From Bacteroidia bacterium (lineage in GTDB: Bacteria > Bacteroidota > Bacteroidia > CAILMK01 > JBBDIG01): DNA of 45,254 nt. Made by a program: the position numbers and the translations under genes. Positions 1-45,254 of the stretch are shown one piece after another; within the stretch, counting starts at the first letter, position 1, and every line of letters begins with the position of its first letter. The stretch covers positions 1 through 45,254 of the forward strand of contig JBBDIG010000010.1 of the NCBI GenBank assembly GCA_040880525.1. The letters are read 5' to 3'. Below the pieces are notes generated by a model. That model ran no database searches. It saw nothing but the letters and a program-made list of their open reading frames with translations, and was not told the origin of the DNA.

Positions 1-1433
1 CCCTGTCCGGTCGTTGTATTCGTAAAAATTGCCAACTCCCCATCACAAACATCTGATACCGTAAAACCCGGATCAGGCACTGGGGAGACATATACGTAGC
101 GGGTAAGAACACTATCGCAACCGGCAGAACCTACCTGAACCGTTATATCAATTTTAAATTTATGCCCGGCTTCGCTTGCATCTGCCACGAATTGCAGCCT
201 CGCATTTGCGCTGCCCGAGGGCGGGAAAGTTGCCGTATCCACCGGAGCGGTGCCGAAGCTTCGTTGGATCTGCAGATCACTTACAACCCAGCCTGATCCG
301 AAATCGGCATTGGTGAAGCCTGTCGGAGGGGTTACCCCGTAAGTTACGGTATCTCCTACACAAACAGTATCGGGCGAAGATGCAGTTCCAGCGCCTGCTC
401 TACCCTGGAATGGGGATTCCTGTGTGGAGCTAATCCCACTAATAATGGCTACAACCCTTGTCGTCAGAGTATCATCAAAATTCACAGTATCTGCAACACC
501 GTTGGGTAAAACTGTCCAAGCTTTGATTACACGGGGCGATGTTCCAAATGCTATGTTATTTCCGATCGTTACTTCCAGTTCATGACCAGTAGAACTCCCG
601 GCTGTGTCTATCGCAGTTGTAACAGAGACGGGGGTTTGCGGAACGCCATCCAGCGTCCAATGGACTTCTACGCTGTCAAGCTTGTTATTGCCATTATTCT
701 GCACAATTACCTTTACATCATGGTCTCCGCAATTTGGATTAATGGGTTCGGTTAATTCCATTATTCCGGCATTATTGGGGGAGGGTGGCTCATAAATAAA
801 TGCCACATCATCCACCCAAAAAGATGCATCAGCATCAGTCGGATAGAGATCAAGCGAGGCTATCTGGTTTATTGAGTTGGAAAATGATCCGAGTAAAACG
901 TCATCTATATAAACGTTCCAGGTATTGGCAGATAGATGGACATAGATTTTGAGTTCAAACCATTGATCATTTGGAAATGTACCTGAAAGCATAGTTCCGG
1001 AGGTTCCATTATCGAAAATGATATCTCCATTGTCCTCCATGTTCACATTCATGGCCCATGTTACCCCAATAGTGGCATCCGCCTGAAAATTAAAGTAAGC
1101 GGTTTTTCCAGTAGGAACTTTAAAGTTGGCTTTGAAGAGAAACTGGCCTCTCGTGTATTCGCCTCCAAAAGGCAGCACTACGTCCTCCGGCCCCGGTCCG
1201 GCTCCGAAATAAATAGATTTCGTTCCGCTGGCGGCATCAGTATTCGTAACCTGAACGTCATCCCCGCCTGATCCATGAACCCCGCTCCAGGTTGTCCATT
1301 CTGATGAGGATTGTCCAAGCCAGGAGTTAACCGAATAACTTTCGAAGTTATCTGAGAATGATTGCGATGATTGACCATGCAGCAATGAGAATGTTGCTAC
1401 GCAAGCTAAAAATAGTGTGACTACTTTTTTCAT
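1..1433 (-). CDS. secreted PKD-domain protein, partial (C-terminus outside window)
   Basis: An open frame runs from an ATG at 1433 to the left edge without a stop (477 codons seen). It opens with a signal peptide (MKKVVTLFLACVATFSLLHG). Then come a lectin-like beta-sandwich region, a CARDB-like stretch (CGDHDVKVIVQNNGNNKLDS) and the start of a PKD domain (VSDVCDGELAIFTNTTTG). It is a close paralogue of the complete gene at 1694-5032, aligning almost residue for residue from the signal peptide to the first PKD repeat. By analogy it should continue with more PKD repeats and a type IX secretion sorting tail, but that part is not visible. The likely location is the cell surface or outside the cell; adhesion or polymer binding is only an inference. 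Confidence 0.85.
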   Translation of the reverse strand, partial: MKKVVTLFLACVATFSLLHGQSSQSFSDNFESYSVNSWLGQSSSEWTTWSGVHGSGGDDVQVTNTDAASGTKSIYFGAGPGPEDVVLPFGGEYTRGQFLFKANFKVPTGKTAYFNFQADATIGVTWAMNVNMEDNGDIIFDNGTSGTMLSGTFPNDQWFELKIYVHLSANTWNVYIDDVLLGSFSNSINQIASLDLYPTDADASFWVDDVAFIYEPPSPNNAGIMELTEPINPNCGDHDVKVIVQNNGNNKLDSVEVHWTLDGVPQTPVSVTTAIDTAGSSTGHELEVTIGNNIAFGTSPRVIKAWTVLPNGVADTVNFDDTLTTRVVAIISGISSTQESPFQGRAGAGTASSPDTVCVGDTVTYGVTPPTGFTNADFGSGWVVSDLQIQRSFGTAPVDTATFPPSGSANARLQFVADASEAGHKFKIDITVQVGSAGCDSVLTRYVYVSPVPDPGFTVSDVCDGELAIFTNTTTGQ

Positions 1434-1625
1434 AAATCTTAAAAGTTTAAATGAGTTAATGGTTGGTAAAGGAATTTAATACCTTTTTAGTTTCACAAAA
1501 CTCCTTAAAAAACGTTCATTATTTGCCCCATTATAAATATATCAATAAGTTTTCTTACGTGTTCAAAAATGAATATCTATTTCCAACAGTGAGTACCACA
1601 GCGAGTAAGCTGCACTACTACCGAT

Positions 1626-1661
1626 AAAAGCCCCTGGCAACGTTTGTCGCCAGGGGCTTTT
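1626..1661 (-). terminator. intrinsic terminator after the 1694-5032 gene
   Basis: A perfect 13-nt inverted repeat, AAAAGCCCCTGGC (1626-1638) and GCCAGGGGCTTTT (1649-1661), encloses a 10-nt loop. Read on the minus strand it lies 33 nt past the stop of the PKD gene and ends in a T-run, as expected of a rho-independent terminator. The A-rich 5' arm would let it act in both directions. Confidence 0.85.
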
Positions 1662-1693
1662 ATTTGAATATTAATGACTTATTGTAAGCTGCC

Positions 1694-4600
1694 TTACTTC
1701 GCCTTCACGATTTGCTTCATGTAGGTTTCGCCATCAATGGTGAAGCGTATAAAGAAACTGCCGCTGCTCAGGCCGCTTTCCTGGCCACTGAATATGCAGC
1801 GGTGCTCGCCTGCCTGTTGCGTGGCATTCACCAGGCGCGAAGCTAGTTTGCCCTCCATCGTATACACCTCTATCAGCACCTTGCTGGTTTTCTCCAGCTC
1901 GTACACGATATTGGTGGTCTCACGGTAGGGATTCGGATACACATTGATCGAAGCACTTACTGCCGGAGTATTCTCCACTCCCGTGGCGTAATCAATGTTC
2001 ACATCTGAAGTGGATTCACAGCCATTGCTGTTAACGACAATTAATGACACTGTAAAACTTCCGAAGTCCTCATACCGATGGCGCGCGATTTCATCATTGC
2101 TTGTCGTGGTATCGCCAAAGTTCCAGCTATATGAATTCAGGCCGGTTGTATTGGGTGTGAATTCATAAAGCCCATTACCTAAATGAGCATGCGTAAACCC
2201 TGCATCGGGCTTTGGATACACTTCCACCGTCATCGTCATGCTATCCGTACAGCCGTTTTCGGTTGTTGCTATCAGCATGACATCATAGCTACCCTCGCTG
2301 ATATAACGGTGATCTGGCGACATCCCCGTTGAGGTCATTCCGTCTCCGAACCTCCACACAAACTCCATCGTATCGCTCAGGGATTGACTTTGATTGCCAA
2401 ACATCGTAGTATCTCCAATACAGGCATTATTAGCAGTGAAATCAGCGGCCGGAACCTCGAATATCTCCAACTCATGGCTGAATGTATCTACACAACCCAA
2501 AACCGATTCAGCAATAAGCTGAACATTATATGTTCCGGGAACTGAATAGGTGTGAATTGGGTCAAGATCTGTTGATGTATTTCCATCACCCAGGATCCAT
2601 TCATAAGTAAGGGTATCACCGGTTACTATGGTGCTGGCATTGCTAAACCCGGTGGCAGGCCCGAAACAAGCATCTGAAACGGTAAAATCCGCTTCGGGTG
2701 TTTCATAAATGTCTGTCATCATCGTCATTGTATCCACACATCCTGAGGCAGTCATCACGGCCAGAGAAACCATGTACTGTCCGGGAGCTGAATATTGGTG
2801 AGAAGGCAATTGGCCGGAAGAGGAATTTCCATCACCAAATTCCCAAGAATAACTGGAGATGGTGCCGCCATTCACAGTGCTCGAATTACTGAACATCGTA
2901 CTATCTCCAAAGCAATGCCCGCTTGCAATCGAAAAGGAAGCAACAGGATCCGGATAGACCTCTACATTTTTTGTCGTAGTATCCGCACAGCCGTCAGGCG
3001 AGGTGGTGATTTGCGTCACTAAATAGATTCCTGATGTTGCGTAATGATGTGTGGGATTCCTTAATCCGGAAGAACTACCATCTCCGAAATCCCAGGAATA
3101 TGTGAGCCCCGTACCGGAAAAACCAGATGCATCTGCAAAACTGACAGAATCAGATTCACAAACATTGGCTGCTGAGAAATCAGCTTCAGGTACTTCAAAT
3201 ACGTTCACCTGCCTGGTTACCTGACCCGTACAACCTTTATCTGAGGTAGCTCGCAGCTTCACGTCAAATGTTCCTGCCGAGTCGAAGAGATAGGTGGGAT
3301 TCTGAAGAACTGAAGTATCCCCGCCAAAATCCCATCTGTAGTCCGTAACCGAACCACTGGCTATACTGGTCGTATCAGTGAACATGACAGGAAGGCCATC
3401 GCACGCTTCGATGGCAGAAAAACCAACCACAGGATCGGGATGAACGGTTACCGGCTTTACGATGGATGACATACAACCAAAGGAGTTGGTCGCTTCGAGT
3501 TCTACCTGATAGGTTCCGGGTGTGCTATACACCCGGATTGGGTTCTGAAAAGTGGAAGACGAATTATTTCCAAAATCCCAGCGGTAAGTCATTGTTCCCG
3601 GGCCGGTGGTATTATTAGTAAAAATTACAAGATCACGATCGCACACATCGGAAACCGAGAAATCCGCAACCGGAACAGGCGCAACAAAAAAGTAATGCGT
3701 AAGGACCGTATCACAACCTACCGAAGTAAGCTCAACCGTTATTTCCATTTTAAACAGTTCATTGGCCTCACTTGTATCAGCCACATACCGCAGCCTCGCA
3801 TTGGTGTTACTGGTAGGTGGCAGAGTAACGGTATCCACAGGAGGGATTCCGGGATTTCTTTCAATTTCCAGGTTGCTTATTATCCAGTCTGTTCCAAGGT
3901 CGGCATTGGTAAACCCTGTTGGAGGAGAAATGCCGTAGGTCAACGTATCACCTACACAAACCGTATCTGGTGAGCTCGCTGTACCGGCAGCGGTACGGCC
4001 CTGAAATGGAGATTCCCGTGTAATACCAGTGCCTCGCAATACGGCTGTAACGCTCGTTTCAAGCGTATCATCAAAATTGATGGTATCAGCCACGCCATTG
4101 GGGAGTACTGTCCATACCTTAATATCCCGTGGTGTGCTACCAAAGCTGATATTGGTTCCCAGGGTTACTTCCAGTTCATGCCCGGAACTACTGCCCGGAG
4201 TGTCAATAGCTGTGGTAACGTTTACCGGGGTTTGTGATACCCCATCAAGCGTCCAGTGTACCTCCACGCTGTCAAGCCGGTTGTTCCCATTATTCTGAAC
4301 ATTTACCTTCAAATCGTGATCACCGCACGGTGTGGGTTTAAGAGGTCTGGTCAATTCCATGATCCCGGCATTATCGGGCGAAGGCGGTGCGTAGATAAAT
4401 GAAACATCATCCACCCAGAATGAAGAATTATTATCCACCGGATAAAGATCTAATGAAGCAATCCGGTTAATGGCATTGGAAAAGTATCCCAGGTATTCAC
4501 CGTCAATATAAACATGCCACCTATTGACAGAAAGATGAACATATAATTTTATCTCAAACCAGCGGTCATTCGGTATCGTAGCACTAAACATGGTGCCTGA

Positions 4601-5032
4601 AGTCAGATTACTGAAAATAATATCTCCATCTGTTTCCATGTTCACTTCCATCGCCCAGGTTACTCCCGTGGTAACATCCGCCTGGAAATTAAAATAAGCT
4701 GATTTATTGACCGGGACTTTAAAATTGGCTGAAAAAAGAAACTGGCCCCTTGTATACTCACCTCCAAAAGGCAAGACCACATCTTCCGGTCCGGGACCTG
4801 CGTTAAAATAAATGGATTTGGTTCCGCTTGCAGCATCACTGTTGGTAACCTCTACATCATCACCACCAGATCCATGAACACCGCTCCAGGTAGTCCAGGC
4901 AGGTGAAGACTGTGCAAGCCAGGAATTTACAGTGTAACTTTCAAAATCATCATGGTATGATTTATAAGCCTGTCCTTGCAGCCATGTGGATGCTCCAAGG
5001 AAAATTATAAGAAGAGGGACAAGATTTTTCAT
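1694..5032 (-). CDS. secreted multi-PKD protein with T9SS sorting domain
   Basis: This is a 1112-residue secreted protein. Residues 1-22 form a signal peptide. About residues 25-215 look like a concanavalin/LamG-type beta-sandwich (NFQADVTTGVTWAMEVNMET, FWVDDVSFIY). About 225-330 are CARDB-like. About 455-1015 hold seven PKD repeats, each with a WxFGD-like core (YSWDFGDGSSSG, YSWEFGDGNSSS) and a conserved Cys pair. The last ~90 residues are a type A T9SS C-terminal domain (NVYPNPYRETTNIVYELE, ending MKQIVKAK). PKD repeats are usually spacers or ligand-binding modules, so an adhesin or polymer-binding surface protein is likely, but no catalytic motif is visible. Hairpins at 1626-1661 and 5181-5212 make it a single-gene transcription unit. 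The partial gene at 1-1433 is its paralogue. Confidence 0.93.
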   Translation of the reverse strand: MKNLVPLLIIFLGASTWLQGQAYKSYHDDFESYTVNSWLAQSSPAWTTWSGVHGSGGDDVEVTNSDAASGTKSIYFNAGPGPEDVVLPFGGEYTRGQFLFSANFKVPVNKSAYFNFQADVTTGVTWAMEVNMETDGDIIFSNLTSGTMFSATIPNDRWFEIKLYVHLSVNRWHVYIDGEYLGYFSNAINRIASLDLYPVDNNSSFWVDDVSFIYAPPSPDNAGIMELTRPLKPTPCGDHDLKVNVQNNGNNRLDSVEVHWTLDGVSQTPVNVTTAIDTPGSSSGHELEVTLGTNISFGSTPRDIKVWTVLPNGVADTINFDDTLETSVTAVLRGTGITRESPFQGRTAAGTASSPDTVCVGDTLTYGISPPTGFTNADLGTDWIISNLEIERNPGIPPVDTVTLPPTSNTNARLRYVADTSEANELFKMEITVELTSVGCDTVLTHYFFVAPVPVADFSVSDVCDRDLVIFTNNTTGPGTMTYRWDFGNNSSSTFQNPIRVYSTPGTYQVELEATNSFGCMSSIVKPVTVHPDPVVGFSAIEACDGLPVMFTDTTSIASGSVTDYRWDFGGDTSVLQNPTYLFDSAGTFDVKLRATSDKGCTGQVTRQVNVFEVPEADFSAANVCESDSVSFADASGFSGTGLTYSWDFGDGSSSGLRNPTHHYATSGIYLVTQITTSPDGCADTTTKNVEVYPDPVASFSIASGHCFGDSTMFSNSSTVNGGTISSYSWEFGDGNSSSGQLPSHQYSAPGQYMVSLAVMTASGCVDTMTMMTDIYETPEADFTVSDACFGPATGFSNASTIVTGDTLTYEWILGDGNTSTDLDPIHTYSVPGTYNVQLIAESVLGCVDTFSHELEIFEVPAADFTANNACIGDTTMFGNQSQSLSDTMEFVWRFGDGMTSTGMSPDHRYISEGSYDVMLIATTENGCTDSMTMTVEVYPKPDAGFTHAHLGNGLYEFTPNTTGLNSYSWNFGDTTTSNDEIARHRYEDFGSFTVSLIVVNSNGCESTSDVNIDYATGVENTPAVSASINVYPNPYRETTNIVYELEKTSKVLIEVYTMEGKLASRLVNATQQAGEHRCIFSGQESGLSSGSFFIRFTIDGETYMKQIVKAK

Positions 5033-5180
5033 AAGATTAGGTTTTTGATCAGGTTTAATGGTTCAGAATCAATTTTAAGTTTCAAAAAAGGATGTTTTGC
5101 CGTGATTTATTTAATGTCGAAATTACAAAAACCCTTGCTGAAACATAGGATACACCGTTAGAATGTAAACAACGGCAAAA

Positions 5181-5212
5181 TAAAAAGGGCGAAAATATTT
5201 TCGCCCTTTTTA
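5181..5212 (-). terminator. perfect-palindrome terminator after susD
   Basis: A 32-nt perfect palindrome has the half-site TAAAAAGGGCGAAAAT. It folds as a GGGCGAAA stem flanked by A- and T-runs and begins 15 nt past the susD stop codon. The symmetry fits a bidirectional terminator, which would also isolate the downstream PKD gene from SusCD transcription. Confidence 0.85.
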
Positions 5213-5227
5213 TCAGATTTAGCTTTT

Positions 5228-6634
5228 TCATCGATCCCACCAAACTGGGGTGAGGATGTTGGTGACAACCGTTGCATTTTGGTTGTACAATCTTTCATCA
5301 AGTGAAGTTGGCAGCCGCACTGGAATTTGGGTTTCAGTGCCCTGCGGGTGGGGGCTTATAGCAGGAATTCCCTTTCTCCGCCAATCAGTCCAAACTTCTG
5401 CCTGCGTAAACATGGCAATATACTTTTGGGTCATGATTTTCTCAAGGTTGATGGATCCTGCTGTTTCGCTGGCGTACTCATCAATGAAAACCGTGGGAGG
5501 TGCAGCACCCGAAACTTTAGTAACATGTGCTATCACAGCTTCATTATAGGCATCGGCCGCAGGTCCGGAATTGCCCGCTCTTAAATTGGCCTCGGCCTCG
5601 ATAAATTTCACTTCAGCATATGTGATAAGAGGTGCCGGTGAATTGGCAGAAGCAAAATAAGGCCCTACATAAGATGCGCTGATGTCCTCTGATCCAAGCT
5701 CGGCTCCTCTGTAGCCACCCCCTGAAGCCTCAGAGAAATAGAATGGTATCCTTGGATCCAAAGTATCCATCATGTCCACCATCATCTCCGAGGCTCTGAT
5801 GTATCCGGCTCTCTCATTTTCAAAGGAATACCATTGATTTAATTCGTTGCCATTGGTACCAAAAACTGCATACGCATCGTCACCATTACCAGTCAGTCCT
5901 GCCTGGGCAATTGCAGTCAGCGCACTGGTAGCCGAGCCGTTAGGATCCACTTCGCTCAAATGATTGTGGTAGCGCGCTTTGAGCATATAAGCCGTGGTTC
6001 TCCAGGCATTAATGTCTCCTCCATGGATGAAGTCCTCTGCACCTGGGAACAGTAAGTTCGCGGCAGCAGGATCAGGCACGTTAAAATCGGCTATCGCCTC
6101 ATCCAACAGCGTTTGAATTCTTTGGTATATCACTTCTTGTGGCTGATAGGCAGGATTAAAGTTCTCTGATCCATCCAGCCCCCCGAAAGCCTCATCATAA
6201 GGGACATCCCCCCAGAGCGAGGTCGCGAGGCCTAAATTCATCGCCATCAAAACTTTTGCAATACCCCGGTAATATGCGTTTTCTCCACCACCTGTTTCAC
6301 CAGCCCTGGAATCTTCGATCAAGGTGAAGGCGGTTTGCATCGCATTGGTGTACAACACTTCCCATTCGTTTACGACATCTCCTTCCCTGATCCGGTATTG
6401 GGCTACATCCAGCATTTGGAATTGTGTGCCCTCCAGTTGCTGCACAATGATGCCTGAAGTCCGTGCCAGTTGACCGGAATGAGCAATAAAAGTAGCGACC
6501 TCCGCATTCGTCAAAAGCAAGGCCGGGGTAACCTCCAATGGTTCGTTTGGTGAAATATCATAGTCTTCAACAAACTTGTTGCAACCTGTTGAAATCAATA
6601 TTATCGCTGAAAGGGTTATGATTATCTTTTTCAT
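5228..6634 (-). CDS. SusD/RagB family outer-membrane lipoprotein
   Basis: The 468-residue protein starts with a lipoprotein signal (MKKIIITLSAIILISTGC; Cys18 is the lipidation site). It resembles the SusD-like_2 branch of the RagB/SusD family: helical TPR-like body, the ITYAEVKFIEAEANLRAG stretch, and the conserved C-terminal EKIMTQKYIAMF and EVWTDWRRKGIP blocks. SusD proteins are surface lids that pass oligosaccharides or peptides to their SusC channel. It begins 18 nt after susC ends, with AAAGGAC upstream of its ATG, so the two form one operon in the usual C-then-D order. The substrate cannot be read, because no glycoside hydrolase, sulfatase or peptidase sits beside the pair. Confidence 0.93.
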   Translation of the reverse strand: MKKIIITLSAIILISTGCNKFVEDYDISPNEPLEVTPALLLTNAEVATFIAHSGQLARTSGIIVQQLEGTQFQMLDVAQYRIREGDVVNEWEVLYTNAMQTAFTLIEDSRAGETGGGENAYYRGIAKVLMAMNLGLATSLWGDVPYDEAFGGLDGSENFNPAYQPQEVIYQRIQTLLDEAIADFNVPDPAAANLLFPGAEDFIHGGDINAWRTTAYMLKARYHNHLSEVDPNGSATSALTAIAQAGLTGNGDDAYAVFGTNGNELNQWYSFENERAGYIRASEMMVDMMDTLDPRIPFYFSEASGGGYRGAELGSEDISASYVGPYFASANSPAPLITYAEVKFIEAEANLRAGNSGPAADAYNEAVIAHVTKVSGAAPPTVFIDEYASETAGSINLEKIMTQKYIAMFTQAEVWTDWRRKGIPAISPHPQGTETQIPVRLPTSLDERLYNQNATVVTNILTPVWWDR

Positions 6635-6652
6635 TGTTTTGTCCTTTAATGA

Positions 6653-9600
6653 TTAAAATCCAGCTCTCAGTGAAAAGAGATATGACCGGGTACTCGGCAT
6701 ATTAAAGTAATCGAATCCTCCTACATTGGAGCCTGCACCTGTCAGGCTGGTTTCAGGATCCACACCGGGATAGTCGGTTTTCATCCAGATATTACGTGCT
6801 GATACGCTAATGTCTAAGGTCCTGAGCAAGGGAACGTCTGTAAGCATTTTGTTTGCGAAACGGTAACCCAAAGACACCTCTCTGAGCCTGATCCATGACC
6901 CGTCAAAAACTGCATTTTCTGTGGCCCCCAAATCTCCTACTACATTTCTGAAATAGTCATAGGCCGTAATGGGGATAGCCGCTGCGGTTTCTGTAGCTAT
7001 TGGGTCGCCATTTTCCTGTAGCTTGATCTCTCCTGCGGCATCCAACTCTGCTAAAACTCCCTCAACTTCATATGTCTGCTCTCGCTCAGCGGATTCTTCA
7101 GACCGGCCGATCTGGTTAAGTCTCGCGCAGGTTCCGCACCACACGTCCCCACCTTCCCGAATGTCCAAAAGAGCGGTCAGGTAAAATCCTTTCAACTCAA
7201 TGGTGTTTCTGATAAATGCCGTCCAGTCAGGATAAGGATTACCCAGGTTTCCTCTTTGCTGCGCAATGATGGGCAGGCCGGTTCTTGGATCAATAATCAA
7301 TTCGCCAGCTTCAGAGCGCGCCCATTTCGAACCGTAAAAAGCCCCGTAAGGATCACCCACAATTGCAAAAGAGCCAATGGAGGCGAAAGCTGCTTCTATA
7401 TCAATTTCATCCACGCCTTCAGCCAGTTCCAATACTTCATTCTCATTTGTGGCGAAGTTCAACTCAATCAGCCAGTTAAATCCTCGTGGTTTTGAAGCTT
7501 TAATGGGTATTCCTGATAAAGTGATCTCAATTCCCTGATTCCGCATTTTTCCGGTATTATCCAAAATAGCTGAGAATCCCGTGGAAGGAGCCAATGGACG
7601 CAGTACCAACAGATCGCTTGACAGTTGATGGTAATATGTAATATCCATATTTAGGCGTCCATTCCAGATTCTCAGATCCAGTCCAACTTCATTTCCCACG
7701 ACCTTTTCAGGACGCAACTCCTCATTGCCCAGGGTGCTGCTATAACCAAATCCATTAAAGCCAAGATAAGGATAGCTCAATCCTGAGGTGAAACCATCCG
7801 TCAGGAATGGCTTATTAAAGTAAGTCCGCGTAAAATATGGATCAGGATTTATACCTGCCTGCGCATAGGCATATCTCAGTTTACCAAATGAAAAAACGTC
7901 ATTATCCGGGAGCAATTCAGTAAATACGAAAGAAATATTAGCAGAGGGATAAAAGAAGTTATTATTGGCCTGGCCAAAAGTGGATGCCCATTCGTTCCTG
8001 CCGGTTACGCCCAGATAAATTATACTCCGCCAATCCAGATTTGCATCAAAGAAAAAAGCTGCGGTTCTCACATATTCTTCGCTCTCGTCTGCATACAGGT
8101 TCCGGGCGTTGGAAAGGTTGTTAAAATCGGGAATATCCATATTCCTTCCACGGCTGTATACATCCTGGTAATATTCATGGAACAGATTATTACCTAATAA
8201 TAATGTACCTGATAAGTCTTCATTGAAGTTGTGCGTCATGTTGGCCAACAAGTCCGAATATACCATCCTGTATCGCTGTATGTTCTGTTCCAGTTGTCCT
8301 GTCGGCTGAGGTGGGTCCCAAGAACCTATTGCAAATACCTGCTTGCGCTGATCTGAATAAACATCGGTCCCTAATCTATAGGTAAACTCAAGCCAATCGA
8401 GCGCTCTATAATTTATATCGAAGTTTCCCAAAATTCGGTTGACATCATCAGTAAAAGGATTTTCATAGGTACTCCAGTATGGGTTGTCATAGGGAAAGAA
8501 ATATTGCCGTTGCTGTCCATTAGGATATTTATAACCCTCCTCCCCTTCGCCCTTGAGGTCATAAGTGGCGGGAGCCCGTGTGAGGCTCAGCATTACTCCC
8601 GAAAGGTTGCTGCCGTTTTGAGAGCGCAATCCGCCAGACTTTATGTAATTAGCGCTTGCTCCTACAGTTACTCTCTCTGATAGCGATGACCGGGCGTTAA
8701 ATCTTACAGAGGTGCGCTCAAACAGGGTATTCGGAATAACACCCTCCTGTCTTCTATGGCCAATGGACATTCTGATGCGGGAATTTTCATTACCCGCTGT
8801 TACAGCAACGTTATTGTCCCATGACCAGGCTGTCTCAAAATAATTGTCCATATTATCATATGTATTCAGGTAGTCCAATTCCGAAATTTTTGGGCCCCAA
8901 CTGTTGGCTGTTCCAAGCGAAATATCATCACCCGTAAAGAAAAGATTATCAGGACCCGGGTCCGCCACATCATATACTACGGAATCCAGTATTTGTCCGT
9001 TATTATCAACATAATAAAAGCCATACGGAGTACCGGCTGCGTCTAGAACCGGACGGTCATAAGAAGGGAAGTAAACATTTGCCGGTGAGTCTACTTTGAA
9101 GCCACCGCCTCCTGATCCCTGTGCGTATTGTGAGTGCAATGCCGGCAGTTTATTTACCTGGCTGGCCTCAACACTGGTAGAGTATGTAACCCTTACGCCA
9201 CCTACTCCGGCTCCGGACTTGGTCTTAATGATGACAGCCCCATTTGCTGCCCGCACACCATAAAGAGCCGCTGCTGCCGGGCCTTTCAAGATAGTCATCG
9301 ATTCTATATCATCAGGGTTGATATCTATGGCCCGGTTAGAATTATTCACCCCGGTCAAATTCGCGTTAAATGGATAATCCCCCGCCACGGTGGATCTTGT
9401 TTCATTATCAATGGGAACACCATCCACAATAAACAACGGTTGATTATTTCCGGTGAATGTGGAATTGCCGCGGATTATGATCTTACTGGATGCACCGGGT
9501 GTTCCGCCCGAACCGATCACCTGTACTCCTGAGGCCTTTGCAGCCATTGACTGCACCACATTGGTTTCACCTGCCCTGCTTAATTCATCACCACCAATTT

Positions 9601-9976
9601 CCTGTGTGGAATACCCCAGCGCCTTTTGATCCCGAGGAATACCTAATGCAGTTACAACAACAGCATCCAACTCCATTATATCCTGCCGTAGCTGGATGTT
9701 GACGATGTTTGTTGTACCCAGTGGCACCTCCTGGCTTTCCATGCCTACGTAACGAAAAACAAGGATTTCGGCATCTTGCGGCACACGCAGCGTATAGTTG
9801 CCTTCAAGGTTAGTGGTAGTACCTATGGTAGTACCTTTCACAAATACATTCACCCCGATCAGGGGTTCCCCCGATTGTGCATCGGTTACCTGGCCGGTAA
9901 TTTCACGTTGCTGAGCAAACGATTGGACCGAAACAAATGTGCTCAACGCAAGAAACAATGTCAGGAATCGCTTCAT
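6653..9976 (-). CDS. SusC/RagA family TonB-linked outer-membrane transporter
   Basis: The 1107-residue protein has a signal peptide (residues 1-22) and a carboxypeptidase-D-regulatory-like domain (about 24-105, ITGQVTDAQSGEPLIGVNVF). A TonB plug follows (about 115-235, ALYGVRAANGAVIIKTKSG near its end), then a 22-strand-type barrel ending in an aromatic residue (LFSLRAGF). The length is typical of SusC proteins. It imports nutrients across the outer membrane using TonB energy, working with the SusD protein encoded next. The start ATG at 9976 gives an intact signal peptide. No sigma/anti-sigma or hybrid two-component regulator, which often accompany such pairs, is found in the window. Confidence 0.96.
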   Translation of the reverse strand: MKRFLTLFLALSTFVSVQSFAQQREITGQVTDAQSGEPLIGVNVFVKGTTIGTTTNLEGNYTLRVPQDAEILVFRYVGMESQEVPLGTTNIVNIQLRQDIMELDAVVVTALGIPRDQKALGYSTQEIGGDELSRAGETNVVQSMAAKASGVQVIGSGGTPGASSKIIIRGNSTFTGNNQPLFIVDGVPIDNETRSTVAGDYPFNANLTGVNNSNRAIDINPDDIESMTILKGPAAAALYGVRAANGAVIIKTKSGAGVGGVRVTYSTSVEASQVNKLPALHSQYAQGSGGGGFKVDSPANVYFPSYDRPVLDAAGTPYGFYYVDNNGQILDSVVYDVADPGPDNLFFTGDDISLGTANSWGPKISELDYLNTYDNMDNYFETAWSWDNNVAVTAGNENSRIRMSIGHRRQEGVIPNTLFERTSVRFNARSSLSERVTVGASANYIKSGGLRSQNGSNLSGVMLSLTRAPATYDLKGEGEEGYKYPNGQQRQYFFPYDNPYWSTYENPFTDDVNRILGNFDINYRALDWLEFTYRLGTDVYSDQRKQVFAIGSWDPPQPTGQLEQNIQRYRMVYSDLLANMTHNFNEDLSGTLLLGNNLFHEYYQDVYSRGRNMDIPDFNNLSNARNLYADESEEYVRTAAFFFDANLDWRSIIYLGVTGRNEWASTFGQANNNFFYPSANISFVFTELLPDNDVFSFGKLRYAYAQAGINPDPYFTRTYFNKPFLTDGFTSGLSYPYLGFNGFGYSSTLGNEELRPEKVVGNEVGLDLRIWNGRLNMDITYYHQLSSDLLVLRPLAPSTGFSAILDNTGKMRNQGIEITLSGIPIKASKPRGFNWLIELNFATNENEVLELAEGVDEIDIEAAFASIGSFAIVGDPYGAFYGSKWARSEAGELIIDPRTGLPIIAQQRGNLGNPYPDWTAFIRNTIELKGFYLTALLDIREGGDVWCGTCARLNQIGRSEESAEREQTYEVEGVLAELDAAGEIKLQENGDPIATETAAAIPITAYDYFRNVVGDLGATENAVFDGSWIRLREVSLGYRFANKMLTDVPLLRTLDISVSARNIWMKTDYPGVDPETSLTGAGSNVGGFDYFNMPSTRSYLFSLRAGF

Positions 9977-10058
9977 AAGTTTGGTTGTTTTGTGGTTGAA
10001 GAAATAATGAAATGTTAATGTTGTATTCAGGGCAAGTTGGAGAATTTTTTTGTATTGC

Positions 10059-10066
10059 CAAAATTA
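10059..10066 (-). promoter_or_regulatory. candidate -7 element for the susC-susD operon
   Basis: Read on the minus strand this is TAATTTTG, which fits the Bacteroidota -7 consensus TAnnTTTG. It lies about 83 nt upstream of the susC ATG within an AT-rich gap. No clear TTG -33 element sits at the expected spacing, so the call is tentative. Confidence 0.3.
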
Positions 10067-10152
10067 TTAATAGCACTATTTTTTAACACTTGTTAACAAT
10101 TCTTAGCAAAAAATTAAGAAACAACACTGCGAGGAAGAAAAAAGTTGAGCAA

Positions 10153-10968
10153 TTATTTCAGGCGTGTTTCATAGAACTCATCCTGGAGGCGCTGCTGAAG
10201 CATTTTTGGGTTCACCTTTAAGGTTATTTTGCCGTCTTGCGCAATGGAGATTGACCCCCGCTCTTCTGAGATAATGATTACCACTGCATCTGTTTGCTCG
10301 CTGATGCCGAGGCCGGAACGGTGGCGCATTCCGAGGTGGTGGGGTAGCGTTTCGCTTTCTGAAACAGGGAGTATGCAGCCTGCCGCTTTTATCCGGTTGG
10401 CAGCTATAACAACTGCGCCATCATGTAACGGGCTTTTTTTATTGAAAATACTTTCCAGCAGCTTGGTGCTTACATCTCCATTAATGGCTGTTCCTGTAGA
10501 AGCATAAAATCTCAGTTCCGATGTTTTTGCAATGACGATGAGGGCGCCCGTTTTGGTGCGGGAAAGATTGCGGCAGGCATCCACAAGGGCCGTATAATTC
10601 AGGTCCGTAGGTTTCTGCAATTTCCAGTTCCAGGGCAGTATCTTTTGCCAGCTCCAGTTTTGATTCAATAAAAAACTGTTTTTCCCAATAATTAAAAGAA
10701 AGCGCCTCACCTCCTGTTGAAAAACGATAAGCAATGCCAGTACACCTACTCCGATAAATTCACCCAGTATCTCGGAGAGCAGTTGCATATTGAGTGCTTC
10801 CACAATTTTGGAAAGCAGGAAAATAGACAGGAAACCAATGAAGATGTTAAAGGCTATGGTGCCGCGTACCAGTTTATAAAGAAAATAGATAAGGATGGCC
10901 ACCAGGATAATGTCCACCACGTCAAGAAGACGTATTTCTATGAATCCAATATTAAATAACAGAATCAT
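10153..10968 (-). CDS. cdaA: diadenylate cyclase (c-di-AMP synthase), CdaA type
   Basis: The 271-residue membrane enzyme joins two ATP into cyclic di-AMP. The first ~90 residues form three hydrophobic helices. The DAC catalytic domain follows at about 100-265, with the LHDGAVVIAANRIKAAGC (DGA) motif and GMRHRSGLGISEQTDA (RHR) motif, both intact. Its start overlaps the end of folP by 17 nt, so the genes are translationally coupled. Adjacency of folP and a CdaA-type gene is recurrent in Bacteroidota. c-di-AMP normally governs potassium and osmotic balance. A cation antiporter with a C-terminal RCK-type domain is encoded at 38329-39786, but a functional link is only an inference. Confidence 0.95.
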   Translation of the reverse strand: MILLFNIGFIEIRLLDVVDIILVAILIYFLYKLVRGTIAFNIFIGFLSIFLLSKIVEALNMQLLSEILGEFIGVGVLALLIVFQQEVRRFLLIIGKNSFLLNQNWSWQKILPWNWKLQKPTDLNYTALVDACRNLSRTKTGALIVIAKTSELRFYASTGTAINGDVSTKLLESIFNKKSPLHDGAVVIAANRIKAAGCILPVSESETLPHHLGMRHRSGLGISEQTDAVVIIISEERGSISIAQDGKITLKVNPKMLQQRLQDEFYETRLK

Positions 10969-11824
10969 AGAAACGGGTTATTTTGATGGCGTCTTTTGCG
11001 GCTTTCACATCATGGACACGTAGAATGCTGCAGCCTTCCAAAAGGGCTATTGTATTGACCGCTATCGTGCCCGCCAGCGCATCTTCCGGCTTTGTATGTA
11101 ATATCTTATTGATCATTGATTTTCTTGAAACCCCTGCGAGCACCGGCAAATTGAATTCTTTGAAAAGATGCAGTTTTTTCAATATTATGAAATTATGGAG
11201 GGTCGTTTTTCCAAAACCAAATCCAGGATCCAGAATAACGTCCTTTACCCCCCGTTGGCGCAACCAGTCCTGGCGAGTGGCAAAATAACGAAGGATTTCC
11301 ATTACCACATCTTCATATTGCGGATCTGCCTGCATTGTTTGGAACGTTCCTTTGATATGCATTAGAACGTAAGGCACAGAATTTCTGGCGGCAACGGCAG
11401 CGATTTCAGAATCTTCCCGGCCCCCTGTTACGTCATTAATGAGGCAAGCTCCGGCTGCAATGGCTTCCTCTGCTACTTTGCTCCTGTAGGTATCAATAGA
11501 AATAAGCGCTGAAGGAAACTCCCTGATCAATGCTTCAATAACCGGAATTACGCGCTTCAGTTCCTCATCCTCCGTAACTGTTACGGCTCCGGGCCTTGTG
11601 GAGTGCCCGCCCACATCCAGGAAATCAGCGCCTTCCTCCAGCATTTGGGCTGCCTGCTTCAGCAAAGCGCTGGTTGTGGGGATGGCTCCCTTCTCTTCGT
11701 CCTTCCGGTAGAATGAATCGGGCGTTACATTAAGAATGGCCATCACTGCGGGTTCATCAAAATGGTAGAGCCTGCCACCCAGATTAAGGGAGAAATGATG
11801 CCCGCGATCAAAATCTTTATTCAT
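10952..11824 (-). CDS. folP: dihydropteroate synthase
   Basis: The 290-residue cytosolic TIM-barrel enzyme condenses p-aminobenzoate with 6-hydroxymethyl-dihydropterin diphosphate in folate synthesis. Family signatures are all present: MAILNVTPDSF near the N-terminus, DVGGHSTRPGA, the SIDTYR strand, INDVTGG, LDPGFGFGKT and the late GVSRKSMI. The ATG at 11824 gives a normal N-terminus. It is the promoter-proximal gene of the folP-cdaA unit and diverges from the DoxX/MauE-like gene at 12071 across a 246-nt gap. Confidence 0.97.
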   Translation of the reverse strand: MNKDFDRGHHFSLNLGGRLYHFDEPAVMAILNVTPDSFYRKDEEKGAIPTTSALLKQAAQMLEEGADFLDVGGHSTRPGAVTVTEDEELKRVIPVIEALIREFPSALISIDTYRSKVAEEAIAAGACLINDVTGGREDSEIAAVAARNSVPYVLMHIKGTFQTMQADPQYEDVVMEILRYFATRQDWLRQRGVKDVILDPGFGFGKTTLHNFIILKKLHLFKEFNLPVLAGVSRKSMINKILHTKPEDALAGTIAVNTIALLEGCSILRVHDVKAAKDAIKITRFYDSVI

Positions 11825-11915
11825 CCTTATATCTTTGCCTTCATAATTTCAATACTCAGAAATTGCCCCTGAAATTTCACCATTGCCGGTCATTTTGAAT
11901 ATCAGCCAAAAAATG

Positions 11916-11923
11916 CAAAGATA
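11916..11923 (-). promoter_or_regulatory. candidate -7 element for folP-cdaA
   Basis: The minus strand reads TATCTTTGC here, a strong match to the Bacteroidota -7 motif TAnnTTTG, about 92 nt upstream of the folP ATG. A second plus-strand match, TATCTTTG at 11831-11838, lies in the same gap but is about 230 nt from the rightward gene. No clear -33 TTG was found for either. Confidence 0.4.
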
Positions 11924-12070
11924 TTCTACATAAAAAGACGCAGGACTTTTGTCAGGGATTATTGCCGGTCCGGATCTCTTAAAATTTTGAATTCCGTACA
12001 AGCCATTAATTTTTAAAATGCATTAAGCACCTTTCATTTTTTGGTTAAATAAAATTTTAGAATTAAAACT

Positions 12071-13180
12071 ATGAATGTATTAATTTGGATCAGCCGCCTG
12101 GTAACGGGCATCCTGTTTATTCTTTCAGGCTTTGTAAAAGCAGTGGATCCGGTTGGTTTTTCCTATAAACTTCAGGAGTATTTCACAATTTTCGGAACCG
12201 ATTTTCTGAATCCCTACACGGTTATCCTATCCGTTATTCTGTGCATACTGGAAATCGTTCTGGGCCTCTCGGTGATACTCGGCACGCACCGCCATATAAC
12301 CTATATCTTCCTGCTGATCATGATCCTGTTTTTTACTTTCCTCACCGGGTGGTCACATTTTACCGGGCAGGTAACCGATTGCGGATGTTTCGGGGATGCG
12401 GTAAAACTCACTCCTTTTGAGTCATTTCTCAAAGACCTCATCCTTCTTGTCCTGATCATATTTCTGTTTATTTACCGCTATACCATTGTGCGCATTGTAC
12501 CGCGTGCAACTGGAAACATCATACTGGCCATCAGCGTGTTGGCAACGGCATCTATCTCCTTCATCGGCTGGTATTATTTGCCGGTCATTGACTTCAGGGC
12601 CTACAAAGTGGGAAATGATATTCAGGAACTCTCTGTAGGAGGCCAGCCCGCAGTTTACGAAACCACACTTATTTACAAAAAGGATGGGGAAACTTTCAGG
12701 TTCGATATGAATGAACTGCCTGATAACCTTGACGAATATGAATTTGTAGATTCAGAAAATCGCGAAGTGGAGGCGGCTGTATTACCTCCTATTCACGACT
12801 TCTATATATTTAATGCTGAAGGAACAGAAATTACCCAAAAATTCTTTTCACAGCCCGGCTACCGGTTCATGATCGTTCAGTACGACATTGCAAACAGCAA
12901 TGAAAGTGTACAGGCGGAACTCAATGTGCTGATTGAAAAAATGGTGAAAGACTATGGCCTCCGGGTTTGGGCGCTGACGAGTTCTCCGGCCTCAGATGTT
13001 TCGGAATACCGCCAGAAATATAATGTGCCATATCCCTTCTTCACTGGCGATGCCACAACGCTCAAAACCATTATCCGTTCCAATCCCGGCCTTCTGCTTT
13101 TAGATGGCAATACGGTAATTGCCAAATGGCCTTCCACCAGCCTGCCTGATGAGGAGGAAGTGCTAAATCACATGGAATGA
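12071..13180 (+). CDS. DoxX/MauE-like membrane protein with thioredoxin-like C-terminus (BT_3928-like)
   Basis: The 369-residue protein has an N-terminal four-helix DoxX/MauE-type membrane domain (residues 1-145; FILSGFVKAVDPVGFSYKL, then the Cys pair in TDCGCFGDAVKL). A further hydrophobic segment lies at about 150-172. The C-terminal half (about 175-369) resembles a periplasmic thioredoxin-like fold without a CxxC motif. It matches the Bacteroidota family annotated after BT_3928, whose function is not established; the MauE relationship suggests a redox or membrane-maturation role. Its stop overlaps the next gene's start as ATGA. It diverges from folP. Confidence 0.8.
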   Translation: MNVLIWISRLVTGILFILSGFVKAVDPVGFSYKLQEYFTIFGTDFLNPYTVILSVILCILEIVLGLSVILGTHRHITYIFLLIMILFFTFLTGWSHFTGQVTDCGCFGDAVKLTPFESFLKDLILLVLIIFLFIYRYTIVRIVPRATGNIILAISVLATASISFIGWYYLPVIDFRAYKVGNDIQELSVGGQPAVYETTLIYKKDGETFRFDMNELPDNLDEYEFVDSENREVEAAVLPPIHDFYIFNAEGTEITQKFFSQPGYRFMIVQYDIANSNESVQAELNVLIEKMVKDYGLRVWALTSSPASDVSEYRQKYNVPYPFFTGDATTLKTIIRSNPGLLLLDGNTVIAKWPSTSLPDEEEVLNHME

Positions 13181-14226
13181 TCCGCTTTATTATTCGCAGG
13201 CTGCTCTATGGCGTGCTGGTAATGCTGGGCATCATCGGTGTGGTGTTCATGCTCTTTATGGTGCTGCCGGACCCGGCCCGGTTAACGCTCGGCCAGCGGG
13301 CTGATGCCGCCACCGCAGAGGCCGTGAACCGGGAACTTGGCCTTGATAAACCCTGGCACACGCAACTCCGGCTGTACCTCAATGATCTCTCCCCGCTTTC
13401 CATTCATGCTGATAAAGAAGCGAATCGGGAGAAGTACCGGTACACAAGACTCATTCCCATTGGAGATAACGTTCTGACCGCTAAAGCGCCATACCTCCGC
13501 AGGTCTTACCAGTCCCGCAGAGAAGTTTCTGATATTCTCTGGGAGGCGCTGCCCAAAACAGCGATCCTTGCGCTTACGGCACTTTTACTCGCAGTAGTAC
13601 TCGGCATTCCGTTCGGGGTGTTTTCTGCATTAAATAAATACAAGCTCACAGACAATGTGATCATGGTCATTGCCGTCCTGGGAATTTCCATCCCTTCATT
13701 TTTCTCCGGTATCCTGATCTCCTGGTTTTTTGGGTTTAAACTTCATGAATATACCGGGCTGGATATGTTTGGAAGTTTGCATGAATATGATGCCTACCAG
13801 TGGAAAGTCCTGGATCTGAAAAACCTGATACTTCCGGCTATCACCCTGGGCATCCGTCCTTTGGCCATTATTACGCAGCTCACGCGGAGCTCAATGGTTG
13901 AGGTGCTTTCGCAGGATTACATCCGCACAGCCGTGGCAAAGGGAATTGGCAAGCGGGTACTGCTATATAAGCACGCCCTCAGGAATGCATTGAATCCGGT
14001 GCTGACTGCCGTTTCCGGCTGGCTTGCTTCTCTTATGGCGGGCGCCTTCTTTGTGGAGTTTATCTTCGATTGGAAAGGACTGGGGCTGGTAACGGTAAAC
14101 GCTCTTGCCACGTCCGATTTTCCCGTGGTGATGGGCGTAGTCCTGCTGATAGGGGCGCTTTTTGTGGCAATCAATATTATTGTGGATGTGCTTTATGGTG
14201 TGCTGGATCCCCGGATCAGATTATAG
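13177..14226 (+). CDS. ABC transporter permease, DppB/OppB type
   Basis: The 349-residue inner-membrane protein starts with the family hallmark MIRFIIRRLLYGVLVMLGII and an extended periplasmic segment. Five further helices follow. The EAA-type loop that contacts the ATPase is visible (DYIRTAVAKGIGKRVLLYKH), and it ends DVLYGVLDPRIRL. It belongs to the peptide/nickel permease family. It overlaps the previous gene by 4 nt (ATGA), so they are co-translated. The second permease (DppC type), ATPases and binding protein normally encoded alongside are absent from this window, so partners must be elsewhere or it works differently. The substrate is unknown. Confidence 0.9.
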   Translation: MIRFIIRRLLYGVLVMLGIIGVVFMLFMVLPDPARLTLGQRADAATAEAVNRELGLDKPWHTQLRLYLNDLSPLSIHADKEANREKYRYTRLIPIGDNVLTAKAPYLRRSYQSRREVSDILWEALPKTAILALTALLLAVVLGIPFGVFSALNKYKLTDNVIMVIAVLGISIPSFFSGILISWFFGFKLHEYTGLDMFGSLHEYDAYQWKVLDLKNLILPAITLGIRPLAIITQLTRSSMVEVLSQDYIRTAVAKGIGKRVLLYKHALRNALNPVLTAVSGWLASLMAGAFFVEFIFDWKGLGLVTVNALATSDFPVVMGVVLLIGALFVAINIIVDVLYGVLDPRIRL

Positions 14227-14229
14227 CCG

Positions 14230-14514
14230 TCAGGCTTCCACACCCGGAGGCCTGGTTCCGGTAACCTTCAGCCAGCCATGAGCCGCTGCCCTATGTACCA
14301 GCACTCTTCCAAGAGCTGCGGTGAGTCCTGTTAATCCGGCCCATATCATCGCCTCCTGCCAATCCGTACCATAGGCTGCCGGATTCTTTGGAGGCTCATC
14401 TTTCTTTATTGCCTTCCATGAGGCATTCAATCCTTTCCGAATTCCCCATGCCACGATCAGCGCTGAGCCCGTAGCCAACAGCTCATATTGCATATTCCTG
14501 GATATCAAAGCCAT
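14230..14514 (-). CDS. small DUF4235-like membrane protein
   Basis: This 94-residue protein has two hydrophobic segments (about 10-27 and 50-68) separated by a charged linker with the pattern KDEPPKNPAAYGTDWQEAM, followed by LGRVLVHRAAAHGWLKVTG. The arrangement matches DUF4235, a family of small membrane proteins of unknown function. It is convergent with the permease gene, with only 3 nt between stop codons, and is monocistronic. Confidence 0.7.
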   Translation of the reverse strand: MALISRNMQYELLATGSALIVAWGIRKGLNASWKAIKKDEPPKNPAAYGTDWQEAMIWAGLTGLTAALGRVLVHRAAAHGWLKVTGTRPPGVEA

Positions 14515-14638
14515 AGTAAAGGTTTGTTTAAAATATTATTCTCCAAACATGATATAGCAATGAAAGTTGAATTGTAAACCTTTTTAATTCTATTAAATGT
14601 GGGTAAAATGATTACTCAGGGAGCCATTTCAGGTTTCT

Positions 14639-14646
14639 TAATTTTG
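14639..14646 (+). promoter_or_regulatory. candidate -7 element for the GT2 operon
   Basis: TAATTTTG fits the Bacteroidota TAnnTTTG element and ends 31 nt before the ATG at 14678. No convincing TTG is seen 19-20 nt upstream. Confidence 0.35.
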
Positions 14647-14677
14647 CGCTCATTTTCTTAGTGGCTTTATCGCCATA

Positions 14678-15397
14678 ATGATATATATGGATCTAACCAT
14701 CATTGTCCCCCTTTATAATGAAGAGCAACTGGTACCGCAGGTTATCAGCAAACTGTTAAATCTCAAACTACCTGAATTTGTAAATAAACGTGAAATCATA
14801 GTGGTGGATGATGCCTCTTCAGATGGCTCCTACCAGGTAGTGGAAAAAATTGCTGCGCGACACGAACAGATTCATCTGCTCCGGCACGAGGTAAACCAGG
14901 GAAAAGGCGCAGCCGTGCATACCGCCATAGCTGCCGCCAAGGGCAATGTATTTCTCATCCAGGATGCAGATATGGAGCTTGATCCTGCTGACATTCCGGC
15001 TATGCTCACCGCCATGCACAAACTCAAAGTCCAACTGGTGAATGGCTCCCGCTATATGCCAGGGGTCATCAGGCCCCTCTCCAGCTACAGAAGATTTATG
15101 GCCAACCGGCTTTTCACGCTGCTTACCTCCATTTTTATCAATGTCAGGATCACAGACATGGCCTGCGGATATAAGCTCATTCATAAAGATCTCTTAGACC
15201 AGATACAGTTGAAGGAAAAGCGATTCGGAATTGAGGCCGAACTGATCATTAAAGCCATGCGGATAAGGCGAAATAATATTGCTGAGGTACCCGTACAATA
15301 TTTTCCCCGGAACGAAGGCGAAGGGAAAAAACTGAGAACCAGCGATGGAATTAAAATACTCTGGATCATTTTTAAATATGGTTTATGGGACAAATGA
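14678..15397 (+). CDS. family 2 glycosyltransferase (dolichyl-phosphate mannose synthase-like)
   Basis: The 239-residue enzyme has a GT-A fold: TIIVPLYNEEQ at the start, the IIVVDDASSDGS nucleotide-binding motif at about 43-54, and the metal-binding DADMEL at about 95. The C-terminal FPRNEGEGKKLRTSDG block is typical of polyprenyl-phosphate sugar synthases. There are no membrane segments, so it probably works at the membrane surface, making a lipid-linked sugar donor. Its neighbour (15394-16764) is a polytopic protein that could use that donor. An ATG three codons downstream (14687) is an equally good start. Confidence 0.88.
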   Translation: MIYMDLTIIVPLYNEEQLVPQVISKLLNLKLPEFVNKREIIVVDDASSDGSYQVVEKIAARHEQIHLLRHEVNQGKGAAVHTAIAAAKGNVFLIQDADMELDPADIPAMLTAMHKLKVQLVNGSRYMPGVIRPLSSYRRFMANRLFTLLTSIFINVRITDMACGYKLIHKDLLDQIQLKEKRFGIEAELIIKAMRIRRNNIAEVPVQYFPRNEGEGKKLRTSDGIKILWIIFKYGLWDK

Positions 15398-16764
15398 AAA
15401 CACTCCTGCACCAAAAACTATGGTCCACTAAAGCTTTGTGCTGGGCCAGCGTCCTTGTAATACTGATGATCATCAATAATCTCCGCGACTGGGAGGACTA
15501 TAAGCAGGTGATATATTGGGATACCCTTTCATACTATGCCTATCTGCCGGCAGCCTTCATTCACGGAGATCTTTCCCTGAAATTTACCTCCAAAGCTCCT
15601 GCAGCATACTCTCAGAAATTTTGGCCTAATACTACGCCCGAAGGCTATAAAGTGATCAAAACCACGATGGGCCTGGCATATTTGTACGCTCCCTTCTTTT
15701 TTATTGCCCATGGCGCAGCCCACGTTTTAGGATATCAAACCGATGGATTTTCTGACCCCTACAGCCTGATGATGTTACTGGGCGTGGTATTCTATTTTGC
15801 CATTGGCCTTTTTGCGCTCAGGAAAATTTTGTTGCGATATTTTTCCCCTTTTGTTACAGGTCTTACGCTTATTGCAGTTGTATTTGCCACCAATCTTTTT
15901 CACTACACTTTTGAGCAATCCACAGTTGCCCATACCTACAACTTCATGTTGTTCAATATTTTTATTGGACTCTCAATACTCTGGCATGAGCGGCCTAACT
16001 GGAAGACATCATTATTCCTGGGTTTTGTATTTGGCCTCATCGTGCTGATCCGCCCTACGAATATCCTGATCGGGCTATTCTTCCTGCTATTCGGGATTAC
16101 GAGCGTGGCGAGGCTGAAAGAGCAATTCCGGAAATTCGGCAGGCACTGGCAGTTGCTCCTGCTGATGGCGGCAGCTTCACAGTTTCCGTGGATACCACAA
16201 TATCTCTACTGGAAACTCTTTGCAGGCCAATGGATATTCTGGAGCTATACGGGCGAGCGGTTTTTCTTTAATGACCCAGAAGTGTTGAATGTTCTTTTTA
16301 GTTATCGCAAGGGCTGGCTGCTTTATACGCCTATCATGGCTTTTGCCCTGGTTGGGATATTTTTTCTTCGCCAACAGCTAAAACCATTCTTTCTGCCAAT
16401 ACTCATATTTACAATACTCAACTTTTATGTAATCTCAAGCTGGTGGTGCTGGTGGTGGGGCGGATGCTATGGCCAGCGTGCATTCGTGGATTCTTATGGG
16501 CTTATGGCTTTCCCCCTTGCAGCTCTAATGGCCTGGAGCCTGAAAAAACATTTTGCGACCAGAGTGGCGACACTGGTATTGGTTACCCTCCTAACCGCGC
16601 ATGGCATATTCCAAACCGCACAGTATCATTATGGAGCGATCCATTATGACGCGATGACCAAAGAGGCCTACCTGCACCAGTTCCTGAGACTGAGACAAGG
16701 GCCGCTCTTCTGGAAATACGTAAAGACACCGGATTATAAAGCCGCAAGGAAAAACGAAGAGTGA
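15394..16764 (+). CDS. polytopic membrane protein, probable lipid-linked sugar transferase
   Basis: This protein of 456 residues (459 from the upstream in-frame ATG at 15385) has about ten hydrophobic helices. The start at 15394 is preferred because it forms the common ATGA overlap with the GT2 stop codon. The first periplasmic loop carries IYWDTLSYYAYLPAAF. Acidic residues early in such a loop are typical of GT-C glycosyltransferases (GT39/PMT-like), but no signature secures a family. Pairing with a polyprenyl-phosphate sugar synthase supports transfer of a sugar from a lipid carrier in the periplasm. A run of Trp residues (SSWWCWWWGGCYGQRAF, about residue 350) is unusual. Confidence 0.75.
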   Translation: MKTLLHQKLWSTKALCWASVLVILMIINNLRDWEDYKQVIYWDTLSYYAYLPAAFIHGDLSLKFTSKAPAAYSQKFWPNTTPEGYKVIKTTMGLAYLYAPFFFIAHGAAHVLGYQTDGFSDPYSLMMLLGVVFYFAIGLFALRKILLRYFSPFVTGLTLIAVVFATNLFHYTFEQSTVAHTYNFMLFNIFIGLSILWHERPNWKTSLFLGFVFGLIVLIRPTNILIGLFFLLFGITSVARLKEQFRKFGRHWQLLLLMAAASQFPWIPQYLYWKLFAGQWIFWSYTGERFFFNDPEVLNVLFSYRKGWLLYTPIMAFALVGIFFLRQQLKPFFLPILIFTILNFYVISSWWCWWWGGCYGQRAFVDSYGLMAFPLAALMAWSLKKHFATRVATLVLVTLLTAHGIFQTAQYHYGAIHYDAMTKEAYLHQFLRLRQGPLFWKYVKTPDYKAARKNEE

Positions 16765-16769
16765 GGGTA

Positions 16770-17411
16770 TCAGAAAGTCAGCTCCAACTGCCTTGCAGCG
16801 CACGGGGCGAAGCTCATCCGGTGATAAGGCGTAACTCCAAAATATCGCAATGCGGATTTGTGAATGGGCGTTCCGTAACCTTTGTTCCGGTCCCAGCAAT
16901 ATTGCGGATATTCTGTATCCAGGTGTTGCATCAGTTCATCTCTAAATACTTTTGCCAAAATAGAAGCGGCTGCTATGCTTTTGAATTTCGCGTCTCCATC
17001 CACCACACATTCGTGCCTGATCTGCCGGTAAGGTTTAAAACGATTCCCATCAATCAGCAGCAATTCCGGTTGAACAGTTAACTGATCTATTGCCAAATGC
17101 ATAGCCTTTACAGATGCCCAGAGAATGTTGATCTGATCTATCACCACGTTATCCACCACACCTATTCCCCAGGAAATAGCTTTCTTACGAATATAGATCG
17201 CGAGTTTTTCGCGGTCTTCGCGCAGAACCTGCTTACTATCATTCAGCAGCTGGTGCCGGAAACCACCTGCCGGCAATATAACTGCAGCAGCCACTACCGG
17301 CCCCGCAAGGCAGCCGCGCCCGGCTTCATCACATCCTGCTTCAGCTATCCCATGACTGAAGAAATTCCGCAGTCGTTTTGTCTTTTTACCGTTATTTTGA
17401 ACGCGATCCAT
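16770..17411 (-). CDS. rnhB: ribonuclease HII
   Basis: The 213-residue enzyme cleaves the RNA strand of RNA-DNA hybrids and removes single ribonucleotides from DNA. The signature AGCDEAGRGCLAGPVVAAAV (residues 26-45) holds the catalytic Asp-Glu pair. A further acidic residue lies in LLIDGNRFKP, and the later block VDGDAKFKSIAAASILAKV is intact. Length is normal. It is convergent with the membrane-protein gene (5-nt gap) and diverges from the methyltransferase gene over only 28 nt. Confidence 0.96.
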   Translation of the reverse strand: MDRVQNNGKKTKRLRNFFSHGIAEAGCDEAGRGCLAGPVVAAAVILPAGGFRHQLLNDSKQVLREDREKLAIYIRKKAISWGIGVVDNVVIDQINILWASVKAMHLAIDQLTVQPELLLIDGNRFKPYRQIRHECVVDGDAKFKSIAAASILAKVFRDELMQHLDTEYPQYCWDRNKGYGTPIHKSALRYFGVTPYHRMSFAPCAARQLELTF

Positions 17412-17415
17412 TCCA

Positions 17416-17423
17416 CAAAAATA
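17416..17423 (-). promoter_or_regulatory. candidate -7 element for rnhB (leaderless spacing)
   Basis: The minus strand reads TATTTTTG, a TAnnTTTG match ending 4 nt before the rnhB ATG. With the usual spacing of this promoter class, transcription would begin at or very near the A of the start codon, so the mRNA would have no leader. No clear -33 element was found. Confidence 0.35.
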
Positions 17424-17439
17424 AAACTAGTCATCGCTC

Positions 17440-18192
17440 TTGGTCACATCTTCAAAAGATAACTCTTCCGCCTATCGCGGTAAATTGTATGAAAACTACT
17501 TTGAGACCCAGGTTTCGCGCATTGGAGCAGAAGGTGTGGCAAAGTTGAAAAACGACCTCCGCCTGTATCGCAAAGAAATCCTGCCACTGCTTTCGCAAGA
17601 CCGCCAAATGCCGGTGCTCGATATTGGATGCGGATATGGAAGTCTGCTCATGTTGCTAAAGCAGGAAAAATATCAGCATCTCCAGGGCATTGATCTTAGT
17701 CCTGAACAAGTGAAGAAAGCCGAAGAATTTGGTGTAGAGGATGTGCAGCACGCGGATGTCTTTGATTTTTTATATGATAAAAAAGAAGAATTCGGAGCGA
17801 TCACAGGCATTGATATTATTGAGCATTTCAATAAAAATGAGTTGTTGCGTTTGCTGGGCATTATCAGGAATTCATTGAAACCCGGAGGCATCTGTATTTT
17901 TCGCACGCCCAATATGGATGCACCCTTCGGTTCTACTTATGCCTATGGCGATTTTACGCACGAGGTTTTGCTAAATTATTCTTCGGCAGTTCAGCTTATG
18001 AGATCTGCGGGCTTTGTTGAGGTACAGGTGCTGCCCTCCACTTTGGAAGTTTCAGGTGCAGCGAAGAAAATACTGCAAAGGATGGCATGGACAGGAGTGA
18101 AATTCTTTTCACGGCTCATCCTGTTTGCCACCGGTAAAAGCAGCCGTGATGTCATCCTTACTCCAAACCTTATCATCACCGGCAGGAAATAA
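17440..18192 (+). CDS. class I SAM-dependent methyltransferase
   Basis: The 250-residue protein carries the Rossmann motifs of class I methyltransferases: VLDIGCGYGSLLMLL (motif I, SAM binding), LQGIDLSPEQ (post-I acidic residue), ITGIDIIEHFNKNELL (motif IV) and LKPGGICIFRTPN. These resemble UbiG/Methyltransf_23-type enzymes. The frame is closed upstream by a TAG at 17428 and the first usable start is TTG at 17440; no ATG or GTG lies ahead of the conserved region. The substrate is unknown. Nearby glycosyltransferase genes make a glycan or lipid substrate plausible but unproven. Confidence 0.88.
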   Translation: MVTSSKDNSSAYRGKLYENYFETQVSRIGAEGVAKLKNDLRLYRKEILPLLSQDRQMPVLDIGCGYGSLLMLLKQEKYQHLQGIDLSPEQVKKAEEFGVEDVQHADVFDFLYDKKEEFGAITGIDIIEHFNKNELLRLLGIIRNSLKPGGICIFRTPNMDAPFGSTYAYGDFTHEVLLNYSSAVQLMRSAGFVEVQVLPSTLEVSGAAKKILQRMAWTGVKFFSRLILFATGKSSRDVILTPNLIITGRK

Positions 18193-18280
18193 GTTTGTTG
18201 CTACAAAAACTCCTTCAGGATTGTTAAGCATTCCCGTAAATGTGCGCAATGCCTGCCCCTGCTTCCAGCGCGACAAATGA

Positions 18281-18288
18281 TACTTTTG
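18281..18288 (+). promoter_or_regulatory. candidate -7 element for the 18311 gene
   Basis: TACTTTTG matches TAnnTTTG and ends 22 nt upstream of the ATG at 18311, inside a 118-nt gap with no other coding signal. The -33 region lacks a clear TTG. Confidence 0.4.
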
Positions 18289-18310
18289 CAAAAATTTTCA
18301 GAAATAAAAT

Positions 18311-18826
18311 ATGTACGGTAAATACATTAAAATAGGAATCGTGGTTTTGCTCGTAGCCCTTGCGGTTTATCAGTTCATTATAGGGAATATAGGGTTTGGA
18401 ATATTGCTGGTGTTGCTGGCAGGGTTTCCGGTACTTTTTATTTTTAAGAATGAATACAACCTGCTGGCACTCATTTTTATGAAACGCGGCAAATTTATAA
18501 CTGCCGAAAAAGTATTGCTAAAGGTGAAGCATCCTGAAGCTATGCCCAAGAGCCAGGAAGCATACTATTATTTTCTCCGGGGAGGCCTGGAAGCGCAAAA
18601 GCGCCAAATGCGCGAGTCGGAGCGATTTTATAAAAGGGCCCTTGCCACCGGCCTTCGGATGCCCACTGATCAGGCAATGGCAAAACTGAATCTGGCGGTA
18701 GGCAGTATCAGCAGGCGCAGAAAACGCGAAGCCCAAATTTACCTGCAAGAGGTAAAAAAGCTGGATAAATACAAAATGCTGGATGAACAGGTGAAGATGC
18801 TCAAGGAGCAAATGAAGCGGATCTAA
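18311..18826 (+). CDS. small membrane-anchored TPR-like protein
   Basis: This 171-residue protein starts with two hydrophobic segments (about 7-24 and 27-46). A cytosolic helical region follows (about 55-171) with TPR-like pairs: AEKVLLKVKHP, SQEAYYYFLRGGLEAQKRQM, SERFYKRALATGLR and AKLNLAVGSISRRRKREAQI. It is rich in Lys and Arg and ends KMLKEQMKRI. TPR helices usually mediate protein contacts; no specific role can be assigned. Its stop overlaps the stop of the convergent gene at 18823 by 4 nt. Confidence 0.75.
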   Translation: MYGKYIKIGIVVLLVALAVYQFIIGNIGFGILLVLLAGFPVLFIFKNEYNLLALIFMKRGKFITAEKVLLKVKHPEAMPKSQEAYYYFLRGGLEAQKRQMRESERFYKRALATGLRMPTDQAMAKLNLAVGSISRRRKREAQIYLQEVKKLDKYKMLDEQVKMLKEQMKRI

Positions 18827-19716
18827 AAAACAGGGTCATCAGGGGATCTGTCATCTTGTATTTCCCGCTTTTGGGTTTTAGGAATAAATATGCTGGAAAA
18901 ACGGTAAAGATACACGCCTCCCAGCGCTGCCCAAAGCAATATCAGATCGGATATACCAAACGTGCCATAGAGAAAACTCCCGGCAAAACAGGTCAATACT
19001 GCCACGATAATAGTAGCACGGACCCGTATGGAATGGAGTTTTTCACCAGTGGCATCGGCTACGGTGGATGGCCGGTGGATAAAGATGAGCACAGGAATGG
19101 CAGATAACACGAGTACACCCGCTGAAAGAAGCAACGGCACCGAAGCAGTGGGTGTGGGAAATGTAAGGTTGGAAAAGACTGAAATAACGGCCACAATTCC
19201 GGCTGCCAGGACAAAGGATGCTAACTGGCGCATGTCCTTTTGAGGCAAAAGCGCATCCAGCAGGAAAGGCAGCGGCATCAGCCCAACCATAAGCAAACTG
19301 CCATCATATAGCAGCCATCCCCCCGCCAATAATACCAGCGCCACATCCAACACTTTGATGGGTAACCCCACGCTCTTATTAATGATGCGAAATATCCCAA
19401 TAAGATAAAAGGTCAGCAACCAGTCAGGAAATCCAAAAAAATAATATCCCGTGGCAGCTACCGGCAATGCTACAAATGCGGCAAGCTCATTTGCCGGATC
19501 CAGTTCCCGCGCCAGCACCCACGTCAGGAACATGGATAGGCTCGCCTGCACGCCCCACCATAACGCCTCCAAAATGGGCATGCCACCCACGGATTTAACT
19601 ATGATTCCCAGAAGCAACACCAAAATAGCGATTACCGCAATAGCATTATTTGTAACCAAATCCAGTTCAATTGGCCGTGCGAGTGAACTGAACTTATACC
19701 GTTTTTTTTCTTTCAT
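18823..19716 (-). CDS. polytopic membrane protein, DUF6427-like
   Basis: The 297-residue protein has about nine hydrophobic helices with short polar loops. It opens MKEKKRYKFSSLARPIELDL and carries the tracts WWGVQASLSMFLTWVLAREL and FGFPDWLLTFYLIGIFRI. It resembles Bacteroidota integral membrane proteins grouped as DUF6427; the assignment is from memory of the family's look and is moderate. No catalytic motif is visible. It is convergent with the TPR-like gene and diverges from the quinone oxidoreductase gene over 37 nt. Confidence 0.7.
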   Translation of the reverse strand: MKEKKRYKFSSLARPIELDLVTNNAIAVIAILVLLLGIIVKSVGGMPILEALWWGVQASLSMFLTWVLARELDPANELAAFVALPVAATGYYFFGFPDWLLTFYLIGIFRIINKSVGLPIKVLDVALVLLAGGWLLYDGSLLMVGLMPLPFLLDALLPQKDMRQLASFVLAAGIVAVISVFSNLTFPTPTASVPLLLSAGVLVLSAIPVLIFIHRPSTVADATGEKLHSIRVRATIIVAVLTCFAGSFLYGTFGISDLILLWAALGGVYLYRFSSIFIPKTQKREIQDDRSPDDPVF

Positions 19717-19753
19717 TTCTTATTAGAAAGGACACGAATTTTAAAAACCACCT

Positions 19754-20722
19754 ATGAAAGCAATTTTGGCTGGCAAAGATGAAAAACTCTGCTGGGAACA
19801 GCAGCCTGATCCGGCAGTGCCAAAGGGCTACGTGATGCTTGATGTAAAAGCTGCCGGAGTAAATCGTGCCGATCTCCTTCAACGAAAAGGATTGTATCCG
19901 CCACCTCCGGGAGCCTCTGAAATTCTTGGGCTGGAACTGGCCGGGGAAATAATTGAGATAAATGGAAATACCCACTGGCAACAGGGACAGCGGGCCATGG
20001 CACTTGTTCCGGGCGGAGCATATGCCTCAAAGGCGGTGGTTCCGGTCGGAATGCTACTTCCCATCCCCAGCCAATTTTCTTATGCAGAAGCTGCAGCCAT
20101 TCCCGAAGCAATCCTCACCTCATATCTCAATCTTGTTACGATCGGCAAACTAAAAGCAGGTGAAACCGTGCTCATTCATGCAGGTGCCGGTGGAATCGGG
20201 AGTACGGCCATACAGTTGGCAACCGCATTGAAAGCTAAGGTAATTACCACAGCCGGAACAGATGAAAAACTGGTCTTTTGCAGGGAACTTGGTGCTGACA
20301 TAGCGATCAATTATCATGAACCTGAATTTGAGCAAAAGCTAAAAAATGCCGCTGCAGAAGGGATTGATCTGGTTTTCGATACAGTGGGTGGGAGCCGGTA
20401 TGGCTCTCTTCACCCCCGCCTGCTAAATAAGTATGGCCGCTGGATAATAATAGGGTTACTGGCCGGGCGCAATGCTGAAATTGATCTGGGTCAGATACTA
20501 ATAAAGAACATAATCATCAGCGGCTCCACGTTAAGGAGCCGGCCACAGGTTGAGAAGGAAGGGCTAATCGCCAACATACAGAAGGAAGTGATACAACTAT
20601 ATAAAATCGGGGTAATTCGGCCAGTGCTTGACAAAGTTTTCCCTATTGAGGAGGCTGAAACCGCACATGAATATATGCAGTCGGGCAAGGCACAGGGGAA
20701 AATAGTCCTTGCGATTTCCTGA
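19754..20722 (+). CDS. NAD(P)H quinone oxidoreductase, PIG3 family
   Basis: The 322-residue MDR-superfamily protein follows the PIG3/QOR pattern: GVNRADLLQRKGLYPPPPGA, ILGLELAGEI, the cofactor loop VLIHAGAGGIGSTAIQLA (about 139-156), DLVFDTVGG and the C-terminal HEYMQSGKAQGKIVLA. It lacks the catalytic and structural zinc ligands of alcohol dehydrogenases, as expected. It should reduce quinones in the cytosol using NADPH. It stands alone, followed by a 159-nt gap without recognisable signals. Confidence 0.92.
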   Translation: MKAILAGKDEKLCWEQQPDPAVPKGYVMLDVKAAGVNRADLLQRKGLYPPPPGASEILGLELAGEIIEINGNTHWQQGQRAMALVPGGAYASKAVVPVGMLLPIPSQFSYAEAAAIPEAILTSYLNLVTIGKLKAGETVLIHAGAGGIGSTAIQLATALKAKVITTAGTDEKLVFCRELGADIAINYHEPEFEQKLKNAAAEGIDLVFDTVGGSRYGSLHPRLLNKYGRWIIIGLLAGRNAEIDLGQILIKNIIISGSTLRSRPQVEKEGLIANIQKEVIQLYKIGVIRPVLDKVFPIEEAETAHEYMQSGKAQGKIVLAIS

Positions 20723-20881
20723 TTCGGATGTGAGATTGAAAGAATCCTGAAACCTGTGGTGATTTTATAGACGGTATAATCGCCTCATTCAACGCCAAAA
20801 TTATCCGGTCCGGCAAAACTCATTTCTAAAACTATTGGATAACTTAAAAATTTGTGCAGTTGAAATCCAAAAAACTAACTC

Positions 20882-23308
20882 ATGAAAAATCTGCTACTTC
20901 TATTGCCATTCGTATTGTTTTTTACTAATGCAATCGCCCAGGGTTGGACGGCCCAAACCACCGGCACCTCTGCCGATCTGGTCTATATAAAGTTTATTGA
21001 CTCAACCCATGGCTGGGCATTTGGTGCCGGTGGCGTGGTTTTAAAAACTAGTAATGGCGGTACTTCCTGGCGGGATGTTTCAGCTTCCACCGATTTTGAT
21101 ACCCGTTCGGCCTATGCTTTCGATACAAATATGGCAGTGGCAGTTGGTGAGTATTCCAATGGTGATGGCTTTATTCTCAGGACCACCGATGGAGGTGCCA
21201 ATTGGACCACCATTACCTCTTCGCTGGACGAGCGTCTGCTTGGGGTTTATTTTTCCGGTGACAAGGGATGGGCAGTGGGAAGAAAAGGGGAATTCTATTT
21301 TTCTTCGGATAAAGGCGCAACATGGAATTCGCAAAACTCTTCTGCTGGCGAAGACCTGGAGACGGTTTTTGCCGTTTCGCCCAGTACTGCCTGGAAGGCT
21401 GGCGAGGATGGGGAAATATTCCGGACCTCCAACAGCGGTAGCTCCTGGAGCAGTCAGAACAGCGGAACAGGAAGGGATATTTTCACCATCTTTTTTATAG
21501 ATCAAAACGTGGGTTGGGCCGGGGTGGAAAATGGCACATTGCTGAATACCACTAACGGAGGGAGCACATGGTCCTCTTCGTCCCCCGCATCGTCTGATAT
21601 CCTGGCCATCGAATTTGTTAACAACAGCAGGGGCTGGATAGCTGGTGAGGCGGGGATGCTCTACACTACCACGGATAGCGGGAATACATGGACAGCAGAA
21701 ACCGCAGCATCAGGCATTATAAGCTCCCTCTCTTTTATTTCGCCCACGCGGGGATGGCTTGCAGCTTCTGGTGGAGCTATTTACAAGTTCGAAACAGTTT
21801 CCCCATTGAGTGCTGATTTTTCATCCTCTGCACCAGCTTGTGTGGGTGCGTCAGTGGATTTTACCGATAATTCAACCGGAAGCCCTGTGGAATGGGAATG
21901 GAATTTTGGCGATGGCGCCACTTCCATCAGCCAGAATCCATCTCATGCCTACGCCACGAGCGGCCAGTTTGAAGTTACACTTACAGTAACAGATGCCCAG
22001 CAAAATGAGGCTTCAGTGAAAAAGACCATTGAAATAACAGCCGGTCCGACTGCTGATTTTATCGCTTCCGACAGTGCATTGTGTCTTGGCGATTCAGTGT
22101 CATTCACGAGCGTTTCATCCAAGGATGTTGTGAGCCATAGCTGGAATTTTGGTGATGGATCACCGACAGGCAGTGGGACGGACCCAGGCCACCTGTACAC
22201 GCGGGGCGGCAATTTTGAAGTCGCTCTGATTGTAGCAAATGCAGACGGCTGCACAGATACAGCTTTGACATCCATATCAATTGAAGACCTGTCAGTATCT
22301 GTAAATCCTGCCAATGTCACGCTCTGTGCCGCTGGTGATTCAGTATTGATAACAGCCTCAGGTGCCGATAACTATGTTTGGTCCCCGGCAGCTTCGGTTC
22401 GCTCTCCCAATAGCCCATCTACCTATGTGTTCCCTGGGGCAACAACGGTCTACAGCGTTATCGGGTCCGGCAACAGCGGTTGCAGGGACACTGCCTATTC
22501 TGTGGTTACCATTCATTCAAGCGAACCCCCGGTTGCGGATTTTGAATTAAATGCCACGCAGGGCTGCGTACCTTTTACGGTTAGCGCCACTAACCTCTCC
22601 ACATCAGCTACCGGATACCAATGGTTGTTAACAGGAAGCAGCAGCCAGAAAAATTCAGCATTAGAGAACCCCGATTTCCTCATCAGTTCACCGGGTCTTT
22701 ATACAATCATGCTGGTGGCATTTGGATGTGGGGAAGATGACACACTTATCAAACCACAACATATCCGGGGCGAACAAACCCCGGTTGCCGCATTCACTAT
22801 TTCTTCAGATACGTTAGACCTTAAATTCACCTCCTCGGTTACATTTACAAATCAAAGTACGCAGACCGTGCAGCCTTCATGGAGTTGGGACTTTGGGAAT
22901 GGAGCCACGGCAAGCCTTGAATCGCCAGTAGCAACTTACAGTACGCCTGGCAATTATAATGTTCAATTGGTGGTGGCTTCTTCAAACGGATGCAGGGATA
23001 CGGCATCCCGTCCATTGAAAGTCATTGACACAACACCACAATTCGTGTCCGAGGCCAATGATGGAGGCGGCTTTGCACTTTATCCGGTTCCTGCCAGAGA
23101 CCAGATCTGGGTGCAGGTTCCGAAAGGAGAAAATATCGTGTACTCCTTGCATGTTTATGGTCTGGATGGCCGGGAGCGGGCTATTTTTAACAACTTAATG
23201 CCCGGCCTGCAAAGCATTCAATTAGCGGGATTAAAAAAAGGACTTTATTTGTATTGCATAAAATCTACTGACAATCAGGTATTTAATGGAAAATTGGTCA
23301 TCAAGTAA
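20882..23308 (+). CDS. secreted YCF48-like propeller and PKD protein with T9SS tail
   Basis: The 808-residue secreted protein has a signal peptide (residues 1-19, cut near NAIAQG). About residues 20-305 hold seven consecutive YCF48/BNR-like blades, each with a GWAxG...TxxGGxxW pattern (KTSNGGTSW, RTTDGGANW, TTTDSGNTW), enough for one complete seven-bladed propeller. About 310-725 hold PKD or PKD-like domains (WEWNFGDGATS, HSWNFGDGSPTG, WSWDFGNGATAS). The last ~75 residues are a T9SS type A tail (LYPVPARDQIWV, ending FNGKLVIK). It should be exported through T9SS and attached at the surface. Its ligand is unknown. The lipoprotein gene 16 nt downstream is probably in the same operon. Confidence 0.92.
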   Translation: MKNLLLLLPFVLFFTNAIAQGWTAQTTGTSADLVYIKFIDSTHGWAFGAGGVVLKTSNGGTSWRDVSASTDFDTRSAYAFDTNMAVAVGEYSNGDGFILRTTDGGANWTTITSSLDERLLGVYFSGDKGWAVGRKGEFYFSSDKGATWNSQNSSAGEDLETVFAVSPSTAWKAGEDGEIFRTSNSGSSWSSQNSGTGRDIFTIFFIDQNVGWAGVENGTLLNTTNGGSTWSSSSPASSDILAIEFVNNSRGWIAGEAGMLYTTTDSGNTWTAETAASGIISSLSFISPTRGWLAASGGAIYKFETVSPLSADFSSSAPACVGASVDFTDNSTGSPVEWEWNFGDGATSISQNPSHAYATSGQFEVTLTVTDAQQNEASVKKTIEITAGPTADFIASDSALCLGDSVSFTSVSSKDVVSHSWNFGDGSPTGSGTDPGHLYTRGGNFEVALIVANADGCTDTALTSISIEDLSVSVNPANVTLCAAGDSVLITASGADNYVWSPAASVRSPNSPSTYVFPGATTVYSVIGSGNSGCRDTAYSVVTIHSSEPPVADFELNATQGCVPFTVSATNLSTSATGYQWLLTGSSSQKNSALENPDFLISSPGLYTIMLVAFGCGEDDTLIKPQHIRGEQTPVAAFTISSDTLDLKFTSSVTFTNQSTQTVQPSWSWDFGNGATASLESPVATYSTPGNYNVQLVVASSNGCRDTASRPLKVIDTTPQFVSEANDGGGFALYPVPARDQIWVQVPKGENIVYSLHVYGLDGRERAIFNNLMPGLQSIQLAGLKKGLYLYCIKSTDNQVFNGKLVIK

Positions 23309-23324
23309 CTTTAAACACGAGATA

Positions 23325-24104
23325 ATGAGCAAGTTCAAATACTTTTCCCTCCGCATGTTGCTGTTTCTGGCAATTGGATGTGCTATACATAGCTGCAAGC
23401 ATGAGCCGCTGGAGCCGGTAAGCCCCACTGATCCCACAGATACAACGGGAACGGATACTACCGGCACGGACACCACAGGTACCGATACAACGATTGTTGA
23501 GCCAATTCCCTGTGATCCTGATACGGTGTATTTCAACCGTGATATTCTGCCACTGCTCATAAGCAACTGCGCCAAAAGTGGTTGCCATGATGCTGCTTCG
23601 CGTCAGGATGGTGTAGTGCTGGATAATTACCTGAATGTAATCAATACTGGGGATGTGAGGGCTTTCAGGCCTGACAACAGCGAGATATATGAGAAGATCA
23701 CAGAAAATGATCTTGACGACCGGATGCCGCCCCCGCCTAACCAACCGCTCACCCCGGACCAGATTAACCTGATTGAAAAATGGATTAACCAGGGTGCACT
23801 TAACAACGATTGCAATGAAAGCGGTTGCGATACCAGCAATGTTACCCTGTCAGGAACCGTTATGCCAATCCTGAAGAATTATTGTCAGGGTTGCCACAAT
23901 TCTTCACTGGCATCTGGTGGTGTGCGGCTGGACAACTATAACAGTATTAAGGTAGTAGCACAGAATGGAAAATTACATGGGGTAACGGCATGGCTACCGG
24001 GGTATAAGAAAATGCCACAAAACCCTCAGGGTGCTACCCAACTGCCCGAATGTAAAATCCGCCAGATCAAGATCTGGATTGATGCTGGTGCACTAAATAA
24101 TTAA
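23325..24104 (+). CDS. lipoprotein with paired c-type-cytochrome-like heme motifs
   Basis: The start at 23325 is preferred over the in-frame ATG at 23286. It puts a lipoprotein signal at the N-terminus (MLLFLAIGCAIHSCKHE; Cys lipidation) and avoids overlap with the upstream gene. The mature 259-residue protein begins with a Thr/Asp/Gly linker (TGTDT repeats). Two similar domains follow: the first has CAKSGCHD (CX3CH rather than CX2CH) and DDRMPPPPNQPL, the second has CQGCHNSS and GYKKMPQNPQG. Each ends with a KxWIxxGALNN block. This is the planctomycete-type cytochrome-c-like (PSCyt1) pattern. Heme binding at the second site is likely and at the first uncertain. A redox role at the outer membrane is an inference. 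Confidence 0.85.
   Translation: MSKFKYFSLRMLLFLAIGCAIHSCKHEPLEPVSPTDPTDTTGTDTTGTDTTGTDTTIVEPIPCDPDTVYFNRDILPLLISNCAKSGCHDAASRQDGVVLDNYLNVINTGDVRAFRPDNSEIYEKITENDLDDRMPPPPNQPLTPDQINLIEKWINQGALNNDCNESGCDTSNVTLSGTVMPILKNYCQGCHNSSLASGGVRLDNYNSIKVVAQNGKLHGVTAWLPGYKKMPQNPQGATQLPECKIRQIKIWIDAGALNN
23439..23492 (+). repeat. in-frame 15-nt tandem repeat encoding the DTTGT linker
   Basis: About 3.6 copies of a 15-nt unit encode DTTGT repeated. The units differ at third codon positions (for example GATACAACGGGAACG against GACACCACAGGTACC) while the peptide is unchanged. It forms a flexible spacer just after the lipid anchor. Confidence 0.85.
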
Positions 24105-24106
24105 TC

Positions 24107-24133
24107 TTGGGTTTAGGTAGGCGGGTATATTTG
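24107..24133 (+). promoter_or_regulatory. candidate promoter for the carbamoyltransferase (leaderless spacing)
   Basis: TATATTTG at 24126-24133 matches the Bacteroidota -7 motif, and a TTG lies at 24107-24109, 16 nt upstream, slightly closer than usual. The ATG at 24140 is 7 nt past the motif, so the transcript would begin almost at the start codon. This also supports 24140 over the in-frame ATG at 24107. Confidence 0.45.
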
Positions 24134-24139
24134 CAGGCT

Positions 24140-25999
24140 ATGAAAATTCTTGGCCTATCTGCCTTTTATCATGATTCTGCTGCAGCCCTTATCGTTGATG
24201 GCGAAATTTTAGCCGCAGCCCAGGAAGAGCGTTTCAGTCGTAAAAAGCATGATCCATCATTTCCCGCACAGGCCATTTCATTTTGCCTCGAATATGGCGG
24301 CATTTCGCTTGATGACCTTGATGCGGTGGCATTTTACGACAAGCCTCTGCTTAAGTTCGAGCGCCTGCTTGAAACCTATTATGCATTTGCACCTAAGGGT
24401 CTCAGTTCCTTTATCGTTTCGATGCCAGTTTGGCTTAAAGAAAAGATGTTTCTGAAACGGCTCATTCATACGGAACTAAAAGCGATAGGGGAATATGACC
24501 GCAAGAAACTAATATTGCTGTTTCCTGAGCACCACCTTTCTCACGTAGCCAGCGCATTTTACCCTTCAAATTTTGAAGATGCTGCGGTGATGACACTGGA
24601 TGGTGTGGGCGAATGGGCCACCGCCTCTATCGCAAGCGCGGATGCTGCCGGCATCTCGGTTTTAAAAGAACTGCATTTTCCCCATTCGCTTGGACTCCTT
24701 TATTCCGCATTCACTTACTACATGGGTTTCAGGGTAAATTCCGGAGAATATAAGATGATGGGACTTGCCCCTTATGGAAACCCAGGAAGTGACGAGGTGA
24801 AACGCTACCATGCTGCGATCCACGAGCATTTGATAAAGCTCTTTGACGATGGATCCATTTGGCTGAATCAGGATTATTTTGGATACGCTACAGGCTTGCG
24901 AATGGTAAAGGACAAGAAGTGGGAGAACATTTTTGGATTGGCCAGAAGAGAACCTGAGACGGCCCTCACACAATCTCATTGTAACCTGGCGCTGGCAGCA
25001 CAGCAGGTAACTGAAGAGGTGGTGGTGAAGATGGCAGCCGAAGCAGCTAAACTCACCGGCAGCCGCAATCTTTGCCTGGCCGGTGGTGTGGCCCTGAATT
25101 GTGTGGCAAACGGTAAAATCCAGAATGCCGGATTATTTGACAACATTTTCATCCAGCCGGCTGCGGGAGATGCGGGCGGTGCTTTAGGAGCGGCTCTGGC
25201 AGCTTATCATATTAGCTTTCAGCACCCGGTGCAGCGAAGCCCTCTCCCAGACAAAATGAAGGGCAGTTATTTAGGACCAGAATATTTCTCGCACCATGCG
25301 GCACGAGCCATTAAAAAGCATAAGGGAATTTTTCATGACCTGCAACATGAAGATGCACTTTGCGAGCGTGTGGCAAAGTTGCTTTCGGAGGGAAATATAA
25401 TTGGATGGATGCAGGGCCGTATTGAATTTGGCCCGCGCGCTCTGGGAAATCGGAGCATTCTGGGCGATCCCCGGAACCAGGAGATGCAACAGAAGCTGAA
25501 CCTGAAGATCAAATACCGTGAATCTTTTCGTCCGTTTGCGCCTTCGGTGCTTGCCGAAGATGCCCGCAAATATTTTGAGTTGGATAGCCACTCGCCATAT
25601 ATGCTGTTGGTGCAATCGCTGAAAGAAGAATGGCGGCATCCGCTTCCCGATCATTACGATCAGTTTCCACTAAAGGAAAAACTATACTACCAGCGCAGTG
25701 AGTTCCCCGCCATTACGCACGTGGATTTTTCAGCCCGTATACAGACCGTTCACAAGCAATCGAATCCAGTCTATCATCGCCTGTTAACAGAGATGAAAAA
25801 ACGAACAGGTCACGGCATGTTGGTAAACACCAGCTTTAATGTGCGCGGAGAACCGGTAGTCTGCACTCCGGCTGATGCTTATCGCTGCTTCATGCGCACT
25901 GAGATGGATTGTCTGGTCATCGGCAATCTCTTGTTTCTGAAAGACGAACAGCCCGAATGGCACAAGGAGAAAGGAGTCATAAGCGAGGAACTGGATTAA
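24140..25999 (+). CDS. O-carbamoyltransferase, NodU/CmcH/TobZ family
   Basis: The 619-residue protein (start at MKILGLSAFYHDSAAALIVD) has the two-domain layout of this family. The N-terminal Kae1-like ATPase-fold domain has the metal and carbamoyl-AMP residues in EHHLSHVASAF, the VMTLDGVGEW strand and LCLAGGVALNCVANGK. The C-terminal YrdC-like domain has GWMQGRIEFGPRALGNRSIL, the SFRPFAPSVL block and GMLVNTSFNVRGEPVV. These enzymes move a carbamoyl group from carbamoyl phosphate, through carbamoyl-AMP, onto hydroxyls of sugars or natural products. No antibiotic cluster is seen. The glycan genes starting at 27481 suggest a surface sugar as substrate, an inference. The in-frame extension to 24107 is not conserved-looking. 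Confidence 0.93.
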   Translation: MKILGLSAFYHDSAAALIVDGEILAAAQEERFSRKKHDPSFPAQAISFCLEYGGISLDDLDAVAFYDKPLLKFERLLETYYAFAPKGLSSFIVSMPVWLKEKMFLKRLIHTELKAIGEYDRKKLILLFPEHHLSHVASAFYPSNFEDAAVMTLDGVGEWATASIASADAAGISVLKELHFPHSLGLLYSAFTYYMGFRVNSGEYKMMGLAPYGNPGSDEVKRYHAAIHEHLIKLFDDGSIWLNQDYFGYATGLRMVKDKKWENIFGLARREPETALTQSHCNLALAAQQVTEEVVVKMAAEAAKLTGSRNLCLAGGVALNCVANGKIQNAGLFDNIFIQPAAGDAGGALGAALAAYHISFQHPVQRSPLPDKMKGSYLGPEYFSHHAARAIKKHKGIFHDLQHEDALCERVAKLLSEGNIIGWMQGRIEFGPRALGNRSILGDPRNQEMQQKLNLKIKYRESFRPFAPSVLAEDARKYFELDSHSPYMLLVQSLKEEWRHPLPDHYDQFPLKEKLYYQRSEFPAITHVDFSARIQTVHKQSNPVYHRLLTEMKKRTGHGMLVNTSFNVRGEPVVCTPADAYRCFMRTEMDCLVIGNLLFLKDEQPEWHKEKGVISEELD

Positions 26000-26016
26000 T
26001 GAAGCCCTACATGAAA

Positions 26017-26415
26017 TCATTTCAATACCTGATGATCCATTGAAAATTTGCCGGCTCCGGTAAAAAACAAGGTGGTGAAAGTAACGGCATACAGCAAAGC
26101 AAATTCCTGCTTGCTCCAGGGATCATCCGCATGTACGATGAGTGCCGCGACCAGCATTGTGATAATGAGCGGGATCACCGCAACACGGGTAAACAATCCG
26201 AGGATCACCAGAATGGAGCAAAGAAACTCCGCTCCGACAGCGAAGAGATAACTGATCTCGCTACCTACTCCAAGTGGATCTGAGAATGTACTGAATCTTT
26301 CATTGAATGACTTCAGCTTTGGATATCCATGGGCGAAAAGCATAAAACTTCCGCTAAAAACCCTTAGCACCAGCAATCCCATATTTACAGAGGAACCTAA
26401 CAGGAATTTTTTCAT
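26017..26415 (-). CDS. DoxX family membrane protein
   Basis: The 132-residue protein has four hydrophobic helices in the DoxX pattern: LLVLRVFSGSFMLFAHGYPKL at the start, AVGAEFLCSILVILGLFTRV in the middle and ALLYAVTFTTLFFTGAGKFS near the end. DoxX proteins are small inner-membrane proteins loosely tied to redox and sulfur metabolism; the function here is unknown. It is convergent with the carbamoyltransferase gene, 17 nt apart. Confidence 0.88.
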   Translation of the reverse strand: MKKFLLGSSVNMGLLVLRVFSGSFMLFAHGYPKLKSFNERFSTFSDPLGVGSEISYLFAVGAEFLCSILVILGLFTRVAVIPLIITMLVAALIVHADDPWSKQEFALLYAVTFTTLFFTGAGKFSMDHQVLK

Positions 26416-26541
26416 CAGGTAATATTTGAGGGGTGATTGATTATTACAATAAATACTTTAATCAAAAGTTAAAAGCTGTTAAATCCATTGTTGTTCGGGA
26501 AAAGGAAAACGAAACCGCACATTTTACGGAAATGCAAAACT

Positions 26542-26549
26542 TAACTTTG
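26542..26549 (+). promoter_or_regulatory. candidate -7 element that decides the ATPase start
   Basis: TAACTTTG matches TAnnTTTG and ends 18 nt before the ATG at 26568. Because it lies downstream of the in-frame ATGs at 26433 and 26532, it supports 26568 as the real start, which also gives the normal ATPase N-terminus. No clear -33 TTG. Confidence 0.4.
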
Positions 26550-26567
26550 GCGCCAGCAAACGTGGAA

Positions 26568-27248
26568 ATGATCTCTCTAAAGAACATTCATAAATCCTAC
26601 GCCACCGGGCAGGGCAGCCTGCACGTCCTGAAAGGCATTGACATGGAAATTGAAGAAGGCGAGATGGTCTCAATAATGGGATCCTCCGGTTCGGGAAAAT
26701 CCACGCTCCTGAACGTTCTCGGTATTCTTGATAAATATGAAGAAGGAGAATACAGGCTTGGCGGCACACTCATCAAAAACCTCAATGAAACGCAGGCCGC
26801 CCGCTATCGCAACCGGTTCCTGGGTTTTGTATTTCAATCATTCAATCTCATCTCCTTTAAGAATGCGATGGAAAATGTGGCCTTGCCGCTGTATTATCAG
26901 AAGGTGAGCCGCAGAAAGCGCAACCGTATTGCAATGGAATACCTTGAGCGCGTGGGGCTGAATGATTGGGCCTCGCATCATCCCAATGAACTTTCGGGAG
27001 GGCAAAAGCAGCGCGTAGCCATAGCGCGTGCCCTGATTACCAATCCCCGCGTAATCCTCGCTGACGAGCCCACAGGGGCGCTGGATTCTCAAACCTCGTC
27101 TGAAGTAATGGATGTATTGAAGGAGGTAAATGAAGAGGGAATGACGGTGGTAATCGTAACCCACGAAGCAGATATAGCCGCCCGTACCGGGCGCATCATC
27201 CGGCTGCGGGATGGTATTATAGAGGATCAGACCGTTTCATCTCATTAA
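26568..27248 (+). CDS. ABC transporter ATP-binding protein, MacB/LolD type
   Basis: From the ATG at 26568 the protein is 226 residues, the usual LolD/MacB ATPase size, starting [14 protein letters not shown]. It has Walker [10 protein letters not shown], the Q-loop in [11 protein letters not shown], the signature LSGGQKQR, Walker [13 protein letters not shown] and the H-loop THEAD. The frame stays open upstream to 26433, but that extension looks non-coding. Such ATPases drive lipoprotein release or mechanotransmission with a FtsX-like permease. No permease gene lies next to it, so it is an orphan here. The following 232-nt gap holds no gene; another TAnnTTTG match is at 27331-27338. Confidence 0.92.
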
Positions 27249-27480
27249 AGATTCATGGCCAATCCCAACGCAGATAATGCCATGGAACAGGATCAAAATT
27301 TCATTCGATAAAAAATATTTTTATTTAATATAGTTTTGCCCGCATTGTTACCCTAAGCTGCCGTGTCCGGATGCGGAGCTTGCAGCCATCCACCCAACCG
27401 CACCTTTTTAGAAAGTAAAATAACCGCAGCTTCTGCGATAAGAATATCTCAGAGGTTGCAATTCTCATTACTTTGCAGAT

Positions 27481-28497
27481 ATGGAGAAATTACGATTTGC
27501 AGTTGTTGGCTGCGGGAATATTGGCAAGCGACACATTGCCGTAATAGATGCTGAACCTGAAGCGGAACTTGTGGCACTATGCGACAAGGACGAAGAACGG
27601 ATGAAGGAGTTGGGCCGGAACTACAGCAATGTAGCCTGCTATACCAGTTACCAGCAATTGCTTGCAGAAAGCAATGCCAACATCATCAGCATTTGCACGC
27701 CTCACGGACTTCACGCAGAAATGAGCATCCTGGCAGCACAAGCAGGAAAACAGATCCTGGTGGAGAAGCCAATGGCGCTGAACGTGGCTGACAGCACCCG
27801 CATGATAGAAGAAGCCCAAAAACATGGGGTGAACCTGTACGTGGTGAAGCAAAACCGTTTCAATAGACCGATTACGTTGACGCAGCAGGCCTTGGAGGAA
27901 AAGCGGCTGGGGAAGGTTTTCATGGTGCAGTGCAATGTGCTATGGAACCGCCACCAGCGCTACTACGATGAATCAGAATGGCGGGGTCGCAAGGCACTTG
28001 AAGGCGGATGCCTCCATACGCAGGTGTGCCATTTCCTGGATTTGCTTACCTGGTGGTTCGGACCGCTGAAGGAGGCGCATACGATACTGGATACGTTCAA
28101 CCATGAGATCGAGATCGAGGATTGTGGCGTTTCTGCACTGCGGTTTCAAAGTGGCATCCTCGGCTCCCTTACCTGGACCACCTGCGTATACAATGTGAAT
28201 TACGAGGGCAGCATCACCATTATTGGCGAAAAGGGAACCATCAAGATTGGCGGCAAATACCTGAACGAAATTGAGTTTTGGGACGTGCAGAGCTACCCGC
28301 TGCCACAGGATGTGGAATATGTGGACGCACCTAATATTTACGCACATTACCAGGGTAGCAGCTCCAACCACAACCAACTCATCAACCAACTGGTGAAGCA
28401 GGTAATTGAACGCAGGCATGGCTTGGTGGAGGGAGTGGAAGGACGGAAGACGATAGAGGCGATTGAGATGATATATGGAGGGAAACATAGACACTAA
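27481..28497 (+). CDS. Gfo/Idh/MocA family sugar dehydrogenase
   Basis: The 338-residue NAD(P)-dependent oxidoreductase has the Rossmann motif FAVVGCGNIGKRHI (residues 5-18) and the conserved EKPMALN with its catalytic-region Lys (about residue 95). A substrate-domain His lies in GGCLHTQVCHFLDLLTWW. It resembles WlbA-type enzymes that oxidise C3 of UDP-N-acetylaminosugar uronates, making the keto group used by a DegT-type aminotransferase. Such an aminotransferase is encoded at 30519-31625. The sequence CTTTGCAGAT abuts its ATG. The stop codon lies inside the left arm of an inverted repeat (28487-28603). Confidence 0.88.
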   Translation: MEKLRFAVVGCGNIGKRHIAVIDAEPEAELVALCDKDEERMKELGRNYSNVACYTSYQQLLAESNANIISICTPHGLHAEMSILAAQAGKQILVEKPMALNVADSTRMIEEAQKHGVNLYVVKQNRFNRPITLTQQALEEKRLGKVFMVQCNVLWNRHQRYYDESEWRGRKALEGGCLHTQVCHFLDLLTWWFGPLKEAHTILDTFNHEIEIEDCGVSALRFQSGILGSLTWTTCVYNVNYEGSITIIGEKGTIKIGGKYLNEIEFWDVQSYPLPQDVEYVDAPNIYAHYQGSSSNHNQLINQLVKQVIERRHGLVEGVEGRKTIEAIEMIYGGKHRH

Positions 28498-28603
28498 GAC
28501 ACGAAAACTCAAAGAACCACAAGGAAAATGTTTTAAAAATCTTAGTTTCAAATAATGTATTTAAAATGAAAAACTTATTGTTCCTTAGAGCCTTAGTGTC
28601 TAT
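28487..28603. repeat. inverted-repeat element at the end of the dehydrogenase gene
   Basis: A perfect 12-nt inverted repeat, ATAGACACTAAG (28487-28498) and CTTAGTGTCTAT (28592-28603), flanks a 93-nt AT-rich core. The left arm contains the TAA stop of the dehydrogenase gene. The A-rich left core (GACACGAAAACTCAAAG) recalls dispersed intergenic repeats of other genomes. It could be a small non-autonomous element or a long hairpin acting as attenuator between the two genes. Only one copy is in the window. Confidence 0.6.
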
Positions 28604-28627
28604 TTATGTAGTTCAAGTTGCAAACCA

Positions 28628-29653
28628 ATGATTACCTTTTATCCTTTTGATGATCCCAATTTTAACTTTGAAACGGAAAACCTTTTTCACTCAAAAAGCT
28701 GGTTATCTATTTTAAAAGAACAATATAATTATGAAATTAAAACGGCATTAAATACCGAAACTAGTGAATCGATAATATTCGCTGTAACCGGCCCTTTTCC
28801 CGCCCAGAAGATCATCAGCCTTCCCTTCAGCGATTATACCATTCCCAACGTAACTTCCGCAGAAAGCTTAAAGCCTTTTATGGAAGCCCTGGTCGCAAAC
28901 TACCTCTCTTCCCCAATTATTATCAAAGCGCCTTACTCGTCTGAAGAAATCGCAAAAACGGGATTAGGCAAAGTAGCAAGGACAGCCATGTACCACCGGG
29001 TTGAAACAGCGCAGGCCAGCCAAATAGAACCCGCCCTGCATTCTTCATTTAAACGCGGAATCAGGAAAGCGGAAAAAAGCAATGTTAAAATTTCTATTAA
29101 AAATGATGAGGAAGCGTTGTGGACATTTTATAAAATATACCATGATTTAAGGTTAGAAAAATTCAATAGCATTCCGCAGCCATATTCTTTTTTTAAAAGC
29201 ATTTTCAATCATTTTATTAAAAATAAAAACGGCTGGATTTTCCAGGCTGAAATTAACGGAGAAGCAGTGGCTTCTGCGATTGTTTTAAAACACAAGGAAA
29301 TTCTTTTTTACAAATTTGGAGCATCTGCGCTTTCAGCTTTGGAATTCAGGCCCAACAATCTTTTGTTTTTCGAGATGCTGATTTTTGCAGCAGAAAATGG
29401 ATTTGAACAAGTGGATTTAGGACTCAGCGGCACCGGCGAAAGCTACAAAGGCCTGGTTAGGTTTAAGGAAAGTATGGGCGGGCAGCCCCATCCCATTACC
29501 TGGGTGAGGCACGATCCTGCGGGCTATGACGATTCGGTGGAGACTGCGTTCAAGGCTGTTCTGGGCAAACTCACCGACCAGATTGTAAAGGAGCGGATGA
29601 GCCCGGAAAAAACAAGTGCATTTAGCGAGATCATTTATCCCTTTTTCGCATGA
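28628..29653 (+). CDS. FemAB/GNAT-fold acyltransferase-like protein
   Basis: The 341-residue protein resembles the FemAB-like GNAT family (GNAT_acetyltransf_6). The first ~150 residues form a degenerate N-terminal half ending in the SSFKRGIRKAEKSNVKISI block. The second half has the GNAT core: ASAIVLKHKEILFYKFGASA, EMLIFAAENGFEQVDLGLSG and SYKGLVRFKESMGG. Relatives transfer amino-acyl or acyl groups to peptidoglycan precursors or sugars. Between a sugar dehydrogenase and a formyltransferase/aminotransferase pair, acylation of an amino-sugar is plausible. It overlaps the next gene by 4 nt (ATGA). It is more AT-rich than its neighbours. Confidence 0.8.
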   Translation: MITFYPFDDPNFNFETENLFHSKSWLSILKEQYNYEIKTALNTETSESIIFAVTGPFPAQKIISLPFSDYTIPNVTSAESLKPFMEALVANYLSSPIIIKAPYSSEEIAKTGLGKVARTAMYHRVETAQASQIEPALHSSFKRGIRKAEKSNVKISIKNDEEALWTFYKIYHDLRLEKFNSIPQPYSFFKSIFNHFIKNKNGWIFQAEINGEAVASAIVLKHKEILFYKFGASALSALEFRPNNLLFFEMLIFAAENGFEQVDLGLSGTGESYKGLVRFKESMGGQPHPITWVRHDPAGYDDSVETAFKAVLGKLTDQIVKERMSPEKTSAFSEIIYPFFA

Positions 29654-30516
29654 GGATCGGGATTGTAGGTAACAATGATGGGCCGCTAATATTGCTGCGG
29701 TCGCTGGCCCACCGCCAATTGGCAGCAGCGTGGGTAGGGCTGCAAAAGCCTGTTCCGCCCAAAATGCTGGAAAATTACTCCACTTTGGCGACTGACATTT
29801 CCCAGGAAATTGATGAACCCTGGATACTGGCAAAACTCGTCAGCCAGCCCGTGGATGTGCTCGTGAACTGCTTTTGCAATTTTCGGTTCTCGAAAACGTT
29901 GGAGCGGGTGCCGGTGCTGAATGTGCATCTATCCTATCTGCCCTCTTACCGAGGTCGCCACCCGCTTCACTGGGCGCTGATCAATGGCGAAACGGAGCAT
30001 GGTGTTACAATTCATCGCATGACGGAGAAGATGGATGCCGGGGAAATTTACTGGCAGGAGAAGGTTGCAGTGAAAAGCGGCAGTTCGGTGCGGCAACTGC
30101 GGGAGAATCTTTTAGGGGTTCTGGAAAATCATTTTGGCAAATTCATGATACAATGGCACCTGGGAAACGCACCTGCTGAAATAAATCCTGACACTGACTC
30201 AACCTGGTTTCCCGGGCGGAAGCCCCAGGACAGCCGTCTGATTGAGTGGCATGACCGCGACAAAATGTATCGAAAGGTCATGGCTTTGAGATCAGAAGTA
30301 GAACATCAGGCGTATTTATTTATTGATGGAAAAAAAAGAAAAGTAGATTTTGCAGGTAAACCTCCTTCTAATTTTTCAAACACAAAAGATCGTGTTGTTG
30401 GAATAGGCCGGGATATCAAGTCAATAATGTTGAAATGTGACGATAATAATCTGATTATTTTGCATTTTGTAGAGACGCTGCCAATGAACATTACGCATAA
30501 TTCAAAAATCACCTGA
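29650..30516 (+). CDS. sugar N-formyltransferase (Fmt-like fold)
   Basis: The 288-residue enzyme has the formyltransferase core using N10-formyltetrahydrofolate. The catalytic Asn and His are in VLNVHLSYLPSYRGRHPLHW and the Asp in RMTEKMDAGEIYW, so the N-H-D triad is complete. The C-terminal TWFPGRKPQDSRLIEW resembles the linker of sugar N-formyltransferases (WbkC, VioF, QdtF type) rather than the OB fold of methionyl-tRNA formyltransferase. It is linked by 4-nt overlap to the acyltransferase and by a 2-nt gap to an aminotransferase, which would supply the amine it formylates. The exact sugar is unknown. Confidence 0.85.
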   Translation: MRIGIVGNNDGPLILLRSLAHRQLAAAWVGLQKPVPPKMLENYSTLATDISQEIDEPWILAKLVSQPVDVLVNCFCNFRFSKTLERVPVLNVHLSYLPSYRGRHPLHWALINGETEHGVTIHRMTEKMDAGEIYWQEKVAVKSGSSVRQLRENLLGVLENHFGKFMIQWHLGNAPAEINPDTDSTWFPGRKPQDSRLIEWHDRDKMYRKVMALRSEVEHQAYLFIDGKKRKVDFAGKPPSNFSNTKDRVVGIGRDIKSIMLKCDDNNLIILHFVETLPMNITHNSKIT

Positions 30517-30518
30517 AC

Positions 30519-31625
30519 ATGATCAAAGTGCCTTTTGCCAATTTGCCGGCACAATACCTTTCCATTAAACCGGAGATTGACGCTGCAATAGCCCAGGTGC
30601 TGGAATCGGGCGCTTTCATTGGCGGGGAACCGGTGAGGCAATTCGAGGCTGATTTCGGGAAGTTCTTGGGCGTGAAACACATCATTGGTTGTGGAAACGG
30701 GACTGATGCCCTGGAAATTCTTTTAACGGCAATGGGCATTGGCACTGGCGATGATGTGCTGGTACCTGCCATCTCCTGGATTGCCACTTCGGAGGCCGTG
30801 ACCACTGCGGACGCAAAACCGGTGTTCGTAGACGTAGAGCCGGATTTTTACACGATGGATGCAGCAAAGGCAGCAGAAAAAATTTCCCCGGTAACTACAG
30901 CCGTTATACCCGTACATCTTTATGGCCAGCCGGCTGACTTGCAAGCCGTGAGAACCCTAGCCGATAAACTTGGCCTGTTGATGCTGGAAGATTGCGCCCA
31001 GGCCCACGGAGCTTCACAAAATGGCCAATTGACCGGAACTATTGGGGAGGCTGCGGCTTTCAGTTTTTATCCGGGCAAAAATTTGGGAGCTTATGGTGAT
31101 GCCGGTGCAATGGCGACAAACAATCCGGATACTGCGAAGCAGGTACGGATGATAGCCAACCACGGCCAGCTTCAGAAACACCACCACCAATTCGAAGGCC
31201 GCAACAGCCGGTTGGATGGATTGCAGGCCGCAGTGCTGTCTGTAAAGCTAAAGCATCTCGAAAAGTGGACAAAGCAGCGCATTGCTCTGGCGGACAATTA
31301 TTTTGAGCAGCTAAAAGATCTCCCCGGCCTCACGTTGCCCAAAGTGCGCACCGGCAGCCGCCATGTTTTTCACCTGTTCGTGGTGCTTGCGGAAAAGCGG
31401 GATGAACTGCGGGAATTCCTGCACAGTCGCGGAATTGAAACGGCCAGGCATTATCCCACTGCCCTGCCTTTTCTGCCCTGTTACCGGCATCTTGACCACC
31501 ACCCGGATGATTTCCCAGTAGCGTACAGGCTACAGTGCCAGGGCCTCTCCCTGCCTCTCTACCCGGAAATGACCGAAGCGCAACAACAGTGGGTGGTGGA
31601 TTCGATTAGGGAGTTTTATGGGTGA
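30519..31625 (+). CDS. DegT/DnrJ/EryC1/StrS family sugar aminotransferase
   Basis: The 368-residue PLP enzyme has the family features: VPFANLPAQYLSIKPEIDAA at the start, GCGNGTDALEIL, MLEDCAQAHGA (Asp contacting the PLP ring) and the Schiff-base Lys in FSFYPGKNLGAYGDAGAM. The IANHGQLQKHHHQFEGRNSR block is also present. It transaminates a keto-sugar nucleotide to an amino-sugar. With the dehydrogenase at 27481 (ketone maker), the formyltransferase and the acyltransferase, it completes a plausible route to an N-formyl or N-acyl amino sugar for surface polysaccharide. It is the last gene before an accessory island. Confidence 0.93.
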   Translation: MIKVPFANLPAQYLSIKPEIDAAIAQVLESGAFIGGEPVRQFEADFGKFLGVKHIIGCGNGTDALEILLTAMGIGTGDDVLVPAISWIATSEAVTTADAKPVFVDVEPDFYTMDAAKAAEKISPVTTAVIPVHLYGQPADLQAVRTLADKLGLLMLEDCAQAHGASQNGQLTGTIGEAAAFSFYPGKNLGAYGDAGAMATNNPDTAKQVRMIANHGQLQKHHHQFEGRNSRLDGLQAAVLSVKLKHLEKWTKQRIALADNYFEQLKDLPGLTLPKVRTGSRHVFHLFVVLAEKRDELREFLHSRGIETARHYPTALPFLPCYRHLDHHPDDFPVAYRLQCQGLSLPLYPEMTEAQQQWVVDSIREFYG

Positions 31626-31737
31626 TGAATTCGAGGCAAAGGGCGCAATGAACCGCACGGTCTGCGAACCGGTTGGTGTTTATCCTGAAGAATGGAAGGA
31701 TCTGGTTGGATGAGAGTTCTCCCGGTGGGTTTAACGG

Positions 31738-31763
31738 CTCACCGGACAGCTACCGGATTATGG
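31738..31763 (-). repeat. attC-like half-site A after the PIN gene
   Basis: CTCACC, eight variable bases, then ACCGGATTATGG: this 26-nt block lies 17 nt past the PIN stop codon. It shares 21 of 26 positions with the block at 33204-33229, which also follows a minus-strand gene. A matching distal half was not found, and the aminotransferase gene ends only about 110 nt away, so this may be the truncated edge of a cassette array. Confidence 0.5.
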
Positions 31764-31779
31764 GTTCATACCTCAATTG

Positions 31780-32259
31780 TCATAGGTCAAGCAGTCCGAA
31801 AGTTTCATTGTATGGTGTCTTTAAGTCAATAAATTGAAATTTCGGAGCGCTTTCTTGGCTGAGCAGATTATAAATTTTTTGGCTTTCGCTGTCGGACGAC
31901 AGATAAAATTCAACTGCTTTTTCACAGTCTGCCTGAGCAAACAGTTTGGTGTCGTTTGGGATTATATTTCTTTCTTTGAGTTTTAACTTGTCTTTATTGT
32001 TGAATACGATCTTTGCAAATTCTCCGGTCCTTTTTGAATGATCTAAGTTGAATGGTATAATTTGTAAATTTCTCAAAGGCAGTTCGTGCACATCTCCACC
32101 AACGCAATATTCGGCAATACTAATTGTAGAAATCATCATTGTAATTTCTTTCCGGATAAAATAGCGGAAATAGCCGTCAGCATTCTTGAATAGCGGGTCA
32201 TTGTCGTTTAAAAAGCGAAGAAAAAAGCTGGTATCTAGTAAAACTGCTTTATGCGTCAT
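31780..32259 (-). CDS. PIN-domain nuclease, putative toxin of a two-gene module
   Basis: The 159-residue protein matches the PIN pattern: VLLDTSFFLRFL (first catalytic Asp), TISIAEYCVGG (Glu), IPNDTKLFAQADCEKAVEFY (second Asp and helix) and a downstream SSDSES acidic patch. PIN proteins are Mg-dependent RNases, commonly VapC-type toxins. The ATG at 32259 is chosen because GGGG precedes it by 6 nt; a GTG at 32265 is the alternative. It overlaps the upstream gene by 11 nt, so the two are co-translated. The partner is not a recognisable VapB antitoxin, which is the unusual point. Confidence 0.75.
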   Translation of the reverse strand: MTHKAVLLDTSFFLRFLNDNDPLFKNADGYFRYFIRKEITMMISTISIAEYCVGGDVHELPLRNLQIIPFNLDHSKRTGEFAKIVFNNKDKLKLKERNIIPNDTKLFAQADCEKAVEFYLSSDSESQKIYNLLSQESAPKFQFIDLKTPYNETFGLLDL

Positions 32260-33031
32260 ATCCACCCCTTATTTCTTTTAACCAAGTATCGGGATTGATA
32301 CCGCCAAGCCAGGATTTTTTTGCTCTGTCCCGAAGTGATTTTAAATACTGTTCGTCATATTTAGGTTGATAGTCAACCAATTCAATAAATTTCAGCGTAG
32401 AAGTGTCAATCTCTCCTGTCTCAGAATGTTGCTTGCCTGCCGCTCTTATACCAAATGTCTTATAGAGCAAATTTTCGTTATACTGCTCTAAAAAGCTAAT
32501 TGGAGTTTGAATTCTAACGGTGCCAAATTCTTCGGTATAAATGTGAATGTTAGCCCTGTCTTTACCACCTGCATTGGTCAATTTGCCATAAAAGTAGAAT
32601 TCTGCATTTGCCCAAATTGCTTCTGTTCTGTAATACTGTGTGGACTTGTCAATTTTGACTTCATTCGTGTGATCAAGCGAGGTTTTAATGCTGAAAACGT
32701 AATTTCTTGTAGTGGCAATGCTTTGAATATTTTCAAATGCTCTTGCAGTATTAAGGTCAAGAAAATCAATGCTTTGAATCTGACTAACCTGTCCAATAAT
32801 AGCGTTAAAACCAATTATATATTGGATTGAAGTTTTTAAGATATGTTTTACAGAACCTTCTTCAATTTTGTAGCTGATATTCGGTCTGTCCCTTTTGTCA
32901 CCCGGATAAAGTAAGTTTTCGGCATTTTCGAGCATAGCCATAATCTCACGAATATCGTAGTTGTCGGGTATCAGGTCAAGATTCCCCTTTGTACCTGTTA
33001 TTCTTATCTCTATGAAACCTATCTTTTCCAC
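32249..33031 (-). CDS. unknown 260-residue partner of the PIN nuclease
   Basis: No family is recognised. The protein starts from GTG at 33031. It has a mixed alpha/beta composition with no signal peptide and no membrane segment. Notable tracts are FIEIRITGTKGNLDLIPDNY at the start, ENAENLLYPGDKRDRPNISY, and a central beta-rich part (YRTEAIWANAEFYFYGKLTN). The C-terminus is KSWLGGINPDTWLKEIRGGY. The last part resembles the short peptide arms antitoxins use to thread into toxins, but that is speculation. It precedes and overlaps the PIN gene in the antitoxin position. At 260 residues it would be about three times the usual VapB size. Confidence 0.7.
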   Translation of the reverse strand: MEKIGFIEIRITGTKGNLDLIPDNYDIREIMAMLENAENLLYPGDKRDRPNISYKIEEGSVKHILKTSIQYIIGFNAIIGQVSQIQSIDFLDLNTARAFENIQSIATTRNYVFSIKTSLDHTNEVKIDKSTQYYRTEAIWANAEFYFYGKLTNAGGKDRANIHIYTEEFGTVRIQTPISFLEQYNENLLYKTFGIRAAGKQHSETGEIDTSTLKFIELVDYQPKYDEQYLKSLRDRAKKSWLGGINPDTWLKEIRGGYDA

Positions 33032-33035
33032 TCAG

Positions 33036-33043
33036 CAAAGGTA
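33036..33043 (-). promoter_or_regulatory. candidate -7 element for the PIN module
   Basis: The minus strand reads TACCTTTG, a TAnnTTTG match ending 4 nt before the GTG start at 33031. The spacing implies a leaderless transcript. No clear -33 TTG upstream. Confidence 0.4.
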
Positions 33044-33110
33044 ATATTTTTAAGACTGATTGGTCCTTATTTGTATTTTGGAATCACTGACGTGCTGACT
33101 TTTTAGAATG

Positions 33111-33229
33111 AGCGATAACGTTTTGTGTTTTGCCGACATGAGCAAAGGTTTCTAACATACCTAAATTTCCAGAACGTGCAAGTCGCTCTCAGGCCAGTTA
33201 CAACTCACCAGGCGTCCACCGGATTATGG
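33111..33229 (-). repeat. attC-like palindromic spacer B
   Basis: The spacer follows the gene at 33253-33846. On the minus strand it begins AGCCATAATCCGGTGG (near 33230) and ends CGTTATCGCT (33120-33111). The outer arms AGCCATAAT and GTTATCGCT are complementary at 7 of 9 positions. The 26-nt block at 33204-33229 recurs after the PIN gene. Conserved outer arms around variable inner sequence, placed 3' of a cassette-sized gene, is how integron attC sites look. No integrase gene is in the window. Confidence 0.45.
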
Positions 33230-33252
33230 CTGTGATGCTATCTTGTCGTCTG

Positions 33253-33846
33253 TCAGATTTCATTTTCTAATTGATTAGCCTGTCTTATTAAGTAGCCCCT
33301 GGTTTCAAAGTCGTCTTCGTCTTTCAAACGTTTGTAGATTTCTATGTATTTGTTCGCTAAGGTTAAAAATTTTTCTGATTGGGTCAAATTGTCTAACCAA
33401 TCTGAAAAGTCCAATAAATTTTCTTGTTTATGGGAATAGTCGAAGTAGTCAATTGCAAAATCAGCAATTGCTAGATTAGAGCCTTCCCATTTGTCAATTT
33501 TGTTTATAGGTCTCCCAAAAAACTTGTCAAACAGATAGGTGTTTCCCATAAAAGTCCGAAACGCCTTTTTCTCCGCTTCTTTCAGTCTGCCAGTCTTGAA
33601 GAGGATGACCGTCCACTCGAACAAGAAGTCCGGATAACCACTGTCGTCTGGAAAGTTCTTGTTAAACCAATTCAGGAATCGAAGTCCGCCAGAAAAATCA
33701 CTTAGCTGAATGTAAAGCCGGGGAGGAGCATATCTAAGTCCTTGTCCATCGTGATGAAACCCGCCCCAATGTTTTTTGTCAGCGGCTAAAGCTGCTTTGA
33801 TCTTCTTAATTTTGTTCCTGATTCTTTCTTCTTGTTTCGGTGTCAT
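33253..33846 (-). CDS. hypothetical helical (TPR-like) cytosolic protein
   Basis: The 197-residue protein starts with a charged helix (TPKQEERIRNKIKKIKAALA). A conserved-looking block follows: WGGFHHDGQGLRYAPPRLYI, then LSDFSGGLRFLNWFNKNFPD. Two TPR-like helical pairs come next, FLFEWTVILFKTGRLKEAEK and SEKFLTLANKYIEIYKRLKD. It has no signal peptide. I recognise the general type as an uncharacterised family seen in accessory regions of environmental bacteria, with no known function. It is monocistronic, flanked by palindromic spacer sequence on its 3' side, and AT-rich like its island neighbours. Confidence 0.75.
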   Translation of the reverse strand: MTPKQEERIRNKIKKIKAALAADKKHWGGFHHDGQGLRYAPPRLYIQLSDFSGGLRFLNWFNKNFPDDSGYPDFLFEWTVILFKTGRLKEAEKKAFRTFMGNTYLFDKFFGRPINKIDKWEGSNLAIADFAIDYFDYSHKQENLLDFSDWLDNLTQSEKFLTLANKYIEIYKRLKDEDDFETRGYLIRQANQLENEI

Positions 33847-33993
33847 TTGGTTGCGAAATTTTGTTGGTCGGATTAAGTGATAGTCTGTTCAATAATTTTT
33901 TCTTAAAGTCTTGGAAGGCGTGGCCTCAACGTCATTTACAAATATTCGGATAAGTGATTTTAGATAGGGTAAAACCTTTTGGGTAAATGCATT

Positions 33994-34983
33994 TTAATGC
34001 GTTTTAGGTGTTTTTGTACCCTCGCTTTTTTTAATGTTAATTAAAACGTTTCCTGTTTTTTCTCCTTTGATTACATACTCGTAAGCCTTGGATATATCTT
34101 CTAATTGATATTCCCGATCAATCACTGGCTGAAATTTTCCAGTCTCTAAGTGATTACTGATATACGGTATTGTTGTCTTCTTATGGAAAGGAATCGGAAA
34201 GATTACTTTTTTGCTTGATATTGAATTCAATAGAGGATAAAAAACATTTTGAGAATAAGGTCCTAACTCAGAAGAAATGTAAACCCCTTTTTCATTTAAT
34301 ATTGATTTGCACTTTCTAAATGTGCTTTTACCAACCGTATCAAAAACAAAGTCATATTTATCTTCATCATTGGTAAAATCTTCTTTAGTATAATCAAAAA
34401 TTTTGTCAGCACCTAAAGATTTAACAAGCTCAATATTTTTCGTGTTACAGGTCGCTGTTATTTTGACATCATATTGCCTTACAAATTGCAACAGCGCAGA
34501 ACCAATTCCGCCCGTTGCACCATTTATAAGAATACGGTGTCCTGGTTTAATCTTTACTTTATGTAGAAAAGAGTAAGCATAATGTGCTCCTTCCAAGCTT
34601 GCCGCTGCTTTTTTGAAATCAATGTTCCCTGGTATAGGAAAAACATTTTCTATGGTTGTCGCTAAGTACTCAGCTTGAGATTCGGCACCTGTGTCATTAA
34701 AACCAAATACCCTGTCGCCAATATTAAATGACTTAACATTTTTTCCGGTTTTTATTACTTCTCCTCCAAAATCCGTCCCCAATATAGTTTTTCTTGGTTT
34801 GAATAATCCCAAGACAAATCGCATGATAAATGGCTTGGCTGTAAGGTTCGCACAATCTGTCCGATTGACAGTAGCACTATAAACTTTAATTAAAACTTCA
34901 TCGTCTTTTGGGATTGGTTTTTCAATCTGCTCAATTCTTATTTGGCTTGGCGAACAATAATTTCTACGAATTGCTGCTTTCAT
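33994..34983 (-). CDS. zinc-independent MDR-family NAD(P)-dependent reductase
   Basis: The 329-residue protein is a medium-chain dehydrogenase/reductase of the quinone-oxidoreductase/RTN4IP1-like branch. Motifs: EVLIKVYSATVNRTDCANLT, ILGTDFGGEVIKTGKNVKSF, cofactor loop ILINGATGGIGSALLQFV (about 151-168) and DFVFDTVGKSTF. It lacks the zinc-binding Cys/His set. The substrate is unknown. It is unlike the PIG3-type enzyme at 19754 in composition (AT-rich, Lys-rich, C-terminal tail SEGTKTPKTH), consistent with separate acquisition with the island. Confidence 0.88.
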   Translation of the reverse strand: MKAAIRRNYCSPSQIRIEQIEKPIPKDDEVLIKVYSATVNRTDCANLTAKPFIMRFVLGLFKPRKTILGTDFGGEVIKTGKNVKSFNIGDRVFGFNDTGAESQAEYLATTIENVFPIPGNIDFKKAAASLEGAHYAYSFLHKVKIKPGHRILINGATGGIGSALLQFVRQYDVKITATCNTKNIELVKSLGADKIFDYTKEDFTNDEDKYDFVFDTVGKSTFRKCKSILNEKGVYISSELGPYSQNVFYPLLNSISSKKVIFPIPFHKKTTIPYISNHLETGKFQPVIDREYQLEDISKAYEYVIKGEKTGNVLINIKKSEGTKTPKTH

Positions 34984-35029
34984 TTTTTTGCTGTTTATTC
35001 TCTAATGGAGGACAATGGGTTTGCGGCTA

Positions 35030-35366
35030 CGGCCTGTCGACATAGCTGTCTTCGGTCGAGTTCTCTTTTGCTATAATTTTCTTGCTTAACAAGTTTAAGA
35101 TAGAATTCCCTTTCTTCAATTGTTTTACCCCTTGAAAAAACGAGCATATTGTCAGTTCAACTAATTTCTCTCACCACTGGTGAGAGTTTTGGAAAATCCT
35201 TGTATGTCTCGTAAAACTGTTTCATTCTCCAAATATTTTTGTCGGAGAAGCCTTTAATCTCAGGTTCGTTGTTCTGTATGTATTTTGCTAATTCTGTCAC
35301 AACAGAGTCGCCCCATTCCGAGCTTGCTTTATTAGTTGAATTATGTCTGTAAATCGTTTATCCATT
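35030..35366 (-). pseudogene. decayed YhcG/DUF1016 PDDEXK nuclease gene fragment
   Basis: Minus-strand translation from the ATG at 35366 gives MDKRFTDIIQLIKQA. Near 35322 the frame shifts and coding sense resumes as SEWGDSVVTELAKYIQNN, GFSDKNIWRMKQFYETYK and LSPVVREIS. These match the DUF1016 N-terminal domain of YhcG-type nucleases. The junction lacks roughly 30-40 residues expected in between, so an internal deletion is likely. A TGA at 35157-35159 replaces a codon expected to be TGG (Trp). The same frame then continues with NMLVFSRGKTIEEREFYLKL and NYSKRELDR, after which homology ends near 35055. The PDDEXK C-terminal domain is missing. Clearly non-functional. Confidence 0.8.
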
Positions 35367-35440
35367 GTTAGTTTGTATATGCTACAAATTTATGTTTTTA
35401 AAGACGTTAGTTGTTTGATGCGTTCGTTTTTCTACCATTA

Positions 35441-35580
35441 CTGCCAACGGTTTGGCGCTTGGCGCAGTGGCGGATTTCGGAGCACTTCACTGTCAATATA
35501 ACACAAAAGTTGATACGAGGCAGAATGTTCAATTTACCACTGAACCCGCTTTTTTTACCAAACGCTTGTTATGCACTGGC
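35441..35580 (-). repeat. attC-like palindromic spacer C
   Basis: The 140-nt spacer lies just past the stop of the 35588-36166 gene. Its outer arms on the plus strand are CTGCCAACGGTTTGG (from 35441) and ACCAAACGCTTGTTATGCAC (35558-35577). GGTTTGG pairs with CCAAAC and the AAC/GTT boxes face each other, with a 2-nt offset like the extra-helical bases of attC sites. An inner block (35527-35550, containing ATTTACCACT and ACCCGCT) recurs with 20 of 24 identities at 44604-44627, again at the 3' end of a minus-strand gene. Confidence 0.5.
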
Positions 35581-35587
35581 ACTTATT

Positions 35588-36166
35588 CTATTTTTCAAAG
35601 TCGAGATTTGTCGGCTCCGATAATGGCATATTATTTTTGCCATTGTCAGTAGTTGGAACAGTATTGTCGACAACTTCAAATTTTAAATTGGAAAACCAAA
35701 TTTGTCCTGTCCCACTGAGTAATGCACCATAAGCAAGGTTTGAAGCTTTTGTCGGAACATCTAATACTATTTCATATTTTTTCCAATCAGTTGTCCCTTT
35801 AATTGCACGGTCTTGCATATTGTCAAAAGAAAGTGCCCCCTGTGAATTAACTTGGTCAACACGAAACCAAAATCCAGCCCATTCGGTAACATCTTTGGAT
35901 TTCATTAAGCCACTCATTCGAACTCTTTTTCCTAAGTATTTGCCAGGCAAACAGTTTTGCATTAGTGTCCCGAAACCTTTGATAGATTTGTCGATTGACT
36001 TAATTGTCGCAGCGTTTTTACCGTCTTGTCCCGCGCCTTTGTCTGTCCCCATTTCATAACTTTTGGGCTGGTCGCCAGCTTTGAACCAACCTGTTGGTAA
36101 GTCAAAAGATAATAGTGCTACAGTTGTCCCAACGAGTAAAGCACTTCTGAGAATTTTTTTTGTCAT
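35588..36166 (-). CDS. secreted or periplasmic beta-sandwich protein of unknown function
   Basis: The 192-residue protein has an N-terminal signal-like segment (MTKKILRSALLVGTTVALLS). One beta-rich domain of about 130 residues follows, with tracts MGTDKGAGQDGKNAATIKSI, FGTLMQNCLPGKYLGKRVRM, EWAGFWFRVD, GTTDWKKYEIVLDVP and LLSGTGQIWFSNLKFEVV. The fold signature resembles carbohydrate-binding-type jelly rolls. Similar domains occur in environmental bacteria, sometimes near AraC-type regulators, and I know no established function. It is a single gene with palindromic spacer on its 3' side. Confidence 0.75.
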   Translation of the reverse strand: MTKKILRSALLVGTTVALLSFDLPTGWFKAGDQPKSYEMGTDKGAGQDGKNAATIKSIDKSIKGFGTLMQNCLPGKYLGKRVRMSGLMKSKDVTEWAGFWFRVDQVNSQGALSFDNMQDRAIKGTTDWKKYEIVLDVPTKASNLAYGALLSGTGQIWFSNLKFEVVDNTVPTTDNGKNNMPLSEPTNLDFEK

Positions 36167-36585
36167 GGTTTTTATTGTTAATGGTTAGTTTCTATTTAAC
36201 GTCAAAGTTAAATTTAGTTACAATATATTTTAGTGCTTGTGCATAACAAATCTATATACGCAATTGCGTATATATCCACTTTTACCTAACCTCGAATCCC
36301 GCCCCGGCTTCGCTGACAAATGTAAAGAAAATTATTTCTCAGTGGGATTCTATTGCAAAAGATTCTATTTAGCGCCAAGCCATTGGTCATGAGACTATAA
36401 AACGAAACTACCCTGGTAACTACCAACGTAAAGCGGAATAGGCTGGTCAGTCTGATGGCTATTAAAATCGCGGGCATCGCAACGGCCTGTATTTCCTATA
36501 AAGATCATCTGTCTCAGGTTTGTGTCAGTTGCGATTAGGTGCCAAGGAAGTTGAGAAACTCTGCACTTTGCCTGATATTGCGCCC
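36167..36585. other. 419-nt gene-free gap at the island's right edge, with a 22-nt palindrome
   Basis: No credible gene is seen. At 36253-36274 lies a perfect 22-nt palindrome with half-site TATATACGCAA, the size and symmetry of a dimeric repressor operator. Next to it, GTGCATAACAA (36238-36248) is the same word, in the opposite orientation, as the outer arm of spacer C. The remainder (36280-36585) has no recognisable homology and contains the TTG-initiated in-frame extension of the glycosyltransferase gene, which I do not accept as coding. Confidence 0.6.
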
Positions 36586-37740
36586 ATGAAGCGAAGTACC
36601 GGAAGCCAAAAGCAACTCAAGCTCCTCAAATTCGACATCATCCATCCTGCCGCCTATCTTGAAGAAAAGAAGCGGCAGTGGCCGGATTTGGCCAATTTGT
36701 CGTTGGCAGCATACAGAGACCGCCTTATTGCGTTGCGCAGCAATTATTCTGACTTCTACACCTATTGGCTAAAGCAAAAGGGCTGGCAGGCCGAGGAGTT
36801 TTTTCTGATGGATGATGATTACCTGGCGAAAACAGCAGCCCATCTCTATGGCAGTAGCACCGGCCTCAAAAAGCTGCAAAGCCGCCTCAAGGACAAGCTG
36901 CGGCCCAAGCAAAGGCGCTGGGAGGAGCAGGTGATTCGCGACTACATTGAGGCGTTCGACCCGGATGTGCTGTTTGTGCGGTCGCAACCGCTGCCGAGCC
37001 AGTTCTGGCAGAAATACCGTGGAAAGCGACTGCTGGTGGCGCGGCTATCTGCCCGGCTGCCCTTTCACTGGCACCCCAACCATTGGGACCTTATTTATAC
37101 TGACCACCCGGATTTTGCCCGTTTCTTCGAGCTGCACGATGTGCCGACCAAACTTAATGACCAGGGCTTCGACCCGCGCATTCTCAGCGAACTACAGGAC
37201 GAAGGAAAAACCTATGACCTCACATTTGTGGGCGGACTTGGGACACAAAACTTCAGGCAGCGCACGGAGTTCTTCGAGCAGGTGGCGGCCAAGGCGGACT
37301 TCCGCTGGTGGGGCTACTGGTGGGAACATGGCGGCAAAGGCAGGCTCACGGATTTCCCCAACCTAAAGCGCACTTTCCAGGGGCCCACCTCCGGCCTCGA
37401 CATGTTTCAGGTGTACCGCAACAGCCGCATCGTCCTCAACGACTATGTGGACACCGCCAACGGTCTGGGCGTAAACCAGCGCATCTACGAAATCCTCGGC
37501 ACCGGCAGCCTCATGCTCACCCGCGAGGCACCTAACTTTGGAGAGATGTTTCCCGGCCACCTTTTCGCCACTTACAAAGATTTGGCGGACTGCCTTTCCA
37601 AAGTGGATTACTATCTCGCGCACGACAAGGAGCGAGAGGAATTGGCTGCTGCCGGTCAAGGGTTTATCGTGGGGAATTATAGTTATGAGCGGATTGTGGG
37701 GGAGTTGGATGAGGTGTTGAGGGGGATGGTCACCCCCTAA
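36586..37740 (+). CDS. CgeB-like glycosyltransferase
   Basis: The 384-residue protein (start ATG at 36586, MKRSTGSQKQLKLLKFDI) has a GT-B layout. The N-terminal half contains FDPDVLFVRSQPLPSQFW and LIYTDHPDFARFFELHDVPT. The C-terminal half has the Glyco_trans_1_2/CgeB pattern: YDLTFVGGLG, SGLDMFQVYRNSRIVLN, GLGVNQRIYEILGTGSLMLT and FATYKDLADCLSKVDYYL. It probably transfers a sugar in surface glycan assembly, in line with the sugar-nucleotide genes at 27481-31625, from which it is separated by the accessory island. The frame stays open to a TTG at 36520, but the extension looks non-coding. Its TAA touches the first base of a REP-like repeat. Confidence 0.85.
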   Translation: MKRSTGSQKQLKLLKFDIIHPAAYLEEKKRQWPDLANLSLAAYRDRLIALRSNYSDFYTYWLKQKGWQAEEFFLMDDDYLAKTAAHLYGSSTGLKKLQSRLKDKLRPKQRRWEEQVIRDYIEAFDPDVLFVRSQPLPSQFWQKYRGKRLLVARLSARLPFHWHPNHWDLIYTDHPDFARFFELHDVPTKLNDQGFDPRILSELQDEGKTYDLTFVGGLGTQNFRQRTEFFEQVAAKADFRWWGYWWEHGGKGRLTDFPNLKRTFQGPTSGLDMFQVYRNSRIVLNDYVDTANGLGVNQRIYEILGTGSLMLTREAPNFGEMFPGHLFATYKDLADCLSKVDYYLAHDKEREELAAAGQGFIVGNYSYERIVGELDEVLRGMVTP

Positions 37741-37840
37741 CGTCATTCTGACCGTAGCGCAGCGCAGGGAAGAATCTGGTGCTTGGATAACCGGGCGAGC
37801 AGCACAGTACCAGATTCTTCGCTGGCGCTCAGAATGACGT
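37740..37840 (+). repeat. REP-like palindrome, copy 1
   Basis: Outer arms ACGTCATTCTGA (37740-37751) and TCAGAATGACGT (37829-37840) and inner arms GAAGAATCTGGT (37769-37780) and ACCAGATTCTTC (37809-37820) give a two-tier hairpin of about 100 nt. The middle has GC-rich AGCGCAGCGC and CTGGCGC tracts. It is the same family and orientation as 38209-38313 and 40218-40340. Confidence 0.92.
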
Positions 37841-37884
37841 GTGTTTTTCGAATGGTGTAATTTGTAATGAACTAATTTAGCAAA

Positions 37885-38220
37885 ATGGGAAAAGGCGGAT
37901 ACACCTATATAATTTCAAATCAAAGAAACACCACCTTGTATATTGGTGTCACCGAAGATTTGTATTCGCGTATTTATAAACACAAGACCAACGCATTTCC
38001 CAAAAGTTTCTCGGCCAGATATAACCTGGATAAACTGGTGTACTTCAAATCATTTGGCTCAATTGAGGCAGCAATTGATTATGAAAAATACCTTAAAGGA
38101 AAAACCAGGAAATTCAAAGAAGACCTGATCAATAAATTAAATCAAATTGGGATGATTCATTTGACCAAATCAAGGAGTGGTAAATCCGCTTTCATCCTTC
38201 CACCCAAAACGTCATTCTGA
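37885..38220 (+). CDS. GIY-YIG family endonuclease bracketed by REP-like repeats
   Basis: The 111-residue single-domain protein has the GIY-YIG core: YTYIISN and LYIGVTEDL (the two conserved strands), the catalytic Arg in YSRIYKHK, and the conserved Glu in AIDYEKYLKGKTRKFKEDL. Small UvrC/URI-type nucleases of this kind cut DNA; many stand-alone members have no proven role. Here the gene lies 44 nt after repeat copy 1. Its last codons and stop (TSF then TGA, in ACGTCATTCTGA) are inside the left arm of copy 2, so the repeat supplies the C-terminus. This recalls REP-associated transposase units, although that enzyme class is different. Mobility is an inference. Confidence 0.88.
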   Translation: MGKGGYTYIISNQRNTTLYIGVTEDLYSRIYKHKTNAFPKSFSARYNLDKLVYFKSFGSIEAAIDYEKYLKGKTRKFKEDLINKLNQIGMIHLTKSRSGKSAFILPPKTSF

Positions 38221-38313
38221 CCGGAGCGCAGCATAGAGAAGAATCTGGTGCAGGAATGACCGAGCGTGGAGCATACATACCACCAGATTCTTCGCTGGCG
38301 CTCAGAATGACGT
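38209..38313 (+). repeat. REP-like palindrome, copy 2
   Basis: Outer arms ACGTCATTCTGA (38209-38220) and TCAGAATGACGT (38302-38313) match copy 1 exactly. The inner arms AAGAATCTGGTG and CACCAGATTCTT are also kept. The centre differs in length and bases. The left arm encodes the end of the GIY-YIG protein, and the right arm lies 15 nt from the stop of the antiporter gene, where it may also act as a terminator hairpin. Confidence 0.92.
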
Positions 38314-38328
38314 TCTGATTGGGTCATT

Positions 38329-39786
38329 TCAATTAAGGCAATCCAGGGCCCGCTGCAAGCTCTCTTCGTCTTCGGCAAGTACCACGATCACATCCCCCGG
38401 CAATAGTACTGTGGCCCCGTTCGCAGAAATGTAGGTCCCATCGCGCTTAATCAATACTATCAACGCCTTTTTAGGAAACCCGAGGCTTACCACTTTAGCA
38501 CCAGCAGCCCTGCTGGTGCCGGCAATTTCTACTTCCGCCAGCTCCGATCCTATGCTGTCAGCAAGCTCAATGTCAAGCGGAGTACGTCTTTTCACGCCTT
38601 CGGGCAGGGCTACCTTTAGTATCCTGGCCATTATTGGAATTGTGGTTCCCTGCAATATAACCGAAATCAGGGTAATAAAAAATACGATATTAAATATGAG
38701 GTCGGCATTTGTTAATCCAGCAATAAGCGGATAAGTAGCAAATACGATGGGCACCGCTCCTCTTAACCCTACCCATGAAATAAATATCTTATTTCTTATT
38801 TTCATTTTAAAAAAAGCGAGGCAAATAAGAACGCTTAATGGCCGCGCAATAAAAATAAGAAACACTGAAATGACTATCCCTATGCCTACAATGGGAATGA
38901 TCTGAGAAGGAAAAACGAGCAAGCCCAGTGTCAAAAACAATATAATTTGCATAAGCCATGCGACTCCATCAAAAAATCGCATCAGGCTTTTTTTGTGAAT
39001 GAGGCTATGGTTTCCCATATAAACGGCACAGATGTACACTGCCAAAAACCCATTGCCGCCAATATATTCGGTAGCTGAATATGTGAAAAATATAACGGCA
39101 AGCAACAATCCCGGATAGAGGCCCTCGAAATCCAGTTTAATTTTATTTACCAGTAACCGGCCAAGATAGCCCATCCCAATTCCTGCACCGAAGCCCAGCG
39201 CAAACTGTAGTATGAAAGTAGGCAGTATGGCCAACATACTGGTTTTCGCTCCAATTGCGAGTGCGGTAAGGGTAATGGTGAGGAAATATGCCATCGGATC
39301 ATTGCTGCCGCTTTCCAGTTCCAGGGTAGGGCGCAGGTATCCCTTTAACCCCACACTTTTGGAACGTAGCACAGAGAATACAGCAGCAGCATCAGTCGAA
39401 GATACAATGGCCCCCAGTAATAGACCTTCGATTAAGTCCACCTTAAAGAAATACCATGTGAATATCCCTACAAATGCAGTAGTCAGCAATACGCCCAATG
39501 TAGAAAGTACAGCTCCCCGCCAAAGTATGGGCTTAATACTTTCCCACTTGGTATCCAGCCCCCCGGAAAACAAAATAAAATTCAGCGCTACAATTCCAAT
39601 AAATTGGGCAGCCTGGGGATCATTAAAATTTATTCCGCCAAGCCCTTCTGATCCGGCAAGAATGCCAATACCAAGGAAAAGCAATAGCGTAGGAACCCCA
39701 AACCGGTAGGAAGTCTTGCCCGCCAAAATGCTTATAAAAAGCAGGATAGAGCCAATTAACAGAATGTCTTCGCTAATATATTCCAT
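38329..39786 (-). CDS. potassium/proton antiporter, NhaP2/CvrA type (CPA1)
   Basis: The 485-residue protein has about twelve membrane helices followed by a cytosolic C-terminal RCK-C/TrkA-C domain (about 395-485; ELAEVEIAGTSRAAGAKVVS to LPGDVIVVLAEDEESL). Typical CPA1 motifs are seen: FGVPTLLLFLGIGILAGSEG, the IVSSTDAAAVFSVLR segment with the transport Asp, and ELESGSNDPMAYFLTI. It should expel K+ (or Na+) in exchange for protons. RCK-C domains in other phyla can bind c-di-AMP, and a c-di-AMP synthase gene lies at 10153. It is monocistronic and convergent with the repeat-flanked nuclease gene. Confidence 0.93.
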   Translation of the reverse strand: MEYISEDILLIGSILLFISILAGKTSYRFGVPTLLLFLGIGILAGSEGLGGINFNDPQAAQFIGIVALNFILFSGGLDTKWESIKPILWRGAVLSTLGVLLTTAFVGIFTWYFFKVDLIEGLLLGAIVSSTDAAAVFSVLRSKSVGLKGYLRPTLELESGSNDPMAYFLTITLTALAIGAKTSMLAILPTFILQFALGFGAGIGMGYLGRLLVNKIKLDFEGLYPGLLLAVIFFTYSATEYIGGNGFLAVYICAVYMGNHSLIHKKSLMRFFDGVAWLMQIILFLTLGLLVFPSQIIPIVGIGIVISVFLIFIARPLSVLICLAFFKMKIRNKIFISWVGLRGAVPIVFATYPLIAGLTNADLIFNIVFFITLISVILQGTTIPIMARILKVALPEGVKRRTPLDIELADSIGSELAEVEIAGTSRAAGAKVVSLGFPKKALIVLIKRDGTYISANGATVLLPGDVIVVLAEDEESLQRALDCLN

Positions 39787-39957
39787 GCGCAGTAAGCCAG
39801 CCGTTTGATGATCTGTTTATTTATAGCCAACGAAGGAGGCAATTGTTCAGGACCCGCTACTTCTCCGGTTTAGCCTGAATTCAATATGTGTCAAAGTATA
39901 TGGTCCTGCTGAAGGTGAAATACTAGAAAAGGTGTAAATTCCAGAATTCCCGAAATA

Positions 39958-40075
39958 GTTGTCATTCCCTCGGAGGCGGGAATCTTCGAATGTAATGCAA
40001 CCTCGTAAACTTTTCAGGGACTTTATGCGCAGGAGATCTCTGATATTCCGCTATCGCCAAATTCAGGAATGACAG
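39958..40075. repeat. second palindromic repeat family, single copy
   Basis: TGTCATTCC (39960-39968) pairs with GGAATGACA (40066-40074). Inside, GGCGGGAATCTTCG is loosely matched by AGATCTCTGATATTCCGC. This GTCATTCC...GGGAATCT type differs from the ACGTCATTCTGA family and resembles repeats common in many environmental genomes. It lies in the 672-nt gene-free gap 39787-40458, which otherwise holds REP-like copy 3 and a promoter. Confidence 0.6.
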
Positions 40076-40217
40076 ATCTGTTTATTTTTCAATATTTTAT
40101 CCCGTTCGCAATATAATCAGGATGACATAATATCTATTTCAAAAGGTTTAAATAATTGATAAAATGCACTCTGAAAAAAACGATACAACTATTTCAATTA
40201 AATTATTCCACCCCTTG

Positions 40218-40340
40218 ACGTCATTCTGACCGGAGCGCAGCGCAGAGAAGAATCTGTGCATGAATAACCGGGCGTGGAGCACACCACCAGATTCTCCAAA
40301 TAACATACAAAACAAAATTCGCTGTTGCTATGAATGACGA
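40218..40340 (+). repeat. REP-like palindrome, copy 3 (interrupted)
   Basis: The left arm ACGTCATTCTGA (40218-40229) and the following CCGGAGCGCAGCGCAGAG match copies 1 and 2. In the right half, ACCAGATTCT is followed by about 22 extra AT-rich bases before TTCGCTG resumes, and the outer right arm is degraded (TGAATGACGA). It is therefore an older or disrupted copy. Confidence 0.8.
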
Positions 40341-40356
40341 AAAGGAAAATAAATGA

Positions 40357-40386
40357 TTGCTTTCCGCCAAGCAAAGTCTATTTTTG
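40357..40386 (+). promoter_or_regulatory. promoter of the lipoprotein pair
   Basis: TTG (40357-40359) and TATTTTTG (40379-40386) are separated by 19 nt. This is the best full match in the window to the Bacteroidota -33/-7 promoter (TTG, 19-21 nt, TAnnTTTG). It lies 72 nt upstream of the ATG at 40459. Confidence 0.55.
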
Positions 40387-40458
40387 GCTAACTAAATAAT
40401 GAATACACGCAGGCCCCTGGCCGGACCTAAAAATGACATCTTCACTTACCATCTAACC

Positions 40459-42057
40459 ATGAAAAAATTCTTTGTTCACGCGTTTACAATCTTGTCTGTT
40501 GTTATCGCACTCCAGTCCTGTACAAAGGATCGCTTCCGATCTAACTACCAGGATCACAACCGGTTAATCCACGAGACAAAAAATTTGCTGGACAAGCCAT
40601 TTTTGAAAGCCCACCTCAAGAATGGGGATATATGCATTTTATATGATAGTTGGAAAATTGATACCATTGCCCACAATGTGAATGGATACGGGACAAGGTT
40701 CAACTTTAACCGCAGCCTGATACATGAGGGGAAAATCACGCTTCCCATAGACCGTGTTGCCATCTTTGAAACCAATAAACGGGTTGAATTCTCTGAGTCA
40801 GGCAGGATTGCAGTTTTAACTATATTGGCTGGCTTTGACCTTTATATAGGCATTTATTGCATGCTAAACCCGAAAGCATGCTTCGGCTCCTGCCCCACTT
40901 TCTACATCAATGAAAACGATAATTTCCATTATGCCGATGCAGAAGGGTTTTCTAGTGCAATTTCGCCATCAATGGAATACTATGATGTAGATGCCCTGAA
41001 CCATCACACATTAGCGGACAGCAACTTCTCAATAACCATGAAAAATGAAGCGCTGGAAACCCATTGTGTTAAAGAGGTGAAACTTCTTGCCTACCCTTTA
41101 AATAAAGGAGAAAGGGTTTATCATTCGGCAATAAATGATTTTTATTTGTGTGAAAACAATTATCCTCTCTCTGAGGCAAAAGCAAACGAAGGGGATATTA
41201 CATGGCTGCTAAAGGATCACGACAGGCAAGAGCGGTTCTCATTGGCTGACGAAAAGAACCTCAGCAGTAAAGAGGAAATTTACCTGACATTTAATGACGT
41301 TAAAAATCCAAGTGACCTGGGGCTGATCCTGCAATTTCGCCAATCCTTATTAACCACCTACATTTTTTACAGCGCAATGGGCTATATGGGCGAAGAGGTG
41401 TCTGATATATTTGCAAAAATTGAGACCGATGAGGAGATTAGGGAAAAGGCCCTAACCGGAATTATGGACGAATTGGGCAATATTGACATTTATGTATGGG
41501 ATGGCCAGACCGAAGCATGGGTATATCAAAATGAGTTTAATGAAACCGGACCCATAGCCATTAACCGCCAATTCATTCCTTTGAAAATACCTTTACCGGA
41601 ACCGGTAATTAAAGTCAAAATTGTACTGAACAAGGGATTATGGCGCATGGATTATGTTGCTTTAACAAACATTAAAAAAGAAGTAACAGTTAATGAATTC
41701 ACAGTAAACCAAGTATTAAATAAAGGTAAAGAAGACTCAACCGCTTTAGGGCAACTTATTGATCCTGAAAAGTATTTGATTTCTATGCCAGGCAGTAAGT
41801 ACAAGTTTAGCTTTCCACTTCCGGGTGCCGATACAACCTATGAATTATTTTTATTTTCCAAAGGTTATTATTTAGAATGGATGCGTGAAAAATGGATAAA
41901 AGATAAGAATTTAATGAAACTGAAACAGATGGTGGACCGGCCAAAGAAATACCTGAGGCAACAAAGTAAGGATTACAAGCAATATGAAGCCACTATGGAA
42001 GAACAGTTTTGGAATAGTAAAATTGAAACTGAAACATTCTTGTATTATGAGAAATAG
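40459..42057 (+). CDS. large lipoprotein of unknown function
   Basis: The ATG at 40459 is chosen over the in-frame ATG at 40399 because it starts a lipoprotein signal (MKKFFVHAFTILSVVIALQS, then Cys21). The mature protein is about 510 residues, mostly beta with a helical C-terminus. Around residues 115-140 a hydrophobic Gly/Cys-rich stretch (DLYIGIYCMLNPKACFGSCP) contains three Cys residues. The C-terminal ~50 residues are Lys-rich helices (LKQMVDRPKKYLRQQSKDYK). I do not recognise a named family. It overlaps the second lipoprotein gene by 11 nt, so the two products probably work together at the outer membrane. Confidence 0.8.
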   Translation: MKKFFVHAFTILSVVIALQSCTKDRFRSNYQDHNRLIHETKNLLDKPFLKAHLKNGDICILYDSWKIDTIAHNVNGYGTRFNFNRSLIHEGKITLPIDRVAIFETNKRVEFSESGRIAVLTILAGFDLYIGIYCMLNPKACFGSCPTFYINENDNFHYADAEGFSSAISPSMEYYDVDALNHHTLADSNFSITMKNEALETHCVKEVKLLAYPLNKGERVYHSAINDFYLCENNYPLSEAKANEGDITWLLKDHDRQERFSLADEKNLSSKEEIYLTFNDVKNPSDLGLILQFRQSLLTTYIFYSAMGYMGEEVSDIFAKIETDEEIREKALTGIMDELGNIDIYVWDGQTEAWVYQNEFNETGPIAINRQFIPLKIPLPEPVIKVKIVLNKGLWRMDYVALTNIKKEVTVNEFTVNQVLNKGKEDSTALGQLIDPEKYLISMPGSKYKFSFPLPGADTTYELFLFSKGYYLEWMREKWIKDKNLMKLKQMVDRPKKYLRQQSKDYKQYEATMEEQFWNSKIETETFLYYEK

Positions 42058-42559
42058 AATACTACTGGCTGAAATCCTGCTTCTGGCTATGCTCCTTTCC
42101 GGTTGTTCCTCGTCCGGATATCTTCCTTCAGTAAAAAATCTGGGAGTAAACCAATATGGCTCCTTAATCATGGTAAGGGTTCCGGGGCAATATTTTGATG
42201 GGGAATTAATAGCAATAGAAAATGAGGAAATAATCATATTGTCTCCGGAAACCAATACTTGCGTTTCGATACCGATGGAAAATGTAAAAAAATTTAAATT
42301 AACCTACGCTAAATCAACGCAATATGGTTGGACAATCCCACTTTTAACAATTTCAGCATTCAGCCACGGTATAATAGGAATCAGTACTCTTCCTTTGAAT
42401 CTGATCGTCACAATTTGGGTAACAATAGCAGGGAATAATGCGACTCGTTATACTGACAAAAAAATGACCTATGAGGAATTAAAAATGTTCGCCCGTTTTC
42501 CTCAAGGTATCCCGGAGGGACTGGACTTGTCAAGCATACGTGGGAAAGAATATAATTGA
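42047..42559 (+). CDS. small lipoprotein coupled to the large lipoprotein
   Basis: From the ATG at 42047 the 170-residue protein starts with a lipoprotein signal (MRNRILLAEILLLAMLLSGC, Cys20). A small beta-domain follows (MVRVPGQYFDGELIAIENEE, ILSPETNTCVSIPMENVKKF) that reads like an SH3/Sm-like barrel. A hydrophobic, Gly/Ile-rich segment (about 105-130) comes next, and then a short tail ending DLSSIRGKEYN. The ORF can be extended to 41984, but that would hide the signal peptide. The start lies inside the end of the upstream gene, so translation is coupled. The function is unknown. Confidence 0.8.
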   Translation: MRNRILLAEILLLAMLLSGCSSSGYLPSVKNLGVNQYGSLIMVRVPGQYFDGELIAIENEEIIILSPETNTCVSIPMENVKKFKLTYAKSTQYGWTIPLLTISAFSHGIIGISTLPLNLIVTIWVTIAGNNATRYTDKKMTYEELKMFARFPQGIPEGLDLSSIRGKEYN

Positions 42560-42664
42560 CACTTACTGTCCTTCTTTTGGCTTCGTTCATATCTGGCTTT
42601 CCGTTTCGGGGGACTGGTGGGACAAGTAGGACGCTGTCCCGCATGTCACAAAAGTCCTACAAAA

Positions 42665-42991
42665 TTACTTTTTCTTCTTTCTCACTTCTATTCTGGCCTT
42701 GGTCATTCGTTCACGCAAACCGCCTTCTTTTAGGAAGGCCATTTCCAATTGCTTTAGCTGCTGTTTGAGCAGATAAGTAGTAATGGTGATTAAAGCTATC
42801 ATAGCATTGGCGCAAATCTCAGGGTTTTCATGCTCAATGGCTTTTTGGAATGTTTCGTAAGTTGGTTTTGATGTACTCTTGTTAAGCTCACGCATACGGG
42901 CTACCAAACGGTGTCCTTTCTCCCAAATGGCCAACTTCCTCTGATACATACTGGCATTACAACCATGTGGGAACATCACCGGAAGAAGCAC
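42665..42991 (-). pseudogene. truncated four-helix-bundle suffix-domain protein
   Basis: The 3' part encodes a convincing tail of the four-helix-bundle (23S-IVP-like) suffix-domain family: LAIWEKGHRLVARMRELN, then ICANAMIALITITTYLLKQQ and LEMAFLKEGGLRERMTKARI. Full members carry about 80 further N-terminal residues forming the helix bundle. Here the ORF starts abruptly (MLLPVMFPHGCNASMYQ) with unrelated-looking sequence, and a short frame ending at a TAA lies just upstream. The helix-bundle half is missing, so this is best read as a 5'-truncated remnant, though a short functional protein cannot be excluded. Confidence 0.6.
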
Positions 42992-43077
42992 GAGGCGTCA
43001 TAGGTTCACTTGCGTTTTTCTCAGCCATAAAAATCAGCACTTTTTACAGAACCTTTTGTGCACTTTTTTTTCAGGAA

Positions 43078-44214
43078 TTAATCCCCAAAGGTTACCTTCA
43101 ATTCTGCCTTTATTGTTTCATCCAGACCTTCCTGCTTTATTCCCAAGTGCTCTTCAATGGCAGCATAAAAGTCTTCACTTGTTTTACCTGAGTTCAGCAG
43201 TTTCTTTACAAGACCATAACCTCCTTTTTCATAAGCTTTCTGCACTACCCAACCGCCCAGGGCGTAGCTGTAATCAGTAAATTGGTCAACGGTTCTGTAC
43301 TGTAGCATAGTGTCAAGGTTAATTTCCGGGTGCTTTGCCAAGTGCCTGTTCAGTCGCTCCAGCTGCCAGTTAAGTTCTTTGCCCCGGCTTAAACCAAAGT
43401 AAGTGGCCACTCCCTCATGTATCCACCAATGGCCGTTGGGGTAGTGGGGATACAGCAGAATATGAATGAATTCGTGCGGGTAATATTCGGCTAATCCCGA
43501 AGAATATACTATCCGCCCCGTTGCATCGGCCCTGCCTGAAGGAATTTCCTCTCCATTTATTCCAATAATAAAATCAAAGCCCCTTATTTGTGCAAGCTCT
43601 TCGCGTGTAGGGGCAAAGTAGTAATCTATGGTATCTGTTGGCACTTCAAAATGCTTGGCGAAATCCACCAAAAAATCATTCTGCTTTTTTGCCAGAACTT
43701 CATCAAACGTATGAGTTTTAAGGTAATGGAATCTGATGAAGCCAACGGTGGTGCTGTTGAGGTTAATATCCGTATTTATCTTCAGCGGATTAAAGAGTTT
43801 TAATTCACCATTTTCTTCTCCCGCATACACATTGTAAATGTACTGGATATTACTTGTAATACTATCCTTGCCGGGAAACTCCATTAGGGAATTGATCTTA
43901 TAATAATCACCCAATTTGCGTATGCTGAGAATTGTCACGGTGGCATAATTCATCAGCTTGAGATAATTCTTGGTGCCGAAATTCAATTCCCGCTCAATTA
44001 GAAAATAAGAATCCCGGCCATATTTTTCTACTTCTGCCGCGCTCCAATATTTTGAGCTGATAGAATCATCACCTGCCTCCAAAAAATTCATCCACAACTG
44101 CAAAGGCGCCCCAACATTGTAAGTGGCGGTGTCAATGTCGTAGTTTATCCTGATGGTTTGCCCTTGAGTGGAAGCAAGCGGGATAAAGATCAACAGAAGT
44201 AACATGTATTTCAT
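43078..44214 (-). CDS. secreted gluzincin-like metallopeptidase
   Basis: The 378-residue protein has a signal peptide (MKYMLLLLIFIPLASTQG). The N-terminal ~200 residues are mixed alpha/beta. The zinc site then appears as YYPHEFIHILL (HExxH) and, after a short loop (YPNGHWWI), HEGVATYFGLSRG, whose Glu is the third ligand. This spacing fits gluzincins of the MA clan (peptidase MA-like). The remainder is helical. It is probably periplasmic or exported, but no T9SS tail is present. The substrate is unknown. A group II intron remnant lies just upstream. Confidence 0.82.
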   Translation of the reverse strand: MKYMLLLLIFIPLASTQGQTIRINYDIDTATYNVGAPLQLWMNFLEAGDDSISSKYWSAAEVEKYGRDSYFLIERELNFGTKNYLKLMNYATVTILSIRKLGDYYKINSLMEFPGKDSITSNIQYIYNVYAGEENGELKLFNPLKINTDINLNSTTVGFIRFHYLKTHTFDEVLAKKQNDFLVDFAKHFEVPTDTIDYYFAPTREELAQIRGFDFIIGINGEEIPSGRADATGRIVYSSGLAEYYPHEFIHILLYPHYPNGHWWIHEGVATYFGLSRGKELNWQLERLNRHLAKHPEINLDTMLQYRTVDQFTDYSYALGGWVVQKAYEKGGYGLVKKLLNSGKTSEDFYAAIEEHLGIKQEGLDETIKAELKVTFGD

Positions 44215-44278
44215 TGAAAAGCTAATTGGTACGTTATACAGTCATTCTTTTTCTGTGAACTTTTTTTGAGCAGCGCTT

Positions 44279-44356
44279 AATCGGGTCAGGACGGGGAATT
44301 TCACCCCTGCCTTCCCACGGAACCCTACGTGAAAGTCTCCTCTTATGTGGGTCTCA
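44279..44356 (-). ncRNA. group II intron 3' remnant (domains V and VI)
   Basis: On the minus strand, 44355-44320 reads GAGACCC...GGGTTC with an inner helix AAGAG, GAGA tetraloop, CUUUC. This is the size and shape of group II domain V (about 36 nt, GNRA loop). It is followed directly by GTGGGAAGGCAGGGGTGAAA and the pairing strand TTCCCCGTCCTGACCCGAT, matching domain VI, near whose end the intron 3' junction would lie (about 44280). No reverse transcriptase frame or 5' GUGYG end is found in the 300 nt upstream, so only the 3' end remains. It sits 65 nt upstream of the peptidase ATG. Confidence 0.6.
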
Positions 44357-44603
44357 TATTACCTGACCAAAGTAAACACATTTTCTGGATATACCAACAG
44401 ACGAGTGGGTTGATGTATCTGGTTTGCAAATACCTCACGGTTGCGCAGGAAAATCCAGACGATCCTGACCTCATTCCGAAATTAACTGACCCTCTGTTAC
44501 GGTCATTATGGGTACAGGGTTGGCATCACCGGAATTGCCACGAAGCTTCATTGGTCCAATTGCGTTCTTGTCGGCTGGCACCAAACTTACTTAAAAGCAC
44601 CAA

Positions 44604-44656
44604 GTTTGATTTACCACTTTACCCGCTAAAGTTATAAACGCTATTGTAGCCAGGCT
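44604..44656 (-). repeat. attC-like spacer D after the DUF4348 gene
   Basis: The block 44604-44627 (with ATTTACCACT and ACCCGCT) matches spacer C at 20 of 24 positions. The outer end AAACGCTATTGTAGCCAGGC (44636-44655) parallels AAACGCTTGTTATGCACTGGC-type sequence there. It begins 11 nt past the DUF4348 stop. The rest of the 452-nt gap 44215-44666 holds the intron remnant and about 250 nt with no recognisable feature. Confidence 0.5.
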
Positions 44657-44666
44657 TTTTTTATTT

Positions 44667-45173
44667 TCAAGTCGAGAAATCCTCTTTTCTTATCAAAAAC
44701 CATTTGCCATTTATTCTTTTAAAATACGAAGTCACATAAATTCCATTTTCTACTCCTGACCAAACAAAGACGCGTTCTTCAGTATTTCGCAATTTCATTT
44801 CGTAGTTGTCGTAGATAACTGGAATTGAAGTTTCATTTAGAAAGTAATGGTTATGCTCCCATTTCTCCTTTGTCAAAAAAGTAGTATCAGTTTCATCTCC
44901 TGGATCTCCGTCCTTAAAATAAATAAAAGGTAGAGGGAATTTAATTCTCGAAATTTGAAAGTCGGGGTCGTACATGAACTGATAGAAGAAGGTTTCAAAA
45001 TCTTCTGTAGTCAGCTTTTCCCTTTCAAGTGTTAAATTTAAGTCCCCAGTGTTCGGCTTAATATTTCGGGCGTCTTCAACTACTCCTTCCGGTAATGGAT
45101 TCAGTTCATTAAACCACCAGCCCAGGCCAAAACCAATTATGAGTGTCAATATGATTAATAGTCCCTTTTTCAT
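44667..45173 (-). CDS. DUF4348-like membrane-anchored protein
   Basis: The ATG at 45173 is preferred to the one at 45221 because it starts a clean N-terminal anchor or signal (MKKGLLIILTLIIGFGLGWW). The 168-residue product then shows the DUF4348 pattern: TTEDFETFFYQFMYDPDFQI, SRIKFPLPFIYFKD, WEHNHYFLNE, NTEERVFVWSG and YFKRINGKWFLIRKEDFST. The family is common in Bacteroidota and of unknown function, probably periplasmic. Its 3' side carries attC-like spacer D, so it may be a cassette like those at 31780-36166. The gene has no visible operon partner. Confidence 0.78.
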   Translation of the reverse strand: MKKGLLIILTLIIGFGLGWWFNELNPLPEGVVEDARNIKPNTGDLNLTLEREKLTTEDFETFFYQFMYDPDFQISRIKFPLPFIYFKDGDPGDETDTTFLTKEKWEHNHYFLNETSIPVIYDNYEMKLRNTEERVFVWSGVENGIYVTSYFKRINGKWFLIRKEDFST

Positions 45174-45254
45174 TTTTTGCTGACCTACTACGGTTAGTAG
45201 TAAGCATCCGGCCACGCACATGTTGGATTAGTTATTTAACTCCTTTAGGCGGTT

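Follow-up and report, generated by a model that had tools for sequence, protein, structure and literature searches.

The stretch of DNA analysed here (the window, 45,254 nucleotides) is an entire contig of a Bacteroidota genome of 3.8 Mb in 60 contigs, the nearest genomes to which belong to other families. Between a glycosyltransferase-like open reading frame (ORF) and a convergent potassium/proton antiporter gene, it carries a small gene for a single-domain GIY-YIG nuclease with a palindrome on either side (Table 1). The original prediction, that two palindromes in the same orientation bracket a 111-codon GIY-YIG gene, describes the locus correctly, and the two copies are 100% identical over their 32-nt right end. 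Its finer claims about the junctions hold as well: copy 1 starts at the stop codon of the glycosyltransferase-like ORF (TAA, 37738-37740) and, as copy 2 begins upstream of the end of the nuclease ORF, the nuclease gene takes its final codons and its stop (ACG TCA TTC, then TGA) from the left arm of copy 2.

Table 1. Positions of the features discussed, in the window unless another contig is given
Feature	Position	Strand	Support and context
Glycosyltransferase-like ORF	36520..37740	+	PF13524, E=1.7e-25; upstream of copy 1
Palindrome copy 1	37739..37841	+	covariance model 121.9 bits; folding energy (MFE) -53.1 kcal/mol
GIY-YIG nuclease gene	37885..38220	+	111 aa, single-domain; PF01541, E=1e-15
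Palindrome copy 2	38208..38314	+	covariance model 105.6 bits; folding energy (MFE) -47.6 kcal/mol
Potassium/proton antiporter gene, convergent	38329..39786	-	NF003716, E=1.1e-184; outside the unit, downstream
Third palindrome copy, degenerate, right arm broken	40217..40341	+	69 bits; 2 kb downstream
MITE-like element of Hymenobacter genome G369	G369:C1, around 4191545-4191635		L252; 33367-33457 of the reversed 200-kb stretch

Each copy, of about 103 nt, is composed of CGTC-tagged units placed head-to-head (CGTC...GACG) with an inner asymmetric loop, where the unit runs from the CGTC tag through a 5-bp stem (ATTCT/AGAAT) and a loop of about 20 nt to a CTGGTG tail, followed by the inverse. The consensus of this family is ACGTCATTCTGATCGnAGCGCAGCGGAGAGAAGAATCTGGTGCTnGAATAACCGGGCGTGCAGCACnCnACCAGATTCTTCGCTGGCGCTCAGAATGACGT. 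With a covariance model, about 20 distinct copies are recognised in the window's genome, of which 11 are near full length and several are clustered. Among the 16 genome copies measured, the two that flank the nuclease gene have the lowest folding energies, the next-lowest being -38.9 kcal/mol. As most copies in this genome are degenerate, the nuclease-repeat system may be inactive there. On contig C24 of the same genome (L010:3082-4167), a tandem array of 293-bp units without a clear gene contains three near-identical copies of the palindrome and a partial one.

The genome has a single small GIY-YIG gene, its other two GIY-YIG matches lying in frames of 608 and 459 aa. The encoded protein is a standalone GIY-YIG domain with the conserved Tyr, Tyr, Gly, Arg and Glu residues expected of the UPF0213/Slx1-like proteins, the conserved motif positions being Y8, Y19, G21, R29, H33, E67 and N86 (alignments A2 and A3). 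In profile searches it is similar to the UPF0213 structures 1ZG2 (E=3.5e-8) and 1YWL, while an AlphaFold model with a pLDDT of 84.9, for which 69 window and locus sequences served as input, has its best fold matches in 1ZG2 (5.8e-4) and the Slx1 structure 6SEH (prob 1.00). Judged by this profile match and by the fold match of a predicted structure, the protein belongs to a minimal GIY-YIG group together with UPF0213, a family that a 2006 survey of the superfamily groups with Slx1 (PMC1564403). Since Slx1 is a structure-specific nuclease of branched DNA, a palindrome would fit as the substrate of a protein that resembles it. A Pfam scan of the nuclease found no NUMOD or other DNA-binding domain, the only matches being PF01541 and a marginal T5orf172 overlap, and the gene lacks the intron or intein host that would mark it as a GIY-YIG homing endonuclease. 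A role as a defence system was also considered and was rejected, there being no PADLOC match.

We assembled 138 loci, all picked on nuclease sequence only: 80 named loci drawn from a set with one genome per species, 30 loci from 247 Bacteroidota genomes and a set of first relatives, with L030 and L141 being one place. The first relatives, which share the order and class of the window's genome but belong to different families, have strong hairpins adjoining the nuclease gene. Over all 138 loci, CGTC/TGTC-tagged units, detected as GTCA(T/C)-stem-loop-stem, have a density of 3.38 per kb up to 300 bp from the ORF and of 0.267 per kb beyond 600 bp, an approximately 13-fold difference, with shuffled sequence giving 0.14 per kb. 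At least one unit is present in 113 loci, units stand on both sides in 69, and the commonest start of the downstream unit is 2 bp past the nuclease stop codon. Because the detector was designed with the enriched 8-mers already known, we rely equally on two motif-free results, both of which are independent of it. Firstly, the 8-mers GTCATTGC and GAAGCAAT are found near 77-79 loci but in the distant noncoding DNA of only 10-15, and the enriched 8-mers together spell GTCATTGCGAG...GAAGCAATC. Secondly, when the flank upstream of a gene is compared with the one downstream of it, the two match (score of at least 25) in direct orientation in 47% of cases and in inverted orientation in 27%; for flanks exchanged between loci the figure is about 3%, and for distant blocks 0-2%. 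In a genome-wide count the exact repeat lies within 500 bp of 5 of 28 nuclease genes, where 0.06 would be expected. A strong enrichment of the nuclease beside the repeats, set as a test by the original prediction, is thus present on each of these measures, and the arrangement of a gene with two palindromes is far from chance. The paired loci span well over a dozen phyla, among them Bacteroidota, Bacillota, Pseudomonadota, Omnitrophota, Chloroflexota, Planctomycetota, Ignavibacteriota, Cyanobacteriota and several candidate phyla, some loci being from metagenome bins whose taxonomy may be wrong.

Neither GIY-YIG genes in general nor intergenic DNA in general account for this pattern. Loci of UvrC-type GIY-YIG genes are nearly empty of units, and the sequence-specific tests are much stronger than a plain comparison of palindromic stems (score of at least 12), which occur in 31% of cases near the gene and in 16% of intergenic controls, an approximately 2-fold difference. 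Two groups of relatives are embedded in repeats of another kind. In a YhbQ-like subgroup of small GIY-YIG genes (L050-L058), the gene is bracketed by a palindrome without the GTC tag, similar to CTTCGACTTCGCTCAG, which suggests that the pairing is wider than the CGTC repeats. More distant small GIY-YIG genes (L048:1419-1896 and L049:1300-1847, in genomes G024 and G008) adjoin a tRNA gene, a 3'-end fragment of which is directly repeated beside them, as an exact repeat of 145 bp in L049; this embedding looks like that of a tRNA-targeting element.

The palindromes differ between loci in their stems, which include ATTGC, ATTCT, ATGCT, ATCCT, ATTTC and other types, and these types are clustered on the nuclease tree, with 33 changes against a shuffled mean of 40.5 and none of 200 shuffles as low, in a tree built from only 102 columns, many forks of which are unresolved. 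Palindrome type therefore follows nuclease lineage. This bears on a hitchhiking explanation, in which independent, homing-like GIY-YIG genes enter or persist in REP-rich intergenic sites while something else moves the repeats. In its favour, intergenic sites that bear REPs are hot spots for insertion and their cargo varies, as described below for Hymenobacter, one repeat-rich genome has no nuclease, and the two tRNA-adjoining relatives sit between tRNA-derived repeats instead. However, both the repeat 8-mers and the units thin out away from the gene, the former strongly in the distant noncoding DNA of these loci and the latter 13-fold in distant sequence overall, and the match of type to the nuclease tree, together with the similarity of a gene's own pair of flanks, calls for a specific link; we regard hitchhiking as improbable.

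Across the 247 Bacteroidota genomes, the exact ATTGC-type repeat is present in 53 and a reversed control pattern in none, with the nuclease found in 49 of the 53 repeat-bearing genomes and in 106 of the 194 repeat-free ones (odds ratio 10), a statistic that ignores kinship among the genomes, so that we count the co-occurrence as support only. The expectation that repeats are concentrated where the nuclease occurs agrees with these counts but has exceptions, the main one being G050, the repeat-rich genome mentioned above, which holds 389 exact copies of GTCATTGCGAGN(3-16)GAAGCAATC in 3.9 Mb and in which no small GIY-YIG gene was found, also with the Pfam model. Either the nuclease was lost there after the repeats had expanded, or the repeats can be spread by another factor. 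At the other extreme, a genome may hold up to 16 nuclease paralogues, some with internal stops.

Both the repeats and the cassettes turn over, as is seen in the gap between carA and carB, surveyed in 120 Hymenobacter genomes. The gap is found in three states: with a REP-nuclease-REP cassette of 840-1975 bp (ten read), short, at 113-174 bp (three read), or with other cassettes, one kind of which retains the last codons of a nuclease gene before the REP. The genomes G369 and G370 are 99-100% identical on either side of the gap, and one carries the nuclease cassette where the other has a different palindrome. What distinguishes the states is the exchange of the entire intergenic cassette and not a clean insertion with a target duplication. 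The gap is a hot spot in its own right (L214-L233), with small ORFs that differ between species, have no known function and are often flanked by palindromes of two unrelated types, the CGTC type and a CGCCTCACCCCCTGGCCCC type. In a second genus, the exact ATTGC repeat has 117 copies in G134 and 3 in G192. At orthologous intergenic sites in 15 congeneric species the REP dimer is present, absent or of another type, and one such gap, of about 15 bp in most species, measures 162-177 bp in the four that have a dimer. The empty sites and copy-number differences that had been proposed as a further test of mobility therefore exist. Movement is slow, however, as nearly all repeats are common to G369 and G370 (99.3% identical) over 200 kb, and no clean insertion of a CGTC REP was found between them in the 200 kb compared. 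The clean insertions there are a Y1-type insertion sequence (IS) of about 600 bp, two further insertions that resemble IS elements (about 840 and 1000 bp), and a palindromic, MITE-like element of 90 nt with terminal inverted repeats (TIRs) GGAGTTGTTTAGAAAGTC and a 3-bp GAA duplication, present in G369 and absent from G370 (Table 1). For the repeats, a search for a target-site signature found none.

The main rival to a mobilising nuclease is a domesticated repair enzyme, which would resolve the cruciforms or hairpins of the palindromes and be kept adjacent to them for regulation, with the REP as a terminator or RNA stabiliser, without mobilising anything. The protein's fold and sequence are nearest to UPF0213/Slx1, prokaryotic Slx1 relatives are predicted to have repair roles (PMC1564403), the repeat often begins 2 bp after the stop codon, and most repeats stay in place when close genomes are compared. 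The nuclease is also under purifying selection in Hymenobacter, where the median dN/dS among its orthologues is 0.09. Against these points, the patchy distribution, the numerous paralogues with their internal stops, and the gain and loss of cassettes look selfish rather than housekeeping, and a repair role leaves unexplained why the palindrome type tracks the nuclease lineage. A domesticated repair role is accordingly, in our assessment, unlikely, if less so than hitchhiking.

A further possibility is that the repeats are REPs of the usual kind and owe their movement to a RAYT/Y1 transposase whose gene lies elsewhere in the genome, and the window's genome does have eight Y1_Tnp hits. None of the eight has a unit within 500 bp, a result that largely refutes a RAYT of this genome as the mobiliser, and a published survey did not find CGTC repeats flanking tyrosine transposases (PMC3733652), so that we consider this explanation very improbable. 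The RAYT-like Y1 hits L020 and L021 (contig C48), and L025 and L026 (contig C29), occur in close pairs of equal score that are unrelated to the CGTC palindromes.

The reading we favour, and think probably correct, is that of a 'REP-nuclease' unit, in which CGTC-REP-like palindromes are served by their own Slx1/UPF0213-like GIY-YIG nuclease in a RAYT-like role. Most likely, we infer, the nuclease would recognise the hairpin or cruciform of its own palindrome type and nick the folded palindrome near its CGTC end, after which break repair or strand transfer would copy or move the palindrome, the gene sometimes being carried along between two palindrome copies. The small Slx1/UPF0213-like nuclease is in this respect the best candidate for a partner of the CGTC-type repeats. 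Besides the pairing, the matching of types and the turnover, this reading draws support from the purifying selection on the nuclease, from its likeness in fold to Slx1 and from the low folding energies of the two flanking copies; it is weakened by G050, by the nearly static repeats of G369 and G370 and by the replacement of whole cassettes at carA-carB. More tentatively, small GIY-YIG nucleases may mobilise CGTC-type palindromes across bacteria as a second, unrelated route to the REP lifestyle, with lineage-specific types of nuclease and palindrome moving between phyla together; we rate this as somewhat less likely than not. The finding of a concrete enzyme beside its cognate palindrome in many species makes the spread of CGTC REPs directly testable and, were the proposal true, the very common UPF0213-like GIY-YIG family would gain a role and the REP lifestyle would have arisen with unrelated enzymes.

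Among known systems, the closest for the palindromes are the CGTC-tagged REPs, reported in five phyla, Bacteroidetes among them, with no dedicated transposase and no association with transposase genes (Di Nocera et al. 2013, PMC3733652). The likeness lies in the CGTC/TGTC tag, a stem starting with AT, head-to-head dimers and dispersed intergenic copies without an attached RAYT, and both window copies conform to it, with CGTC-ATTCT...AGAAT stems in CGTC...GACG pairs dispersed over the genome. The four published families, however, have stems of 8-9 bp, loops of 4-5 nt and a CCA-like tail (PMC3733652), whereas here, judged against that published description, the perfect stem is of 5 bp and the loop of 10-20 nt (at the upper end in the window family), and on account of these lengths we file the window repeats as CGTC-REP-like, outside the four families. 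The original prediction of a REP-like unit of a new kind is partly supported: the candidate partner is a GIY-YIG nuclease where known pairs have a RAYT, but the palindromes themselves resemble repeats already described. No associated enzyme is reported for those repeats, and our search found no published link between CGTC REPs and GIY-YIG nucleases; as preprints and most subscription journals were outside it, we claim no priority. With UPF0213/Slx1-like nucleases (1ZG2, 1YWL) the protein shares its standalone minimal domain, in profile and fold, but the genes described here are embedded in repeats and the 2006 survey does not mention palindromes (PMC1564403). Free-standing GIY-YIG homing endonucleases are likewise small, selfish-looking nuclease genes of patchy distribution, but the association here is with a palindrome and not with one target allele, and there is no intron. 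Finally, the REP-RAYT pairs (REPtrons, REPINs) share with these loci dispersed short palindromes and an enzyme gene bracketed by well-preserved copies of its own type, and differ in that their enzyme is an HUH/Y1 tyrosine transposase, no repeat-flanked gene for which was found here, and their tag GTAG, whereas in the units described here a GIY-YIG nuclease stands between palindromes tagged with CGTC.
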